DNA of 64,000 bases. Source: Fodinibius sediminis (GTDB lineage Bacteria; Bacteroidota; Rhodothermia; Balneolales; Balneolaceae). Of the stretch, positions 1 through 64,000 are shown piece after piece. Location of the stretch: assembly GCF_900182555.1 (NCBI RefSeq), contig NZ_FXTH01000006.1, forward strand, positions 124,001 to 188,000, read 5' to 3'. Numbering within the stretch: the first letter of the stretch is position 1; each line of letters begins with the position of its first letter. The notes beneath the pieces were generated by a model. It made no database searches and had not been told where the DNA came from. It saw only the letters and a program-made list of their open reading frames with translations. The position numbers and the translations under genes were made by a program.

Positions 1-2125
1 TAATTTCTTGCTCCGACAGTGTTTCTACATCAATGTGGGCCTGCCAATTCTCGATATTATTTTCATATCCATCGACCCACTGTCTCCACATTTCCCGTAA
101 TGCAATGGAAAGGTGAGCTCCGAATCGCCGGCCGTTGCAAAGAGGTGCGTTCTCAACTTGCTCTCGCATCGACTGGCGAAGCCTTGTCAAATGTTTTTGG
201 TCCTTTGCCAAATTAACGGCAGTTTCGACATACTCATCCCAGGAATCCGTAACCCAATCAGCGAAACCCGCATTCGTCAAATGGGTGGCGGAGTGGCGTC
301 CCGCAAAGGTGGGCCCCGGTTTGGTTACCACCGGCACTCCCATATACAGGGCCTCACAGGTCGTAAGTCCCCCGGAATAGGGCCAGGGATCAAGGGCGAT
401 ATCAACCTGGTTGTAGTGGGACAGATGATCCTTGTGATTCGATTCTCCCCGGAAGGTCACCCGGTCTGCAGCTATGCCCGCCGATTCCAGGGGTTTGATA
501 ATTCTTTCCCGGAGTGTCTTGGTTTCGTACTGCTTGCTTTTTAGCAGCAGTCGGCTGCGGGGCACGCTTTTCATGATGCTTGCCCAGCGCCCCAGGATAT
601 CAGGGTTTACCTTGGATGGATTGTTAAAACATCCGAATGTTATAAAGTCGTTTTCCAGCGCGGGCAGGGGTTCTATCTTCGGGACATAATCCGGGGGGAG
701 ATAGCAGATATAGTCATCCGGCATGCGCACCAGCTTCTCGGTATAAAAAGCTTCCTCGCCGGCCGGGCTTTCATACTGGTCGGTGATAAGGTAGTCCACC
801 GCCTGCAGGCCGGTGGTATTGAACAGCCCGCCCACCCACTTCACTATGACCGGGGCGGGCTCCATGGCTATGGTCCGGAGCCGGTTGTCGGCCGCATGGC
901 CAGACAGTTCAACCAGGATATCAATCTCATCATCGCGGATCATGCCGGCAATAATTTCATCATTATAACCGATGACCGATTGCCATTTATCGGCCCGGCG
1001 GTGGAGCCGCTGTGTTATCCAGTCGAATTTGTTGTTCGTGGTATAGCAGTATATTTCGAATTGGTCGGCCGGGAGATTTTCAAGTCCAGGGGTTATCATC
1101 CATCCAACGGGATGCATCTTAAGCCCTCCTGAAATCAAGCCAATCCGTATTTTTTTATCAGGATCTATATTTTGGGGTATCGGTCTTTTGGGTTGGTTTT
1201 CGGGAGCAAAATGCTGATCCCAAAGTTTGTGGGCATTAAAAATTTCCTTCCGGCTCCGCTCAGGGTTATAATGAATGCACATCAGATAGCTGGAAAGACA
1301 CTGGTATTGATCCGGTTCATCCTGCAGGGCCTGTAGATAATGACGTTCGGCTTCATCAAGCTGTCCCACTTCCTGAAGACACAGGGCATAGTTCTGCCGT
1401 ACATTGGCGTTGCCGGGGTGTTCCTCCAGCAGATCTCGGCAAAGCTTCAGTGCTTTGGGGTAATCCCCTTTCTGCCGGTACAAATCAGCAAAAGTTGATT
1501 GCGCAGGGATGCTCTCCGGCTTCTCTGCAATGATGAGTTCAAGGTGCTCTTCTGCTTCGCCGAAGCGTTTTTTTTCAATTAGCAGCTGCGCAATGGCCGC
1601 CCTGCTAATATGGTTGTCCGGATGCTGTTCAATGCTGTATTGAAACAGTTCAAGGGCTTTATCCAGCTGTCCCTGATCGCGGTATATTTCTGCGATCTTG
1701 TGAGCCAGTTCTACATTGTTCGGTTCGATGTTAACAGCTTCCTGATAGCATGTCAGTGCTTCCCGCAATTTCGCCTGGGCCCGGTATACCGACCCCAGAT
1801 GCACCCATGCCTTGTAAAGATCTTCGTTCTCCAGGGCCCTCCTGGAATAGGTTTCTGCTTCTTCGAAGGACCTCAGGTTGTAATGGCATATTGATATGGC
1901 ATGATAAATTCTGGCTTTGTCGCTGCTTTCGCAGAGCGCTTTCTGAAGCCATCGCAAGGCTGTTTTGAATGCTCGTTTATGTATGTAGGCGATGCCGATG
2001 TAGAAAAGTACAGGCCATGGGGTATGGTCTTCCCCGGTAAGTGGTGTGAGCAGCATTAAGGCTTCATTCGGCTTGGTATCGGGGTGCTCGAGAAGCGATT
2101 GAATACGATTCAGTTGACTTTCCAA
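1..2125 (-). CDS. TPR-containing GT41 (SPINDLY/OGT-like) glycosyltransferase, C-terminus cut by window edge
   Basis: The reverse strand is open from a TTG at 2125-2123 to the window edge, about 708 residues, with no stop reached. Residues 1 to about 320 are a run of tetratricopeptide repeats. From about residue 325 the protein matches the OGT/SPINDLY catalytic region: the segment IRIGLISGG, then the family histidine in SGHAADNRL (near 409) followed by PAPVIVKW, and the nucleotide-sugar signature DPWPYSGGLTTCEALYMGVP (near 577). The family transfers GlcNAc or other sugars to Ser/Thr of proteins. The acceptor here is unknown. There is no signal peptide, so it is probably cytoplasmic. No ATG or GTG lies between the TTG and the upstream in-frame stop, so the TTG start is chosen by exclusion and is the weakest part of the call. 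Confidence 0.88.
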   Translation of the reverse strand, partial: MESQLNRIQSLLEHPDTKPNEALMLLTPLTGEDHTPWPVLFYIGIAYIHKRAFKTALRWLQKALCESSDKARIYHAISICHYNLRSFEEAETYSRRALENEDLYKAWVHLGSVYRAQAKLREALTCYQEAVNIEPNNVELAHKIAEIYRDQGQLDKALELFQYSIEQHPDNHISRAAIAQLLIEKKRFGEAEEHLELIIAEKPESIPAQSTFADLYRQKGDYPKALKLCRDLLEEHPGNANVRQNYALCLQEVGQLDEAERHYLQALQDEPDQYQCLSSYLMCIHYNPERSRKEIFNAHKLWDQHFAPENQPKRPIPQNIDPDKKIRIGLISGGLKMHPVGWMITPGLENLPADQFEIYCYTTNNKFDWITQRLHRRADKWQSVIGYNDEIIAGMIRDDEIDILVELSGHAADNRLRTIAMEPAPVIVKWVGGLFNTTGLQAVDYLITDQYESPAGEEAFYTEKLVRMPDDYICYLPPDYVPKIEPLPALENDFITFGCFNNPSKVNPDILGRWASIMKSVPRSRLLLKSKQYETKTLRERIIKPLESAGIAADRVTFRGESNHKDHLSHYNQVDIALDPWPYSGGLTTCEALYMGVPVVTKPGPTFAGRHSATHLTNAGFADWVTDSWDEYVETAVNLAKDQKHLTRLRQSMREQVENAPLCNGRRFGAHLSIALREMWRQWVDGYENNIENWQAHIDVETLSEQEI

Positions 2126-2692
2126 AAGTGAAGTCCCGGTTATTTACTGTTTTACTACGGTATAGCTGCAAATAAAATGCCAGCACACGGCAATTGTACG
2201 CTATTGAGCTGTCAGTAATGCTGGATCCGGGTTGGCGGCATCATCATGCGGTCCAGGGTAAAGAGGCGGCGGAAAAAAATTCCGCCGGCCTACAATTTTG
2301 TCCGTTCCAGGGGAGAAATGGTGAATGCTGATCTGGGATTTCGGAGAGGAGAATGGCACGGGCTGTAAATGATAATTATTTTTTTTATTTTAGCAGAGGC
2401 TTTTCCTGCAAAGAAAAAAATATTCCCGCCTATTGGTTTTCGGGGTACCGGGTATAATGGTGATGTATCATTAAGATGAAAGGTCTGCCAGCAAGTTCAA
2501 TGGCTAAGGTGTGTTGGCCTGTGAAGAAGAATGTTAGGCTGCCTGATGTCATGGATACCGGGTGTATGGAGTATCAGTTATTAATATGGCTATTGGAATT
2601 GATTGAATTATATATTTATTTGTTGTTTTCCGTTTGCCCTGTAACAGGTTTTTATTCTTAAATGCAGTTAATGGCAACTCTCCTAACGTCTT
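2126..2692. other. Intergenic region, divergent promoter area
   Basis: This stretch separates the leftward glycosyltransferase from the rightward NtrC-type regulator, so it should hold both promoters. I see an 8-bp inverted repeat (CGGCGGAA / TTCCGCCG, loop AAAAA) at 2267-2287 and an A/T-rich part around 2370-2430. A 61-codon frame at 2476-2661 has no recognisable content and I do not call it a gene. Confidence 0.5.
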
Positions 2693-4105
2693 ATGAAAGA
2701 GTGTATTTATATTATTGATGATGATCCCCATATACTGAGTTATATGCGGGAACATCTTTCTATCAATAATTTTGATGTTCAGGCTTTTCGATCTCCGGTA
2801 AAGGCTATTGAAGCCCTGGATGAGGCTCCGCCGGCTTTAGTGATCAGTGATGTGAAAATGAATGAGATGACCGGTGATGAGGTACTTAACCATGTTTTAA
2901 GGGAACATCCCGGTGTGGGAGTGATCCTGATCACCGGCTTTGGCAACATCAGTCATTCCGTGAATGCCATGCGGAAGGGGGCGTTTGATTATATCACCAA
3001 GCCTTTCAGCGGCACGGAGTTTATTTCCCGGGTAAAGCGTTATTTTTCAAAAAAGTCGGATAACCAGGCAGAAAATTTGCCTGCCCGGAAGGCAACGGGA
3101 CCTTCCGGATATGATGTTTCATCCCGGCCTTCCCAAAGGGAGTCGTTCTCAGCCAGCGATCGTTTCGTAGGGGAGCATCCCAAGGTAAAGAAGCTCCTTT
3201 CCATTTTGCCACAGATCTCCCCTACCAGCGCTCCCGTCATGATCCAGGGCGAAAGTGGGACTGGTAAAGAGGTTTACGCCTCCCTCATTCATCGATTCAG
3301 CAATCGCGCGGATCAGCCCTATATTAAAATAAACTGCGCCAATTTACCCAGTGAACTTGTGGAAAGTACCCTGTTCGGCCATGTCAAGGGTGCCTTTACG
3401 GGAGCCATAGAGGACCGGGAGGGGGCCTTTAAAAAAGCCGACGGGGGAACCTTGCTGCTGGATGAGGTTACCGAAATAGACATTAATCTGCAGGCTAAAC
3501 TGCTTCGGGTACTGCAGGAAAAGGAGTTTAAAAAAGTAGGAAGCCAGAAGACGGAGAAGATTGATGTACGCATCATATCGACAACCAACCGAAAGATTGC
3601 ACGAGCAATCAATGAAGGATACTTTCGCAAAGATCTTTACTATCGACTGAACGTATTTCCAATCCGGATCCCCATGCTCAGTGAGCGGATAAAGGATATC
3701 CCAATATTGGCACAGCATTTTATTGATCGGTTTACCCGTGAGTTCGGGCTGAATGAAAAGAGCCTTTCAAAGGAATTAAAAAAGCATCTGCTGCGGCGAG
3801 ACTGGGAAGGCAATGTGCGGGAACTCGAAAACTATATCCAGCGTGGGGTCATAATGTCTCAGGATGAGGATGAAATTACCCTTTCGCATGTCGAGAATCC
3901 CATCTTTGAAAATGTAAACGAAGAGCTGACCCGGGAAGTAATGAATGATATTCCGGTGCTGCCTATTGAAGAGATGGAATTACAAATGATTAAGAAAGCA
4001 CTGGAAAAGACGGATGGCAACCAGAAAGAAGCGGCGAAATTACTGAAGGTATCCGACCGTACCATCCGGAATAAACTTAAGAAGATTGAATTTCCGGATG
4101 AGTGA
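2693..4105 (+). CDS. Sigma-54-dependent response regulator, NtrC family
   Basis: This 470-residue protein has three domains in order. The receiver (1-120) has the acidic pair D10/D11, the phospho-acceptor D53 in ISDVKMNEM and K103 in ITKPF. The AAA+ sigma-54 interaction domain (about 160-395) has Walker A GESGTGKE at 186-193, the sigma-54-contacting GAFTGA loop at 233-238, Walker B GGTLLLDEV and the RRDWEGNVRELEN segment. The C-terminal Fis-type helix-turn-helix (about 440-465) is GNQKEAAKLLKVSDRTIRNK. All catalytic motifs are intact, so it should activate RpoN promoters on phosphorylation. The histidine kinase 135 bp downstream on the same strand is the likely partner. Its target genes cannot be named. 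Confidence 0.95.
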   Translation: MKECIYIIDDDPHILSYMREHLSINNFDVQAFRSPVKAIEALDEAPPALVISDVKMNEMTGDEVLNHVLREHPGVGVILITGFGNISHSVNAMRKGAFDYITKPFSGTEFISRVKRYFSKKSDNQAENLPARKATGPSGYDVSSRPSQRESFSASDRFVGEHPKVKKLLSILPQISPTSAPVMIQGESGTGKEVYASLIHRFSNRADQPYIKINCANLPSELVESTLFGHVKGAFTGAIEDREGAFKKADGGTLLLDEVTEIDINLQAKLLRVLQEKEFKKVGSQKTEKIDVRIISTTNRKIARAINEGYFRKDLYYRLNVFPIRIPMLSERIKDIPILAQHFIDRFTREFGLNEKSLSKELKKHLLRRDWEGNVRELENYIQRGVIMSQDEDEITLSHVENPIFENVNEELTREVMNDIPVLPIEEMELQMIKKALEKTDGNQKEAAKLLKVSDRTIRNKLKKIEFPDE

Positions 4106-4240
4106 TAATGTAAACAGATTTTTTCCTTTCGTTACGATTTTATAGTATATTTTTTACAAAAAGTTTTTTTCGACTTCAAAATTTCTTTGATACATTTGGT
4201 TTTGGTAAAATAAATTTAAGCGACTTTCGGGGTACAGCAT

Positions 4241-5461
4241 ATGAGACCAGCGCGATTGGTCCTTTCGGGTGGGGACTGCACGGATTCTCCGTCCAGAGAT
4301 AACGAGCGATATAACAGAAAGCGATTGGAGGAGGCCTATCGCTATGTTTTTGAACGATTGCCAGGCGACGAAAAGGTGACCGAGCGGTTATCAACGCTCA
4401 TTTCCAAAATCCCTGTGGCAGAGTCGGCCTTTCTTTACCTGTGTCTGGAACAGGATCTGCTGCTGGCAAAATCGGGCAGCAGGGAAAAGGGGACCGCAAT
4501 TGGGGAAGAAAATGAACCGTTGCTGTTTTCCAACATTCCATTGCGAAAGGCAAAATGCCATTTCCAGCCGATGACGATTAATGGCCATGTAGTCGGCTAT
4601 ATTTCGATTGGTTTAACAAGCAGTCTTTCCAACATTCTGCTCAAGGAATTGGCAGATGCCTATGCCGTATTGATGGCACATGAGCTGGAGAAGATGCGAA
4701 AGGAACTAGAAATGGAGACCAGGATGCAGGAGGTTGCAGCCAGGGAGAAGGAACTGGAAAAGGTACAGGAGTACAATCACAAGCTTCTCAGCATTACCAG
4801 TCATGATCTCACCTCACCCATAAATGCCATATCCGGCTATGTTGATCTGATTGGCAAGTACCTGGAACAGCACGATTCGGACGATCAGCTGCAACGATAT
4901 CACGAGCGTATTAACCTGGGTCTTTCTGAAGTCAACGGAATGCTGAGACAATTTAGTGATCTGAGTAAAATTGAATCGGGCAGGGTCTATTTGAATACCG
5001 TTGATGTAAACCTCAACTGGCCGGTAAAAAAAGTGTGTGACTTGCTTGAAAGCCGGGCCGTCACCAAGGGACTCGATTTTAGAGTGGAGCTCTCCGGCGA
5101 GCCGATGTTTGTGAAGGCGGATGTGGTGAAGTTGAAGCGCATTGTCTACAACCTGGTTTCCAATGCCATCAAATATACCCCGGAAGGGGGAGAAGTCGTG
5201 GTCAGGCTCATCCCTGTTGACGGTCAGGCGCGACTGCTCGTGAAGGATACCGGCGTGGGAATCAAAAAGGAGGACCAGTCAAAAATTTTTCTGCCGGCGG
5301 TAAAGCTGGGTGAGGCAAAGAGTGATGTACTGTCGAGCGGTTTCGGCCTGTATATTGCTTCGTTTTTCGCAGATTTGATGGATGGTTCTATCACACTGGC
5401 CAGCAAATTGCAGCAGGGAAGTTTATTTACGGTTAGCCTGCCCCGAATTCAGGCCTACTAA
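4241..5461 (+). CDS. Sensor histidine kinase
   Basis: This 406-residue soluble kinase has no membrane segment. The N-terminal 1-145 looks like a degenerate GAF-type sensor, followed by a coiled coil (about 145-180). The HisKA box has the phospho-histidine H188 in SITSHDLTSPINAISG. The HATPase_c domain has N-box NLVSNAIKYTPEGG, G1 VKDTGVGI and G2 GFGLYIASFFADLMDG. It is read in the same direction as the NtrC-type regulator upstream, so the pair probably forms a two-component system, though the 135-bp gap leaves room for a separate promoter. The stimulus is unknown. An intracellular signal is likely because there is no transmembrane region. Confidence 0.93.
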   Translation: MRPARLVLSGGDCTDSPSRDNERYNRKRLEEAYRYVFERLPGDEKVTERLSTLISKIPVAESAFLYLCLEQDLLLAKSGSREKGTAIGEENEPLLFSNIPLRKAKCHFQPMTINGHVVGYISIGLTSSLSNILLKELADAYAVLMAHELEKMRKELEMETRMQEVAAREKELEKVQEYNHKLLSITSHDLTSPINAISGYVDLIGKYLEQHDSDDQLQRYHERINLGLSEVNGMLRQFSDLSKIESGRVYLNTVDVNLNWPVKKVCDLLESRAVTKGLDFRVELSGEPMFVKADVVKLKRIVYNLVSNAIKYTPEGGEVVVRLIPVDGQARLLVKDTGVGIKKEDQSKIFLPAVKLGEAKSDVLSSGFGLYIASFFADLMDGSITLASKLQQGSLFTVSLPRIQAY

Positions 5462-5471
5462 TAATGGTGGA

Positions 5472-5930
5472 TTACATACGGCCCTGAAACTCCTCGCCCG
5501 AGGGATTCCGAAAGTAGCGGTTGGTATGCTGATAGGCTCTTTCGTCAGTAATCTGATTATGATCCCTCTGTTTCCGGGAGATGGGCAGTTGGCTGGTCAC
5601 CCCTCTCTGTTGCCTGGCATTTTTAATGATAATCGTCAGGAATTGATCCTGGTCGCCCGCACCGAGCATGCCTAATTCCCTGAAATCGGGATTGGCAATA
5701 AGGAGGAAAATTTCGGGCGCCTCCCCGGTTTCGCTTTCCTTGTTCTCGTCGGTTTCAACACCGAAAGCATCAGCTTCCTCTTGCTGTTTGGCCTCTTCTT
5801 CGGCAGTGAATTTTTTGTCGCTTTCGTTAAGATGGGGAGAGAACGGAACACGATGGGCTTTTTGCCGTTTGATACGGGGAGCGACAATCTGGTGCGGTGC
5901 TATTTGATTAATAGATTGATTCAGGCTCAT
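5472..5930 (-). CDS. Hypothetical protein, convergent with the histidine kinase
   Basis: This is a 152-codon frame on the reverse strand, filling the space between the kinase and pyrR. The middle (about 38-70) is rich in Glu, Gln and Lys and looks disordered. It is followed by a more ordered stretch containing FLLIANPDF and DQFLTIIIKNARQQR. I recognise no family. Competing forward-strand frames over the same bases are shorter and of low complexity. It is kept because the gap is otherwise gene-free and the composition is protein-like, but it could be spurious. Confidence 0.5.
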   Translation of the reverse strand: MSLNQSINQIAPHQIVAPRIKRQKAHRVPFSPHLNESDKKFTAEEEAKQQEEADAFGVETDENKESETGEAPEIFLLIANPDFRELGMLGAGDQDQFLTIIIKNARQQRGVTSQLPISRKQRDHNQITDERAYQHTNRYFRNPSGEEFQGRM

Positions 5931-6130
5931 CGTTTGTTCTTGTCTGTTATTCCGTATAGTAACTTATCGCCTCTCCGGGGACATTCTTAAATTCGGATAT
6001 GTGAAAAGCCCGTACAATGGCTCGTGGCTGTGCGTTGAACAAGCTGTGATTTTGCTTGAAAAAAGCATTGAGTTCTTACGATGCATTGCCTACCTTTATT
6101 TTCTAAAAAACACAGAACGAGGAACTTCGT

Positions 6131-6676
6131 TTGAACACTGTCAAGATAATGTCGGCCGAAGATTTGAATCGCACCTATGTGCGATTTGCCCATCAGTTTT
6201 TGGAGCCGCACGACCATCCAGAGAAATTAGCTCTTATCGGTATGCAGACCCGTGGCGTGTACATGGGAAAGAAGATCATTCAGCTGATCAGGAAGGAATT
6301 CGGATATGAGATTGATTTCGGGGTCCTGGATGTAACGTTTTATCGCGATGATTTTCGATCACGCCTGAAGATGCCGGAGGTGAAGGTTACTGAAATACCT
6401 TTCGATCTCTACGACCGGGATGTCGTACTCATCGATGATGTTCTCTACACCGGGCGTACGGTTCGGTCGGCTATGGATGCGATTATGGATTATGGCCGTC
6501 CGCACAGCATCAAATTTTGCTGCATGGTTGACCGCGGGCATCGGGAACTGCCCATCTGCGCCGACTATGTTGGGACCAGGCTGCCTACGCACGTGCAGGA
6601 AGAGGTATTGGTCAAGGTCAAGGAGCTGGACGATGAGGACGCGGTCTATGTGGTACAAAACCCGGATAAGGAATAG
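6131..6676 (+). CDS. pyrR: PyrR bifunctional pyrimidine operon regulator / uracil phosphoribosyltransferase
   Basis: This 181-residue protein has a type I phosphoribosyltransferase fold. The PRPP-binding loop is DVVLIDDVLYTGRTVRSAMD, and IGMQTRGVYMGKKI and DVTFYRDDFR are PyrR-family segments. PyrR enzymes make UMP from uracil and PRPP, and many bind pyr leader RNA. The TTG at 6131 is preceded by GAGG at 6119-6122 with 8 nt spacing, whereas the internal ATG at 6149 has no such site, so TTG is preferred. pyrB follows directly, with its GTG overlapping the pyrR TAG by one base. I did not find a convincing PyrR-binding loop in the 200-bp leader. Confidence 0.93.
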   Translation: MNTVKIMSAEDLNRTYVRFAHQFLEPHDHPEKLALIGMQTRGVYMGKKIIQLIRKEFGYEIDFGVLDVTFYRDDFRSRLKMPEVKVTEIPFDLYDRDVVLIDDVLYTGRTVRSAMDAIMDYGRPHSIKFCCMVDRGHRELPICADYVGTRLPTHVQEEVLVKVKELDDEDAVYVVQNPDKE

Positions 6677-6678
6677 TG

Positions 6679-7641
6679 ATGACTGACGAGATAGCATTAG
6701 ACAAGGCCGATTATGATTTTCAGCACAAGCATCTGCTTGGGCTGGCCGACTATACGAAAGAAGATATTCTCTATATCCTGGAGCAGGCCCAGTATTTTCG
6801 TGAGATCCTGGACCGGGCCGTTCCCAAAGTGCCTACGCTGCGAGATAAGACCATTGTAAATCTTTTTTACGAAAACAGCACACGCACGCGGCTGTCATTC
6901 GAGCTGGCCCAAAAAAGAATGGGGGCAGATGTCGTCAATTTTTCCTCCGGTTCATCAAGTGTCAAGAAGGGGGAGTCGCTGAAAGATACGATACGGAATA
7001 TCAGTTCCATGAAAATCGATATGGTGGTGGTGCGCCACGAGAGTCCCGGAGTGCCGCACTTTCTTACCCGGTGCGTGGATGCTGCTATTATTAATGCGGG
7101 CGACGGGGCCCATGAACACCCCACCCAGGCCCTGCTGGACATGTTTTCCATGCAGCAGATTTATCCGGATTTGGAAGGAAGGCATATTGCTATTATCGGG
7201 GATATCAGCCACAGCAGGGTGGTGCGATCCAATATTCTGGGCTTGTTGAAGCTGGGGGCCGAAGTCACGGTATGCGGACCTAAAACAATGATGCCCGCTT
7301 TTGTGAAAGAAATGGGGGCCAATGTGTCGTACAATATAGAGGAAACCCTGCAGTGGTGTGATATTGCAATGGCCCTGCGTATTCAGCTGGAACGGCAGGA
7401 TGAAGGAACGGAACTGTTCCCCAGTATCCGTGAATACCACCAGTTGTTCGGTATTACCATGAAACATCTGGATGAATATCCTGATTTCACCATCATGCAT
7501 CCCGGCCCGGTTAACCGCGGAGTGGAAATGGAGAGCAGGGTGGCCGACAGTGACCGCTCGATCATTCTGGACCAGGTGACAAACGGGCTGGCCGTCAGAA
7601 TGGCTATCCTGTACCTGCTGAGTGGTGGAACCAGGATCTGA
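6679..7641 (+). CDS. pyrB: Aspartate carbamoyltransferase catalytic subunit
   Basis: This 320-residue protein catalyses carbamoyl phosphate + aspartate to carbamoyl aspartate, the committed pyrimidine step. Carbamoyl-phosphate-binding motifs are present: NSTRTRLSFELA, then SSVKKGESLKDT, then HPTQALLD. The C-terminal loop HPGPVNRGVEME closes the aspartate site. Length is normal for PyrB. A GTG at 6676 overlaps the pyrR stop, but the ATG at 6679 directly after it is the more usual start. No pyrI or pyrC follows. The next gene is on the other strand, so the operon here is only pyrR-pyrB. Confidence 0.96.
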   Translation: MTDEIALDKADYDFQHKHLLGLADYTKEDILYILEQAQYFREILDRAVPKVPTLRDKTIVNLFYENSTRTRLSFELAQKRMGADVVNFSSGSSSVKKGESLKDTIRNISSMKIDMVVVRHESPGVPHFLTRCVDAAIINAGDGAHEHPTQALLDMFSMQQIYPDLEGRHIAIIGDISHSRVVRSNILGLLKLGAEVTVCGPKTMMPAFVKEMGANVSYNIEETLQWCDIAMALRIQLERQDEGTELFPSIREYHQLFGITMKHLDEYPDFTIMHPGPVNRGVEMESRVADSDRSIILDQVTNGLAVRMAILYLLSGGTRI

Positions 7642-7738
7642 CAAGGGCTGATTATTGAAGATTATGTCCTGGACTTAAGAGCCAGAGGCACTGTAGTCTT
7701 GTTGGGATGCCCTCCCCGGCCAATGTTGAATCAGGAAG

Positions 7739-8650
7739 TCAGACCACGGCTTCAGCTTTTTTTCTTTTCTTCCATCTTGCCAATACGATGCCTGCGATAA
7801 CGAGTGCTGATCCACCATATTGAAGCAGGGTAAGATGTTCATTGAGCAGAACCACCCCGAATCCCAGCCCCAGCACGGGTACCAGATTTTGGTAAGTGGC
7901 CGTGTGGACGGCACCGACGGTCTGCAGTCCGTAATTCCAGATTACAAAGGCAATACCGATAGACAGGAACCCGCTGTAGAAAACTCCTCCGTATGCGGCC
8001 TTGGATATGCTGCTCCATTCCAGGGTCAGGATATTGGGCAGTCCGATCAAAAAGAGAACGATGCTCCCGATCGTAGCCATAATTGCAGAGAACTGGATGG
8101 GAGTATAACGATCCAGAAATGACTTTGACAGCAGGGTAAAACCACCCCAGACGATGGCAGCCGCGATTATAACAAGGTCGCCCAGCAATGAATCGGAATC
8201 TATGGATAACGATTCATTGCCCCCCGCCATAATAAATACAATCCCGCCAAAAGCAAGGACTACGCCCATGGCTTTGGTCAGGTTCATTCTCTCAAGGTTA
8301 AAAAGATGGCTGAACAGTGCTACCCATATAGGGATCGTTCCCAGCATGACCGCCGCATTGGCTGCATAGGTATAGTCGATGCCAATGATGAATAGTCCCT
8401 GGTAGACCAGGTTGCCGAGCAGGCCCATTCCCAACAGCGGGAGCCAGTCTTCGGGAGGGATGGTGAAAAGCTGTCCCCGGTATAAAAGCACTATCCAGAC
8501 AGCCGCAGCAGCAAAAATAAACCGAAGGCCGTTAAAACTGAGCGGATCTATTTCTGACAGGGCGCTTTTGATCACTGAGAAGTTCAGGGCCCAAATAAAT
8601 GCGACCGCCAGTAGTGAAAATTCAACCAGCGATTTTTTGGAAAAGTTCAT
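7739..8650 (-). CDS. EamA-family (DMT superfamily) transporter
   Basis: This 303-residue protein has about ten hydrophobic helices in two EamA repeats: one starting at AVAFIWALNFSVIKSAL, the second at GDLVIIAAAIVWGGFTLL. It ends in a basic tail (RWKKRKKAEAVV), typical of inside-facing C-termini. The family exports amino acids, metabolites or drugs. The substrate cannot be told. It is transcribed alone and faces away from pyrB (convergent) and from tetR (divergent). Its 5' leader contains stable hairpins (see 8725-8742). Confidence 0.9.
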   Translation of the reverse strand: MNFSKKSLVEFSLLAVAFIWALNFSVIKSALSEIDPLSFNGLRFIFAAAAVWIVLLYRGQLFTIPPEDWLPLLGMGLLGNLVYQGLFIIGIDYTYAANAAVMLGTIPIWVALFSHLFNLERMNLTKAMGVVLAFGGIVFIMAGGNESLSIDSDSLLGDLVIIAAAIVWGGFTLLSKSFLDRYTPIQFSAIMATIGSIVLFLIGLPNILTLEWSSISKAAYGGVFYSGFLSIGIAFVIWNYGLQTVGAVHTATYQNLVPVLGLGFGVVLLNEHLTLLQYGGSALVIAGIVLARWKKRKKAEAVV

Positions 8651-8724
8651 GCAGTAATGACAAGAATATTCTGTGTGAAGTCGAAAAGGCTGGCCTTCCT
8701 TGATTCAGGAACGATGTAACAGTA

Positions 8725-8742
8725 TGCAGGTGTTTACCTGCA
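8725..8742 (-). promoter_or_regulatory. Hairpin in the leader of the EamA gene
   Basis: TGCAGGT and ACCTGCA form a perfect 7-bp stem with a 4-nt loop. A self-complementary CCAGCGCTGG lies 2 bp further from the gene. Both fall 75-105 bp upstream of the EamA start, so they may be in its 5' UTR. No known family is matched. Confidence 0.35.
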
Positions 8743-8921
8743 GACCAGCGCTGGCACGCTGCAGCAATTGGCTATTTCACTGCCAAAATCAAATTCAAAG
8801 GTACGGTTTATTCAAGACTGATCTCAGTGCCTGCAGAATTAATTATTTATGGGGGCTATAAGAAATAGTTATCGCTTCACTATTGGATGACAGATATTAA
8901 ATGGTTAACTTCGGTCACATT

Positions 8922-8936
8922 ATGACTGTCAGTCAT
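8922..8936. promoter_or_regulatory. Palindromic TetR operator in front of tetR
   Basis: ATGACTG-T-CAGTCAT is a perfect 7-bp inverted repeat around one central base, ending 17 bp before the tetR ATG. The same sequence, with A at the centre, occurs again at 9623-9637 before tolC. Two identical operators flanking the regulator gene fit autorepression plus repression of the efflux operon. Confidence 0.8.
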
Positions 8937-8953
8937 TCACAACCGTTTCATAT

Positions 8954-9646
8954 ATGAGTACAGAAGAAAGAAAAAGAAGAGAAAAGCAGCAGCGGTATAA
9001 CCGGATTGTTGATGCTGCAGAAAGAGTGATCTTTTCCAAGGGAATTGAACAGGCTACCATGCAGGAGATTGCACATGAAGCCGAACTGAGTAAAGGTACC
9101 CTCTATCTTTATTTCAGAAGCAAGAATGAGCTGTATACGGCCATTGCGCGTCGAGGATCAGATACGCTTAATCAACGGTTCGCCAAAGTGTTTGCCAGTG
9201 ACTGTAGCGGTCTTGAACTCATCCGTAGGATTGGGGAGACCTATCTCGATTTCGTCAGTGAAAACCCGGAGTATTTCAAGGCTTTTATGTATTATGAATC
9301 CATGAGCGAGGTTGATGAACTCCGTGAAAGTGAGATCGCCGCCGGTTGTGAGGAAAACCGGCGCGAAGCCCTGAGTTTCATGGTTCGCGCATTGCAAATC
9401 GGGATGCAGGATGGCACTATAGACGACAGTTTTGACCCCAGGGAACTGGCCATTGTCCTCTGGTCCAGCACTCGCGGCATCACCACGATTACCCACATGA
9501 AGGGTGTGGGTCATTATTTCAAAGTGCTGGACGAAATGGAAATCCAGGTAAGTTCACTCTTTGAGAATTTTCTGGATCTGGTGGGCACCGGGCTTGCCAC
9601 GGAAGAGGCGCGAATGAAAAAAATGACTGACAGTCAAAAAATGTGA
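8954..9646 (+). CDS. TetR/AcrR-family repressor of the adjacent efflux operon
   Basis: This 230-residue protein has an N-terminal TetR helix-turn-helix at about 15-60 (ATMQEIAHEAELSKGTLYLY followed by FRSKNELY). An all-helical ligand-binding domain follows. It is the first gene of a rightward cluster with tolC, hlyD and an RND pump, the usual setting for a local efflux repressor. Matching palindromes lie upstream (8922-8936) and within its own last codons (9623-9637), where the operator encodes MTDSQ. The ligand is unknown. Confidence 0.93.
   Translation: MSTEERKRREKQQRYNRIVDAAERVIFSKGIEQATMQEIAHEAELSKGTLYLYFRSKNELYTAIARRGSDTLNQRFAKVFASDCSGLELIRRIGETYLDFVSENPEYFKAFMYYESMSEVDELRESEIAAGCEENRREALSFMVRALQIGMQDGTIDDSFDPRELAIVLWSSTRGITTITHMKGVGHYFKVLDEMEIQVSSLFENFLDLVGTGLATEEARMKKMTDSQKM
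9623..9637. promoter_or_regulatory. Second copy of the TetR operator, inside the 3' end of tetR
   Basis: ATGACTG-A-CAGTCAA matches the 8922-8936 operator at 13 of 15 positions: the two differences are the symmetric centre and the last base. It overlaps the final tetR codons and lies about 80 bp upstream of the tolC start, so it is placed to control a promoter for the efflux genes. Confidence 0.75.
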
Positions 9647-9717
9647 AACTCATGGCAATATTTAGCGTATACGTTTTCCATTTCATGATATCATTAAAGA
9701 AACACATACTATAGGGT

Positions 9718-11241
9718 ATGAAGGATTTCAGAATTTCTGCCTGCCGATCAATAGCAGCATGTACCGTTATGCTGATGGTTGGATTGATTATCACAGCAAT
9801 GGCAATTCCTGCAGAAGGACAGGTTACTGATACGACCGGCGTCTCAGACGTTATTGGTCAGCAGAAAATATTAACGCTGACTGAAGCTATTGACGTAGCA
9901 CTTGCAAATAATTCAGAGGTCAAAAGATCTCTCTTGAGCCTGAAGAGTGCCGACGAGCAGGTTCGCTTGGCGTGGAGCGAAGTGCTGCCTGACATATCTG
10001 GCTCGGCGACCTATACCCGGAACCTGGAAATCCCCGTCAATTTTGTCCCGGCCCAGTTTTTTGACCCGGAGGCCCCCTCCGGAGAGCTTGTACCCCTTCA
10101 GTTCGGCACCGATAACAACTGGCAGGGAGGCGTGTCGGTCAGCCAGACTCTTTTCCGGGGAGAAGCGATAATTGGAATTGGGAGTTCAAAGGTCTACAAG
10201 GCTGTACAGTCGGAGAACCTGCGTGCTACTGCTCAGCAAATTGTGACCCAGACGCGCATCGCCTATTACAATGTGCTGGTGGCCAAAGAGCAGCTCCGTC
10301 TTCAGCAGGCTACCGTAGAACGTCTGGAGAGGAACCTGGAAGAAAACAGAGCACGACAAAAGGCGGGCCTGGTTGACGAGTACAGCGTCTTGCAGGTGGA
10401 GGTGCAGCTTGGCAATGAGCGTCCGCAGCTGACCCGGGCACGGTATGCTGTTGATGAGGCCTACCGGGAGCTGGCTGTGGTGCTGGGAATCCCCCTGGAT
10501 ATTAAATTTACCGTGCAGGGGAATCTCAATAAATTCGACATTACCAGCCAGCAGACGGAAGATCAGCTCAACCGGAATCTGAAAAGAGTGGATAAGATGA
10601 CTCCTTACCAGTACACCAAAGAGCCGGTAATGGTGGAGAAAGCTGCTGATCTGCGCGGAGATGTACGCATACTGGAGCAGCAGAATCAACTCAAAATGCG
10701 GGAAATCAAGGCTATCAAGAGTCGTTTTCTGCCGACACTCTCCGCTAATTACAATTTGAACTGGACGGCGGCCCAGGCTGGAAATCCTGTTTTTTTCGGT
10801 ACCCAGGATAGCAGGGCGCGTTCCCAGACTCTGGGTTTTACGCTCAGTCTGCCCATTTTCGAGGGGTTTGAGCGGTCGGCCAACCTGAGTATCGCACAGA
10901 TTGAAAAGAAGGATCTCGAAGAGCAGCAACGGGCCGTTCTCCGTTCAGCCAAAAATGAGATCCAATCGGCAAGGGAGGGACTGGATCAGGCTATAGAAAC
11001 AGCACCGGCACGCAAGGAAGCGCTTCGGTTGGCACAGGAAGGGTACAGCCGGGCCCGGGCTCGACTTGAGAACGGGCTGGGTTCACAGCTGGATGTTACG
11101 AATGCAGAATTGCAGCTTCGACAAGCTGAAGCGAATTATGCGCAAATGGTGTTCAGTTATTTGTCAGCCAAGGCCCGGTATGATCTTGCAGTTGGTATGG
11201 TTCCCTTTGTTGATGGTGATCAACCGACGCTTAACGATTAA
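9718..11241 (+). CDS. TolC-family outer-membrane efflux protein
   Basis: This 507-residue protein begins with a signal peptide of about 35 residues ending near AIPAEGQ. Two OEP repeats follow (about 55-260 and 300-500), with long amphipathic helices such as the segment starting LRATAQQIVTQTRIAYYNVL and one ending QLDVTNAELQLRQAE. It forms the outer-membrane exit channel for the adaptor and RND pump encoded next, 24 bp and then 14 bp apart, in one operon. The start ATG at 9718 leads directly into the signal peptide. Confidence 0.94.
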   Translation: MKDFRISACRSIAACTVMLMVGLIITAMAIPAEGQVTDTTGVSDVIGQQKILTLTEAIDVALANNSEVKRSLLSLKSADEQVRLAWSEVLPDISGSATYTRNLEIPVNFVPAQFFDPEAPSGELVPLQFGTDNNWQGGVSVSQTLFRGEAIIGIGSSKVYKAVQSENLRATAQQIVTQTRIAYYNVLVAKEQLRLQQATVERLERNLEENRARQKAGLVDEYSVLQVEVQLGNERPQLTRARYAVDEAYRELAVVLGIPLDIKFTVQGNLNKFDITSQQTEDQLNRNLKRVDKMTPYQYTKEPVMVEKAADLRGDVRILEQQNQLKMREIKAIKSRFLPTLSANYNLNWTAAQAGNPVFFGTQDSRARSQTLGFTLSLPIFEGFERSANLSIAQIEKKDLEEQQRAVLRSAKNEIQSAREGLDQAIETAPARKEALRLAQEGYSRARARLENGLGSQLDVTNAELQLRQAEANYAQMVFSYLSAKARYDLAVGMVPFVDGDQPTLND

Positions 11242-11265
11242 ATTTAATTATTAGACTACAACAGG

Positions 11266-12345
11266 ATGAATAAGCAGTTATTATTTGGATCACTGATGGC
11301 TCTCTTGATGGCAAGCGGATGTGCCGAAGATATGCAGCAGCCGGAAGAGGAGGTCGTGAAAAGTGTTACCGTGGAAACGGAAACCATCAGTCCCCGGCTC
11401 TTTGAGCGCCACCTTGAATTGGTGGGATCGATTGAGGCTCAGAATGATGTGCGTCTTTCGGCTGAGGTTTCAGGACGAATCCAGCGGTATTATGTAGACC
11501 AGGGAGACCGCGTTGCGCAGGGAGCACCTATCCTCAAGATTGATGATAGCAAACTCCAGCGCGAGCAGGCTCGTCTTCAGGCCCAGGTGCAGCAGGCGGA
11601 AGAGCAGTATGAACGCCTAAAGCGGGTATTTGAACAGGATAGTGTGGGTTCGGAAATAGAGCTTATCAATGCCAAGGCAGCCTATGAGCAGACCCGTGCC
11701 GCCCTGGAGTCGGTTGAAGTGGATCTGCGGAATACCACCGTGCGGGCACCTTTTGATGCTACGCTGGAGGAGGTCATTATGGAGTCGGGGGAGATGGCCA
11801 GTCCCGGTGCCGTGCTGGTGCGGCTGATTGGCAGCAACCGGCTCAAAGTTTCAGCCGGCGTCCCCTCCGTTTATTCGGATGCCATCACCAGAGGAGATAC
11901 GGCACAGATTTGGTTTGATTTTCAGCTGAGCGATACTCTCAGGCTGCCCATCACCTTTGTCGGGCAGTCGATTGACCCCGAGGCCCGTACTTTCGAGGTG
12001 GAGGTCAAGCTTCCCCCTCAGAGGGAAGACTACAAGGTGGACATGATCGGAAATATCAAGATCTCCACATTCAGGAAAGACAGTGCCGTCGTGATCGGTG
12101 AGGAGTACATTTACAAGGAGGGAAATCAAAACGTGGTGTATGTGGTGGATGAAGACGGGGATGGCAACAGCATGGCCCGGATGAAACGGGTGAAGCTGGG
12201 GCCCTCTTACCAAAATGAAATAATGGTTACTGAGGGGCTCAGTAACGATGAGCGGTTGATTACCGTAGGTTCTTCTTTTCTCCAGGATTCAATGCGGATT
12301 GAGGTCGTCGAGGATAAGGAGAAGAAGATTGTTCAGGAAAATTAG
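11266..12345 (+). CDS. RND efflux periplasmic adaptor (HlyD/MFP family) lipoprotein
   Basis: This 359-residue protein has a lipoprotein signal with lipobox MASGC (C19), so it should be anchored by lipid. The biotinyl-lipoyl half motifs flank a coiled-coil hairpin (about 100-150): the first in VRLSAEVSGRIQRYYVDQGD, the second in TVRAPFDATLEEVIMESGE. Beta-barrel and membrane-proximal domains follow. It bridges the RND pump and TolC. It lies between tolC and the pump gene in the TetR-controlled operon. Confidence 0.95.
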   Translation: MNKQLLFGSLMALLMASGCAEDMQQPEEEVVKSVTVETETISPRLFERHLELVGSIEAQNDVRLSAEVSGRIQRYYVDQGDRVAQGAPILKIDDSKLQREQARLQAQVQQAEEQYERLKRVFEQDSVGSEIELINAKAAYEQTRAALESVEVDLRNTTVRAPFDATLEEVIMESGEMASPGAVLVRLIGSNRLKVSAGVPSVYSDAITRGDTAQIWFDFQLSDTLRLPITFVGQSIDPEARTFEVEVKLPPQREDYKVDMIGNIKISTFRKDSAVVIGEEYIYKEGNQNVVYVVDEDGDGNSMARMKRVKLGPSYQNEIMVTEGLSNDERLITVGSSFLQDSMRIEVVEDKEKKIVQEN

Positions 12346-12359
12346 CAAGGTATTTGACA

Positions 12360-15300
12360 ATGAGTGAATCAACGATTGATAACAAAAATATTAGCGGTAA
12401 CGGGAGGGAAGGGGGCCGTGAGCAGAAAGAGTTCGGGCTGTCTTCTTTCTCTATCGACAACCGCATCAGCGTATTGGTACTGGTGCTGCTGGTTGCTATC
12501 CTGGGGATACAGTCGTACCTGTCGATTCCCAAAGAGGCATCCCCGGACATCACCATTCCCAATGTGATGGTAATTACTACTTATCCCGGGGTCTCGCCCG
12601 AGGATATGGAAAGCCTCATCACCCGCAAGCTCGAGGATGAGCTGAGCGGTATTTCGGATATCAAGCAGATGGGGTCGACATCGGCTGAAGGGTATTCGAA
12701 TATCAATATGGAGTTTAATGCAGATGTCGATATTGATGATGCCCTGCAAAAAGTGCGGGAGAAGGTGGATTTAGCCAAACCGGAGCTGCCTTCAGAAGCT
12801 GAGGATCCAATCATTCAGGAGATCAATTTCTCTGAATTTCCGATCATGCAGGTAAACCTGTCGGGTCAGTACGGCCTGGTTCAGCTCAAGGAGATTGCCG
12901 AAGATCTGCAGGACCAGATTGAAACAATTCCGTCTGTGCTGGAGGTCAATCTCGCAGGAGGACTCGAACGCGAGGTTAAGGTGGACGTCCATTTGCCCAA
13001 ACTGAAATACTATGGATTGACATTCAGCGACCTTGTCGCCGCCATTCAAACTGAAAATGTGACGGTGCCAGGTGGCAATATCGATGTCGGTACTAAAAAA
13101 TTCTTGTTGCGTGTGCCGGGCGAGTTCAAGACTGTAGAGCCGATTGAGGATATTGTCGTCGATGCCCCCGGTGACCGGCCGGTCTATATTCGGGATGTGG
13201 CGGAAGTCAGTTTCGGTTTCAAAGAACGGGAAACCTATGCAGAGCTGAATGGCGACCCGGTAATATCGCTTTCCGTGGTTAAGCGAAGCGGTGAAAATAT
13301 CCTGGAGACCTCTTCGGCGGTTAAAGCACTGCTGGAAGAGGAGATGCCCGGTCTGCCGCCCACCACCCATTACGAGATCACTTCGGATCAGAGCGACAAC
13401 ATCAAGGCGATGGTCAGCAGTCTTGAAAATAATATCATTTCGGGCCTGTTGCTGGTAGTGGGTGTCCTACTGTTTTTTCTGGGTGTTCGCAATGCGTCTT
13501 TTGTGGGTATTGCCATTCCCATGTCGATGTTTCTGTCGTTCATCGTGATCAGTGCGGTAGGGATGACAATGAACATGATTGTTCTTTTTTCGCTGATATT
13601 GGCCCTGGGAATGCTTGTTGATAACGCCATTGTTGTCGTCGAAAACATCTATCGTTACCTGGAGGAAGGGTATGATAACTTCACGGCTGCTAAAAAGGGT
13701 ACGGGCGAGGTGGCAATACCTATCATATCGGGTACCCTGACGACACTTGGGGCGTTTTTTCCGCTGCTTTTTTGGCCGGGCATAACCGGAGAGTTTATGG
13801 GGTTTTTACCCCAGACGCTGATTATTACCCTGAGCAGCTCGCTTTTCGTTGCTCTGATTATCAACCCGGTATTGTGTGCCTTGTTTATGAACCTGGATCA
13901 TGAAGACAGCTCTGATAAACCCAAGATGACGTCCAGGGGAAAGAGATTCATGGCGGGAGGGGCTGCGGTGCTGTTACTGGCGGGGCTGCTGAGCAATTTC
14001 CTGACGTGGACCATGATCCTGGTCGGAATTACCCTGCTTTACCTGCTCAACCGGTTTGTGCTGGATCCGCTGGGGGACTGGTGGCAGCGTGATGGTCTGC
14101 CTGATGTGCTTAATAAATACGAGAAGTCCCTGCGCTGGTCACTCCACCACGGGAAGACAGTGCTGGGCATTTCCGTGCTCGTACTCATTTCCAGTTTTGT
14201 GGTGTTCGGCCTCTTTAATTCGGGCGTGGAGTACTTCCCCGAAAGCATCCCCCCGGCCCAGGCCTATGTTCAGATTGAAGCGCCGGTTGGCACGAATGTG
14301 GATTTTACCAAGTCCGTTGTGGATGAGCTGTCCGGCAGGGTTTCCAATATTCCAAACAGTGGGGACGTGGAATCAGTGTTGAGTACCTCGGGATCAGCCA
14401 TAACGGCCAATCCGATGGCCAGCCAGGGAAACTCAACCCATCTAGGAACCATCGTGTTAAACTTTGTGGATTATCAGCAGCGAACGGGTACTACCTTTGA
14501 TGCAATAGAATATGCCCGCAGCAATTTCCCCGAAGGTATTGCCGGTGCTGAAGTGACGGTCGAGAAACCGCAAAACGGTCCCCCGTCCGGGAAGCCCATC
14601 AACCTGGAAATTTCGGGTAAGGATATGGACGTACTGGAACAGGTGTCCAATAAAATAATGACCACTCTTGAAAATGATCCGGTTTACGGTAAACTGGATG
14701 GTCTGGAGCGGGATCTTTCCGAAGCACGTCCGGAAATTCAGATCAATGTCAATCGTGAGAAAGCCGCTCTTTTCGGACTCTCAACCCAGCAGATCGGAAG
14801 TACGGTCAGGCAGGCAATAAACGGGGTGGAAGCCTCGCAGTTTCGCGATGGCAAAGAAGAGTATGAGGTGACCGTACGGCTTGACGAAAAATTTCGGAAT
14901 AACCTAAGTGCACTGGATGATCTTACTATCGTCGAAGAGGGACGCCAGATCCCTCTTTCCAGTGTTGCATCGTGGGAAATTGGCGAAGGATTTGGAAGTA
15001 TTACCCATATAGAACAGGAGCGTGTGATTACGGTGATGGCCGATGTACGGTCGAATTACAACGCCAATGCAGTGCTCCAGGAGGTACAGACGGTACTGGA
15101 CGATTATATCAGCAATGAACTGCCCGCGGGATACAATGCCAGCTGGACCGGACAGCAGGAAGATCAACAGGAAGCCATCGATTTCTTGTCTTCTGCCTTT
15201 TTGATTGCCCTTTTCCTGATCGCCTTTATTCTGATTTCGCAATTCAATTCGGTAAGCAAGCCCTTTATCGTTATGACATCTGTCATCATGTCGACAGCCG

Positions 15301-15875
15301 GGGTCTTCTATGGACTGGTTATATTTCAGATGCCATTTGTCATTATCATGACTGGTATCGGCATTATATCGCTGGCAGGGGTTGTCGTCAACAACGCTAT
15401 TGTTATGATTGACTATATCGACATCCTGCGCACACGGGATAATCTGCCACTGTTTGAAGCCCTCGTACAAGGAGGGAAAGTGCGGTTTCGACCGGTTATA
15501 CTGACGGCACTGACCACCACGCTGGGACTGGTGCCCCTCGCTATTGGCTTCAACCTCGACTTTTTGACGCTCATGAACAGCCCTGTGGAGTTTTTCACAA
15601 ACCTCGGGGAGTACCTGTACTGGGGGGGAGAGCAAGCCGCCTGGTGGGCACCGATGGCCATAGCAGTGATCAATGGACTTATTTTTGCCACATTTCTCAC
15701 CCTGATCCTGGTCCCTGTACTTTACTATATGTTTGAAAATGGACGCCGAAACGTTAACCAATTTTTCTTCGATGATCCCAATCCGGGCATTATTGTAGCA
15801 AAAGAGGAGACGAAAGACGGAAGCGGCGAACAATCAGAGTACCATACGGCAGCACACCCACCGGCGTCATCATGA
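12360..15875 (+). CDS. RND efflux pump permease (AcrB/HAE-like)
   Basis: This 1171-residue inner-membrane proton antiporter has the twelve-helix RND layout with two large periplasmic loops. TM4 carries GMLVDNAIVVVENIYRYLEEG, with one conserved Asp; the second Asp of E. coli AcrB is Asn here. The repeat in the second half is GVVVNNAIVMIDYIDILR. An in-frame TTG at 12354 precedes the ATG at 12360. AAGG at 12347-12350 is 9 nt from the ATG but only 3 nt from the TTG, so ATG is chosen. The region around residues 510-590 has extra hydrophobic segments. Substrates are unknown. Confidence 0.94.
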   Translation: MSESTIDNKNISGNGREGGREQKEFGLSSFSIDNRISVLVLVLLVAILGIQSYLSIPKEASPDITIPNVMVITTYPGVSPEDMESLITRKLEDELSGISDIKQMGSTSAEGYSNINMEFNADVDIDDALQKVREKVDLAKPELPSEAEDPIIQEINFSEFPIMQVNLSGQYGLVQLKEIAEDLQDQIETIPSVLEVNLAGGLEREVKVDVHLPKLKYYGLTFSDLVAAIQTENVTVPGGNIDVGTKKFLLRVPGEFKTVEPIEDIVVDAPGDRPVYIRDVAEVSFGFKERETYAELNGDPVISLSVVKRSGENILETSSAVKALLEEEMPGLPPTTHYEITSDQSDNIKAMVSSLENNIISGLLLVVGVLLFFLGVRNASFVGIAIPMSMFLSFIVISAVGMTMNMIVLFSLILALGMLVDNAIVVVENIYRYLEEGYDNFTAAKKGTGEVAIPIISGTLTTLGAFFPLLFWPGITGEFMGFLPQTLIITLSSSLFVALIINPVLCALFMNLDHEDSSDKPKMTSRGKRFMAGGAAVLLLAGLLSNFLTWTMILVGITLLYLLNRFVLDPLGDWWQRDGLPDVLNKYEKSLRWSLHHGKTVLGISVLVLISSFVVFGLFNSGVEYFPESIPPAQAYVQIEAPVGTNVDFTKSVVDELSGRVSNIPNSGDVESVLSTSGSAITANPMASQGNSTHLGTIVLNFVDYQQRTGTTFDAIEYARSNFPEGIAGAEVTVEKPQNGPPSGKPINLEISGKDMDVLEQVSNKIMTTLENDPVYGKLDGLERDLSEARPEIQINVNREKAALFGLSTQQIGSTVRQAINGVEASQFRDGKEEYEVTVRLDEKFRNNLSALDDLTIVEEGRQIPLSSVASWEIGEGFGSITHIEQERVITVMADVRSNYNANAVLQEVQTVLDDYISNELPAGYNASWTGQQEDQQEAIDFLSSAFLIALFLIAFILISQFNSVSKPFIVMTSVIMSTAGVFYGLVIFQMPFVIIMTGIGIISLAGVVVNNAIVMIDYIDILRTRDNLPLFEALVQGGKVRFRPVILTALTTTLGLVPLAIGFNLDFLTLMNSPVEFFTNLGEYLYWGGEQAAWWAPMAIAVINGLIFATFLTLILVPVLYYMFENGRRNVNQFFFDDPNPGIIVAKEETKDGSGEQSEYHTAAHPPASS

Positions 15876-16046
15876 ACCGGTGCAATCAGCAGATGCCTGA
15901 TAATGGGAAAGCATACTGCTGAAAATACTAGCCGGGGGCAAGGACCGAAAATAGGCTTTTAATGGATTTGGGTACAGGGATGACCCGTACGCCAAAAAAT
16001 GGTATCTTAGCCCGTTTCCATTAACATCCAAATAAAAGTTAGCATT

Positions 16047-16454
16047 GTGATTCAACGGATACAGTCAATCATCCTTTTTTTGAGTTTCCTTCTGAATGGA
16101 AGCGTATTTTTCAACGCGCTCTATGAACATGCAGTGACAGATCCGGGCAGCTGGATTGGCATTACATTTGCCGTCACACTGACGCTGGCCGCTCTCCTTC
16201 CGCTGGTCAGCATCTTCCTGTACAACAACAGGCAGTTTCAGCTTCGGGTCGTAACCATCAGTTTATGGACAGAGATCCTGGCACTTGGCTTCGGGACGGG
16301 CATATACAGTTCGCTGGGCGGTTTTGGTTCGTTCCTGTGGGATGAAAGCATTGGCCTGGGCCTGCTGATTGCAGCTCTGCTGCTGACCCTTTTTGCACGA
16401 AAAAAGATCAAGGATGATATTGAGCTCGTGAAGTCGATGGACCGCATCCGGTAA
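16047..16454 (+). CDS. DUF4293 family membrane protein
   Basis: This 135-residue protein opens with MIQRIQSIILFLSFLLNG, the typical start of the DUF4293 family found in Bacteroidota and relatives. It has four predicted membrane helices and a charged C-terminal tail. The start codon is GTG at 16047. Function is unknown for the family. An EamA transporter gene follows after 24 bp on the same strand. Confidence 0.85.
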   Translation: MIQRIQSIILFLSFLLNGSVFFNALYEHAVTDPGSWIGITFAVTLTLAALLPLVSIFLYNNRQFQLRVVTISLWTEILALGFGTGIYSSLGGFGSFLWDESIGLGLLIAALLLTLFARKKIKDDIELVKSMDRIR

Positions 16455-16478
16455 CCCAACTGAGAGCCCATCTGAGGC

Positions 16479-17381
16479 ATGACTTCCCAATCGTACCCGA
16501 AGGTAAATGTATTAGCAGCGCTCGCCGCCGGACTTGCAGCCTTCGGTTTTGCTCCCATATTGGTACGGCTCGCCCCCGATACGTCACCCCTGGTACTGGT
16601 GGTGTACCGTACGGTTATAGCCGCCCTCATACTGCTCCCTTTCTGGTTGTGGAAACGCAGCCGGGAGCAACGCAGTGGTAAAACCAGGGAGCGGCTTTGG
16701 ATTGCCCTTTCGGGAGCCTGTCTCGGTATTCATTTCACCTGCTGGATCACCTCTCTCTACTATACATCGGTCGCTTCCGCCTCGGTGTTGGTAACGATTC
16801 ATCCTATTATCATGATTTTGGTGGAACGCCTCTGGTTCAGGCGACACTTCGCACGCACTACCTGGGTGGGCGTTATCCTGGCTTTTTCCGGGTCCTTGAT
16901 TTTGGGAATTTCAGACAGCCAGATTGACCAGCCTTTTGCCAACCCGCTATTGGGAAATGCACTGGCTCTCAGTGCGGCTGTGATTTTTGTTGTCTATCTG
17001 TTGATTGGGCAGCAAGTTCGCAAAAAAAGGGCGTGGATCGACTATGTTTTTCCGACCTATTTTTACGCCGCAGCTACCTGTCTGGGCATTGCGGTGGTAC
17101 TGGGCAAGGATTTGTTTGCTATCTCTTCCGTTGGTATCTGGGCGGGCGCAGGGCTTGCTTTTGGGCCCCAGATACTGGGACACGGCTCGATGAATTATGC
17201 GGTGAAGTATATTTCGCCGACCCTGCTTTCCACGCTTATTCTGGTAGAGCCGCTGCTGGCATCGGTCTTGGCCTATTTTTTCTTCACCGAGCTCCCGCCC
17301 CTGAGCTCTATTGTCGCTATGGTTATTATCCTGCTGGGAGTAAGCCTGACCTGGCGACGTAAAGACGGTTCGGTCGGATAG
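16479..17381 (+). CDS. EamA-family (DMT) transporter
   Basis: This 300-residue protein has ten hydrophobic helices in two EamA repeats. Segments such as VLVVYRTVIAALILLPFW and PTLLSTLILVEPLLASVLAY (the latter with a following FFFTELPP) are typical of DMT metabolite exporters. It is probably co-transcribed with the DUF4293 gene 24 bp upstream. It is not closely similar to the other EamA protein at 7739-8650. The substrate is unknown. Confidence 0.92.
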   Translation: MTSQSYPKVNVLAALAAGLAAFGFAPILVRLAPDTSPLVLVVYRTVIAALILLPFWLWKRSREQRSGKTRERLWIALSGACLGIHFTCWITSLYYTSVASASVLVTIHPIIMILVERLWFRRHFARTTWVGVILAFSGSLILGISDSQIDQPFANPLLGNALALSAAVIFVVYLLIGQQVRKKRAWIDYVFPTYFYAAATCLGIAVVLGKDLFAISSVGIWAGAGLAFGPQILGHGSMNYAVKYISPTLLSTLILVEPLLASVLAYFFFTELPPLSSIVAMVIILLGVSLTWRRKDGSVG

Positions 17382-17463
17382 GGCTATAGCATGATCATGG
17401 TATGTTCAATGGTATTCATAATTCATAGTATTCTGCAATAAAAGTTAACGGACAGCTGCATCC

Positions 17464-19887
17464 ATGAAGCAATGGTTAATCTACCTGGTGATGGGAATAG
17501 TCGGTATATTCATCCCGTTTTCAGCTCTGGCCCAGACGATCAGGGTGGTGGAAGAAACCAGTCTGCGGGCGATACCAAAGGTCTATATATATAATAACGG
17601 ACGTAATGAGATGGCTGTGACTAATGCCGAGGGAGCGGCTTCTCTGGAATCCTTTTCAGCAAAAGATACCCTCAATTTCCAGCATCCCTCTTTCAGGGAT
17701 TATTCAATTCCTTATGTGGAACTTGAGAACCATGGATTTAGGATTGTGCTGTCCAAACGGCCGGTTGTCATGGATGAGGTGTTTGTCTCGGCCAGTAAGT
17801 GGGAACAGAATTTGGCCGATATCCCGCAGAAGATAACCCGCATCAGCAGGGAGGAGATCCGGTTCCGGAATCCTCAAACATCAGCAGATCTCCTGCAGGG
17901 TTCCGGCAAGGTCTTTGTTCAGAAAAGCCAGCTGGGAGGGGGAAGTCCCATGATTCGTGGTTTTGCAGCCAATTCGGTGGTCCTTGTCGTGGACGGCATC
18001 CGCATGAATAATGCCATTTTCCGCAGCGGAAACCTGCAGAATGTTATCTCACTGGATCCCGGCTCACTGGAAAGCACAGAGGTCCTGTTCGGGCCGGGTT
18101 CGGTAATCTACGGGAGCGATGCACTGGGAGGGGTAATGAATTTTCAAACCAAAAATCCGAAGCTGTCCTATTCCGATGTAAAATCACTCACAGAAACCAA
18201 TGCCATGCTGCGGTACAGCTCAGCCAACCGCGAGCGAACCTTTCATGCTGATTTTAGCACGGGCTTTGAGCAATGGGGGCTGCTGAGCAGTGTCAGCTAC
18301 AGTAACTTCAGCAGTTTGCGTTCAGGAAGTGATTTTTATGAAGATTTTCCCCGGTTTGGAAAACGCAGGGAATATGTAGTACGCCGCGGGGGACGAGATG
18401 TGATTGTCGAAAATGATGACGTGACTATTCAGCGTTTTTCAGGTTACCAGCAACTCAACCTGATGCAGAAAGTACGCTATCAGCCGGCCGGTGACTGGAA
18501 CTTGTCTTATGGATTCCATTATGCTACAACGTCCGATATTCCCCGCTATGACCGACTCATCCAGCGTGAGGAAGGCGATTCGGGGCCCCTTGTCAATGCG
18601 GAATGGTATTATGGTCCCCAGATCTGGATGATGAACATGGTCAAGGCCGATCACCTTGCCGAGACTGCTTTATATGACAAAATGAGTGCCTCTATATCGC
18701 AACAGTGGTTCCAGGAGAGCAGGAATGACCGGGATTTTGGGGATGAGTTCCTGCGCAACAGGGAAGAAAATGTGGATGTCTATACCTTCAATATGGATTT
18801 TGACAAGCGCTGGAATGAGAACAGGGAGCTTTTTTATGGTTTGGAGACCATTTACAACGACGTACATTCGGCGGCCGGGGCCCGGAATATCGATACCGGG
18901 CGCGCTCTTGAAGTGCCCACCCGATACCCGGATGAAGGAAGCATCTATACCCAGCTGGCCGCTTATTCCAAATACCGGCATGATTTGTCATCCAGGATGA
19001 CGGCCGTTGCCGGGGCGCGGTACAGTCACATCAGTTTGGATGCACAATTCAGCGATAAATTTTATGATTTTCCCTTTTCAGTCATTGAGCTCAGTACCGG
19101 GTCTTTTAACGGCAGCCTGGGATTTACTTACCGCCCGCTTGAGAATCTTCAACTGAAGCTGAATGGGTCCACCGGTTTTCGTGCGCCGAATATCGATGAT
19201 GTCGCCAAAGTATTTGACTCGGAGCCGGGCACCGTTGTGGTGCCCAACGCCAATCTGAAACCGGAGTATTCCTACAACCTGGATTTTACTGTCATCAAAA
19301 ATGTTGAAGACCGGGCACGGCTGGAACTCAATGCCTATTATACCTGGCTGGAAGATGCCATGGTCCGGCGCGATTTTCAATTCGATGGTCGTAAGGAGAT
19401 AGATTATGATGGTACAACCAGCAGGGTGGAGGCCCTGGTAAATGCGGGGCAGGCCTATATCTACGGGGCCAGCATGGGGGCTTCTGCTGAAATGGGTCCG
19501 CATTTGATATTTCATTCCGGACTCACCTACTCCTATGGCCGTGATCGTTCTGGTGGCGAACCCCTGCGCCATGTCGCCCCGCTGTTTGGGTCGGCCGGAC
19601 TTACTTTCCATGGCCGTAAAATACAGGCTGAGGTTTATACCGAATTTAATGGCAAGAAAGATATTTCCAGCTTTTCACCCTCTGAACGGGGCAAACCCCA
19701 TTTATATACTTCCGAAGGTTCGCCCGCGTGGGCTACGCTGAACGTGAAAGCATCGTATCAGATCAATGAAGAACTAATGATGAATGCCGGGATTGAGAAT
19801 ATTTTTGACAAGCACTATCGTCCTTATTCATCGGGAATCAGTGCGCCCGGGCGTAATATATCGCTGGCCATCAGGGCTCAGTTGTAA
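17464..19887 (+). CDS. TonB-dependent outer-membrane receptor
   Basis: This 807-residue protein has a signal peptide (1 to about 24, ending FSALAQ) and then a short carboxypeptidase-regulatory-like domain. The plug domain contains MIRGFAANSVVLVVDGIRMN and GPGSVIYGSDALGGVMNFQT, and a 22-strand barrel follows, ending near SLAIRAQL. The plug resembles haem/haemoglobin/transferrin-type receptors, but the ligand is not proven. There is no TATTTAGA-type box in front of it, unlike the receptor at 60956-63289. Confidence 0.92.
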   Translation: MKQWLIYLVMGIVGIFIPFSALAQTIRVVEETSLRAIPKVYIYNNGRNEMAVTNAEGAASLESFSAKDTLNFQHPSFRDYSIPYVELENHGFRIVLSKRPVVMDEVFVSASKWEQNLADIPQKITRISREEIRFRNPQTSADLLQGSGKVFVQKSQLGGGSPMIRGFAANSVVLVVDGIRMNNAIFRSGNLQNVISLDPGSLESTEVLFGPGSVIYGSDALGGVMNFQTKNPKLSYSDVKSLTETNAMLRYSSANRERTFHADFSTGFEQWGLLSSVSYSNFSSLRSGSDFYEDFPRFGKRREYVVRRGGRDVIVENDDVTIQRFSGYQQLNLMQKVRYQPAGDWNLSYGFHYATTSDIPRYDRLIQREEGDSGPLVNAEWYYGPQIWMMNMVKADHLAETALYDKMSASISQQWFQESRNDRDFGDEFLRNREENVDVYTFNMDFDKRWNENRELFYGLETIYNDVHSAAGARNIDTGRALEVPTRYPDEGSIYTQLAAYSKYRHDLSSRMTAVAGARYSHISLDAQFSDKFYDFPFSVIELSTGSFNGSLGFTYRPLENLQLKLNGSTGFRAPNIDDVAKVFDSEPGTVVVPNANLKPEYSYNLDFTVIKNVEDRARLELNAYYTWLEDAMVRRDFQFDGRKEIDYDGTTSRVEALVNAGQAYIYGASMGASAEMGPHLIFHSGLTYSYGRDRSGGEPLRHVAPLFGSAGLTFHGRKIQAEVYTEFNGKKDISSFSPSERGKPHLYTSEGSPAWATLNVKASYQINEELMMNAGIENIFDKHYRPYSSGISAPGRNISLAIRAQL

Positions 19888-20009
19888 CGCTATTCTGGCT
19901 CCTTTGTCATAAAATGCACAATTTAGGTCTATTTTTTCTATACTTAGAGAAGTATCAGGCGTAATGATTTGGTCGTTATTTGAGTGCGTCGCAATAAAAG
20001 ATACAGAAT

Positions 20010-21524
20010 ATGAAACATACGGTGTGTCGGTTTTCAGGCGTTTGCCTGCTGGCTATCATTGGATTAAGCCTTTATGGGTATGGCTGTAGCGGTTCTGTGG
20101 AGCAAAGTCCGGCTGACAGCAGCCTTGATTTCAATATTACGGAACCGGTTGCCCGCGACTTTGATGCCATCAAGGAAGACGGGGTGCTGCGGATGATCAC
20201 CCGATACAGCTCCAATACCTATTTCCTTCACCAGGGGATAGAGTGGGGCTTCGAATACGAGTTTGTCAGGCGCTTTGCGGAAGAACACGATCTGGGCCTG
20301 GAGGTTGTTATCATTGGTGTGGATGGAAATCCCTATGATTTGCTGAACAGTGGCAAGGGAGATTTGATTGCCGGCAATTATACCAAAACCCCGGAGCGGA
20401 AAAGGGTGGTCGATTTCACCCGGCCCTATAATCTCGTTAACCAGGTGCTGGTCTATTCCGACAACCTTGATAATCCACCCCGGACTGTTGCAGAATTAGC
20501 CCGAAGCGATATTCCCGTAACTATTCGCAGCAACAGTTCCTACTATCATCATATTCAGGATTTGCAGAAAAAGGGGATGAATATTGCGGTGAATCTGGTG
20601 GCCAACGAATTTGATACTGAATCGCTGCTTTTTGATGTCTCGCAGCATAAGTACCAGGCTACCATAGCCGATGACAATATTTTCCAGGCGTCAGCCAAAT
20701 ATATGCAGGGCCTGGTGCAGGGGCCTACTATTGCAAAGAACGATACGATTGCCTGGGCTATCCGGAAGAATGCCCCGCAGTTGAAGAAGGAGTTAAACGA
20801 TTACCTGTACGACCATTTTCAGTTTCGGGGAGAGGACAGGAAGCCCAAGCGTTCTTTTTTCCTGGACGTGCTGCGTGACCGTTATTTTGAAGACAGCAAG
20901 CCGCTGGCGGATTACTACAATCCGAACTCCGGGCTGGAAAATAAAGGGGTTATTTCACCCTATGATGATATAATCAAATCTGTGGCTGATTCCGCCGGCC
21001 TGGACTGGTTGATGGTTGCCTCTATCATAGCCCAGGAGACTAAATTTAACCCCCGCTCCAAAAGCTGGGCCGGGGCCATGGGACTCATGCAGATTCTGCC
21101 CCGGTACTCCGAGGTGGAAGATTCCACCCTGCTTTACGACGAAGAGATCAACCTTCGGGAAGGGGTGCGAATTTTAAGCGAGCACCTTGACCACTACTCC
21201 TATATGGACAGCACCAACCAATGGGCCTTTTCGCTGGCTGCCTATAATGCCGGACAGGGGCACCTGGGCGATGCCCGGCGGTTGGCCATGGACCAGTACA
21301 AGAATCCCAACGAGTGGAAAAATGTAGCCGATGCCCTCCTGAAGTTAATGCATCGAACCTACTACCGGAATGCACGCCACGGCTTCTGCCGGGGTATTGA
21401 AACGGTACGCTATGTACGGGAAATCAGGAACAGGTACGAGATCTATAAGAATGTACTTGCGATGAAGGAGATGGACGACCAGCAATCCGTGCCGGGGGTG
21501 CTGGGTATTTTTAATCTACCTTGA
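20010..21524 (+). CDS. MltF-like membrane-bound lytic murein transglycosylase lipoprotein
   Basis: This 504-residue lipoprotein has its lipid-modified Cys at about residue 26 (GYGCSGS). An extracellular solute-binding (SBP_bac_3-like) domain spans about 50-280. An SLT lytic transglycosylase domain follows, with catalytic Glu343 in SIIAQETKFNP and the motif GAMGLMQILP. MltF enzymes cleave peptidoglycan to 1,6-anhydro-muropeptides, and the N-terminal domain senses muropeptides. Its 3' end overlaps the oppositely directed phosphatase gene by 14 bp. Confidence 0.92.
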   Translation: MKHTVCRFSGVCLLAIIGLSLYGYGCSGSVEQSPADSSLDFNITEPVARDFDAIKEDGVLRMITRYSSNTYFLHQGIEWGFEYEFVRRFAEEHDLGLEVVIIGVDGNPYDLLNSGKGDLIAGNYTKTPERKRVVDFTRPYNLVNQVLVYSDNLDNPPRTVAELARSDIPVTIRSNSSYYHHIQDLQKKGMNIAVNLVANEFDTESLLFDVSQHKYQATIADDNIFQASAKYMQGLVQGPTIAKNDTIAWAIRKNAPQLKKELNDYLYDHFQFRGEDRKPKRSFFLDVLRDRYFEDSKPLADYYNPNSGLENKGVISPYDDIIKSVADSAGLDWLMVASIIAQETKFNPRSKSWAGAMGLMQILPRYSEVEDSTLLYDEEINLREGVRILSEHLDHYSYMDSTNQWAFSLAAYNAGQGHLGDARRLAMDQYKNPNEWKNVADALLKLMHRTYYRNARHGFCRGIETVRYVREIRNRYEIYKNVLAMKEMDDQQSVPGVLGIFNLP

Positions 21525-23244
21525 TGACGATCAGGGTAATGTCATCCGACTGTATTCCCTGGGAAAAGGCCATGACCCGATCGATGATCGCCTGTTCAAT
21601 CTCGGTGGAGGTTTTTGGGCGATGTTGCTGAATGCATTTTAGCAGGCGCTCTTCACCAAACTCTTCAGTACCATCCTGGTTCATGGCTTCTGTCACGCCG
21701 TCGGTGTAGAAGACAAGAAGATCACCTTCGGAAAGGATGACGGTCTGTTCCTGGTAGGGGGTAAACGTAGCCATTGCCCCTAAAATAAGACCGCCCTCCT
21801 CCAATTCCACGGGTTCATCGGCTCCCGCTTTAAACCAGAGGGGGGGATTATGTCCCGCATTGATGTAGCGAAACGACCGGTCCACCGGGTCGATGACGCC
21901 CCAGAAAAAGGTGATAAATTTGTCTGCCGGGGTATTATGATAAATGATATTATTCACCTGGCCGGTTGCCTCCGAGAGTGTGACGTCGGTGGGCAGAAGC
22001 ACATGCAACATGGCTTGGAGGTTGGCCATCAGCAGTGCGGCGGGAATTCCTTTGCCGGTGACGTCACCTATGGCAAAAAGAAGCCGCTTGTCAGGGGTTT
22101 CCAAAATATCAAAATAGTCTCCGCCTACCTGGGAAGAGGAGATGTTGCGGGCTGCAATATCCAGCAGGTCATTTTGGGGAATTGGATCCGGGAGCAGCCC
22201 TTTCTGGATACTTTTGGCGATATCAAGCTCCTCTTCGAGCCGTTCCTTCTCAATGCGCTCTTCCAGCAGGTACGTTTTCTGTATCGAGAGGAGCGCAAGG
22301 TTGCCCAGCGATCGTAAAAAGTTGTAGTCGGAGGGGCTGTAAGCCTCCCCGTTGGCCCGGGCTCCCACACCCACCAATGCAATCTTTTCGCTTTGAAATC
22401 GAAGGCCGATCACAGCCCTGATTTCATTTTCTTCAAGGAAGGGGATGGCATTCTGAAGGTCCCCGTCCACTTCTGTGAGATCCTCTTCAAGCTCAAAAAG
22501 AGTGTCGATGTCCTGCACGTCGGGCGCTTTCCGGATTCCACTCGTGGTTACCATCTCGCGCTGGCCTTCATGCTCGAGCACAAAGAAGAACTTGCGAATC
22601 AGCATCTGCCCGAGCATGGCGAATTTGAAAATACGGATGATTTCCTGCCGGTCGACCATAATATTGAAATCCTTGCTCAGATCGAACAGCGTATTCAGCT
22701 CATAGACCTTGCGATCGAGCTTCCGGTTGATCTGGCGCAGTTCAGTGAACATCCTGGAGTTGGCAATGGCCACCGAGGAGATGATGGAGAGGCTTTCAAT
22801 GAATTCAATTTCATGGGGGCTCAATGGCTGGTTGTTACCTTTTGACCCAAGGCATAAAAATCCTATGTGGTTGTTGCTGGTCTGCAGGTTGAACAGGGTA
22901 CACCGGTCTTCACCCTCAAGGAGCTCGGGCAGTTCAATATCATCAATGCCACACTGAATGACGGACTGTTCCTTCACGTCGCTGCCGAAACTGAAAGAAA
23001 GGCGCTCACCTTCGGGCGGGCAGTGCTGGCCCTTGGACTTTGAGACCTCATAGATGTCACTTGCCGGCTGGTAGATGATTACCATTGCCCGGCTTACCAT
23101 GAGCTTGCCCATACTGATAAGCAGCAGATTGTTAAGCACGAAGTCCATGTCCTGCGACTCCACAAGCATTCGTGAGGTCTCAAGCAGGGTCTTCAGTTCA
23201 AATCTTGACTGGTGATCTTCTTGTTGGTTGACGGAGCGATTCAA
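21511..23244 (-). CDS. RsbU/SpoIIE-type PP2C serine phosphatase with GAF domains
   Basis: This 577-residue protein has two GAF-like sensory domains (about 15-165 and 185-330) and a coiled coil (about 330-350). The SpoIIE PP2C domain has the metal-binding motifs VGGDYFDIL, GDVTGKGIPAALLMAN and FYTDGVTEAMN. Such phosphatases dephosphorylate an STAS antagonist to free it for partner switching. The kinase and STAS genes lie immediately upstream, with a 4-bp gap to the kinase gene, forming one operon. There is no membrane segment, so the signal is probably intracellular. Confidence 0.94.
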   Translation of the reverse strand: MNRSVNQQEDHQSRFELKTLLETSRMLVESQDMDFVLNNLLLISMGKLMVSRAMVIIYQPASDIYEVSKSKGQHCPPEGERLSFSFGSDVKEQSVIQCGIDDIELPELLEGEDRCTLFNLQTSNNHIGFLCLGSKGNNQPLSPHEIEFIESLSIISSVAIANSRMFTELRQINRKLDRKVYELNTLFDLSKDFNIMVDRQEIIRIFKFAMLGQMLIRKFFFVLEHEGQREMVTTSGIRKAPDVQDIDTLFELEEDLTEVDGDLQNAIPFLEENEIRAVIGLRFQSEKIALVGVGARANGEAYSPSDYNFLRSLGNLALLSIQKTYLLEERIEKERLEEELDIAKSIQKGLLPDPIPQNDLLDIAARNISSSQVGGDYFDILETPDKRLLFAIGDVTGKGIPAALLMANLQAMLHVLLPTDVTLSEATGQVNNIIYHNTPADKFITFFWGVIDPVDRSFRYINAGHNPPLWFKAGADEPVELEEGGLILGAMATFTPYQEQTVILSEGDLLVFYTDGVTEAMNQDGTEEFGEERLLKCIQQHRPKTSTEIEQAIIDRVMAFSQGIQSDDITLIVIKVD

Positions 23245-23248
23245 AACA

Positions 23249-23671
23249 TTACTTATTTTTGATCATGCGAATCGTATTGCAGGCATCCTCTGTTTGGTAC
23301 TGAACATCATCCATCAGCTTTTGGATCAGGTATACACCTACGCCTCCCCGTTTTTTATCCTTGATTCTTTTGAGGATGTCCGGCTCGCTGTAACTGGTCG
23401 TATCAAAAGCGGCGCCGGTATCCAGCAGGGTCACCCAGAACTTCGAACGGTCGTGTCCAAGTTCAATTTCAACGGTTCCCTCTTCCTTATTCTGGTAGGC
23501 ATGCTTGATGATATTGGTATAGGCTTCATCCACGGCCAGCCGGATGTCAGCCACCTCTTGCTGGTCAAAGCCAAAAGCCGCCGCGTGTTTAGCCACAAAA
23601 TTACGGACTTTCGACAGGTGTTCGGTCGACGCCTTGACAGTGATTTTATATGTAGCAGTTGGTTTTGCCAC
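23249..23671 (-). CDS. RsbW-type anti-sigma factor / serine kinase
   Basis: This 140-residue protein has a HATPase_c_2 fold. The N-box is DEAYTNIIKHAYQNKEEG, with G1 LLDTGAAFD and G2 GGVGVYLIQKLMDDV. Proteins of this type either bind a sigma factor or phosphorylate an STAS protein. It is the middle gene of the operon with the STAS gene (8 bp upstream) and the phosphatase (4 bp downstream). No sigma factor gene is adjacent, so its target may lie elsewhere or may not be a sigma factor. Confidence 0.93.
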   Translation of the reverse strand: MAKPTATYKITVKASTEHLSKVRNFVAKHAAAFGFDQQEVADIRLAVDEAYTNIIKHAYQNKEEGTVEIELGHDRSKFWVTLLDTGAAFDTTSYSEPDILKRIKDKKRGGVGVYLIQKLMDDVQYQTEDACNTIRMIKNK

Positions 23672-23679
23672 CGTTTTAA

Positions 23680-24039
23680 CTATTCGCTTTCGTCCGTTTG
23701 AAATTTCTGGATGGCTTGCTCTTCTTTCTGAACAATGTCGTAGAGCGTTGGAAATCCCAGCAGGTCGAAGACGTTATATACTTTGGGATTCATGTTGCTC
23801 AGCTTGATATCCCCGCCCATGGAGCGAACATCCTCGATATAAGCCATAAATACGCCCAGGCCGGCACTGGCAATGTAGTCGAGCTCTTCACAGTTGACGA
23901 TGATCTGGTGTTTCTTCTGGCTGATCAGTTGCTTTAACGTATTTTCAAGTTTTGAAGCGGTGTGAGCATCCAACTCTCCGGCGAGTTCCAATACCTCGTA
24001 TGTTTCTACTTTCCTGTGGTTGATATTTAAGTTTTTCAT
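23680..24039 (-). CDS. STAS-domain anti-sigma factor antagonist (RsbV/SpoIIAA-like)
   Basis: This 119-residue STAS protein carries the phosphorylatable serine S58 in ELDYIASAGLGVFM and the typical start YEVLELAGELDAHTASKLEN. In partner switching the unphosphorylated form binds the RsbW-like protein and releases its client. It is the first gene of the leftward three-gene operon. Confidence 0.94.
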   Translation of the reverse strand: MKNLNINHRKVETYEVLELAGELDAHTASKLENTLKQLISQKKHQIIVNCEELDYIASAGLGVFMAYIEDVRSMGGDIKLSNMNPKVYNVFDLLGFPTLYDIVQKEEQAIQKFQTDESE

Positions 24040-24474
24040 TATCGCAGCATTGAGTTAACTATCGATTCCCGGATGATGTTCAGCTCCTAACATAAACAAA
24101 AATTTCTAACATGATGTGTAAAAAATAAAGGATCGAAAAATCTTTAATCCCGCTACCGGCCTATAGATTTTATAAAACGTTTGAAAACTACGATAACCTT
24201 GTTGTAAATAGTATATCAGCTTCAAAGAAAAAAGGTTCAGCCTCCACTTTGAAAGATTTCATAGGGAGGGGATGTTTCGTTGATGGTGTTATACGGGAAT
24301 AATGAAGAAAGGATTCAATAAAAATAATAAGGCCTCACACGTATCAGGTGTGAGGCCCTGACTATTCATCAAGAGAGACGCTACTTGAGCGCATTGTAAT
24401 ATAATGTAATTATTTAGTACTAAACAAGTGTTATCATAAAATTATATTTGAAAGGAATCACAATGGCTCCAGGT
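24040..24474. other. Intergenic region upstream of the partner-switching operon
   Basis: This 435-bp stretch holds the presumed leftward promoter of the STAS gene and the terminator of the hydrolase gene (24331-24357). I see no coding potential and nothing else of note. Confidence 0.5.
24331..24357 (-). terminator. Rho-independent terminator of the hydrolase gene
   Basis: GGCCTCACAC and GTGTGAGGCC form a perfect 10-bp stem with a 7-nt loop. Read leftward it is followed by TTATTATTTTTATT, a U-rich tail. It lies about 120 bp past the stop of the gene at 24475-25413. Confidence 0.85.
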
Positions 24475-25413
24475 TTAAGTGTCATGGTTATTCTGATGCA
24501 AGCCAACGGATTTCAAAAAAGTCTGGGTCTCGCGTATGACTTGGTCAACCGATCTGGAAACCAATGAACTGCAAATAACATGGTTTTTTGCGTTCGGGAA
24601 ATTGCGATCGTATACCTGTCGTCCATTTTGGTTAAGGTGTCGGATGAGGTTCCTGATCGCTTTTATTGATACCACTTTGTCCTGTTCCTGCTTGTTTTTA
24701 TAATAGTAGCCGACGAAGACCGGGCATTGGATCTGCCTGAAAAGCGATGGATTCATATAATGGTCAACGAAGGCACCCAGGGCCAGGGCGCCCTTGAGGA
24801 TGTAGGAAGGATACCAGATGCGATCTTCGGCATAGGTTGTCTGCTGGGTTTTTATTTGGTGCGACTTCCCGGGGATAATGTGTAACGCTCGACGGCCCAG
24901 CGAACATTCCAGCAGTTTTTCCTTGATGCCATAAAAACGAATGAGTGGAGAGTAGAGGATAAGGCCCGAAATGTTCGACCTATAGGAAGGATGGGCTGCT
25001 AAATACAGTCCCAGCGATCCCCCGGTGGAGGTTCCCATAATCAGTACCTTCCTGCCAATTTTTTTTCCGATGGCCAAAGCGAAATGGGCGGATGCTAAAA
25101 GTTTTTCTTCTGTCAGATATTGCAGTGGCCTGTCCGATTCTATCCCATGCTCCTGCAGTCGGCTTAAAAAAAGATTGGCCCCCAGAAAATCTGCCACGGC
25201 CCGATGCACGGGATGTCCCTCCTGCTGTGATGCACGAAAACCGTGAAGATAGACCAGGGCATATTCGGTTTTTCGGGTTTTTTCTTTATTGTTCCAGCTT
25301 ATCCGGGCCCGGGTATCGGGCATTAGGTTGTAGGACGATTCCCTTTCTTCAAGGAAATCGTCCAGGCAGGAAGGATCATCGGGGATGTCGGTCATTAAAT
25401 TCATAGAGCCCAA
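24475..25413 (-). CDS. Alpha/beta hydrolase
   Basis: This 312-residue protein has an alpha/beta hydrolase core: ALVYLHGF (oxyanion region), the nucleophile elbow GTSTGGSLG and, near the C-terminus, a likely catalytic histidine in NAKNHVICSS. The substrate is unknown. It has no signal peptide. Several Met codons near the N-terminus (residues 1, 4 and 7) make the exact start uncertain. It is transcribed alone between a SPOR lipoprotein gene and its terminator. Confidence 0.85.
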   Translation of the reverse strand: MGSMNLMTDIPDDPSCLDDFLEERESSYNLMPDTRARISWNNKEKTRKTEYALVYLHGFRASQQEGHPVHRAVADFLGANLFLSRLQEHGIESDRPLQYLTEEKLLASAHFALAIGKKIGRKVLIMGTSTGGSLGLYLAAHPSYRSNISGLILYSPLIRFYGIKEKLLECSLGRRALHIIPGKSHQIKTQQTTYAEDRIWYPSYILKGALALGAFVDHYMNPSLFRQIQCPVFVGYYYKNKQEQDKVVSIKAIRNLIRHLNQNGRQVYDRNFPNAKNHVICSSLVSRSVDQVIRETQTFLKSVGLHQNNHDT

Positions 25414-25459
25414 AATAATAAAAAGACTCTAGGCATGCCCGGTCGCAGTGTGCCCTGAA

Positions 25460-25957
25460 TCAGTCGCCGAGTGATGATATCCAGGAGGGCGCGTTGTATT
25501 TTTCTTGCAGCTGTTCTCGCAGGTTCTGAGCAGATTCCCGGTCCGACAGCCGGCCAAGACGTACGCGAAACCAAACGTCCCCGGTCTCTTCCTGGCCATA
25601 TTTTACAACAAAAGCGTTTTCAAAACCACGCTCCACCCACTTGTCAACCTGACTCTGGGCTTTTCTTTCGGAGCGCCAGGCCTCAACCTGTACCGCATAA
25701 GCACCGTCGGGATCAAAGGAGACATCGATTTGATCCTGCTGGTCCGCTTCCTTTTCTCGCTGGGCTGCAAGGCTGTCGGCCCGGGCCTGTGCAATGCTGT
25801 CTTTCCGTTGCTGGGCCAGTTGCCGCTGTCGCACCTGCTCAAGAGAATCCTGCCGTGCCTGTTCTGCACGTCGTCTCTCTTCCTCACTTGGACCACAGCC
25901 ATTTAGCATTCCAATGGAGATTGTTGAAATGAGTAAGAAAAGAATCCACTGTTTCAT
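25460..25957 (-). CDS. SPOR-domain lipoprotein
   Basis: This 165-residue lipoprotein has lipobox MLNGC (C21), then a charged, Gln/Arg/Glu-rich coiled coil (about 25-75) and a C-terminal SPOR domain (about 85-160, AVQVEAWRSERKAQ to VRLGRLSDRESAQ). SPOR domains bind denuded septal glycan, so it probably sits at division sites in the envelope. It is divergent from the ABC permease, with a TATTTAGA-type box between them, 137 bp from this start. Confidence 0.88.
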   Translation of the reverse strand: MKQWILFLLISTISIGMLNGCGPSEEERRRAEQARQDSLEQVRQRQLAQQRKDSIAQARADSLAAQREKEADQQDQIDVSFDPDGAYAVQVEAWRSERKAQSQVDKWVERGFENAFVVKYGQEETGDVWFRVRLGRLSDRESAQNLREQLQEKYNAPSWISSLGD

Positions 25958-26093
25958 AGTGCTGCCTGGTTAAAGGGTTGGATGATTATCAGTGCGGAAT
26001 AAAAAGTATATAAAAAGAAGGAGGTTATTAAATGTTCTTTCGGAGAATTTGTTCCGCTTTCAGGGTGTTCCATGTTGCTATAAAGCAGGTTTC

Positions 26094-26114
26094 TATTTAG
26101 ATTTGGTCTAAATA
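26094..26114. promoter_or_regulatory. 21-bp palindromic box 1 (candidate metal-regulator site) before the iron-type ABC operon
   Basis: TATTTAGA-N5-TCTAAATA is a perfect 8-bp inverted repeat with a 5-bp spacer. The same architecture recurs at 29621-29641, 63304-63324 and 63374-63394, always before iron- or haem-related genes. The shape is like DtxR/MntR-type sites, but the regulator is not in this window. Confidence 0.7.
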
Positions 26115-26193
26115 TTTTGAGACTCATTGTATTGTAAGGCGACTGAGCATTATAGACACAAAAATACATAGAAAATCCCCCCCCTGGTATCTG

Positions 26194-27723
26194 TTGGCTT
26201 TTGCGAGAATCATAGCCATCGGTGTACTCTTGCCCTTACTTTATCTGTTGATTCGTGCTTTTGGTGCCTCGCCAGAGATGTTAAACAACGTTATTTTCAG
26301 AATACGCAATTTGCGCCTTTTAGGCAATACCCTGCTGCTGGCCGGGAGCGTGCTGGCACTGGATATTCTTATTGCGCTGCCCCTGGCTTACCTGTCGGTG
26401 CGGTGCAAGATCAGGGCACGGCGTTTTATTACGCTCTTGGGAGTGCTGCCGCTGGCGATGCCGGGTTATATCATGGCGTACGCCCTGTTGGGGCTGGGTG
26501 GATACAACGGCACTTTCCAGGCTTTGTTCGGCTGGAATTTCCCCCGGGTAAGCGGATTCAGCGGATCGCTGCTGGTTTTAACCATATGTACCTTTCCCTA
26601 CCTTTATCTGAATCTTCGCACGGCGTTAATGGGCCTGGACCAGTCAATAGAGGAAGCTTCCCGTTCGCTGGGACACGATGCGAAATCCACCTTTTTCAAG
26701 GTAATTCTACCCCAGCTGAAACCGGCCCTGCTGGCCGGCGGGCTGTTGATCAGCCTTCATGTTATCGGGGATTTCGGAACGGTTTCGCTCATGCGATTTG
26801 AAACGTTCAGCTATGCGCTGTATCTGCAGTATATTTCGGCCTATGATCGCATTTATGCGGCGTGGCTGGCGTTGATGCTGCTGGCATTGACCACGGGAGC
26901 GCTGGTCTTGGAGTATCGACTACTCAAACAGGCTATTTTCCACCGGCTGGGCAGGGGGGCATCACGTGCCAAGACGTTTCTTAACCTGGGGCCGTGGACG
27001 ATTCCCGCTTATCTTTTTGTAGGCGTGTTGTTTATCATAGCCGTGGTGCTGCCGGTCACCTCTATCGGATTCTGGTTTAATGAAACGGCGCTTGCTTCCG
27101 TATCCTTCAATTTGTTCGATGCCTTTTGGAACTCGGTTCGGGCATCAGCCCCGGCCGCTGTACTGACAACGTTTTTGGCACTTCCGCTGGCCTATATCGG
27201 GGTTCGATACAAAACAAGATTGAGCAATCCCCTCGAGCGGGTCGCCTACCTGGGATATGCCACACCGCCCCTTGCTTTTGCCCTGGCGCTGGTTTTTTTC
27301 TCGCTTTATGTCTCCTCTTCGCTTTATCAGTCACTGTTGCTGCTTGTTATAGCGTATTCGCTGCACTTCCTGGCCGAGGCTATTGGCCCGGTGCGCAGTG
27401 CGCTGTACCAGGCGCCGCCCCAGCTTGAAGAAGCGGCACAATCCCTTGGTTATTCGTCTATCAAGTCTTTTTTCAAGGTTACCCTGCCGCTGCTTCGCGG
27501 TGGAATGATTGCATCGGCATCATTGGTTTTTTTATCTGCAATGAAGGAGCTTTCAATCACGTTCTTATTATCTCCCATCGGCTTTGATACGCTGGCGCTC
27601 AGGGTCTGGTCCTATACCGGGGAGGCCATGTTTGCGGAAGCTGCTCCTTTTGCATTGACAATTTTAATATTTTCATCCCTGTTTGTAGGGTTTTTATTCT
27701 CGAAAGAGTGGAAAAAAACATGA
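26194..27723 (+). CDS. Iron(III)-type ABC transporter permease (two fused BPD_transp_1 domains)
   Basis: This is a 509-residue permease with about twelve helices and two EAA loops: one near SIEEASRSLGHDAKSTFFKV, the second near LEEAAQSLGYSSIKSFFKVT. That is the FbpB/ThiP-like fused layout. The TTG at 26194 is the first conventional start, but the frame stays open upstream and encodes SIIDTKIHRKSPPWYLL, which looks like the natural N-terminus. No ATG/GTG/TTG occurs there. An ATT at 26149 has AAGG 9 nt before it. The ATPase gene overlaps the stop by 4 bp. No binding-protein gene is near. Confidence 0.9.
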   Translation: MAFARIIAIGVLLPLLYLLIRAFGASPEMLNNVIFRIRNLRLLGNTLLLAGSVLALDILIALPLAYLSVRCKIRARRFITLLGVLPLAMPGYIMAYALLGLGGYNGTFQALFGWNFPRVSGFSGSLLVLTICTFPYLYLNLRTALMGLDQSIEEASRSLGHDAKSTFFKVILPQLKPALLAGGLLISLHVIGDFGTVSLMRFETFSYALYLQYISAYDRIYAAWLALMLLALTTGALVLEYRLLKQAIFHRLGRGASRAKTFLNLGPWTIPAYLFVGVLFIIAVVLPVTSIGFWFNETALASVSFNLFDAFWNSVRASAPAAVLTTFLALPLAYIGVRYKTRLSNPLERVAYLGYATPPLAFALALVFFSLYVSSSLYQSLLLLVIAYSLHFLAEAIGPVRSALYQAPPQLEEAAQSLGYSSIKSFFKVTLPLLRGGMIASASLVFLSAMKELSITFLLSPIGFDTLALRVWSYTGEAMFAEAAPFALTILIFSSLFVGFLFSKEWKKT

Positions 27724-28766
27724 AAGATTTACTGCGTGTTACCAATTTAACAAAAGCATTCGATGAGACCGGTCCGGTAGTGGATGGTATCGATTTTGAG
27801 ATACGCGAGAATGAAATCTTTGCGCTCCTGGGCCCCAGCGGCTGCGGAAAGACTACCAGCCTGCGTCTTATCGCCGGTTTTGAACGGGCCGACAAGGGGT
27901 CCGTTTCGCTCGAAGGACAGCTGCTGGAGTCTCCAGACCATCATACCGCTCCCCAGGATCGCGGCATTGGCTTTGTTTTCCAGGATTATGCGCTGTTTCC
28001 CCACCTGTCGGTTATTGATAATGTTGCCTTCGGCCTGACAGATATACCCAAGCACAAGCGGCACGTCTATGCCGAGGAAGTGCTCTGCCGCACTGGTATG
28101 GGAGACTACCAGAAACGAAGTCCCAATGAGCTGTCCGGGGGACAGCAGCAGCGGGTGGCACTGGCGCGGGCTATAGCTCCCAAACCAAAACTGGTGCTCC
28201 TGGATGAACCTTTTTCAAACCTGGATGCCATGCTTCGTGAAACAACGCGTAAAGAGGTGCGTGCTATTTTGAAAAAGGGAGGCATGAGTGCCCTGTTGGT
28301 GACCCATGACCAGGAAGAGGCACTTTCTTTCGCCGATCGTATAGCTGTTATGAACAATGGTAAAATAGAACAGGTTGGGACACCGGAAGAGGTCTATTAT
28401 AACCCCAAGACCAAATTTGTCGCCCAGTTTCTGGGACGCACCAATATATTTCATGCCGACGCTACTGGCGGATCAGAAGTGCGAACCAGTCTCGGTACCA
28501 TGCGTCTCAACTGTAACGCCTGCGGCAAGATATTGTGTTCGATCCGGCCCGAGCACCTGACGCTGGAAAAGCCTGCCGGCCAGCAGCCGGAGGAAGTCGG
28601 GACTGTCGTTGCCCGCGAGTTCAAGGGACATGATATTACCTACCATGTGGAACTGAATGGGGAAAAATATTTGGTTCATACTGATAATCGCGTCATATTT
28701 GAACCTAATGATTCGGTTGTAATCAAGCCGTTGGAATCGGCTGTAATACTGGAAGGCGGAAACTAA
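27720..28766 (+). CDS. Iron(III)/spermidine-type ABC transporter ATP-binding protein
   Basis: This 348-residue ATPase has Walker A GPSGCGKTT, signature LSGGQQQRVALARA, Walker B LVLLDEPFSNLDA, H-loop VTHDQEEALS and a C-terminal TOBE-like domain (about 240-345). The subfamily includes FbpC and PotA. The ATG at 27720 overlaps the permease TGA (ATGA), which favours it over a GTG at 27708. It energises the adjacent permease. The upstream 21-bp box suggests metal-dependent control, supporting iron over polyamine. Confidence 0.93.
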   Translation: MKDLLRVTNLTKAFDETGPVVDGIDFEIRENEIFALLGPSGCGKTTSLRLIAGFERADKGSVSLEGQLLESPDHHTAPQDRGIGFVFQDYALFPHLSVIDNVAFGLTDIPKHKRHVYAEEVLCRTGMGDYQKRSPNELSGGQQQRVALARAIAPKPKLVLLDEPFSNLDAMLRETTRKEVRAILKKGGMSALLVTHDQEEALSFADRIAVMNNGKIEQVGTPEEVYYNPKTKFVAQFLGRTNIFHADATGGSEVRTSLGTMRLNCNACGKILCSIRPEHLTLEKPAGQQPEEVGTVVAREFKGHDITYHVELNGEKYLVHTDNRVIFEPNDSVVIKPLESAVILEGGN

Positions 28767-28783
28767 ACAAAAAAGTATCTATT

Positions 28784-29062
28784 ATGTCTTTTACGGGTCT
28801 CTTGATTTTACTACTTATTGCAGCTATCTGCGGCGGTATTGGTCAGAGCATCGCCGGCTATTCGATGGGCGGCTGCCTGGTCTCCATTGTGGTGGGATTT
28901 ATCGGTGCCCTGATTGGAAAATGGCTTGCAGCCGAATTGGGGCTTACTTTGATGCTTCCCATCGAAATCGACGGGGAAACCTTTCCCATCATCTGGTCTA
29001 TTATCGGTTCAGCCCTTTTTGCCATTGTAGTGGGACTGCTTACCCGGGGACGCCGCGTATAG
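28784..29062 (+). CDS. GlsB/YeaQ/YmgE family (transglycosylase-associated) membrane protein
   Basis: This 92-residue protein has three hydrophobic helices rich in Gly (AAICGGIGQSIAGYSMGGCL and VVGFIGALIGKWLA), the pattern of the small stress-related GlsB/YeaQ family. It follows the ABC ATPase by 17 bp on the same strand and may be co-transcribed. The biochemical role of the family is unknown. Confidence 0.85.
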   Translation: MSFTGLLILLLIAAICGGIGQSIAGYSMGGCLVSIVVGFIGALIGKWLAAELGLTLMLPIEIDGETFPIIWSIIGSALFAIVVGLLTRGRRV

Positions 29063-29068
29063 AACTGA

Positions 29069-29596
29069 TTATTCAGGAGCGGAAAAGTCCTGGTTGTAGG
29101 GATTATCTGAGAATCCGGGCGTAACTTTCACAAAGCCGTGGCTGGTTGCATTGTGGCAGGAGTTGCAGGCGTCGACCATCTCGATCGTTCGCTGCCGTGC
29201 TTCCTCCCAGTTCCTGCTGGCAAGGGCCGTCTCCACCGGTTCCAGGGTAGGACTCAGGAACAGATTCATGAAACGGGCTATATCATATCCCTCGTAGCCC
29301 GGAATGTTTTCAATGATGCCATCCGCAGCAGCACGTACTTCATGGAAATAAAAGGTCGCCAGTTCGTGGTTTCGGGCATCCAGTGCCAGGGCATATTTGT
29401 GTGTGTAATACTGGAGCTGTCCCATGGCATCTGCCAGCTCGGGGGTGTCTTGTTTGGCCTTCTGAGCGGCTTGTTGCGGCTGTTCCGATACAGGCTCTTC
29501 ACCCGGCTGGGAATTGCATTGGATAATCAGGGCGGAAGCAATAAAAAGACCCAGGATTGAAAATATACGTGCCGTGCCGTTCCCGAAAATATTCAT
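29069..29596 (-). CDS. Probable lipoprotein c-type cytochrome (cytochrome c'-like)
   Basis: This 175-residue exported protein has a hydrophobic N-terminus ending ALIIQC, a plausible though non-ideal lipobox (Gln at -1). One haem-binding motif, CNSCH, lies close to the C-terminus (about 148-152), after a mostly helical region. A single C-terminal CxxCH after helices is the layout of cytochrome c'. A 21-bp palindromic box lies 25 bp upstream of the start (29621-29641), linking it to the iron-type genes. The ligand and partner are unknown. Confidence 0.75.
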   Translation of the reverse strand: MNIFGNGTARIFSILGLFIASALIIQCNSQPGEEPVSEQPQQAAQKAKQDTPELADAMGQLQYYTHKYALALDARNHELATFYFHEVRAAADGIIENIPGYEGYDIARFMNLFLSPTLEPVETALASRNWEEARQRTIEMVDACNSCHNATSHGFVKVTPGFSDNPYNQDFSAPE

Positions 29597-29620
29597 GGTG
29601 GTCGTGCTGCTTTGGTTTCT

Positions 29621-29641
29621 TATTTAAAATGAGTCTAAGTA
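29621..29641. promoter_or_regulatory. 21-bp palindromic box 2, before the cytochrome lipoprotein gene
   Basis: TATTTAAA-N5-TCTAAGTA matches the perfect box at 26094-26114 in 7 of 8 positions in each arm with identical spacing. It is 25 bp upstream of the leftward start at 29596, a typical promoter-blocking position. Confidence 0.65.
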
Positions 29642-29794
29642 TACCAAAAAATCATAACAATTGGGAATGCGTTTGTGGTTCAGGGCAGAAGATAGAAGAG
29701 AAGGCTTTAGATGGGGGAACAGCCCGCAATTCACCCACCCTTGATGGGCTTTCGTTGAAAAGCTGTCTATCGTGCCGGCGACAGCTGGAAATCA

Positions 29795-32206
29795 TCAGAA
29801 GAGCCTGGCAATACCGACATTGACCAGAAGAGCCGGCCGGTCGATACGGGCTGCCACGTCGAGTCGAAATAGTCCCAGCAAGCCATTCAGTGAAGCTCCA
29901 ACTTCCCAGTGGGTGCCGCCGGTTCCATGGGGGCGATAGGTATCTGCAGCCTGGGCTGGCAGGTCATCGGGGCCCCAGGTTCGGGCCATGCCTCCGAAAA
30001 GAATCAGCCCGATATTGCGCTTCACCACTGGCTGCAGCCCCATGATTTCAAAGGGAATAGTCCGGAAGTTATGTTCGGCGTGGAGAGCCACATATTGTTC
30101 CCCTTCATAGGGGCGTCCCCGTGCAGCTCGTAGAATGCCATAGGGACTCAGCATCCCAACCGCCCCGTCAATAATTCCCATCTTTTGGTAGGGCAGTTCA
30201 CCGCTGAACGTGCCGGCTTTCAATCCCACATCCAGTGTATTGGGAAGCAGCCTGCGCTGATAGAAGGTGGGGAAAGACCAGGCAAGACGGGTCTCATAGC
30301 GGGTGAAGTTGAAGTCGCTGCCGAAGGCATCGGAAGCATGTTCAAGTTCAAAGCGCAGATATTTTCGTCCGGTGATGCCAAAATTATAGGATTCTCCGAG
30401 ATTGTAGCCGGTCACCAGGTCGACCGAGCCGAGGTGGCCTTCGTCAACAGCGGGATTATACCGGTAGTTGCCCGTGCTGCCCAGCAGATCATAGGCAGTG
30501 GTGGTAGTCAGTGAGCGGTGATTTTCCCTGCGGTATCCCACTTCCAAGGAGAGGTCGGGCGCCCTCAATGTCCACTTAGAAAAGGCACGGTACCCCTCCG
30601 AACGGTAGTAATCAAAGTATCCTTTATCGCCCAAGAGGTTGGGGATGATCGTAAAATAAGGGCTGTAGATGTGAGAGGTATAACGGGTAGTGGTTTCTGC
30701 ATGGTACTGCCAGCCCGTGTCAGCATAGTAGGAATCACGGCTAAGCCAGCGAAACGAAAGACCGCCCCCGTAGCTCCATTTATTATTGCCGGTGCTGTAG
30801 CCTCCCTTGCCATGCATCACAAGACGATCAGCGGGCCGGTACTTATATTTAAGTCCGGCAAAAAGTTCATCCACACGATTGAACCGGGCATCGGGGCGCA
30901 GGTGTCCGGGGATCTGCTCAAAGGGTCGAAATGAACGTCCGGAATCGGAATCCCCGCTTTCCTCTTCCTCCTCATCGATAAACCGGGCCAGAAATCCGCT
31001 TGGTTTGAAGGCCTTTTCCAGAGTGGCGCTGCTGTCGAGCGAGGCATAGGCTTTTTCTTCATCCTCGGAAAGCGGCACGGCCCGGGCCCGCTGGCTGATG
31101 AGCAGGGAGTCGGATGACAGGGATGCGCTATCGATGGTAAACCGGTCTTCCTTGCGGTAGAGTGAATCGGGGAGCGGGATATTCACCTCGTAGTTGGTGA
31201 GCCGGGAGATCTGCCTGAACTGGATGAGCGGGAAGTCAAGGCCCACCATCGATATTTTGACATCCCCGGTGATGCGCATATCGATGGGAAGCCAGAAATC
31301 CTGGTTGAAGTTGTTGTACTGCTGTTGGTAGGAAGTTTCGAATGACTTTACAGGGGGTGGGAATGTGACCACCTCGTTGGGACGCAGGTCTACTTCCAGC
31401 AGGGCATAGGCTCCATCGAGTACAAAGACGGTGCCGCGGAAGAGCGGCTGCAGCCGGCGGGCCGGAATGACTTCAATTTTGTAGACGGTCTGATTGTCCA
31501 GGGACGTTTGCTCGAGCAGCCGGAAGTCATAGAAATCCAGGGCATCGGGATGGGTTACCCCCACCAGTTCAAATCCGGCGATATCAACATTGTCGTCATA
31601 AAGGTTGGGCAGGTAGCTGACCCCTGCCAGGTTTTCAGTATCCTGGATATTGGCGGTTTGCCGCTTTGACTTGAGCACCTCGCGGTGGCCCTGCTCGTTA
31701 TCCCAGAATACGCGGGATGCGGATTCGGTTATGGAGACAATACTGGTATCGTTGGCCAGGGTCTGGCGGGTATAGGCCTCCGCTTCGTAGGTCTGCAGCT
31801 GCCGTCGCCACTGCTGCTTGCGGCGGATGACTTCACGCATGATGCGGACCGCCGGGTTTTCGTCGGTAACGACTATTTCACCAAGTTCCGTCACAGAGGG
31901 CTGGAGAGCAATATCCTGCCGGGCGGGTGTGGCGCGCCCGATAGTCAGGCTATGGGTCTGGTAGCCGATGTAGCGGAAGACCAGGGTTGCCGGCAGCAGC
32001 GAATCGGGAATTAAAAGGCTGTAGTGGCCATTTTCGTTGGAAATGGTGCCACGATAGGTGTTTTCAACCGAGATATTGGCTGCAGGCAATGCTTCACCTG
32101 TCCGGGCATCGGTGACGGTTCCTTTAATATTTTTTTGGGCCAGGGCCGGCGACACCGACAGTAAAAGCAGGAGGAGCAGGCCGCCCTTCTTTATAAAACG
32201 GGACAT
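29795..32206 (-). CDS. DUF5686 / carboxypeptidase-like regulatory domain outer-membrane protein
   Basis: This 803-residue protein has a signal peptide (1-23, ending PALAQ). A carboxypeptidase-regulatory-like beta-sandwich follows (about 25-110, KGTVTDARTGEALPAANIS), then a long DUF5686-type region with the characteristic IMREVIRRKQQWRRQLQTYE and a C-terminal beta-barrel-like part rich in aromatic residues. Such proteins are common outer-membrane components in Bacteroidota, with unknown transport or structural roles. It is transcribed alone. Confidence 0.85.
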   Translation of the reverse strand: MSRFIKKGGLLLLLLLSVSPALAQKNIKGTVTDARTGEALPAANISVENTYRGTISNENGHYSLLIPDSLLPATLVFRYIGYQTHSLTIGRATPARQDIALQPSVTELGEIVVTDENPAVRIMREVIRRKQQWRRQLQTYEAEAYTRQTLANDTSIVSITESASRVFWDNEQGHREVLKSKRQTANIQDTENLAGVSYLPNLYDDNVDIAGFELVGVTHPDALDFYDFRLLEQTSLDNQTVYKIEVIPARRLQPLFRGTVFVLDGAYALLEVDLRPNEVVTFPPPVKSFETSYQQQYNNFNQDFWLPIDMRITGDVKISMVGLDFPLIQFRQISRLTNYEVNIPLPDSLYRKEDRFTIDSASLSSDSLLISQRARAVPLSEDEEKAYASLDSSATLEKAFKPSGFLARFIDEEEEESGDSDSGRSFRPFEQIPGHLRPDARFNRVDELFAGLKYKYRPADRLVMHGKGGYSTGNNKWSYGGGLSFRWLSRDSYYADTGWQYHAETTTRYTSHIYSPYFTIIPNLLGDKGYFDYYRSEGYRAFSKWTLRAPDLSLEVGYRRENHRSLTTTTAYDLLGSTGNYRYNPAVDEGHLGSVDLVTGYNLGESYNFGITGRKYLRFELEHASDAFGSDFNFTRYETRLAWSFPTFYQRRLLPNTLDVGLKAGTFSGELPYQKMGIIDGAVGMLSPYGILRAARGRPYEGEQYVALHAEHNFRTIPFEIMGLQPVVKRNIGLILFGGMARTWGPDDLPAQAADTYRPHGTGGTHWEVGASLNGLLGLFRLDVAARIDRPALLVNVGIARLF

Positions 32207-32338
32207 CAGTTCTCAGCTATGACATAGTTTGTGATGCTGTTATACTACTTCCGTCCGCCAATGTTACAGCCTGACTGCTGTACTGCAGCGGTATCCGGAT
32301 GCAGTCGGCGAATATCCAGAAAAGGGACATGCTGAGCC

Positions 32339-33376
32339 TTATTTCAGCGGAAGCCGCAGCAGATAGTCGTCGGCCGTGATGTAGAGCATCTTCCCGTCAT
32401 TGCCGAGGGTGCAGTTCGAGGTGGCCCTTCCGGTTTTGATAATACCCAGAACGTTGGCATCGGGCGTAATCACCCAGACGCCCCCCGGACCGGTAGAATA
32501 GATGTTGCCTTGCGCATCCACATCCATGCCGTCGGGACCTCCGGGCTGATCCACGACCTCCCGGGGTTCCAGGAAAATGCGCCCGTTTGAAGTATGACCG
32601 TCTTCGTCCACATCAAAGGCCATCCAAAGGGGATTGGTACCGCTGGAATTGCCTACATAGAGTGTCTTCTCGTCCGGCGAAAGAGCCACGCCGTTGGGGC
32701 GGTCCAGCTCGTCAGTGACCAGTGTCAGGTTACCCTCCGGGCTGAGGCGGTAGACTCCCTGGAACCCGAGTTCCTGGGCCGGATCGTCCCCCTGCTGCTC
32801 AAAGCCGTAGGGCGGGTCGGTAAAATAGATGCTCCCGTTGCTGTGCTGCACCAGGTCGTTGGGTGTGTTAATTTTCTTGTTTTGAAAGCTGTCGGCCAGC
32901 GTCACAAAACGGGGGGCCGGATCGGTCAGGGGGGCGTCCATGCGGGCAATGCGTCGGTCGCCGTGCTGGGCGAGAAGGAGTGAGCCGTCCCGCCCGATGA
33001 TCAGCCCGTTGGAGCCCATCTCTCCGCCGCGCTCCCGTTGGCCGGTATAACCGGAGGGTTTGAGATACTCCGATATGCCTTCGGTCTCTTTCCATTTGTA
33101 AACGACGTTATTGGGGATATCGGAAAACAGCAGGAACTGATGCTCCGGCACCCACAGCGGACCCTCCGACCAGGCGTAGCCTGTTCCAAGTACCTCCAGC
33201 CGGCTCTCGGGGTCCAGCAGTTCGGCCAGTTCCGGCTTCAGCTGTTCAATGCTTCCGATCATCTCAGGAGCAGCCGTGGTATCCGCTTCTTCAGGTTTTA
33301 GGTTGTTTTCCGTTTCGGGCTGCGCTCCGCAGCCAGTGAGCAGCAGGAGAGCCAGGAGTACTGTATATGGTTTCAT
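32339..33376 (-). CDS. SMP-30/gluconolactonase-like lipoprotein
   Basis: This 345-residue protein starts at the ATG at 33376, which gives a clean lipoprotein signal (MKPYTVLLALLLLTGC, C16). The frame also extends 38 codons further upstream without a signal-like sequence. The six-bladed SMP-30 propeller shows EGPLWVPEHQFLLFSDI, TPNDLVQHSNGSIYFTDPPY and RPNGVALSPDEKTLYV, with the metal-binding Glu, Asn and Asp positions. The likely activity is lactone hydrolysis on the cell surface or in the periplasm. It is transcribed alone. Confidence 0.92.
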   Translation of the reverse strand: MKPYTVLLALLLLTGCGAQPETENNLKPEEADTTAAPEMIGSIEQLKPELAELLDPESRLEVLGTGYAWSEGPLWVPEHQFLLFSDIPNNVVYKWKETEGISEYLKPSGYTGQRERGGEMGSNGLIIGRDGSLLLAQHGDRRIARMDAPLTDPAPRFVTLADSFQNKKINTPNDLVQHSNGSIYFTDPPYGFEQQGDDPAQELGFQGVYRLSPEGNLTLVTDELDRPNGVALSPDEKTLYVGNSSGTNPLWMAFDVDEDGHTSNGRIFLEPREVVDQPGGPDGMDVDAQGNIYSTGPGGVWVITPDANVLGIIKTGRATSNCTLGNDGKMLYITADDYLLRLPLK

Positions 33377-33574
33377 AAATTGCAAGGTTGCGGTTGCGTG
33401 ATTTGTTACCGGCCGGATCTGGTGCGGCGCGGATGAGGGCCGGAGCAGCGAGATGTTATCGCCATTGCCCGTCCGTGTACATAGTACCATTTATCGGTGA
33501 TCATATCCAATTCAGAATAGATGCTATCGGACTTGAATTTGTTATGCCAATATTCGTATTGTCTACGGTGACAC

Positions 33575-33647
33575 GCCCCCATAGTTCAAGTGGATAGAAC
33601 GGAGGTTTCCTAAACCTTAAATCCGGGTTCGACTCCTGGTGGGGGTA
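33575..33647 (+). tRNA. tRNA-Arg (anticodon CCT)
   Basis: The acceptor arms GCCCCCA (33575-33581) and TGGGGGT (33640-33646) pair with one G-U. The anticodon loop TTCCTAA carries CCT and is closed by GAGGT/ACCTT. The T arm is CCGGGTTCGACTCCTGG-like. The discriminator is A33647 and CCA is not encoded. It reads AGG codons. Confidence 0.93.
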
Positions 33648-33796
33648 CAATATCACTTTTTATGGGATTTTAAGGCTTATCCATTTAAGTTCTCGTCAAC
33701 ATTCTTAACAAAAGGCACTATTATAGCTGCCATTTTTCAGATAGCTATGACTACAAAGTTGTAATTATACAATTTTTGGTTATTATCTATACCAAC

Positions 33797-34267
33797 ATGG
33801 AATTTCCCAAAAAACATATCAATCGGTTTTTTAGTGTCGGCCTGTTGTTAATCGGGGCGGTCTTCTTTTTGGTGAGTCCAACTGCTCATTACGAGCATGC
33901 GGTATTTGCTTCTGGCCTGTCGTCGAATACAGAAGCAGAGGTCGTCAGCAACATCTCCGAAGATGACCTTGATCTACCGGTTGAGGAACAAAAAGGCGAT
34001 AAAAGTAACTTAGCTGAACTGTTATTCAGTGAAGGGGAGGATAAGAAAGAGGCTGAAACCGGCACGAAAAAACCTGTTTTTATTAACCAAGCCCAAACCT
34101 ATTCTCTTCTGCCTGCAAAAGGACGTTCCGTGGACGCGACCTTTTACAGCAAGCGTCATAAATTAATACAGGGAAAGAACCTGACGTTGTTTAACCACCT
34201 GCCTTTATTTACCCATCATTTAAAATTCATCCCTCTTTTAAGCGGTATTGCCATAAATGCCCCTTAG
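33797..34267 (+). CDS. Hypothetical protein with N-terminal membrane anchor
   Basis: This 156-residue protein starts at the ATG at 33797; a TTG 21 bp upstream is also open. Residues 10-30 (FFSVGLLLIGAVFFLVSP) form one membrane helix or uncleaved signal. An acidic, low-complexity middle (about 45-85, rich in Glu, Asp and Lys) and a basic C-terminus with His-rich segments follow. I recognise no family. It stands alone between the tRNA and the beta-lactamase-like gene. Confidence 0.6.
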   Translation: MEFPKKHINRFFSVGLLLIGAVFFLVSPTAHYEHAVFASGLSSNTEAEVVSNISEDDLDLPVEEQKGDKSNLAELLFSEGEDKKEAETGTKKPVFINQAQTYSLLPAKGRSVDATFYSKRHKLIQGKNLTLFNHLPLFTHHLKFIPLLSGIAINAP

Positions 34268-34518
34268 AATGGCTTTTATATACCATTTCCCCGCTTTCAA
34301 TAAAAGCAACCCCATTTTGATCCAATAGCCGGCAATCCAATGGCCACTGCCGGATGATCTATGCCTGCAAAAGATTACTTGGAACTTGTACTGTATCGGA
34401 TGCAACCGATGGGATGATTTTCAATATGTGCCGGGATCGGATAATTACCCGGCATAGGATCAATAAGCCGCGGTTGTTTTAGAGATAAATTTAGTTTTAC
34501 AAACTTTTTAAGACAATC

Positions 34519-36303
34519 ATGATGAAACGAATACGTGCCGTAATTTTATTATCGCTATTCCTCTTTGCCAATTCTTGCAGCCCGGATAATAAAAGCGATC
34601 CAGCCCCTTCAGCTGAGGAAAATTCGACCTTTGTCAAAGAAAAGTCAGTTAAAGAATCCGAAATTGGTGTAACTATTGATCGTTACCTTTCGGCTATCGA
34701 AGCGATGGGGTTTTCCGGTGCGGCTGTCGTCAGCAAAGGTGACGGCATCGTATTGAGGAAAGGCTATGGTCTTGCAGACCGGGAAAGCCGGCGCCCATAC
34801 GCGCCAACCACCGTACAGTCGCACGGTTCCATTACCAAGCAGATGACGGGGGCGGCCATCCTGCTGCTTGAAAGTCGCGGATTGCTGTCGGTCGATGATT
34901 CCATTGGAGAATATCTTGAGGACATTCCGGAGGAGAAGCAGGAGATTACGATTCATCAGCTTCTTACCCACACTTCCGGCTTGCCGGGAGGGGTAGGACC
35001 CGATGATGAACCTATCGCAGCTCCGGCCTATGTTGATCGCCTGATGGGAGCGTCCCTACAGTTTGATCCCGGTACGGGTTATGCTTACTCCAATGCCGGA
35101 TATGCCCTACTGGGAATTATCGTGGAGTGCGTATCCGGCCGGGGGTATGAGCACTTCCTGCGTGAAGAACTGCTGCTGCCCGCGGGTCTGACTGAAACCG
35201 GTTACGTACTTCCCGATTGGGATCGCAGCCGGCTGGCGGCGGGGTACCAATATGGCGAAAAGTGGGGACTGGTCTATGAGCGCGGCTGGCTCGAAGAGGG
35301 ACCTGGCTGGCACCTGCGTGCCAACGGGGGACTGCACACCACGATAGACGACATGTATCGATGGTTTCAAAACACCTTAAGAGGAGAAGGTGTGTTAAGC
35401 GAAGAAATCGTCAAACGCTGGACTACGGGCTACATCACCGAGAGCAACGGAGTATCCCAGTACGGTTATGGCTGGGTGGTTTATGATACCGAATGGGGTC
35501 CGATGATTGCCCACAGCGGCAGCAACAGGATTTTTTCAGCGGATTTTGTGTGGCTTCCCGAGAAAGAGTTGTTTTTTTACATACAGGGCAATACCTCCAT
35601 GATGGCCGCCTCCGAACAGCGCAGCTCTGTACTTGGCGCGGCTTTTAACGATGATTTCCTCATGCCTCCGTTGATTGAGTCCAAAGATGCCGCCAAACCC
35701 CGGGTCGCTCAGGAAAGAGAAGGAGCCTACCATCTGGATGGAGGCAGGCTGGAACTTACCGCCGATGACACGCGGCTTGTTGCCAAGCTCTGGGGACAGC
35801 CGGCTCTTAATCTGTTGATGAATCCTGCGGAGGAACAGAAAAAACAATTTGCAGAACTTAACCGGCGCACCAGGGATGCCATGAATAAGCTTAAGGACGG
35901 CCAGGAAGATGCCCTTGATGGCTTGATGCGCGAAGGGGAAGACCCTGTTGCACCCACCAGTGTTTTGCTGAACCGTATCAACCAAATTGGCAATCTCGAT
36001 TCGCTCCATGTGATAGGTACTTATGCAAATACTCCCGGTTCTCGGTTTTCAGAATATGGTCCCTGGACCACCTTTGTTTATGCAGAATTTGCACATTGGA
36101 ATCAATACTGGAATATCGTCTGGAAGAAGGACGGCACTTATAAAGGCGTGTATAGCGGACCGTGGCCAACAGTCATCCTGGTTCCTACGGCAGAGAATGA
36201 GTATACCGGTATTCGACAGGGACCACCTTGGGACACCATCGAAATGCACTTTGAAAGTGAATGTCTGGTGGTCGATAAATCGCAAGCCTGTAGTGAATCA
36301 TAG
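34519..36303 (+). CDS. Class C beta-lactamase-like serine hydrolase lipoprotein
   Basis: This 594-residue lipoprotein has a lipid-attached Cys at about 20 (FLFANSCSPD). The beta-lactamase (AmpC/DD-peptidase/esterase) fold has the nucleophile motif SITK at 104-107, a YSN tyrosine motif in GYAYSNAGYALLG and a third-box HSG in MIAHSGSNR. About 200 extra C-terminal residues include a separate domain that resembles those of Bacteroidota serine hydrolases. Real substrates may be peptides or esters rather than beta-lactams. Confidence 0.9.
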   Translation: MMKRIRAVILLSLFLFANSCSPDNKSDPAPSAEENSTFVKEKSVKESEIGVTIDRYLSAIEAMGFSGAAVVSKGDGIVLRKGYGLADRESRRPYAPTTVQSHGSITKQMTGAAILLLESRGLLSVDDSIGEYLEDIPEEKQEITIHQLLTHTSGLPGGVGPDDEPIAAPAYVDRLMGASLQFDPGTGYAYSNAGYALLGIIVECVSGRGYEHFLREELLLPAGLTETGYVLPDWDRSRLAAGYQYGEKWGLVYERGWLEEGPGWHLRANGGLHTTIDDMYRWFQNTLRGEGVLSEEIVKRWTTGYITESNGVSQYGYGWVVYDTEWGPMIAHSGSNRIFSADFVWLPEKELFFYIQGNTSMMAASEQRSSVLGAAFNDDFLMPPLIESKDAAKPRVAQEREGAYHLDGGRLELTADDTRLVAKLWGQPALNLLMNPAEEQKKQFAELNRRTRDAMNKLKDGQEDALDGLMREGEDPVAPTSVLLNRINQIGNLDSLHVIGTYANTPGSRFSEYGPWTTFVYAEFAHWNQYWNIVWKKDGTYKGVYSGPWPTVILVPTAENEYTGIRQGPPWDTIEMHFESECLVVDKSQACSES

Positions 36304-36487
36304 AATGGTTTTAATCCGAGGTCTTTCCCTTATCATCCATCAGCTTCTGTTAGTATTTTCGGTAGCACTTTCTCACAATTCGCATGTTAATGATGTTCCT
36401 GGCCGGGCTCTTGAGCGCTTTTGATATCGTCAAGCTGCAATGAATAGACCTTACAGGACTGTATTTCGTATGTACTGAAAGAGTAAA

Positions 36488-36512
36488 TAATACTTCAGAA
36501 TTAGAAGTATTA
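36488..36512. promoter_or_regulatory. Inverted repeat upstream of the SLC13 transporter gene
   Basis: TAATACTTC and GAAGTATTA form a perfect 9-bp inverted repeat with a 7-nt A/T-rich spacer, ending 55 bp before the SLC13 start. It could be an operator. There is no clear U-tail, so a terminator for the upstream hydrolase gene is less likely. Confidence 0.45.
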
Positions 36513-36567
36513 GGTATATTATTAAATAGGTTTCAATATAAATGATCCCAATAAGGCCGGTCGGTAG

Positions 36568-38334
36568 ATGATAGCAGAATGGATTGTAATTGTTATAATT
36601 GTGTGTTGCTTTTTGGTACTGGTTACGACTACCGTATCTGCTGACATCGTCTTCCTGTGTGGGCTGGCTGCTTTAATCGTATTAAATGTTGTTCCTCCGG
36701 AAGAGGCACTCCTGGGTTTTGCCAACCAGGGCATGTTAACCGTTGCCGCCTTATATGTGGTAGCGGCAGGCCTCAAGGAAACCGGGGCTATTCAAGTTGT
36801 CGTTAACAAAATCATCGGGACCTCGAGAACGGTTCAACGAGCCCAGGTGCGTTTGATGACCCCCGTCATCCTTGTAAGCTCCTTTATCAACAACACCCCT
36901 GTTGTCGCCTCTTTTATACCGGCCGTACAGGATTGGTCGCGCAAGAAAAAAATCCCTGCTTCCAAGCTTTTAATTCCATTGAGCTATGCAAGCATACTCG
37001 GGGGTACATGTACCTTGGTTGGAACCAGCACCAACCTGGTTGTAAATGGGCTGTTAATTGATGAAGCATCCACGGAGGGGATCGGTTTTTTTGAAATAGC
37101 CTATATTGGAGTGCCCTGTGCCATCATTGGCTTCATATATATCATATTAGCAAGCGGTAAGCTGTTGCCCGACAGAGGACTGGGCTTGAGTTTATTCAAG
37201 GATCCACGGGAATACACCATCGGAATGGTTGTGGAGAAGGGGAGCCCGTTGTCGGGAAAATCACTGGAGGAAGCAGGCATTTATGGCCTGCCCGGTCTTT
37301 ATATCATAGATATATACCGCGGTGGTGAGGTTATCGCGGTTAATAACCCCCGGCAGTTGCTGAAAGAAAATGATCGAATAGTTTTTGCAGGTATCCTGGA
37401 CTCAGTGGTTGATCTGCAACATATCAAGGGACTAAAGCCGGCAACAGACCAGGTATTCAAATTAGATGCGCTACCCAGTGATCGCATCCTGGTAGAAGCC
37501 GTAATATCCCCCACCCATCCCTTAAACAATAGGACCATCAAAGAGGGGCGGTTTAGAGATCTGTACGATGGCGTGGTTCTGGCAATTGCCCGAAATGGGG
37601 AGCGCATCCGGGAAAGCGTTGGGGATATCAGATTGAAAACGGGGGATACGCTGTTGCTGGAGACTCTGCCTTCCTTTCTGGAGCGATATAAAAACTCCAG
37701 TGATTACTCCCTCATCAGCAATATTTCATATTTCAGTCCCCGTGCTACCGAAAAAGCCAAGATTGCATGGGTAATCCTTGGTGGAATGGTAGTGCTTGCA
37801 ACCAGTGGTATACTGAGCATGTTCCAGGCATCCGTGCTCGCTGCGGCGGCCATGATCCTGACCCGCTGTTGCCGACCACAGGTGGCAAAAGAAAACATGG
37901 ACGGGGCGGTATTGATTGTGATTGCTGCCTCAATAGGCATTGGAAATTCGCTGCAGGTAACGGGAGCGGCCGAGATGATGGCCCGGCAGATCCTGAATAT
38001 TGACACCAACAGTCCGTATTTCTTCCTCGCTGCTACCTATCTGGCAACAACGCTGCTCACGGAGGTCATCAATAATAATACGGCAGCTGTTTTGATTTTC
38101 CCGATTGCGATATCTATCGCAGCTTCCCTTCAACTAAATTACGAACCTTTTGTCATAGTTATCATGATGGCCGGTTCCGCCAGTTTTGCTACCCCCATAG
38201 GATACCAGACCAACCTGATGGTGTACGGACCAGGAGGTTACAAATTTACGGATTTTGCTAAAATAGGACTGCCCCTGAACATAATTATTGGGATCATTAC
38301 GGTGTTGCTTGCCCCCCTTATCTGGCCTTTTTGA
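36568..38334 (+). CDS. SLC13/DASS-family permease with two TrkA-C domains
   Basis: This 588-residue protein has the SLC13 anion-transporter layout. The first helix set contains SSFINNTPVVASFIPAV and GGTCTLVGTSTNLVVNGLL, the Na+/substrate signature. Two cytoplasmic TrkA-C (RCK-C) domains sit in the middle (about 215-380), and a second helix set ends with EVINNNTAAVLIFPIAISIA. Such proteins import sulfate, phosphate or dicarboxylates with Na+. The substrate is not resolved here. The gene stands alone. Confidence 0.93.
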   Translation: MIAEWIVIVIIVCCFLVLVTTTVSADIVFLCGLAALIVLNVVPPEEALLGFANQGMLTVAALYVVAAGLKETGAIQVVVNKIIGTSRTVQRAQVRLMTPVILVSSFINNTPVVASFIPAVQDWSRKKKIPASKLLIPLSYASILGGTCTLVGTSTNLVVNGLLIDEASTEGIGFFEIAYIGVPCAIIGFIYIILASGKLLPDRGLGLSLFKDPREYTIGMVVEKGSPLSGKSLEEAGIYGLPGLYIIDIYRGGEVIAVNNPRQLLKENDRIVFAGILDSVVDLQHIKGLKPATDQVFKLDALPSDRILVEAVISPTHPLNNRTIKEGRFRDLYDGVVLAIARNGERIRESVGDIRLKTGDTLLLETLPSFLERYKNSSDYSLISNISYFSPRATEKAKIAWVILGGMVVLATSGILSMFQASVLAAAAMILTRCCRPQVAKENMDGAVLIVIAASIGIGNSLQVTGAAEMMARQILNIDTNSPYFFLAATYLATTLLTEVINNNTAAVLIFPIAISIAASLQLNYEPFVIVIMMAGSASFATPIGYQTNLMVYGPGGYKFTDFAKIGLPLNIIIGIITVLLAPLIWPF

Positions 38335-38870
38335 GAACGGATTGGAAAAATTAATGGTTGAATATCCCTCCTTATCCGAACTTCTTATAAGGACCTGGAT
38401 GCTATAAGAGTGTGATGAATTTTTCCTGTTGTAAGCTTCTGAAGAATAGGTGGGATTGATCGGCTGTACGGGGGAGCGCGTTCCTTTCTCACAAATGCAG
38501 GACAGGCCAAATGCGGCCGCTAATGATAGTTGGTGTCCACATTCCATTTTGCGATATCCTCTTGGCCGGCCATCTATAAATTTCATGGAGTGGCAGGTCG
38601 TAAGCATGATCCTGGGATAACCGGCTGTAGTAATGATGGGTGATCGTAGCATTGGCCAGCCTTGGTTGCCGACAGGATGCGAATATTTTTCTGTCATACA
38701 GATCAGCACATTGCATGCAGTTTTCTTGTTGGCTCAGGTAATCACTTGCTGCTGTCGCTCTGCGTTCCTTTGGCAACAAATTATATAAAAAATAAGGTAT
38801 AGCATTACAACGAATAGATGAGGAAAAAATTAATTTGGTTACATTCAATATTCATGTAGGAGAGTTAGTT
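38335..38870. other. Gene-free stretch between SLC13 and uspA genes
   Basis: About 535 bp. Two leftward frames (38134-38709 and 38489-38848) give peptides without family likeness and run into the 3' end of the SLC13 gene or the uspA leader. I see no convincing gene, terminator or repeat. Confidence 0.5.
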
Positions 38871-39707
38871 ATGGCGCTCAAATTAAAAAACATACTTTTT
38901 CCAACAGATTTTTCAATTAATGCTCAAAGAGCACTACCATTTGCTGCAAAAATAGCCTCACTTACCGGGTCTACCTTAATTTTATTCCATGCTATCCAGG
39001 TTGATCTGGATTTTGCACCAAATTTCAGACAGGACCAGAAGAAGGTCACCAACAAAGCTAGTCAACGATTTGATACACTTATAGCTGACCTCAAAAGGGA
39101 TGACCAATACAAGGATATTGAGATCTCAAGAGTGTTGGAGTCAGAACAACCCACTGCCGGGATATTAGAAATATCCAGTGAATACAAAGCTGATCTGATT
39201 GTAATGGGAACGAAAGGTGCCACCGGAGATCGAAATATAATTTTTGGGAGTGTTGCATCAAGTACAATAAATTCATCGGAGGTTCCGGTACTTGCCGTAC
39301 CTCCGGACGGAGGCCTTGATGACCTAAAGCACATCACTTTTACTACCGACTACCATGAAGGAGACCTCAATGCTTTGAAGCAGACATTCGACTTGGCAGA
39401 GCTGTTTAAATCAAGGGTTGAGGTTATATATGTCGCAAAACAGCGAAGCCTGTTAACGGAAATAAAATTCAGGGGATTCAGGGACCTTGTTAAAGACCGG
39501 AGCGACTATAAAAATATCTCTTTTGAGCTCAAGTATGATTCCGATTTCTTTGCAGTCATGGCCGATTACTTTAAAGATAACCCACATTCCCTGCTCGTGA
39601 TGGTCAGACACAAAAAAGCTTTTTGGGAGAAGCTGGTTGAAAGGAACCGAACTAAAGAAATGGCCTTTTACACCAAAGTACCACTGCTTGTTTTGATTGG
39701 AGATTGA
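38871..39707 (+). CDS. Tandem UspA universal stress protein
   Basis: This 278-residue protein consists of two UspA domains. The first has KNILFPTDFSINAQRALPFA and the nucleotide-binding region MGTKGATGDRNIIFGSVASS. The second is more divergent. The ATG at 38871 has GGAGAG at 38859-38864, which supports it over a GTG-type start 36 bp upstream. It lies 41 bp before the P-type ATPase gene, so the two are probably co-transcribed, which fits a stress-linked ion pump. Confidence 0.93.
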   Translation: MALKLKNILFPTDFSINAQRALPFAAKIASLTGSTLILFHAIQVDLDFAPNFRQDQKKVTNKASQRFDTLIADLKRDDQYKDIEISRVLESEQPTAGILEISSEYKADLIVMGTKGATGDRNIIFGSVASSTINSSEVPVLAVPPDGGLDDLKHITFTTDYHEGDLNALKQTFDLAELFKSRVEVIYVAKQRSLLTEIKFRGFRDLVKDRSDYKNISFELKYDSDFFAVMADYFKDNPHSLLVMVRHKKAFWEKLVERNRTKEMAFYTKVPLLVLIGD

Positions 39708-39748
39708 AGCTTAGATAAAATGAGATAAACAAAGAGAGCCTACAGCTT

Positions 39749-42469
39749 ATGACCGATCCAATAGAAACCCCGATTAATGTTAATATCTCCGAGCAGCCCT
39801 GGTATACTCTTACCTCGGAAAAAGCATGTGAGATAGCCAATACTGCTTCTGAAACCGGTTTGACTGAAGAGGATGTTGAGAAGCGCCTAAGCTTTTTTGG
39901 CCCCAATGAAATTGCCGTGGAAGCCGGCTTGACCCGCTGGCAGATCCTCATTCACCAGTTTAAAGATCCGCTGATTTATATTCTTCTTGCAGCGGCTTTT
40001 GTGACCTTTGTGCTGCAGGACTATGTCGATTCAGGCGTGATCCTGGCGGTGGTTCTGCTAAATGCAGTGATCGGCTATATCCAGGAAAACAAAGCTCAAA
40101 GTGCTATTCGTGCACTTTCCCGATTGTCGGATCCCAAAGCGCAGGTAATTCGCAACGGCCGTGAGATCGAGATACCGAGCCGTGACCTGGTACCCGGCGA
40201 TATTGTACTGCTCAGCTCGGGCGGACGGGTGGCGGCAGACATGCGCATTATTATGTCAAAGGGGCTGGAGGTAGATGAGTCGGCACTCACCGGAGAATCC
40301 GAGGTGATCAACAAACACGTAGATCCCCTGCGAACGCCCAATCTCGTTCCGGCCGACCAGAAAAACATGGCTTTTGCCGGCACTATTGTCACGCAAGGGC
40401 GGGCAAAAGCGGTTGCAGTGCGTACTGGCGACTCAACAGAACTGGGGAAAATAGCCTCTACCGTCAAGGAGATTGGCATCACAAAAACCCCGTTGCAGGA
40501 GAAGGTCGACAAGCTGGGCAAGCATATCGGCAATCTTATTCTGGGTTTTGCATTGCTGATCGCTGTGATCGGGATCCTGTACAACATGGATCCCACGGAG
40601 ATCTTTATAACGGTTGTTGCAATGGCAGTATCGGCCATTCCAGAGGGACTGCCGGTCATACTTACCGTAACACTGGCCATAGGTGTGCGCAGGATGGCCA
40701 ACCGGCAGGCCATCATCCGCTCTCTGCCGGCTGTTGAAACGTTGGGCAGTACCACGGTCATTGGTTCAGACAAAACAGGTACGCTGACCAAAAACCAAAT
40801 GACTGTCCGCCAGATTTGGGCTGATGATAACCTATTCGAGACGACTGAAGCGGGCTACCAACTCGAAGGAACGATTAGCGAAGGTGGTAATGTGATAACC
40901 CCTCCCGCCGAAAGCGGGCTTTTCCAAACTCTCCTGGCGGGAACACTTGCCAATGAGGCTAATGTAACCGCTGTTGAGATGGGTGAACCGCAAGGCGATC
41001 CCACTGAAATCGCGCTGCATGTGTCGGCCTACAAAGGGGGCATTCGCCTGTCTGATATCCGGTTGCAGAAAGAGCAGTTGGATTTTCTCCCTTTTGAGCC
41101 TGAACGAAAATTTATGGCCACCTTGAACAAAAACGAAAATGGCCAGACCATTTTTATGAAGGGTGCTCCGGAATCAGTTCTGGACCGGTGCAAGTACCAG
41201 CTGAAGGATGGTGAACTGGTACCCGTTGATCCAGAAAAAGTGAAGACTGTTTCCAAACAGATGGCAGCCCAGGGGCTGCGGGTGCTGGCGATGGCCTACC
41301 GCAGTACGGAATCTGAATACCTCGATGACAGGTCAGTTTTGGAAGAAGAGTTTGTGCTTACAGGTCTTCAAGGGATGGAAGACCCCGTACGACCTGAAGT
41401 CATAGAAGCGGTGCAAAGCGCGCAGGAGTCCGGGATCCGGGTAATCATGATAACAGGAGATCATATTGACACGGCTGTAGCAATCGGGCGGCAGCTTGGC
41501 CTGGATCCTGAGGAGCACGGAGCATTGGAAGGGAAAGTACTTGAAAGGCTCTCAGATGAAGAGCTCGATCTTCAGCTGATGAAGATCAATATCTTTGCCC
41601 GTGTCTCTCCCAAACACAAGTACCGTATTGTTGATCGGCTGAAAGAGTCGGGGCATGTGGTGGCCGTGACCGGGGATGGAGTAAATGATGCGCCTGCGTT
41701 GCGGGCTGCTCATCTCGGGGTGGCGATGGGAAAAAGCGGAACCGACGTTGCCCGGGAAGCATCCGACATGGTCCTGTCTGACGACAATTTTGCCACCATA
41801 ACGGCTGCTATCGAAGAGGGTAGAATTGTTTTTTCAAACATTCGAAAGGTGACCTTTTTCCTGCTTTCCACAGCGGTTGGTGAGCTCATCGTAATATTGA
41901 TCGCGGTTCTGATGAATTGGCCGCTCCCGTTTATTGCTGTTCAGATCCTTTGGATTAATCTGGTAACCAATGGATTGCAGGATATAGCCCTGGCCTTTGA
42001 ACCCGGGGAACCGGGCATACTGAAACGCAAACCGCGCCCCCCTAAAGAGGGCATACTGACCGGCCGTTTGATGGAGCGCCTCGGCGGGGTAGGTCTTGTT
42101 CTTGCTGCCGGGACACTTGGAATATTTTGGTGGATATACCAGCAAACAGGTGACCTGGATATGGCCCGAACCGCAGCGATGACCCAGATGGTCGTATTCC
42201 AGTTTTTCCATGTTCTTAACTGCCGTTCGCTGGACAGGAGTATCTTCCGTATCAATTTTTTCTCAAACAAGTTTTTGTTTGTCAGCCTGGTCGCTGCCCT
42301 GACTGCTCATCTGGCTGTACTTCATGTTGGATTTTTGCAAACCATATTCCGCACTATGCCGCTCACCATCGATCAGTGGATGTTGATAGTTGGTATAGGT
42401 TTCTTGGTCATTTTAGGCGGTGAACTCGACAAATTCGTCAATCGTTGGCGTAAGAATCACATTGGATAA
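39749..42469 (+). CDS. P2A-type cation (probably Ca2+) transporting ATPase
   Basis: This 906-residue protein has an N-terminal cation-ATPase domain and actuator motif LTGESEV. TM4 carries AIPEGLPVILTV (PEGLP, typical of P2A pumps). The phosphorylation site D341 lies in SDKTGTLTKNQM, the N-domain has KGAPESVLDRC, the hinge is GDGVNDAPAL, and the C-terminal helices include NLVTNGLQDIALAFEPGE. All catalytic residues are intact. Calcium is the likeliest substrate by subclass, but Mn2+ is possible. It is downstream of uspA. Confidence 0.94.
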   Translation: MTDPIETPINVNISEQPWYTLTSEKACEIANTASETGLTEEDVEKRLSFFGPNEIAVEAGLTRWQILIHQFKDPLIYILLAAAFVTFVLQDYVDSGVILAVVLLNAVIGYIQENKAQSAIRALSRLSDPKAQVIRNGREIEIPSRDLVPGDIVLLSSGGRVAADMRIIMSKGLEVDESALTGESEVINKHVDPLRTPNLVPADQKNMAFAGTIVTQGRAKAVAVRTGDSTELGKIASTVKEIGITKTPLQEKVDKLGKHIGNLILGFALLIAVIGILYNMDPTEIFITVVAMAVSAIPEGLPVILTVTLAIGVRRMANRQAIIRSLPAVETLGSTTVIGSDKTGTLTKNQMTVRQIWADDNLFETTEAGYQLEGTISEGGNVITPPAESGLFQTLLAGTLANEANVTAVEMGEPQGDPTEIALHVSAYKGGIRLSDIRLQKEQLDFLPFEPERKFMATLNKNENGQTIFMKGAPESVLDRCKYQLKDGELVPVDPEKVKTVSKQMAAQGLRVLAMAYRSTESEYLDDRSVLEEEFVLTGLQGMEDPVRPEVIEAVQSAQESGIRVIMITGDHIDTAVAIGRQLGLDPEEHGALEGKVLERLSDEELDLQLMKINIFARVSPKHKYRIVDRLKESGHVVAVTGDGVNDAPALRAAHLGVAMGKSGTDVAREASDMVLSDDNFATITAAIEEGRIVFSNIRKVTFFLLSTAVGELIVILIAVLMNWPLPFIAVQILWINLVTNGLQDIALAFEPGEPGILKRKPRPPKEGILTGRLMERLGGVGLVLAAGTLGIFWWIYQQTGDLDMARTAAMTQMVVFQFFHVLNCRSLDRSIFRINFFSNKFLFVSLVAALTAHLAVLHVGFLQTIFRTMPLTIDQWMLIVGIGFLVILGGELDKFVNRWRKNHIG

Positions 42470-42873
42470 GGGCACCCAAGAAATCTGTAGTAAGTCATGT
42501 TTTCAGCCCTCAGATACTTTAAAAAAGTATTGGGAGGAAAAATTTTTGTTTCTGGCGGGGTACAATGGATCGGCTGTAAATCTTGGAGATCAGCTGGTTA
42601 TCCAAATAGCCCAAATCCATTCAACATCTAATCAGTATATTACCAAGAACTATCTAAATTCCTATTCCGTTACCAGTCTTCTGGATTTGAGCCGTATGCC
42701 TCACTCTTGTCATCTATTGGGGATCTTTTATCATTAGGATTCCCATAGTCCTTTTTAAAAATGTATCATGGACGGTTTTTGGGTGTTCTATTTGTTATTG
42801 ATATACCAGTAGTTACAAATAGAAAAGGGTTAACTTAGAGAGTTAACCCTTTTCAGATGATCCTTATATATAG
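42470..42873. other. Intergenic stretch after the ATPase gene
   Basis: This roughly 400-bp stretch lies between convergent genes. It contains the strong terminator at 42823-42853. A 105-codon forward frame overlapping the ATPase 3' end has no recognisable content. Confidence 0.5.
42823..42853. terminator. Bidirectional terminator
   Basis: AAAAGGGTTAACT and AGTTAACCCTTTT form a perfect 13-bp stem with a 5-nt loop. Both strands end in a U-run, so it can stop the ATPase operon and the leftward gene ending at 42874. Confidence 0.85.
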
Positions 42874-43431
42874 TCAAGCCGTTTGAAAATTCAGCTTCTC
42901 TGCTTCAAAAGCCTCATCAAGCGGCGTATCCGCCAAATGGTTGGTATAATTGCTGATTGTTTTTAGTGCAATGATCAGATTGATCTCCAGTATATTTTGC
43001 TTGCTGTACCCGGCATCGATAAATGCCTGAAGAGCTGTTTCATCGACAAAACCTCTGCTTTGAACAGCTTCTGTGACATATGTAACCAGGGCATTGAGCT
43101 TATCATCGGGGACAGGATCACCGCTGCGCACGGCATTTACGATCCCTTCATCAACATTAAGCTGATTCTTCAAAATGGTGGAGTGAATGGCCGAGCAGTA
43201 AGGGCATCTGTTTTCAATACTTACGGCCAGGATAGCCAACTGCTGTTCCACAGGCGAAAAGCCTGTTTTGCCGACAATCTCATTCAGGGTTAGATAGCCC
43301 TCCAAGACGGCCGGCGCTTCGGCAAATTCGCCCAGCAGGTTGGGGACGAAGCCGAAGTTTTCTTTGGCTATTTTGAGCAGCGGTTGTGCGTTTTCAGGTG
43401 CATTATCAACGGTGTAAATTGGAAAATTCAT
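42874..43431 (-). CDS. Carboxymuconolactone decarboxylase-like (AhpD superfamily) protein
   Basis: This 185-residue protein has the AhpD-type motif CPYCSAIHS (CxxC followed by His), which supports a peroxidase-related or thiol-disulfide role. The ATG at 43431 begins MNFPIYTVDNAPENA, the usual family start. The frame extends 8 codons further to 43455. It is probably co-transcribed with the membrane protein upstream (52 bp gap) under the AraC-type regulator encoded next on the same strand. Confidence 0.9.
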   Translation of the reverse strand: MNFPIYTVDNAPENAQPLLKIAKENFGFVPNLLGEFAEAPAVLEGYLTLNEIVGKTGFSPVEQQLAILAVSIENRCPYCSAIHSTILKNQLNVDEGIVNAVRSGDPVPDDKLNALVTYVTEAVQSRGFVDETALQAFIDAGYSKQNILEINLIIALKTISNYTNHLADTPLDEAFEAEKLNFQTA

Positions 43432-43483
43432 GATAGTATTGGTTTTTTTAGTCAATTGATTATTGGTGCTGGGTGTCGATTCT

Positions 43484-43924
43484 TTATGCCGTAGCTTCTG
43501 CCTGTTTGGGCGGATTGGTGAATTCCTGACTCATCCAGAAAATCAGCGGCAAAGCAAAAGCAAAGTGGCGAAGCAGCGTTACGACCGGGGCCATGGGTGA
43601 CTGATTTATCCCGGCAACGCCCGCGCCAAGCAGGGGCAGCATAAACAGCCAGACCAGTGCGATGGTCTCCGCCGTTATAAAGATAAGCGGTCGCAGCCAG
43701 TGGGGGCCCCACAGGTGAGGCGCCATTGCGGTGTATAGTATGGCCAATACGATTCCATTGGCGTAATGACCAAAGATTCCATAGACAAAACCCAGTCCCG
43801 TTTTTTGTCCCAGCAAGCCCGGAATATCCCACCATTGACCCGTAAAGATGAAGCCAACAATATCAAACAAGACTGTTCCAATAATGCCGGCGATAATCGC
43901 TTTCTTCCAGTTTAGTTCTTTCAT
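43484..43924 (-). CDS. Four-helix membrane protein of unknown function
   Basis: This 146-residue protein, from the ATG at 43924, has four hydrophobic helices (AIIAGIIGTVLFDIVGFIF through LRHFAFALPLIFWM). The frame extends 13 codons further upstream. I do not recognise a named family. It lies between the CMD gene and the AraC regulator gene, all leftward, which suggests a small regulon. Confidence 0.75.
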   Translation of the reverse strand: MKELNWKKAIIAGIIGTVLFDIVGFIFTGQWWDIPGLLGQKTGLGFVYGIFGHYANGIVLAILYTAMAPHLWGPHWLRPLIFITAETIALVWLFMLPLLGAGVAGINQSPMAPVVTLLRHFAFALPLIFWMSQEFTNPPKQAEATA

Positions 43925-44261
43925 AGTGTGTGTTGGTTTGTTCCAATTTTGATTCTGCTCCAATATGATTGATCCAAACCAGAAGGCGAATAACAGCTAT
44001 TCCCGTATCCTTACCAATTTTTCCTTTATTGAAACTATTTGGCGACTGTTTAAAAATGGTGTACTGATAAATACCTCTTGAAATATTAAGAAGTAGAAGG
44101 ATCAATCCTCCTGACCTTCTTCTCCAGAGAGGAATTTCTTAAGAAGTGCATGTCACTCTATAGCAATGTAAAGGGTTTTATAATCTCTCTTGGAGTAGAG
44201 GCGTTCATAGAGATTGATTCACGCATGACCTGAGGTACTTAATGAAATATATTTTCCCCGT
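43925..44261. other. Intergenic region below the AraC-type regulator gene
   Basis: About 335 bp with no coding potential. It contains the 10-bp palindrome TTCTTAAGAA around 44138-44147 and A/T-rich parts that could hold the promoter of the membrane-protein/CMD pair. Confidence 0.4.
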
Positions 44262-45095
44262 TTATATCTCAGCACGATTACGATACTGTAAAGGAGATAT
44301 CCCAGTCTCTTTCTTGAAGAAACGACTGAAATGAGCAGCTTCCTCGAAGCCCAGTTCAAAGGCTATCTCTTTTGCGAACTTATCTGTTTTTTTCAGTTGA
44401 CGCTTGGCTTCAAGCGTAATCCGGTAGTGAATCATTTCCAGAGGCGTCTTGTGTCCGGCGTCGGCAAACACATTCGACAAGGTTTTCGGCGCTTTGTACA
44501 GCATTTCGGCGTAATCCCTCACTTGATGATATTCCCGGAAATGTTTCTCTACCAGAATATTGAACTGCCGGATCAGCTCGGTCTGTTTGTTACCCACTGA
44601 TTCGGGAAAGAGCTGCTTGCGGGCCAGGCGTGTTCCCTTGATAATTAAACGTTTTAGCAACATGCGAAGCATTTCTCCCTGGATTCGATCTTTCGTTTCT
44701 ATTTCATCAACAAGTATCTGGCATAACGACTCGAACTTCGGTTTTTGCTCCTCATCAAGCTGTATCACCGGTAACTCTGAGGATCCCCAGAAGAGCAGGC
44801 CTTCGCAGGAGACTTCATGGTCGTTCTCGTGGATGCAATAAAATTCCCGATTGAACATCAATAAAAAATAATCTCCGGATAAGCTGGACAAGTCCGGATT
44901 TTGAATGGGCGTAAGGCAGATCATCTGATCTTGCTCCATCGGAAGCTCTTCCCCGTCAATATTGAGATGCATCATCTCCCCGCGATTCCAGAGGATTTTG
45001 AAGAAGTCCTGTTCTTTAAAACGATGAAGGTCAGCCTCCCGGTCAGCCAATATAATCCGGCTGTCGAGTTCGGTATCTCGGTAGGTTTTTATCAT
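44262..45095 (-). CDS. AraC-family transcriptional regulator
   Basis: This 277-residue protein has an N-terminal cupin-like effector domain (about 1-150) and a C-terminal AraC double helix-turn-helix, with FAKEIAFELGFEEAAHFSRF (the second helix pair) followed by KKETGISPLQYR. It is encoded upstream of the membrane protein and CMD genes on the same strand and may control them. The effector is unknown. Confidence 0.92.
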   Translation of the reverse strand: MIKTYRDTELDSRIILADREADLHRFKEQDFFKILWNRGEMMHLNIDGEELPMEQDQMICLTPIQNPDLSSLSGDYFLLMFNREFYCIHENDHEVSCEGLLFWGSSELPVIQLDEEQKPKFESLCQILVDEIETKDRIQGEMLRMLLKRLIIKGTRLARKQLFPESVGNKQTELIRQFNILVEKHFREYHQVRDYAEMLYKAPKTLSNVFADAGHKTPLEMIHYRITLEAKRQLKKTDKFAKEIAFELGFEEAAHFSRFFKKETGISPLQYRNRAEI

Positions 45096-45297
45096 CTGCT
45101 ACATAGGTCTCATTGATTTTAATTAGATTAACAGATAGCAGTACTCTCAATATTTTTACGATAATTAATACAACTTTTCTTATGAGTAATGAGATATACC
45201 TTTATGATAACCTGAAATAATAAATGTAAGAATGTTTGCATAAGCCCCGTCTACGATTATGTAATCCAACGTAATAAAACCGACCATTATAGCAGCC

Positions 45298-46668
45298 ATG
45301 GAACAGTTTGACACCATTATTATCGGAACCGGACAAGCAGGCCCATCTCTTGCGGCCCGATGTGCCGAAGAGGGACTAAAAACCGCAGTTATTGAGCGTG
45401 ATCAATTCGGGGGGACCTGTGTAAACACCGGATGTACGCCTACCAAAGCGTTGGTAGCCAGTGCGCGTGCTGCTTACATGGCCCATCGAATGAGTGATTT
45501 TGGAATCGATATAGACGGTTCAATTTCCATAGATATGGAGAAAGTGAAAGCCCGAAAAGATGCGATCGTCAAAGAATCGACGGAAGGAGTCGAGCGTTGG
45601 CTTAAGGACACGGAAAATATTAGGGTTTATGAAGGACATGCGCGTTTTGAAGACGAGAATGTTCTTTCTGTTGGCCGAAACAAACTTACGGCCGATAAAA
45701 TTTTTATCAACGTCGGGGGACGCGCATTCATCCCATCGGGATTTGATGAGGTTAATTACCTCACCAACTCCAGCATTCTTGATTTGGATAAAGTACCGGA
45801 TCATCTGATCATTGTTGGGGGCGGGTACATTGGCCTGGAATTTGGACAGATGTATCGCCGGTTTGGCAGCAAAATAACGATTATTGAACAGGGCAGGCGC
45901 CTGCTTCCCAGAGAGGATGAGGATATTTCAAATGCCATTCAGGAGATATTGGAAAACGAAGGCATAAATTTTCGGTTTGGTGCTGAATGCATAGGCGGAT
46001 CCAATGAAGACGGGCAGATCGTCGTGGATGTAAATTGTAAAAGTGGTCCTCCCCAGGTAACGGGATCGCACCTGCTGCTGGCGACCGGGCGCCGTCCCAA
46101 TACCGATGATCTGGGACTTGAGCACACAACGGTCCAAACAGATGATCGCGGTTTTATACAGGTAGATAATCAGCTGCGTACTACTGGAACAGATATCTGG
46201 GCACTGGGCGATTGCAATGGCGAAGGAGCGTTTACGCATACGGCCTATAATGATTTTGAAATTGTAGCCGCCAACCTTTTTGATGATAAAGAACGCCGCC
46301 TGTCTGACCGCATTATGTGTTATGGGTTGTACATCGACCCCGCTTTGGGCCGCGTGGGCATGACCGAGGCCCGGGCCAAAGAATCTGACAGAAAAGTACT
46401 AATAGGCAAGCGACCAATGGATCGCATAGCAAGAGCTAAGGAGAAAGGAGAAACCAGGGGCTTTATGAAAATACTCGTCGATGCCGATACCGAGAACATA
46501 CTTGGCGCCGCTATCCTGGGCATCGAAGGGGACGAAATCATACACTCTATTATCGATATCATGTATGCCGGTGAATCCTATACCACGATTCGGGATGCGG
46601 TCCATATTCACCCGACCGTTTCGGAACTTATCCCCACGATGCTGGAGAATCTGGAGCCTTTGAATTAA
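45298..46668 (+). CDS. Mercuric-reductase-like FAD/NAD(P) disulfide oxidoreductase
   Basis: This 456-residue class I disulfide oxidoreductase has an FAD-binding IIIGTGQAGPSLAARCAEEG, a redox-active pair in GGTCVNTGCTPTK, an NAD(P) site GGGYIGLEFGQMYRRFG and a dimer domain ending HPTVSELIPTMLENLEPLN. It has no N-terminal metal-binding domain and lacks the C-terminal vicinal Cys pair of MerA, so true Hg(II) reduction is doubtful. The next gene encodes a GDCCVxC protein, and a related flavoprotein lies at 49866-51341. Confidence 0.9.
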   Translation: MEQFDTIIIGTGQAGPSLAARCAEEGLKTAVIERDQFGGTCVNTGCTPTKALVASARAAYMAHRMSDFGIDIDGSISIDMEKVKARKDAIVKESTEGVERWLKDTENIRVYEGHARFEDENVLSVGRNKLTADKIFINVGGRAFIPSGFDEVNYLTNSSILDLDKVPDHLIIVGGGYIGLEFGQMYRRFGSKITIIEQGRRLLPREDEDISNAIQEILENEGINFRFGAECIGGSNEDGQIVVDVNCKSGPPQVTGSHLLLATGRRPNTDDLGLEHTTVQTDDRGFIQVDNQLRTTGTDIWALGDCNGEGAFTHTAYNDFEIVAANLFDDKERRLSDRIMCYGLYIDPALGRVGMTEARAKESDRKVLIGKRPMDRIARAKEKGETRGFMKILVDADTENILGAAILGIEGDEIIHSIIDIMYAGESYTTIRDAVHIHPTVSELIPTMLENLEPLN

Positions 46669-46702
46669 AAGATTCGTTTCATTTCAGTCAGTATGATTAA
46701 TC

Positions 46703-46912
46703 ATGAATGAAGTTTCACCTACTTCTAAAATAACCGGTCCCAATTGTGCGAAAGAGACCAAAGAAATCATGCCGGAGGATTCGTGCCAGTATTTTTGGGA
46801 ATGTCCCCATTGCGGTGAGGGGCTAAAGGCTAAACAGGGAGACTGCTGTGTGTTCTGTTCCTATGGCAATAATCCATGTCCACCCGTACAGAATAATGGA
46901 GGTTGTTGCTAA
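46703..46912 (+). CDS. GDCCVxC-domain cysteine-rich small protein
   Basis: This 69-residue protein has ten cysteines, including CPHCGEGLKAKQGDCCVFC and a terminal CC. The GDCCVFC motif defines a small family often found near mercury-resistance-type genes. Metal or thiol binding is likely. It follows the mercuric-reductase-like gene by 34 bp, so they are probably co-transcribed. No selenocysteine-type TGA is seen in the motif. Confidence 0.88.
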   Translation: MNEVSPTSKITGPNCAKETKEIMPEDSCQYFWECPHCGEGLKAKQGDCCVFCSYGNNPCPPVQNNGGCC

Positions 46913-46936
46913 CCCCCTGAAGCCTGTGACCGTATT

Positions 46937-47695
46937 CTATAAATACCGGTCGCCCCAGGCTGCTGTCACCGAACCCACATATTTTGCATCCTCTTCATTA
47001 TGTAACAGGTGGCCGGCATCATCGAGCGAAATGAAGCTTTTGGGATGCTTCGCCAGCTTATAGATATGTGCTGCATTATCTATACCCACGGTTTGGTCGA
47101 CGGGAGAGTGGAAAATGAGTAATGGCTTATCAAGGGTTGAAATAACCTTGTTCATCGCCTGTTCCTTCAAATCATCCAAAAACTGTTTTTTGATGGTAAA
47201 TACTCTTCCAGCCAGCTTAACCCGGGCTTTTCCCTTTTTCTCAATCTCATCCATCTTATCCATAAGATGATGCGTAACATGTTCAGGATTGCACGGGGCA
47301 CCAATGGTTGCCACGGCTTCAGCCGATGAAATATGGTGGGCCGCCTGAAGGACCGCCGCTCCTCCCAGCGAGTGGCCGATCAACATTCGGGGGGCGGACC
47401 ATTCCTGTTCCATATACGCTGCTGCCTTTTGCAGGTCATCGATATTGGATGAAAAATTGGTGTCAGCAAAGTCTCCGTCACTTTCTCCCAGGCCGGTAAA
47501 ATAAAAACGAAAAACGCCCATCCCGTGCTCTGTTAATGTTTGGCTGATATGCCCGACAGCCCGCAGGTTTTTACTGCAGGTAAAGCAGTGAGCAAATAAT
47601 ACCGTCCCTTTGACAACCCCTTGATCTGGTTCATCAATTCGGGCTGATAATTGGACGCCCTAACTTCCGGGAAATTTAATCTTCCTGCTTCCCAT
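46937..47695 (-). pseudogene. Alpha/beta hydrolase (OsmC-associated type) interrupted by an in-frame TAG
   Basis: The frame from the ATG at 47695 encodes MGSRKIKFPGS, then TAG at 47660-47662, then continues in the same frame with GVQLSARIDEPDQG, VKGTVLFAHCFTCSKNLRAV and FTGLGESDGDFADTNFSS, all family-typical. The nucleophile is in LIGHSLGG. Only the part after the stop (from an internal Met at 47521) would be made, which lacks the first strands and the HCFTC oxyanion region. The frame ends after about 252 residues with no OsmC domain. Its 5' end overlaps the decayed DUF3179 gene, and both look inactivated. Confidence 0.8.
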
Positions 47696-48823
47696 AAATG
47701 CTATTTGTGGTATTAATTGTGGTATAAATTTCAGTATCCGGCCAAAAGACCAGCCAGGCAAACGCAAAATAATCCCCAAAAGTAACAGTTTCCAACCGTT
47801 GTCCCTTGTAAGGCCTTCTACAGCGTGGCCCGTAATGGTCCATACCGAGTTTGTTTATCTATGATGTATCCCTCCTTAACGAAAAAAGATAATTTTTGGT
47901 CTTCGAGAGTGTGTTTGAAAACGCCCGTTGAACCCGACTCTCTGGATTCCCCTATTCGGGCAGCATCCACCGCCGATGTTGCCCCATCAGTATGAATAAT
48001 TAGCAGCGGGCTGTTACCAATATCATCGTTAATCACTTGTTTCTCATGGGTAATGGAATAGGGATAAGCCTTTCGCTGGTCATTTAAGGTTACACCAATT
48101 ACTTTTTCCATGGACGGCAGCCGGCCATCATCATTTCCGGCACCGAACAGCGGGGTATTGTTACTACCATCATATCCGGTGTACGGATTATTCCCGTAGT
48201 TTCGATTATAACCGGTATTCCGTGAAAGGACCTTGCCATCCGGGTAATTTTCCCGGAATTGTGAAAATGAGATAATCTGACTCGCCACCTGTTTCAATGT
48301 AGTCCCTGCGTATTTACCGACAATGGCTTTGCCGGTAAACTGTTGCTACCAGGTCTCCGTTTTGCGATCATACATTACCAAGTCAGAATGGTGCAGAAAA
48401 CCCGAAACCCCAAATTCAAGAACTTCCCCATCTACCGTTCGTTCAAAAACCAGTGCCGAATAGCAAAGCGGGCAAAACGTTATTAAAAGCGGATCTCCAT
48501 TGATACGGTCATTTACGATTTCGTGCCATATCATAATCTGAAGTGGATAGGCCCGAACGGTCCCCTTGTATTCAACGGCTAAAATCGGTTCTTTACTGGC
48601 AATCCAGGACCGGGCGTCATCCATAGATATAAATTCAGGATCATCAACAGAAGGAATACCATCTTTAGGTGCCCCCCTTTTTAAGTTCAGTGAGATTAAT
48701 CAGCAATTTTTCTGTACTGCTCTTCCAGCCCGGCAAATTTTGAGACTGTCCATAAGTTGGCAAACTAATTCCAAACAAGAAGATTATTACATAACTTAAA
48801 TTCCAAAGCTTGCATACAGACAT
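47676..48823 (-). pseudogene. Decayed DUF3179-domain protein gene
   Basis: Pieces of one DUF3179 protein lie in all three reverse frames. The signal peptide (ATG at 48823) is followed by a frameshift around 48735 into PGWKSSTEKLLINLTELKK. Another frameshift at the C6 run (48672-48677) leads to PKDGIPSVDDPEF through HHSDLVMYDRKTETW. TAG at 48346-48348 falls where the family has a second Trp (WWQQ). The frame then continues QQFTGKAIVGK to IIDKQTR. Further shifts near 47841-47850 and 47812-47815 precede VTFGDYFAFAWLVFWPDTEI. It is non-functional as read. Confidence 0.85.
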
Positions 48824-48869
48824 GACTATTATTATCTACCGTTGCGATAGCAAAAAAACTTGAAATAAC

Positions 48870-49523
48870 ATGATTAACTGGTTTAAGAGACGTCGCAAGA
48901 AGAAAACATCTTACGACACTAATGAAGAATGGGTCGAGGCGCTCAAGCCACCAGTGGATGAACGTGCCGTAGAGTTGTTGCGGGAACAGCTGGTCAGAGG
49001 ACTAAAACCAGCCCTGCACAAATATGTTGATCATGAACTCGATCAGTTTGTGGAAGATGTTGCCCAGGATGCCCTTTTGAAAGTGCTGGATAACATTGAT
49101 TCTTTCCGTGGTGACAGCAAACTTCTTACCTGGGCCATGAAAATTGCCGTTCGGGAAGGACTAACGGAACTCCGACTGAAACGCTATGATAATATCTCCA
49201 TTGAAGATTTGAAATCCAGAGACAGTGACACTGAGATACGCTCAATGAATGTCGCGGATAGCCAGCCTTCTCCCGACCGATCAGCGCACGAAGCACAGCT
49301 GATGGAGAAAATGATGACCATTATGGAGGAAGAGCTAACCAAAAAGCAAAAAATGGTCATTCAGGCCGTTGTAATAAATGGCCTGCCCCCGACAGTCGTG
49401 GCAAAGCAAATGGGAACCAACCGGAATGCGCTTTATAAAGTGATATATGATGCACGGCTAAAACTTAAAACCCGATTTGAATTGGATGGCATTGATCCTG
49501 ATGAAATGCTTAATAATATGTAA
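48870..49523 (+). CDS. ECF-type RNA polymerase sigma factor
   Basis: This 217-residue protein has sigma region 2 (about 60-115, FVEDVAQDALLKVLDNIDSF and LTWAMKIAVREGLTELR) and region 4 (about 150-205, TKKQKMVIQAVVINGLPPTV then AKQMGTNRNALYKVIYDARL). It has a highly basic N-terminus (FKRRRKKK). A Cys-rich small protein, probably its anti-sigma factor, is encoded 49 bp downstream. Neighbouring genes deal with thiols and metals, so the regulon may respond to redox or metal stress; this is inference. Confidence 0.92.
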   Translation: MINWFKRRRKKKTSYDTNEEWVEALKPPVDERAVELLREQLVRGLKPALHKYVDHELDQFVEDVAQDALLKVLDNIDSFRGDSKLLTWAMKIAVREGLTELRLKRYDNISIEDLKSRDSDTEIRSMNVADSQPSPDRSAHEAQLMEKMMTIMEEELTKKQKMVIQAVVINGLPPTVVAKQMGTNRNALYKVIYDARLKLKTRFELDGIDPDEMLNNM

Positions 49524-49572
49524 GAAATATCATGCTGGTCACATCTATAGTTAGAAAAGACAATATTTGGTT

Positions 49573-49815
49573 ATGAAATTAACGCCTGATTTTTTGAAAA
49601 AAATGATCCGCATGGTCAAGATGACCAAAACGGAGGAAATTGGCTGTGATGAATGCTATGATAAGCTCCATGAGTTTGCTGAAATGAAACTGGTTGGCAA
49701 ATCACCGGAAGAGGCCATGCCGTTGGTTAGTGATCATCTTGAACGCTGCGGCAGCTGCAGGGAAGAATATGAGGCTTTGCTGGAAGCGATGAAAGGTTTG
49801 GAAAAGACAGCCTGA
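49573..49815 (+). CDS. Zinc-finger-type anti-sigma factor (ZAS-like)
   Basis: This 80-residue protein, from the ATG at 49573 (a TTG 6 bp earlier is also open), has CDECYDKLHEFAEM and HLERCGSCREEYEALL. The H-x3-C-x2-C arrangement is typical of zinc-binding anti-sigma domains. It has no membrane segment, so it would act in the cytoplasm. It is probably co-transcribed with the ECF sigma gene upstream. Confidence 0.85.
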   Translation: MKLTPDFLKKMIRMVKMTKTEEIGCDECYDKLHEFAEMKLVGKSPEEAMPLVSDHLERCGSCREEYEALLEAMKGLEKTA

Positions 49816-49865
49816 GCAGTGGAGTTCAATTACTGAGAATGACAAGAGGAAAACATTGGAACATA

Positions 49866-51341
49866 TTATAGAATACGGTCCTTATTACTCAGGTCTGGAA
49901 TGCTGCCGCGGTAACCGAACAGCCATTTAATGAGCTTGATTTGCCACTCCGACTGATTTTTCACATACCATTGATCCGCCGCACGACGCACTCCCAAACC
50001 ATAGCTGGGGTAGGGATGGATAGTATCAGCTATATTTCGGAGTGTGACCCCGTTACGCATGGCCAGGGCATATTCACTGATCAGGTCTCCCGCCTGTCTG
50101 CCATAGATGGCAGCCCCTAATATTTTACCGGTCCATTTTTTGGCAAATATCTTTATCAGTCCGTCAGTAGCCTCATCGGTCCGTGCCCGGTCTATTTTTT
50201 CATAGGGAAACCTGTAGACCTCATATGTTGCTCCCTTGTCTTTAAGCTGCTTTTCAGTTGCTCCTACGTGCGCCAGCTCGGGATCGGTGTAAGTACTCCA
50301 CGTCAGGTGTTTGGTATCGATTTTCAGGGGCATTTTCAGCAAGGCATTGGTTGTAGCAATTTTTGCCATGTGTTCCGACATATGCGACAACTGGTACCGG
50401 CCCGTGACGTCACCTGCGGCATAAATATGGTTATGATTCGTACGGCAGCGGTCGTTAACCGTAATCCCTTTTTGGGTGTATTCGATCCCGGCCTTGTCCA
50501 GGGCAAGGCTGTTGTGATTAGCTACTCTGCCGGCAGCAACCAACAGGGCATCCCCCGTCCACACTTGTTCCTCACGTCCGACCTCCGCTGTTAGCTGAAC
50601 TTCTCCGCTGTCCGATTTGGATACCCTGGTGATAGAAGCGGAAAGTCTGAATGCGATCCCCTCTTTCACCAGGCGACTGTGCAGCATTCCGGCCAGTTCT
50701 TCATCATCATTAATGAGGATGCGGGGCTGCATATCAAACACCGTAACATGGGTACCCAGCCGTTGAAATGCCTGTGCCATTTCCATGCCGACCGGTCCCG
50801 CCCCGATGATGCCCAGCCTGCGGGGCTGCTCTTCAAGCTCAAAAATCGTTTCATTAGTGAGATATGGCATATCCTCAAGTCCCGGGACGGGCGGAGCCAC
50901 GGCCTTGCTGCCGGTTGCAATGATGATGTAGCGTGAGGATACCTGTTGATGCTTTTCACCGCTATCAATAGAAATGGTATGGGGATCCACAAAACGCGCT
51001 TTGCCGAATGTAACATCAACGCCCATGTTACGGAATATATGCGGATCATCAGCTTCACGGTAAACTTCTTCGCGTTTGGCGCGAACATGGTTCAAAATGG
51101 AAGAAAAATCCATCTGCTTTGCGGTCTTGTGACCAAATGTTTCCGCTTCTTTTACTTTTTGGGCGAGGCCCGCGGCATGAAGAAGTGTTTTACTGGGTAC
51201 GCAGCCGGTCCAGGTACAATCGCCGCCCAGTTTGTTTGCCTCAATTAGCAGCGTTTTGGCCCCAAAATTCACGCCCATACCTGCAGACGTAAGTCCAGCT
51301 GCACCGCCGCCAATTACAAGTAAATCATAGTCGTATTTCAT
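49866..51341 (-). CDS. Mercuric-reductase-like FAD/NAD(P) disulfide oxidoreductase
   Basis: This 491-residue protein has an FAD motif VIGGGAAGLTSAGMG, a redox pair in GGDCTWTGCVPSKTLLHAAG, a second nucleotide site GAGPVGMEMAQAFQRLG and the dimer-interface segment IHPYPSYGLGVRRAADQWY. It lacks the MerA C-terminal Cys pair and the N-terminal HMA domain, so the natural substrate is uncertain. It overlaps by 4 bp (ATGA) the small membrane protein gene upstream, so the two form one operon under the palindrome at 51683-51697. Confidence 0.9.
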   Translation of the reverse strand: MKYDYDLLVIGGGAAGLTSAGMGVNFGAKTLLIEANKLGGDCTWTGCVPSKTLLHAAGLAQKVKEAETFGHKTAKQMDFSSILNHVRAKREEVYREADDPHIFRNMGVDVTFGKARFVDPHTISIDSGEKHQQVSSRYIIIATGSKAVAPPVPGLEDMPYLTNETIFELEEQPRRLGIIGAGPVGMEMAQAFQRLGTHVTVFDMQPRILINDDEELAGMLHSRLVKEGIAFRLSASITRVSKSDSGEVQLTAEVGREEQVWTGDALLVAAGRVANHNSLALDKAGIEYTQKGITVNDRCRTNHNHIYAAGDVTGRYQLSHMSEHMAKIATTNALLKMPLKIDTKHLTWSTYTDPELAHVGATEKQLKDKGATYEVYRFPYEKIDRARTDEATDGLIKIFAKKWTGKILGAAIYGRQAGDLISEYALAMRNGVTLRNIADTIHPYPSYGLGVRRAADQWYVKNQSEWQIKLIKWLFGYRGSIPDLSNKDRIL

Positions 51342-51667
51342 CTATCCTTAAATTTTTTCCCGGTTTGAACCTTTCGGAATGTTGAATATAACCCGTACCC
51401 CAATAATCCGACAATAAGAAGGTAAACCCAAATGGGCACACCTTCACCAGCGATGATCAAGTAAATATAAGCTGATGACATACAAAGCCCGGTTGACAAA
51501 ACGGGCAGTAGGAGGGATTTTCTGCGTTTTTTGTTACGCATAATCCATGCCACAGATGCCAGGAAAAATGGTATAGCGCCCACATATATTCCCGCAAAGA
51601 CATATGGATTGACGCTGTAGCCGGCCGACAGGCTCATCAGCCACTTGTGTATTATTTCTAATTCCAT
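51338..51667 (-). CDS. Small three-helix membrane protein, paired with the flavoprotein
   Basis: This 109-residue protein has three hydrophobic helices (AGIYVGAIPFFLASVAWIM, then SLLLPVLSTGLCMSSAYIYL, then IWVYLLIVGLLGYGLY). The ATGA overlap with the mercuric-reductase-like gene implies translational coupling. I recognise no named family. It might be a membrane partner for electron transfer, which is inference only. Confidence 0.82.
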   Translation of the reverse strand: MELEIIHKWLMSLSAGYSVNPYVFAGIYVGAIPFFLASVAWIMRNKKRRKSLLLPVLSTGLCMSSAYIYLIIAGEGVPIWVYLLIVGLLGYGLYSTFRKVQTGKKFKDR

Positions 51668-52148
51668 TGAATATTTTACCTTGGCAACATTGTTGCCGTT
51701 ATGTATTGGATATCTCTGATGAACCGTGAATAAGATTTCTTACTTGCCGTACTTATATCCAAAATAAAAGCCGTTTTGCAAAAGCTGCCATCTCTGACGG
51801 ACAGAAAAAAATAATTTGTCAAAGTAAGACGACGGCAGGCAATCACATCACTCATAGTGAAATGGAGGTATTGTCACAAACTAAATGAACACAGAAAGAA
51901 ACAATAATGAATATTTTACATATATATAGATCAGGAAATGATGCGGCGTTATCAAACGTTTCTTTATTTATCGCACTTGACTTGATGACCGCATCCCAAC
52001 GTCAGCCCATAAATATAGAGAGTATGGGGGGATGAAGACCTGATTTATCTTATGCTGATTATCTGGAATGAGATCAAGAAAATCGGAATCACCTGGGGAG
52101 GAAATCGCGTGGGTTTATCAACACAGACCATTAAGAAGATTAAGCGGC
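51668..52148. other. Divergent intergenic region between the flavoprotein operon and the CMD gene
   Basis: About 480 bp. It holds the palindrome at 51683-51697 and A/T-rich sequence. A forward frame reaches 27 codons upstream of the CMD start at 52149 but has no family-like content. I see nothing else. Confidence 0.5.
51683..51697. promoter_or_regulatory. Palindrome GGCAACA-T-TGTTGCC, candidate operator
   Basis: A perfect 7-bp inverted repeat around one base lies 15 bp upstream of the leftward start at 51667. It is different from the other palindromes in the window and is placed to control the membrane-protein/flavoprotein operon. The regulator is unknown. Confidence 0.6.
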
Positions 52149-52709
52149 ATGGCATTTATCGACATTATTGAACCTGAAGATGCAACGGGTGAGCTCAGGG
52201 AAATATACGATAAGCTTGAAAAACAGCGGGGAAAACTGGCGCAGGTTCACAAAATCCAGAGCCTGAACCCGCCGACGATAACGGCGCACATGGACCTCTA
52301 CATGTCGGTTATGTTTAGCCAATCTCCCCTGGACAGAGCGCAGCGGGAGATGATGGCAGTGGTCGTTTCAGCTGCCAATAAGTGCGACTATTGCCAGCAG
52401 CATCACGGAGAAGCCCTCAACCACTACTGGAGGGATCGGGGCCGCATCAAGCAGCTTCAAGATGATTACCGCAAACTGGACCTCGACAATGTGAATGCCC
52501 GCCTTTGTCAATTGGCACAGGTCCTTACCAGGCACCCTGGTGGGGTGGATAAAGACAGGCACCTGCAACCCCTTAAAAATACCGGCCTCTCCGACCGGGC
52601 TATCCTCGATGCCGTTCTGGTTATCAGCTACTTTAACTTTGTGAATCGCATGGTCCTGGGATTGGGAGTTGAAACCAATGAAGAGGAGATGCAGGGATAT
52701 AAATATTAA
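52149..52709 (+). CDS. Peroxidase-related carboxymuconolactone decarboxylase-family protein
   Basis: This 186-residue protein, from the ATG at 52149, opens MAFIDIIEPEDATGELREIY, the usual start of peroxidase-related AhpD-like enzymes. The catalytic motif is CDYCQQHH (CxxC and His). The frame extends 27 codons further upstream but those residues are not family-like. It lies in a thiol/redox neighbourhood next to DUF302 and FMN reductase genes. Confidence 0.9.
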   Translation: MAFIDIIEPEDATGELREIYDKLEKQRGKLAQVHKIQSLNPPTITAHMDLYMSVMFSQSPLDRAQREMMAVVVSAANKCDYCQQHHGEALNHYWRDRGRIKQLQDDYRKLDLDNVNARLCQLAQVLTRHPGGVDKDRHLQPLKNTGLSDRAILDAVLVISYFNFVNRMVLGLGVETNEEEMQGYKY

Positions 52710-52927
52710 TATCACAATGGATCTAACAATAAACATTGTCCACTCCCAACCTCTCTTCTCCAAAGATTATCCCGAGAATTCGGGGGGGACGGTCTTGAAT
52801 ATATTATCCTATTGGTATAAAAAGTGCCTCCTTGGAGAGCAGAAGAGCAGGATTGATTTGAGCAAAAAATAATTCATGGATTCGGATACATTTTTTACTG
52901 TAGCCTCAATCAACTCATAAAGATGAT

Positions 52928-53389
52928 ATGTATAAAGCAATTATAACAGCGATTGTAGTTATTCTGGGAGCAGCGGTAACTCCTGTCATGGCCCAGGATG
53001 GGATGGTTAAGTTGAAAAGCAATTATTCTGTCGAAAAGACTATCGACCGACTTGAGAATGTGCTAACGGGAAACGGGCTTACCATCTTCAGGAAAGTCGA
53101 TCATCAGGAGGGGGCAGCCTCGGCAGGTATGGAGCTGCCGCCAACAAGCGTACTCATTTTTGGAAACCCCAAACTGGGCACACCATTAATGCAATGTGTA
53201 CCCACGGTCGCCATTGATCTGCCTCAAAAAATCCTGATCTGGAGAGATCAGGACGGGCAGGTCCATGTGGGGTATAATTCACCGGATTACCTGAAAAAGC
53301 GACACGCTATAGAAGGATGTGACCAGGAGCTTCAAAAGATAGCTAGGGCTCTCAAAAAAAATGTCCAAACTGCGGCGGGAATCAACTGA
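52928..53389 (+). CDS. DUF302-domain exported protein
   Basis: This 153-residue protein has a signal peptide (1-22, ending TPVMAQ) and a DUF302 domain, including YSVEKTIDRLENVLTGNGLT and VLIFGNPKLGTPLMQ. The domain is found in periplasmic proteins of thiol- or sulfur-related loci, with no settled function. It is followed 36 bp later by the FMN reductase gene. Confidence 0.9.
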   Translation: MYKAIITAIVVILGAAVTPVMAQDGMVKLKSNYSVEKTIDRLENVLTGNGLTIFRKVDHQEGAASAGMELPPTSVLIFGNPKLGTPLMQCVPTVAIDLPQKILIWRDQDGQVHVGYNSPDYLKKRHAIEGCDQELQKIARALKKNVQTAAGIN

Positions 53390-53425
53390 TAATATTTAGT
53401 TACGCCCATAAAACACCGAATTATT

Positions 53426-54181
53426 ATGGCTCTTTCAGAAAAACAAAGTCGGCTTTGCGAAGAGAACGAAACGGATTTTTCAAATTTAAGTGCTCTCTTC
53501 CTGAACTGTACGCTCAAACCAAATCCCAACGAGTCACATACCGAGACGCTGATCGAGGTATCGCAATCCATTTTTGAAAAGAATCAGGTCTCTACCGAAG
53601 TTATCCGTCCCGTGGACTGCAACATCGCTCCGGGCGTATATCCCGACATGACCGAACACGGCTTCGAGGAAGATGACTGGCCGGAGATCCAGCAAAAGGT
53701 CATGGATGCCAATATTTTAATTATTGGCTCTCCGATCTGGCTGGGTGAAAAATCTTCGGTCGCCACCAAGGTTATTGAGCGGCTGTATGGTTATTCCGGG
53801 AATCTCAATGAGAAGGGGCAATACGCCTATTACGGACGCGTCGGTGGATGCCTGATTACCGGCAACGAAGACGGCATCAAACACTGTTCGATGAGCATCC
53901 TCTACGGCCTGCAGCATCTGGGTTATGTTATTCCTCCCCAGGCTGATGCCGGATGGATCGGCGAAGCCGGTCCCGGCCCCAGTTACGGGGACGAAGGCGA
54001 AGACGGACCGGTTGGATTTGATAATGAATTCACCCAGCGCAATACCACCTTTATGACCTGGAACCTGATGCATATGGCCCGGATGCTCGATCAGTCCGGC
54101 GGGATACCAGCTCACGGGAACCAGCGGTCGGAGTGGGAGGCAGGCTGCCGGTTTGACCATCCCAACCCCGAGCATCGGTAG
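53426..54181 (+). CDS. NADPH-dependent FMN reductase / flavodoxin-like protein
   Basis: This 251-residue protein has the flavodoxin-like fold, with ALFLNCTLKPNPNESHTETL as the phosphate-binding start and ILIIGSPIWLGEKSSVATKV as the FMN-contact loop. It probably reduces flavin or quinones with NAD(P)H. It is encoded between the DUF302 gene and the EgtD homologue on the same strand, 46 bp before the latter. Confidence 0.88.
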   Translation: MALSEKQSRLCEENETDFSNLSALFLNCTLKPNPNESHTETLIEVSQSIFEKNQVSTEVIRPVDCNIAPGVYPDMTEHGFEEDDWPEIQQKVMDANILIIGSPIWLGEKSSVATKVIERLYGYSGNLNEKGQYAYYGRVGGCLITGNEDGIKHCSMSILYGLQHLGYVIPPQADAGWIGEAGPGPSYGDEGEDGPVGFDNEFTQRNTTFMTWNLMHMARMLDQSGGIPAHGNQRSEWEAGCRFDHPNPEHR

Positions 54182-54227
54182 CATCTGGCAGTTAGAAAGT
54201 CAATAATCATTAGAAGGCAGGTTTTGT

Positions 54228-55172
54228 ATGGATGATCACGTTACTTTGAGTTTTCCCAAAATGTTGGATGAGATTATTGAGGGATTAGAAAAGGATCAAA
54301 AAGAGTTGCCGAGCAAATACTTTTACGACCAACGGGGATCCCAGCTGTTTGAAGAAATCACCGAGCTCGAGGAGTATTATCCCACGCGGACTGAAATGCG
54401 TATTATGCAGGACAATATGCCTTATATTATACGAACCGTCGGCAGTGATATCATATTGGCGGAGCTGGGAAGCGGCAGCAGTAAGAAAACCCGTCTGCTG
54501 CTGGACCATTTTCCGAGCATCACTTCCTATATCCCGATAGAGATATCTGAGCAATATTTGGCAAAAGTCGTTCAGAAACTAAATCAGGAATACCCGGATT
54601 TACAAATAGAACCGCTCTGTACTGATTATTCTATGCCCTTTCAGCTTCCTGCCATCGCACAACCCTATAGCAAAATTGTTTTCTTTTACCCGGGTTCTAC
54701 TATTGGCAATTTTCAGCCATCTCAGGCCAAAGCATTTTTAAACAACCTTTCCACACAGCTGGACCCCGGAGATGGTATGCTTGTCGGGGTTGACCTGAAA
54801 AAGAATATCAGTGTATTGGAAACGGCTTATAATGACAGGCAGGGAGTGACGGCATCATTCAACAAAAATATACTCCGGCACATCAACCGTAAACTGGATG
54901 CCAATTTTAATCTAAACAATTTTCGCCACGAGGCCTTCTACAATAGAGATGAAGGGCGCATAGAAATGCATTTGGTTTCCAGAACGGATCAGACCGTAAC
55001 CATTGAAAAGGAGGTGTTCCATTTTAAACAGGGCGAATCCATTCACACCGAAAATTCCTATAAATACAGTCTGGCAGATTTTGAAACCCTGGTGAGCGAA
55101 TGGTTTTCTGTAGAAAAAGTATGGACCGACTCCGACCACTACTTTTCGCTTCAATATCTGCAGAAAATATAA
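54228..55172 (+). CDS. eanA: EgtD-like histidine N-alpha-methyltransferase (probable EanA)
   Basis: This 314-residue SAM-dependent methyltransferase has the EgtD motifs LPSKYFYDQRGSQLFEEI, EEYYPTRTE, the SAM loop AELGSGSSKKT (79-88), FFYPGSTIGNFQPSQA and TENSYKYSLADF. EgtD converts histidine to hercynine. The next gene, 57 bp downstream, encodes a three-domain rhodanese with the EanB catalytic set, and no EgtB-type gene is in the window. This is the EanA-EanB arrangement of the oxygen-independent ergothioneine pathway described in Chlorobium limicola. The symbol reflects that context. Confidence 0.9.
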   Translation: MDDHVTLSFPKMLDEIIEGLEKDQKELPSKYFYDQRGSQLFEEITELEEYYPTRTEMRIMQDNMPYIIRTVGSDIILAELGSGSSKKTRLLLDHFPSITSYIPIEISEQYLAKVVQKLNQEYPDLQIEPLCTDYSMPFQLPAIAQPYSKIVFFYPGSTIGNFQPSQAKAFLNNLSTQLDPGDGMLVGVDLKKNISVLETAYNDRQGVTASFNKNILRHINRKLDANFNLNNFRHEAFYNRDEGRIEMHLVSRTDQTVTIEKEVFHFKQGESIHTENSYKYSLADFETLVSEWFSVEKVWTDSDHYFSLQYLQKI

Positions 55173-55229
55173 TTCATATCGATTTAACAGCAGATGCCAT
55201 CCACATAATCAATTATCTGGTAACTACTC

Positions 55230-56786
55230 ATGAAAACCTTATCTACGAAAGAACTTATTTCTAAGCTTGAAGAATCTAATGCTCTCCTGATCGATGTTCG
55301 CCCCATTGCAGCTTACAATGGATGGACGCTTCAAAACGAGCAGCGTGGCGGGCATATCCCCGGTGCAAAAAGTATCCCCCTGCCGTGGACCCAGTATATG
55401 GACTGGATCGAGGTGCTGGAAGAGAAAAATATCAGCAGAGAACAGCCGGTTGTTGTATATGGATACGACAATGATGATGGTTGGCAGATGGACCAAAAAT
55501 TAGATGAGCTTGGTTTTCAACAGGTTATGATATATAATGATTTTATGGAGGAATGGACCGCCAATGCGGATCTGCCGTTGGATCAATTACCCCGCTACAG
55601 GCACCTGGTGTATCCGGAGTGGATAAAGCAGTTAATTGACGGTCAGCAACCACCTCATTACAATAATAATGACTACGTTGTGTGTCACTCCCATTACGAT
55701 CATATCGAAGATTATCACAGGGGACATATTCCGGGAGCTATTCCCTTAGACACCAACAGCCTGGAATCGACCGAAACCTGGAACCGCCGTACTCCTGAGG
55801 AACTTCGGGCAACCCTGGAAAATCTGGGTATTCGCCACGATACGACGGTCGTGATTTATGGGCGTTTTTCCGCTCCCGTGTATGATGAAGAAAAGTTTCC
55901 CGGCAAAAGCGCCGGACATCTTGGCGCCCTGCGGTGTGCAGCTATTATGCTGTATGCGGGCGTGGAGGATATCAGGATACTAAACGGCGGTATCACAAGC
56001 TGGGAGGCAGAAGGATACGAGCTTTCAACGGAACAGCATGAGCCCACTCCTGTTGATGGTTTTGGCACAGCTGTTCCCGCCCGTCCCGAGTATATGATTG
56101 ATACGCCGGAAGCCAAACAACTGCTGAAGTCAAATGAAGGAGAGCTGGTCAGTATTAGAAGCTGGGAGGAGTTTATCGGCAACCGCAGCGGTTATCATTA
56201 TATTGAAAAGAAGGGACGAATTCCTGGTGCGACTTTTGGCAACTGCGGAAGCGACGCCTATCACATGGAAAATTATCGCAACTTTGACCATACCATGCGG
56301 GAATACCGGGAAATAGCATCGGCCTGGAAAGAAGGCGGTATAACGCCCGACAAACATGTCGCTTTTTATTGCGGGACCGGCTGGCGCGGAAGCGAAGCCT
56401 TTATAAACGCCTGGTTAATGGAATGGCCTAAGATCTCGGTCTACGACGGGGGTTGGTTTGAATGGTGCAACGACCCGGAAAATCCTATCGAGAGTGGAAG
56501 GCCTGATCATTTGGCAATAAAAGGGGGGGTAAATAAAAAAAGGATAAAGGAGCACTCCTTTATCCCTTCCAGTTTAGAACTACGTTGTTCAGGCCCCAAC
56601 AGCTTCGGTCGATTTTTTAATAGCATTACCTTTAAAGGCATAGAGCAGCGACACGGCTATAATAAGTACCTGAAACTCCATTCCTCGTCCACCGTTGTTG
56701 CCCATATTTATAGAATTCCAGCCAAATTGGGCATGCACCATCGCGATGGCACCGACCATAATCACCGTGAAAATAAGGCCGGATAG
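55230..56786 (+). CDS. eanB: Three-domain rhodanese, probable EanB hercynine sulfurtransferase, with 3' stop apparently lost
   Basis: Three rhodanese domains are visible (about 1-125, 130-275, 285-430). Only the third has an active-site Cys, C381 in AFYCGTGWRGSEA. With a constant offset of 31, C381, Y380, T383, Y322 and C339 correspond to EanB C412, Y411, T414, Y353 and C370, as I recall them. EanB transfers sulfur from polysulfide to hercynine, giving ergothioneine. As read, the frame passes a G7 run (56523-56529) and continues 85 codons across a terminator and antisense to the DoxX gene. With six Gs, TAA would end it near residue 433, after AIKGG. Confidence 0.88.
   Translation: MKTLSTKELISKLEESNALLIDVRPIAAYNGWTLQNEQRGGHIPGAKSIPLPWTQYMDWIEVLEEKNISREQPVVVYGYDNDDGWQMDQKLDELGFQQVMIYNDFMEEWTANADLPLDQLPRYRHLVYPEWIKQLIDGQQPPHYNNNDYVVCHSHYDHIEDYHRGHIPGAIPLDTNSLESTETWNRRTPEELRATLENLGIRHDTTVVIYGRFSAPVYDEEKFPGKSAGHLGALRCAAIMLYAGVEDIRILNGGITSWEAEGYELSTEQHEPTPVDGFGTAVPARPEYMIDTPEAKQLLKSNEGELVSIRSWEEFIGNRSGYHYIEKKGRIPGATFGNCGSDAYHMENYRNFDHTMREYREIASAWKEGGITPDKHVAFYCGTGWRGSEAFINAWLMEWPKISVYDGGWFEWCNDPENPIESGRPDHLAIKGGVNKKRIKEHSFIPSSLELRCSGPNSFGRFFNSITFKGIEQRHGYNKYLKLHSSSTVVAHIYRIPAKLGMHHRDGTDHNHRENKAG
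56542..56565 (-). terminator. Terminator between the rhodanese and DoxX genes
   Basis: GGATAAAGGA and TCCTTTATCC form a 10-bp stem with a GCAC loop. Read leftward it ends in a run of seven U, so it terminates the DoxX transcript. It lies inside the extended rhodanese frame, which is further evidence that the real rhodanese stop is just upstream. Confidence 0.85.
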
Positions 56787-57008
56787 TCGTGTTGCCCAGT
56801 CCGGGCCAACTCCACCCCACAGCATTAGCAGCGCGCCACCTATTTCAGCAACTCCAAGCAGTAATACCATTATAAATGGCATGCCCATCATCGCTGACAC
56901 ATCTCCTGCCATAGCTACTTTGGGAAACCCATGATAAATAAAGATTGCTGCTAACGATAATCGTGGCAACCAGTGTGCTATTCCCGAAAGTTTATTTAAT
57001 TGATCCAT
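56589..57008 (-). CDS. DoxX-family membrane protein
   Basis: This 139-residue protein has four helices and the DoxX motif HWLPRLSLAAIFIYHGFPKV. DoxX-like proteins act with quinone-linked or thiol-linked redox partners. The thiosulfate:quinone oxidoreductase of Acidianus contains DoxD/DoxA, which is a distant relation. It is encoded antisense to the tail of the extended rhodanese frame and may be co-transcribed with ccdA-like and tlpA-like genes upstream (69 bp gap). Confidence 0.88.
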   Translation of the reverse strand: MDQLNKLSGIAHWLPRLSLAAIFIYHGFPKVAMAGDVSAMMGMPFIMVLLLGVAEIGGALLMLWGGVGPDWATRLSGLIFTVIMVGAIAMVHAQFGWNSINMGNNGGRGMEFQVLIIAVSLLYAFKGNAIKKSTEAVGA

Positions 57009-57077
57009 ATGTAGGTCCTGATCTTTAATAGTTATGAGTTACACCTATTGATGCTGACAAATCAACCTATCTTACGT

Positions 57078-57746
57078 TTAAAGCAATGCGGTCTGATAAT
57101 AGATAACATAAGCTCCGGCTACCATTAGTAATCCACCGGTAATGCGTTCCATATGCGGAAGAATCTTATGCAGATATTTCTTAAGCCAATTTTTAGCAAA
57201 GGTGGAAAGCAAAATGGTTCCGATCATCATCCCGCTGATGCCCACAAAATAGGCTCCAATATACGAAGCGCCCAGCCAGAGGGTTGGGGCAGCCATGGCC
57301 TGTGTGGCAACCACCAGGAATAAGGGAAACAAGCAACCCAAGGCCCCAATGGCATAGGCCATTCCAAATACAAGTGCTTCGGCTGCTTCTGTTTGATGAG
57401 TGGGATTATTCATGTTGATGGAGAACGAGAGATCTTTTCCTGCTACCATAAAAAGCCCCATCCCAATCAATACAGCACCCATCCCCATGGCAATCCATTT
57501 CATGTATGCCTTGAGTACCTGCGCGGCTGCGATAATAAATCCACCGGCCAGGGCATATACCATCAGAATTCCCAGTATACTTAAAAATGCCAGCTTTAAT
57601 CCTCGGTACAGGCGCCTTCCTATCGCAGGATCATCCTGCGAGTTACGCGAGATGAAAGCAACAATGTATCCGGGCAATAGTGCCACGGCACAGGGAGCCA
57701 AGAAGGCAAAAACCCCTTGTATAAAGGAAAAATAGACAAACTCCAT
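57078..57746 (-). CDS. CcdA/DsbD-type thiol-disulfide membrane protein
   Basis: This 222-residue protein has six helices and the CcdA pattern FLAPCAVALLPGYIVAF (Cys19) with a second conserved Cys near 137 in ALGCLFPLF. CcdA passes electrons from cytoplasmic thioredoxin across the membrane to periplasmic thioredoxin-like proteins. The TlpA-like gene upstream ends 2 bp before its start, so they are coupled and likely partners. Confidence 0.9.
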   Translation of the reverse strand: MEFVYFSFIQGVFAFLAPCAVALLPGYIVAFISRNSQDDPAIGRRLYRGLKLAFLSILGILMVYALAGGFIIAAAQVLKAYMKWIAMGMGAVLIGMGLFMVAGKDLSFSINMNNPTHQTEAAEALVFGMAYAIGALGCLFPLFLVVATQAMAAPTLWLGASYIGAYFVGISGMMIGTILLSTFAKNWLKKYLHKILPHMERITGGLLMVAGAYVIYYQTALL

Positions 57747-57748
57747 AC

Positions 57749-58291
57749 TTACTGACCCACTAACCGGTCAAAAAGCTTCCGGTATTCTTTTTCACTGAGA
57801 GCGGTCTTATTTTTCTGGAAAGCAATTTTGCCATCACGGTTGATGCCTACTGTTGTAGCCTGGCTTTCGACCCCAAAGTCTACCATAATCTGTGGATGTC
57901 CCCAGGTAGTGGGAAATGTAAAGCCTTTTTCCCTGGCCAATCTGGTCATAACCTCTCTGGTGTCGGTGGGATCTATCCCTATGGCTACAAAATCCAGTTC
58001 ATCTTTATAATCGGGATACACCTCGGAAAGCACCGGCCAGTTTTTAGCACAAACAGGACACCAGGAAGCGGTAAAATAGACGACCATCGGTTTGTTTTCG
58101 CTCATCGTTGTTTGCAGGCTAACCGTATCGCCCTGGAGGGTTTCAACCTCGAAATTTGGCGCTTTTCTAAGCTCATCCGACCTGCTGATGGCCGTATTTT
58201 CTGTTGTAGGTTCTGAATCTTCGGCAGAGCAGGCTCCCAAAAAAAGTAACACCATAAGAAGAGCGGCAATACTAATGTCATTCCTTGTCAT
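57749..58291 (-). CDS. TlpA-like thioredoxin-fold lipoprotein
   Basis: This 180-residue protein, from the ATG at 58291, has a lipoprotein signal (LLMVLLFLGAC, C21) and an AhpC/TSA-thioredoxin fold with the active site WCPVC (Cys78, Cys81). The ORF is open 18 codons further upstream, but that extension disrupts the signal. It probably reduces periplasmic disulfides, fed with electrons by the adjacent CcdA-like protein. Confidence 0.9.
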   Translation of the reverse strand: MTRNDISIAALLMVLLFLGACSAEDSEPTTENTAISRSDELRKAPNFEVETLQGDTVSLQTTMSENKPMVVYFTASWCPVCAKNWPVLSEVYPDYKDELDFVAIGIDPTDTREVMTRLAREKGFTFPTTWGHPQIMVDFGVESQATTVGINRDGKIAFQKNKTALSEKEYRKLFDRLVGQ

Positions 58292-58737
58292 ATTATTTCT
58301 TGGCCTAAAAATTTTAACGGTTATTTCATTCATTAGAGTAGGCACCGGGCGAAGATCTTACGAGAAAATCACAGGCTATTTTTGATTGAAGAGTTATCAG
58401 CCCAATGCAGAAGCTTCATCATGGCTTGAATGCGGAGAATCTCAATTTAAAGTCATTAATATTGAATCACGGCTGAATCTGTGCTTCTGAGTGGGTTGAA
58501 AAACAGGGAGACTTGTATGATGCCCTGGAACCAACTTTATTTTTTTTGGGAGAACAATATTCCCTGAACATTGTATATGTGTATTGAGGATGACTCACAA
58601 AAACATCTCATAAAGAATGCTGTTCCGGATTTCCTTGCCTATGGGTTTACCTGAGTTTCAACGGTTCAAAGATTCAGTTAAGGAAGTGGAGCCCGGATTT
58701 TAACTGACAGTTATGCCCGCTTTGCGGTAAATTTCAT
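58292..58737. other. Divergent intergenic region
   Basis: About 445 bp between the leftward TlpA-like gene and the rightward lipoprotein gene. Short frames only, no strong hairpin, no recognised motif. Confidence 0.5.
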
Positions 58738-59727
58738 ATGGCCAGTTTTACAATTTATATGTCCCGAAATAAGTATGTATTGCACTCGTGGTTTCTGTGT
58801 TTTTTTATTGCCTCCCTCGTCAATTTCCTGGCCCTGGGGGGATGCTCTACGAATGGGAAAAAGAAGGGCCACGATTCTAATCATGGTACCATTGAGAAGG
58901 ATGATACTTATGGAAGGGCCATGGCAATGGGGCAAATCGACAACAGGGAAATTAACGAAGCCTCTGGCCTGGTGGTTAATCCAGAACATCCCTTTTCTCT
59001 ATGGACCCATAATGACAGCGGGGATGAAGCACGGATATTTTTAATCCGGAAAAACGGGCACTTCCGGGCAGAGTACCAATTGGAGGGCGCTACAAACCGT
59101 GACTGGGAAGATATCGCGGTCGGACCAGGTCCCCAGCCGGACACCAACTATTTATACATCGGCGATATTGGCGACAACTATACCTTCTATTCCAGCTACG
59201 TCATTTATCGCCTGGAACAGCCGGAGGTCGCTGCCGGCACGGAAGACGGTCAACCTAGGAAAACCGTGACCGGTATTGATCAACTTCGTTTTGTCTACCC
59301 GGATGGAAGTCACGATGCTGAAACGCTGTTTATCGATCCCTCGACCCGGGACCTGTATATCGTTACCAGGCAGGAGACACATGACAGGGTGTACCGTTAT
59401 CCTTATCCGCAATCCACTGCCAAGACTGATACCGTCGAATTTGTTTGCAAACTCCCCTTTAGCCAGTTCGCAGGCGGAGAATTGTCGGCCGACGGACAGA
59501 CCCTTTTGTTGAAAACCCTCCCAAGGATTTTCATATGGCATCGTATGCCCGGCCAGTCGATTTCAGACATGCTTTCTGCCCCCCCCGGCGAACTTTCCTA
59601 TGGCACAGGACCGCAGGAAGAGGCTATTGCAATCGGTCCGAGGGGAAACGGCTATTACACGCTGAGCGAATCCAAAGGCGAACCTGTGACGCTCTATTAT
59701 CACCCGGCCAAAAATAAGAATAAGTGA
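58738..59727 (+). CDS. Lipoprotein of unknown function, probable beta-propeller
   Basis: This 329-residue protein has a hydrophobic N-terminus and lipobox ALGGC. An inner ATG at 58759 may be the true start. Repeating stretches such as EASGLVVNPEHPFSLWTHND, LYIGDIGDN and HDAETLFIDPSTRDLYIVTR suggest a beta-propeller. Similar proteins of unknown role occur in actinobacteria and Bacteroidota. It stands alone. Confidence 0.8.
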   Translation: MASFTIYMSRNKYVLHSWFLCFFIASLVNFLALGGCSTNGKKKGHDSNHGTIEKDDTYGRAMAMGQIDNREINEASGLVVNPEHPFSLWTHNDSGDEARIFLIRKNGHFRAEYQLEGATNRDWEDIAVGPGPQPDTNYLYIGDIGDNYTFYSSYVIYRLEQPEVAAGTEDGQPRKTVTGIDQLRFVYPDGSHDAETLFIDPSTRDLYIVTRQETHDRVYRYPYPQSTAKTDTVEFVCKLPFSQFAGGELSADGQTLLLKTLPRIFIWHRMPGQSISDMLSAPPGELSYGTGPQEEAIAIGPRGNGYYTLSESKGEPVTLYYHPAKNKNK

Positions 59728-59884
59728 TAGCAGGGTTCACGCTCTTCTTTTCAAAAGTTCTGCTGGTCTGGATCCTTAAGCAAACAGATAATAAGAGACG
59801 AGAGCATGCTGTTTTACGGATGCTGGTAGAGTCGGGCTGATATCCTGCGCCTGTGGTGGCAGAGCATCCAGCCGCAGCAGGAAT

Positions 59885-60940
59885 CTATCGTTTCCAGTTC
59901 ACAAGGTAACCGGTAATGGAGAGTACAGGGATAGACAGCCCGGCAAGCAGGTATAGAATACGGATGGCTAGGCCCCCGAACTCCCCGGCGTGGAGGGGTT
60001 TCATGAGGGCGGCCAGCTGTGTCGTTGTCGGCTGATTTCGCATGAAATAGCGTTTCTCCAGGCTTCCCCGTTTCGGATGTACAGTTAGCCGGTTGGCGTA
60101 ATGGTCGAAAAGAAAGAAATCATCTTGCATGCTTCCATAGACTGTTATCACCGAGGCAGGGGCTACAGGCAATTTGATGTAGGATGGAGTAAAGCCAGGA
60201 TGGCTATCCGTTACATTAGCAAGAACAGTGGCGAGGGAAGCATGAATGGCGGGCGGATTGGGCTGCTCCTGCTGACCGGTTATTCGGAAACCGTTGGCAA
60301 CGACCAGGTAGCAGAGGTATAGGCCGGTAATGGCGATCAACAGGTTGAATATGAGGGACCAGGTGCCCACCAGGTTATGCCAGAAGGCATACTTTTTTCG
60401 TCTCCTGCGTTTGTTAGTTGTCCATTGGAAGCTAAGCATCTTCAACAGTTTGTTGCGGTAGAGGTACAGGCCGGTCAGCAGGGAAAGCAGGAACAGCATA
60501 CCGAGGATGGCGACGATAATGCGTCCGCTGAGCCCGGCCATCAGCGAATAATGCAGCTTCAGGGCGATCATGGTGACACTGCTGCGCTCGGAAAGTTCAG
60601 AAAGAATTTTTCCCGTCGCAGGGTGCGTATACACATGAATTTTCTTTCCCGGCCGTCGCAGGTCGAACAACAGCGGACGCGAGGCCTGTGCTGGCTTTAG
60701 ATGAATGCGAATATTCCAGTGGGGATAGGCTTCACGGATCGTAGCCAGGGCCTTGTCGTAAGCAACCCCCGATTCCGTTTCGTGCGTACTTTCCAGTTCG
60801 GGTTCGTAAAAGGCGTGGTCAATGTTGTGCTGAAACAGCAGGATGCTTCCGGTCAGGCTCAGCAAAAGAAGACCCAGGCCGGCCATAATTCCGGCCCAGG
60901 TATGAAGAGCGAATATGTTGTTGGAATACTTTTTTATCAT
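59885..60940 (-). CDS. PepSY-associated transmembrane protein (iron-reductase type)
   Basis: This 351-residue protein has four long helices with PepSY_TM features: AGIMAGLGLLLLSLTGSILL at the start, HNLVGTWSLIFNLLIAITGL in the middle, and LLAGLSIPVLSITGYLVN at the end. Such proteins are often encoded with TonB receptors and may act in iron reduction or release of siderophore iron at the inner membrane. It follows the siderophore receptor gene by 15 bp on the same strand, so they form an operon under the boxes at 63304-63394. Confidence 0.9.
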   Translation of the reverse strand: MIKKYSNNIFALHTWAGIMAGLGLLLLSLTGSILLFQHNIDHAFYEPELESTHETESGVAYDKALATIREAYPHWNIRIHLKPAQASRPLLFDLRRPGKKIHVYTHPATGKILSELSERSSVTMIALKLHYSLMAGLSGRIIVAILGMLFLLSLLTGLYLYRNKLLKMLSFQWTTNKRRRRKKYAFWHNLVGTWSLIFNLLIAITGLYLCYLVVANGFRITGQQEQPNPPAIHASLATVLANVTDSHPGFTPSYIKLPVAPASVITVYGSMQDDFFLFDHYANRLTVHPKRGSLEKRYFMRNQPTTTQLAALMKPLHAGEFGGLAIRILYLLAGLSIPVLSITGYLVNWKR

Positions 60941-60955
60941 TTGCAGACAGCATTC

Positions 60956-63289
60956 CTACAGGTTGACGGAAAGGGTCAGCGTATAGTTGATTCCGTTGCC
61001 TTTTACGTAGGTGTCGTCACGCCCGTACCACTGGGAGATCACCGTATAGTAGTCGCGGTTGAGCAGGTTCTCGATTCCCAGCTTGAGGGTGGTGTTCCGG
61101 CTTATTTCATAAGACGAGTACAGATTCGCCAGAAAGTGCCCGTCTACCGGAGCCAGGCCGTAACCGTAGCTGCCATCCTCTGTCGGTTCAAAGTGCTTGC
61201 GTGATCCCATGATGCGACCCTGCAGGGACGCACTGAAGCGGGAGAGCGGATTGTAATCGAGGTAGAAGGTTGCTTTGGGCGGGGCAATACGGTTGGTGGG
61301 CAGAAACTGCTCGTAGGTGCCGTCGCTGTCATTATCAATTTTACCCTCAACGTAGGCATAGGAAGCGCCGGCCCGGATAGCGTTGGAAATATTCATATCT
61401 GCAGCCAGTTCGAAGCCATATACGCGTTCCGGGGCCCGTACAATCTGGTAAACCCCATCTACTTCCTTGTAGCTGGATCCCAGACTGGAGCTACTCAGGA
61501 AGAGGGATCCTTTCAGGAAGAGCGGGCTTAGATTACTGTTGAATCCAACTTCATAGTTATTCACTATGACGGCCTCCGACTGTACATTGGATACCGTATT
61601 TTCAGTAGCCCCGCGGAGGATGCGGCCCAGATCGGAAATAGAAAAGCTCTGGGAGTAGCTTACAAACGGTTTAAAGGATTCGTAGCGCCTATAGCGTAGT
61701 CCGCTGTTGAAAACCAGGGCATCATAATTGATATCTCCGCCTTTTACATCCACTCCGCCACTGGAACCGTCGCCCGTCCGCAGGGTTGTATAATCCGGAA
61801 CAGTAATACCGATACCTTCCAGCCGGGCTCCTCCCTTCGCTACAATATGATCATAGAGATTGAAGGTAAGCTGTGCAAAACCGGCAGTATTCCACATATC
61901 CATTTCGGGGGCCCAGACACGTCCATCTACCAGTTTTTGAGCCGTAATATCATTCAGCAGATCCATTCCGTAAATCAGGTGTCCACTAACAGCAGGATTA
62001 AATTGGAATGGCGTTTCAAGGTTAATGCGTGCCCCCTTTTTGGTAGAAGTTATGGTGGATTGTCCGCCTTCGTAGAAGTAGCCGGAGTAACCGTATATCG
62101 TCTGGAAGTCCTGGTAATACAGTTTCGCATCCAGGTTGGTGCTGCCGACAATATCCTGGCTGATGAAACTCAGGTAGCCGTTGTAATTGTAGCGGGTTCC
62201 CTGGGGTACTCCCAGGTCGTCGCCCAAAACGCCGATGGCGGGTTCCGATCCATAGTGCCCGGCCTGCAATTTATATTTTGTCTTTTGTCGGCTGCTGTAA
62301 AAGTTGAACATTGCCTCGATACGGTTGTCGGGGTTGAGCTCATATCCAACTTTTCCAAAGGTGTTCACAATATCGGTCTCACCAAGTCCGTAGCGCGGGG
62401 AAAGGACTTCTCCGTTGGCGTCTTTCTTAACGCCGGTTTGTTCATACCGTCCTTGTACCACGTAGCTCAGCTCATTTATTTTTCCGGAGAACTGCTGGGC
62501 CACCTGTCCCCCCATCGTATTTCCCGGTTCCACCAGCAAGCCGGTATTACTCAGTGTTGTCTGGCTGCGCAGGGGATCATTTTCAGTGGGCATCAGGGTT
62601 ATATAGTTTATGAATCCGCCTTCAGCATTACTGCCGTAAAGGGAGGTGGCCCCCTTAATTACCTCGATCCGCTGCAGCACACCGGGATCAATGGTGCGTA
62701 CATCACGTCCGCCGCTGCGAAGGGGGGTAGACTGGGGGATACCGTCTACCATGACCACCATGTTGCGGCCCCTGAGGGTTTGTCCGGTATTGCTGGTGGT
62801 ATTGGTACCCGGGCCTAGGCCGGGCACTGTATTAGCCAGCATATCCTGTACATTGCTGTTCATAGTTTCCTGGCGGCTCAGCTGCTGGTTGTCGACCACG
62901 GTCACCGAAGTGGTGACCTCATCAAGATTCTCAGTACGTCGGCTGGCCGAGACCGTGACTTCATTCATGTTGCTGACCGATTTATTAAGTCTGAAGTCGA
63001 TGACCAGCTGTTCACCAGCCGAGATCGTGATGGATTTTTTTTCACTTTGATAGCCAACCGCCGTGGCAGCCAGCGTATAGCTGCCCGGCTTGATATTTGT
63101 AATTTGGTATGTCCCGTTAATGGTAGTGGAGCCCCCTTTTATGGTTCCTTCGAGTGCTACATTGATATAGGAGAGTGGCTCCTTGGATTCGGCATTGGTT
63201 ACTGTGCCCCGGATGCTGGCGGCTTGCTGGGCGAATGCAGATCCAGAGCAAGCGAGTAGAAGAAGGGTGATCAGGTGCAGGCGTTTCAT
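60956..63289 (-). CDS. TonB-dependent siderophore-type receptor
   Basis: This 777-residue protein, from the ATG at 63289, has a signal peptide MKRLHLITLLLLACSGSAFA and a carboxypeptidase-regulatory-like domain (RGTVTNAESKEPLSYINVAL). The plug has LRGRNMVVMVDGIPQ and RIEVIKGATSLYGSNAEGGF, and a barrel follows ending TLSVNL. The ORF is open 17 codons further upstream, but that would remove the signal peptide and cover a regulatory box. It imports iron chelates by TonB energy. The PepSY gene lies downstream in the operon. Confidence 0.93.
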   Translation of the reverse strand: MKRLHLITLLLLACSGSAFAQQAASIRGTVTNAESKEPLSYINVALEGTIKGGSTTINGTYQITNIKPGSYTLAATAVGYQSEKKSITISAGEQLVIDFRLNKSVSNMNEVTVSASRRTENLDEVTTSVTVVDNQQLSRQETMNSNVQDMLANTVPGLGPGTNTTSNTGQTLRGRNMVVMVDGIPQSTPLRSGGRDVRTIDPGVLQRIEVIKGATSLYGSNAEGGFINYITLMPTENDPLRSQTTLSNTGLLVEPGNTMGGQVAQQFSGKINELSYVVQGRYEQTGVKKDANGEVLSPRYGLGETDIVNTFGKVGYELNPDNRIEAMFNFYSSRQKTKYKLQAGHYGSEPAIGVLGDDLGVPQGTRYNYNGYLSFISQDIVGSTNLDAKLYYQDFQTIYGYSGYFYEGGQSTITSTKKGARINLETPFQFNPAVSGHLIYGMDLLNDITAQKLVDGRVWAPEMDMWNTAGFAQLTFNLYDHIVAKGGARLEGIGITVPDYTTLRTGDGSSGGVDVKGGDINYDALVFNSGLRYRRYESFKPFVSYSQSFSISDLGRILRGATENTVSNVQSEAVIVNNYEVGFNSNLSPLFLKGSLFLSSSSLGSSYKEVDGVYQIVRAPERVYGFELAADMNISNAIRAGASYAYVEGKIDNDSDGTYEQFLPTNRIAPPKATFYLDYNPLSRFSASLQGRIMGSRKHFEPTEDGSYGYGLAPVDGHFLANLYSSYEISRNTTLKLGIENLLNRDYYTVISQWYGRDDTYVKGNGINYTLTLSVNL

Positions 63290-63303
63290 TTGACAGGAGT
63301 TGT

Positions 63304-63324
63304 TATTTAGATTTAGTATAAGTA
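63304..63324. promoter_or_regulatory. 21-bp palindromic box 3, just before the siderophore receptor start
   Basis: TATTTAGA-N5-TATAAGTA: the left arm is identical to box 1, the right arm matches 6 of 8. It lies 14 bp upstream of the receptor ATG at 63289. Confidence 0.6.
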
Positions 63325-63373
63325 GCTGTAATTCCGCCAAAGTATAACAGTCTTTTAAAAAAGGGGCAAAGTT

Positions 63374-63394
63374 TATTTATACTAAGTCTAAATA
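63374..63394. promoter_or_regulatory. 21-bp palindromic box 4, upstream of the siderophore receptor
   Basis: TATTTATA-N5-TCTAAATA: the left arm matches box 1 in 7 of 8, the right arm is identical. The pair of boxes with centres 70 bp apart suggests two regulator dimers at this promoter. Confidence 0.65.
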
Positions 63395-63721
63395 TAGTTT
63401 AGTTACAGGCTTGGAAGCGCTGGGCTGAGATGGCTGAATCTGTGACGATGGCAATAGAATTGGCAGGTGGAATCCTGCTCTTATTGGAATATCAGTCAAC
63501 ATACACAGCTTTTGATGCTGATAGGATTTGTGCTTTCCAATGCAGTTTTCGTTCAGCTGCCTGAAATAGAAGAGGGGGGATTCAGGCGGATACTCTTTCC
63601 GGGAATTCAATAGGTTGTGGCTGGTCCGAAGATATGCTGCAGGCATCGTTGCTCGCGGATCGCTAGATCATGTACCCTCTTGACCAGGTGCAGGATGTAT
63701 TTTCTGGTTCTGGTCAGACCG

Positions 63722-64000
63722 CTATTGGCAGAGGACGGGCTGCTGAGTCTCTATGGGTTTTGCATCGTTTGAGAGTTCTTCATTAACCGGAAGTGAAAAC
63801 CGGAGAACGGTCTCACCTTCCTCGGTGCTCTCGAGGCTGATATCCCGCTCATGAAGATGAAGGGCCCGTTTGCAATAGGAAAGTCCCAGCTCAAGCGAGG
63901 AATCACTGCTGCCTGTATCGCCGGCCGTGTCCGTATTCTCAATGATTGCGTTAAGCTGTTTTTTTGAAGTACCCTTCAGATTACTCCTGATGGTAATCCC
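63722..64000 (-). CDS. Sensor histidine kinase C-terminus, cut by window edge
   Basis: The reverse frame enters from the right edge and ends at TAG 63722-63724. Its 92 or so residues match the end of a HATPase_c domain: SSLELGLSYCKRALHLHE is a G2-box-like segment, and EGETVLRFSLPV is the final strand. The G2 box lacks the usual GLGL glycines, so it may be a divergent kinase. The N-terminus and start are outside the window. Confidence 0.65.
   Translation of the reverse strand, partial: GITIRSNLKGTSKKQLNAIIENTDTAGDTGSSDSSLELGLSYCKRALHLHERDISLESTEEGETVLRFSLPVNEELSNDAKPIETQQPVLCQ

Follow-up and report, generated by a model that had tools for sequence, protein, structure and literature searches.

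Gene content of the locus

The analysed window comprises 64,000 nucleotides (contig C6, 124001-188000) of the 4.43 Mb genome of Fodinibius sediminis, a halophilic member of the Balneolaceae (class Rhodothermia). On its plus strand a methyltransferase gene is followed, after a gap of 57 bp, by the gene for a three-domain rhodanese, an arrangement described in the first-pass annotation and confirmed here by the open reading frames, their coordinates and three PF00581 stretches within the rhodanese. The pair and the features around it are the following.

49866..51341, minus strand: FAD disulfide-reductase-like gene (PF07992, PF02852; cluster c3, in 5 of 21 neighbourhoods)
52068..52709, plus strand: AhpD-like peroxidase-related gene (TIGR01926, 129 bits; cluster c4, in 5 of 21 neighbourhoods)
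53426..54181, plus strand: NADPH-dependent FMN reductase-like gene, upstream of egtD (PF03358; cluster c5)
54228..55172, plus strand: egtD, histidine N-alpha-methyltransferase (314 aa), predicted first step from histidine to hercynine (TIGR03438, PF10017)
55230..56504, plus strand: eanB, three-domain rhodanese, ergothioneine synthase by homology to Chlorobium limicola EanB, conserved part, codons 1-425
56505..56786, plus strand: tail of the eanB open frame, 93 codons plus stop, absent from the 11 relatives compared, antisense into doxX
56537..56570, no strand assigned: 15-pair hairpin inside the tail, between the convergent eanB and doxX (terminator scan, listed on the minus strand)

The methyltransferase scores 400.5 bits against the TIGR03438 egtD model (cut-off 290.9) and matches PF10017 at E 9e-112; no other protein of the genome matches PF10017, which leaves this gene as the sole egtD. 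All eight of the M. smegmatis EgtD substrate-site residues that were checked (Y39, Y56, G161, N166, Y206, M252, E282 and S284) have their equivalents here. The absence of EgtB, previously noted for the window, extends to the whole genome, in which no TIGR03440 match scores above 69.1 bits (cut-off 360); a genome-wide search for egtB and for a second egtD thus returned no egtB and a single egtD.

The downstream open frame (55230-56786) had been taken as eanB over its entire length, which does not hold: homology to EanB ends at residue 425 (56504), and the 11 relatives read stop close to the equivalent point, from 2 codons short of it to 15 codons past it. Relative to A. salipaludis, a small indel beside G7 and A7 runs removes the eanB stop in the window, and the tail, which lies outside the enzyme proper, is probably either read-through after this indel or a sequencing error; if real, the extension past codon 425 could be harmful to the protein. 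That eanB is decaying, the loss of its stop having added the 93-residue tail to an enzyme that no longer functions, appears extremely unlikely: in its favour, none of the 11 relatives runs more than 15 codons past the end of homology and the window frame continues antisense into doxX, but codons 1-425 are open, the conserved catalytic residues are present, and a homopolymer error of one or two bases at G7/A7 would account for the tail. The hairpin inside the tail is a possible bidirectional terminator; five terminator-like sites were found in the region against a shuffle mean of 4.2, which makes the listing weak on its own. A promoter scan of the same region was uninformative (10 found, 6.4 expected).

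Among the 21 egtD/eanB neighbourhoods compared, the FMN reductase-like cluster c5 occurs in five, including that of G120, a genome of another family. Positions 48870-49815 of the window hold an ECF sigma factor gene and then the gene of an 82-aa HxxxCxxC protein without a family match, which we take to be zinc anti-sigma-like. Near eanB, an ECF sigma factor occurs in 8 and the small protein in 4 of the 21 neighbourhoods, and control of the eanB locus by thiol stress is possible. On the minus strand, convergent with eanB (56589-58345), lie the genes of a DoxX-like protein, of a membrane protein that matches no family but by eye resembles CcdA, and of a TlpA/ResA-like thioredoxin, the last two being found in 4 of the 21 neighbourhoods.

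The rhodanese compared with EanB and YnjE

The EanB of C. limicola (Clim_1149; PDB 6h98, 6ktv) and its proposed mechanisms are known, as set out in a published account (PMC10903977). The first-pass annotation had assigned the window rhodanese to this enzyme, citing five residues (Y322, C339, Y380, C381 and T383), and all five align as claimed: together with R386 they correspond to Y353, C370, Y411, C412, T414 and R417 of EanB, whose numbering was anchored on the PDB mutant entries Y353F, T414A, T414V, C412S and C339A/C370A. The active-site residues are accordingly Cys381 (C412) and Tyr322 (Y353), and a review states that, of the five cysteines of EanB, only Cys412 is needed and that Tyr353 and Thr414 mutants lose the product (PMC9103826). 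The alignment stands, but its force is limited: E. coli YnjE has the EanB residue at Y353, Y411, C412, T414 and R417 and an alanine at C370, and only C370 among the five residues separates the two proteins. The residue argument alone is therefore weak, and the five residues were rejected as proof of EanB.

Over residues 4-425 the window rhodanese matches C. limicola EanB at E 6e-157 in the PDB sequence comparison, with 52.5% identity (221/421), as against 39.7% identity, over nearly the full length, with E. coli YnjE; its nearest named relatives are proteins of Aliifodinibius/Fodinibius, within the Balneolaceae. In 92 aligned EanB rows, Y353, C412, T414 and R417 are invariant, Y411 is found in 91 and C370 in 90, and every one of the 92 carries a domain-2 insert of some 16 residues, which the one YnjE compared lacks. 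As far as these sequences go, C370 and the domain-2 insert are the features that separate EanB from YnjE, and the window protein carries both. Furthermore, an AlphaFold model built on a 34-row alignment (pLDDT 89.3; the single-sequence fold was poor, pLDDT 41.5) gives a TM score of 0.96 and a Z of about 54 against EanB 6ktv/6h98, compared with TM 0.85-0.86 and a Z of about 46 against YnjE. One difference from the C. limicola enzyme, beyond overall identity, is that its Cys339 corresponds to a serine in the window protein.

The EanB tree was rejected as proof of EanB against YnjE; its lone YnjE row sits on a branch of 6.68, so the tree cannot test the distinction, and identity, markers and fold were used instead. 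At 261 aa, the two-domain rhodanese of the window's genome (L006/L011) was too short for this tree and was left out. By identity, insert, C370 and fold, although not by the tree, the window rhodanese sides with EanB and not with YnjE or the two-domain rhodaneses, and its separation from ordinary sulfurtransferases, on which the earlier assignment depended, is borne out. These same comparisons bear on the alternative that the protein is a YnjE-like general sulfurtransferase, serving for example molybdopterin or thiosulfate, that lies beside egtD by chance. YnjE shares with it three domains, the catalytic loop and nearly full-length similarity, but every one of the four measures is nearer EanB, and the alternative is very unlikely.

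Distribution of EanB and EgtB and the native locus

Searches of 244 genomes of the class, at E 1e-40 for EanB, E 1e-80 for EgtB and E 1e-20 for EgtD, found EanB in 26 genomes (weakest match 551 bits, 56% identity), EgtB in 106 (104 over the cut-off) and EgtD in 138 (133 over the cut-off). EanB and EgtB never occur together (0 of 244); EgtD is present in all 26 EanB genomes and in 104 of the 106 with EgtB, and 8 of the 138 EgtD genomes have neither. The exclusion among EgtD genomes of the class corresponds to a Fisher p of 2e-21 with kinship ignored. A set of 58 relatives includes 13 with EanB, 18 with EgtB over the cut-off, none with both and 31 with EgtD over the cut-off, and the window's genus, represented by 12 genomes, divides into 10 with EanB and 2 with EgtB.

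A universal exclusion was rejected, however, on the evidence of a phylum sample of 395 genomes, in which EanB is found in 18 and EgtB in 112, and two genomes (G309 and G331) carry both, as against 5.1 expected (P 0.07). Six of these 18 EanB genomes lie outside the class, G309 and G331 among them; four of the six have a methyltransferase directly beside eanB and no EgtB. In G309 and G331 (L269-L272), an egtB-egtD pair lies elsewhere in the genome, and the surroundings of EanB, out to about 5 kb, yielded no methyltransferase. An EanB-like protein can thus coexist with EgtB, and these two genomes may represent intermediates or EanB put to another use.

At the level of gene order, a methyltransferase lies within 3 kb in 36 of the 80 named EanB loci (27 downstream, 7 upstream, one of these the broken A. 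salipaludis copy, 1 opposite and 1 fused); the other 44 have none nearby, 19 of them with less than 1.5 kb of contig on one side. A natural fusion is found in a Bacteroidales genome (L072, 5983-8229), as one 749-codon frame with EanB first. Such a fusion, the presence of EgtD and absence of EgtB in every EanB genome found in the class, and the loss of egtB where eanB occurs all weigh further against a YnjE-like sulfurtransferase and for an EanB acting with EgtD.

The loss of egtB can be followed at its native locus by means of C2, an 83-residue gene without a Pfam match. C2 directly precedes egtB-egtD in 8 of the 10 EgtB genomes of the family that were checked (G006, G007, G013, G020, G021, G028, G034 and G064) and is missing before egtB in the remaining two (G029 and G101, of one genus); beside the EgtB loci checked outside the family it was not found. 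All eight eanB genomes that keep egtD at the native locus (G001-G005 and G008-G010) have lost egtB there, C2 being followed by egtD, and G004 and G008 share their upstream genes with G006 and G007. The 256-bp gap between C2 and egtD in G009 retains an egtB fossil, 79% identical to the egtB of G006 over 101 bp (E 3e-20), with a second stretch near the 3' end (78% over 60 bp); its protein pieces correspond to residues 197-226, 217-230 and 415-432, in order and in two frames, and the best of them scores 41.2 bits, where 500 base shuffles gave no more than 26.2. No clear egtB remnant was found in the other seven C2-egtD gaps.

Five further eanB genomes (G000, which is the window's, together with G011, G024, G012 and G022) all have C2 with neither egtB nor egtD alongside, and no remnant of either gene was detected beside it at E 0.1; egtD lies beside eanB in G000, G011, G012 and G024 and elsewhere in G022. 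The disappearance of egtB from the native locus of eanB genomes, together with the class-wide exclusion, supports the conclusion that EanB replaced the oxygen-dependent EgtB in the window's genus. On a quick EgtD tree with a weak backbone, the minimum number of switches between EgtB and EanB is 8 over 76 rows (53 EgtB and 23 EanB, with G004 counted twice and three rows with neither dropped).

Partner methyltransferase and proposed pathway

The earlier reading of the pair as EanA and EanB stands for the rhodanese; the methyltransferase, by the best trees, is better called EgtD. In a 111-row tree (4 of 114 distinct sequences, shorter than 230 aa, dropped; C. limicola EanA not in the set), the window methyltransferase falls among the EgtDs of the Rhodothermia (80 rows, SH-aLRT 98), separate from 30 of the 31 eanB-adjacent methyltransferases of other groups. 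A 41-row IQ-TREE analysis groups it with those of G004, G011, G013 and G021 (SH-aLRT 98.7, bootstrap 100), of which G013 and G021 are EgtB genomes, and its highest identity is 58.6% among the EgtDs of EgtB genomes and 44.3% among eanB-adjacent EanAs. Trees that place EanA clades next to it were not rejected by AU tests (p 0.28-0.43; 0.28, 0.50 and 0.59 in other runs), which are weak here because they mainly move long EanA branches. These comparisons favour the family's own EgtD over the EanA of eanB-eanA operons, and the name EanA is not favoured. The window gene would thereby belong to the same EgtD group as the Balneolaceae egtB-egtD operons, adjoining eanB instead of egtB, and would differ in lineage from the eanB-linked EanAs that partner EanB of the C. 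limicola kind.

Both a native and an eanB-linked egtD are present in G004. In G002 (A. salipaludis), the native egtD is intact and the linked copy lacks its first half, having been fused in frame to an AhpD-like gene by a deletion (L033, 4901-6001); eanB was thus kept as its neighbour decayed. A second, distinct EanB in G004 (L237, L239) is 69% identical to that of the window, at a locus common to G008; a TAG within the match is its own stop, two codons before the match ends. The trees did not demonstrate separate EanB origins in the Balneolaceae and the Salinibacter-like family, a single clade being compatible with the data (AU 0.85).

In the proposed pathway, EgtD would trimethylate histidine with SAM to hercynine, as its family and site residues indicate. 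By analogy with EanB, sulfane sulfur from polysulfide or a cellular persulfide would then form a persulfide on Cys381, Tyr322 would act as acid/base and protonate the imidazole of hercynine, and the sulfur would pass to C2, whereupon ergothioneine would leave. From the ancestral C2-egtB-egtD locus, egtB was lost and, in the window's species, egtD as well, so that the gene beside eanB is the only egtD. If expressed, the window pair is very likely to synthesise the antioxidant ergothioneine independently of oxygen. We hold with considerable confidence that EgtD and EanB constitute a two-step, oxygen-independent ergothioneine pathway in which EanB has replaced EgtB within the genus. The earlier interpretation of the pair is thus supported, comparative genomics providing stronger evidence for it than the residues, and ergothioneine is its presumed product.

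A product other than ergothioneine, formed from hercynine or a related imidazole, is highly improbable. Some EanB-like enzymes may sulfurate other heterocycles, according to a published study (PMC9516567), and the two genomes outside the class with both EanB and EgtB would fit this; against it stand the intact EgtD site residues among those checked, main active-site residues identical to those of C. limicola EanB, and the replacement of EgtB, which suggests the same product.

An eanB system of Salinibacter ruber was reportedly described by Burn in 2017. Genome G196, which we take to be S. ruber, encodes EgtD and EanB and no EgtB; it differs from the window's genome in that egtD is not adjacent to eanB, and its EanB is 63% identical to the window's. 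Ergothioneine and eanA/eanB-like genes are reported for S. ruber, of the same class, in one publication (PMC11993508), and the species is given as strictly aerobic in another (PMC6508672); EanB in an aerobe of the class is therefore not new. EanB homologues occur mostly in anaerobes according to PMC9516567. The window's genus, unlike C. limicola, has strictly aerobic members: PMC9909488 describes some Fodinibius as strict aerobes and others as facultative, and PMC12260241 gives F. alkaliphilus as strictly aerobic. Another oxygen-independent ergothioneine synthase, MES of Caldithrix abyssi, has no relation to EanB; it is a molybdopterin enzyme that carries a cysteine desulfurase module (PMC9516567).

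The chemistry of the pathway is already known, and the addition is the displacement of EgtB by EanB, of which no published description was found in the open-access literature searched. Chances are about even that, among oxygen-respiring halophiles, EanB has repeatedly taken the place of EgtB alongside a resident EgtD. Why the exchange took place is a matter of speculation; the poor solubility of oxygen in brine, or plentiful persulfide, could have driven it.

Here it can be read directly how, within a single genus, an ergothioneine synthase gave way to one whose chemistry is unrelated, and in one species the remains of the old gene persist at the native locus. PMC9516567 raises the question of why the sulfur step arose anew on a shared methyltransferase, and proposes an anaerobic pathway that EgtB later supplanted; the direction of replacement here is opposite to that suggestion. 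Moreover, cultured and named species with EanB (F. roseus, F. halophilus and F. salipaludis) make the idea testable.
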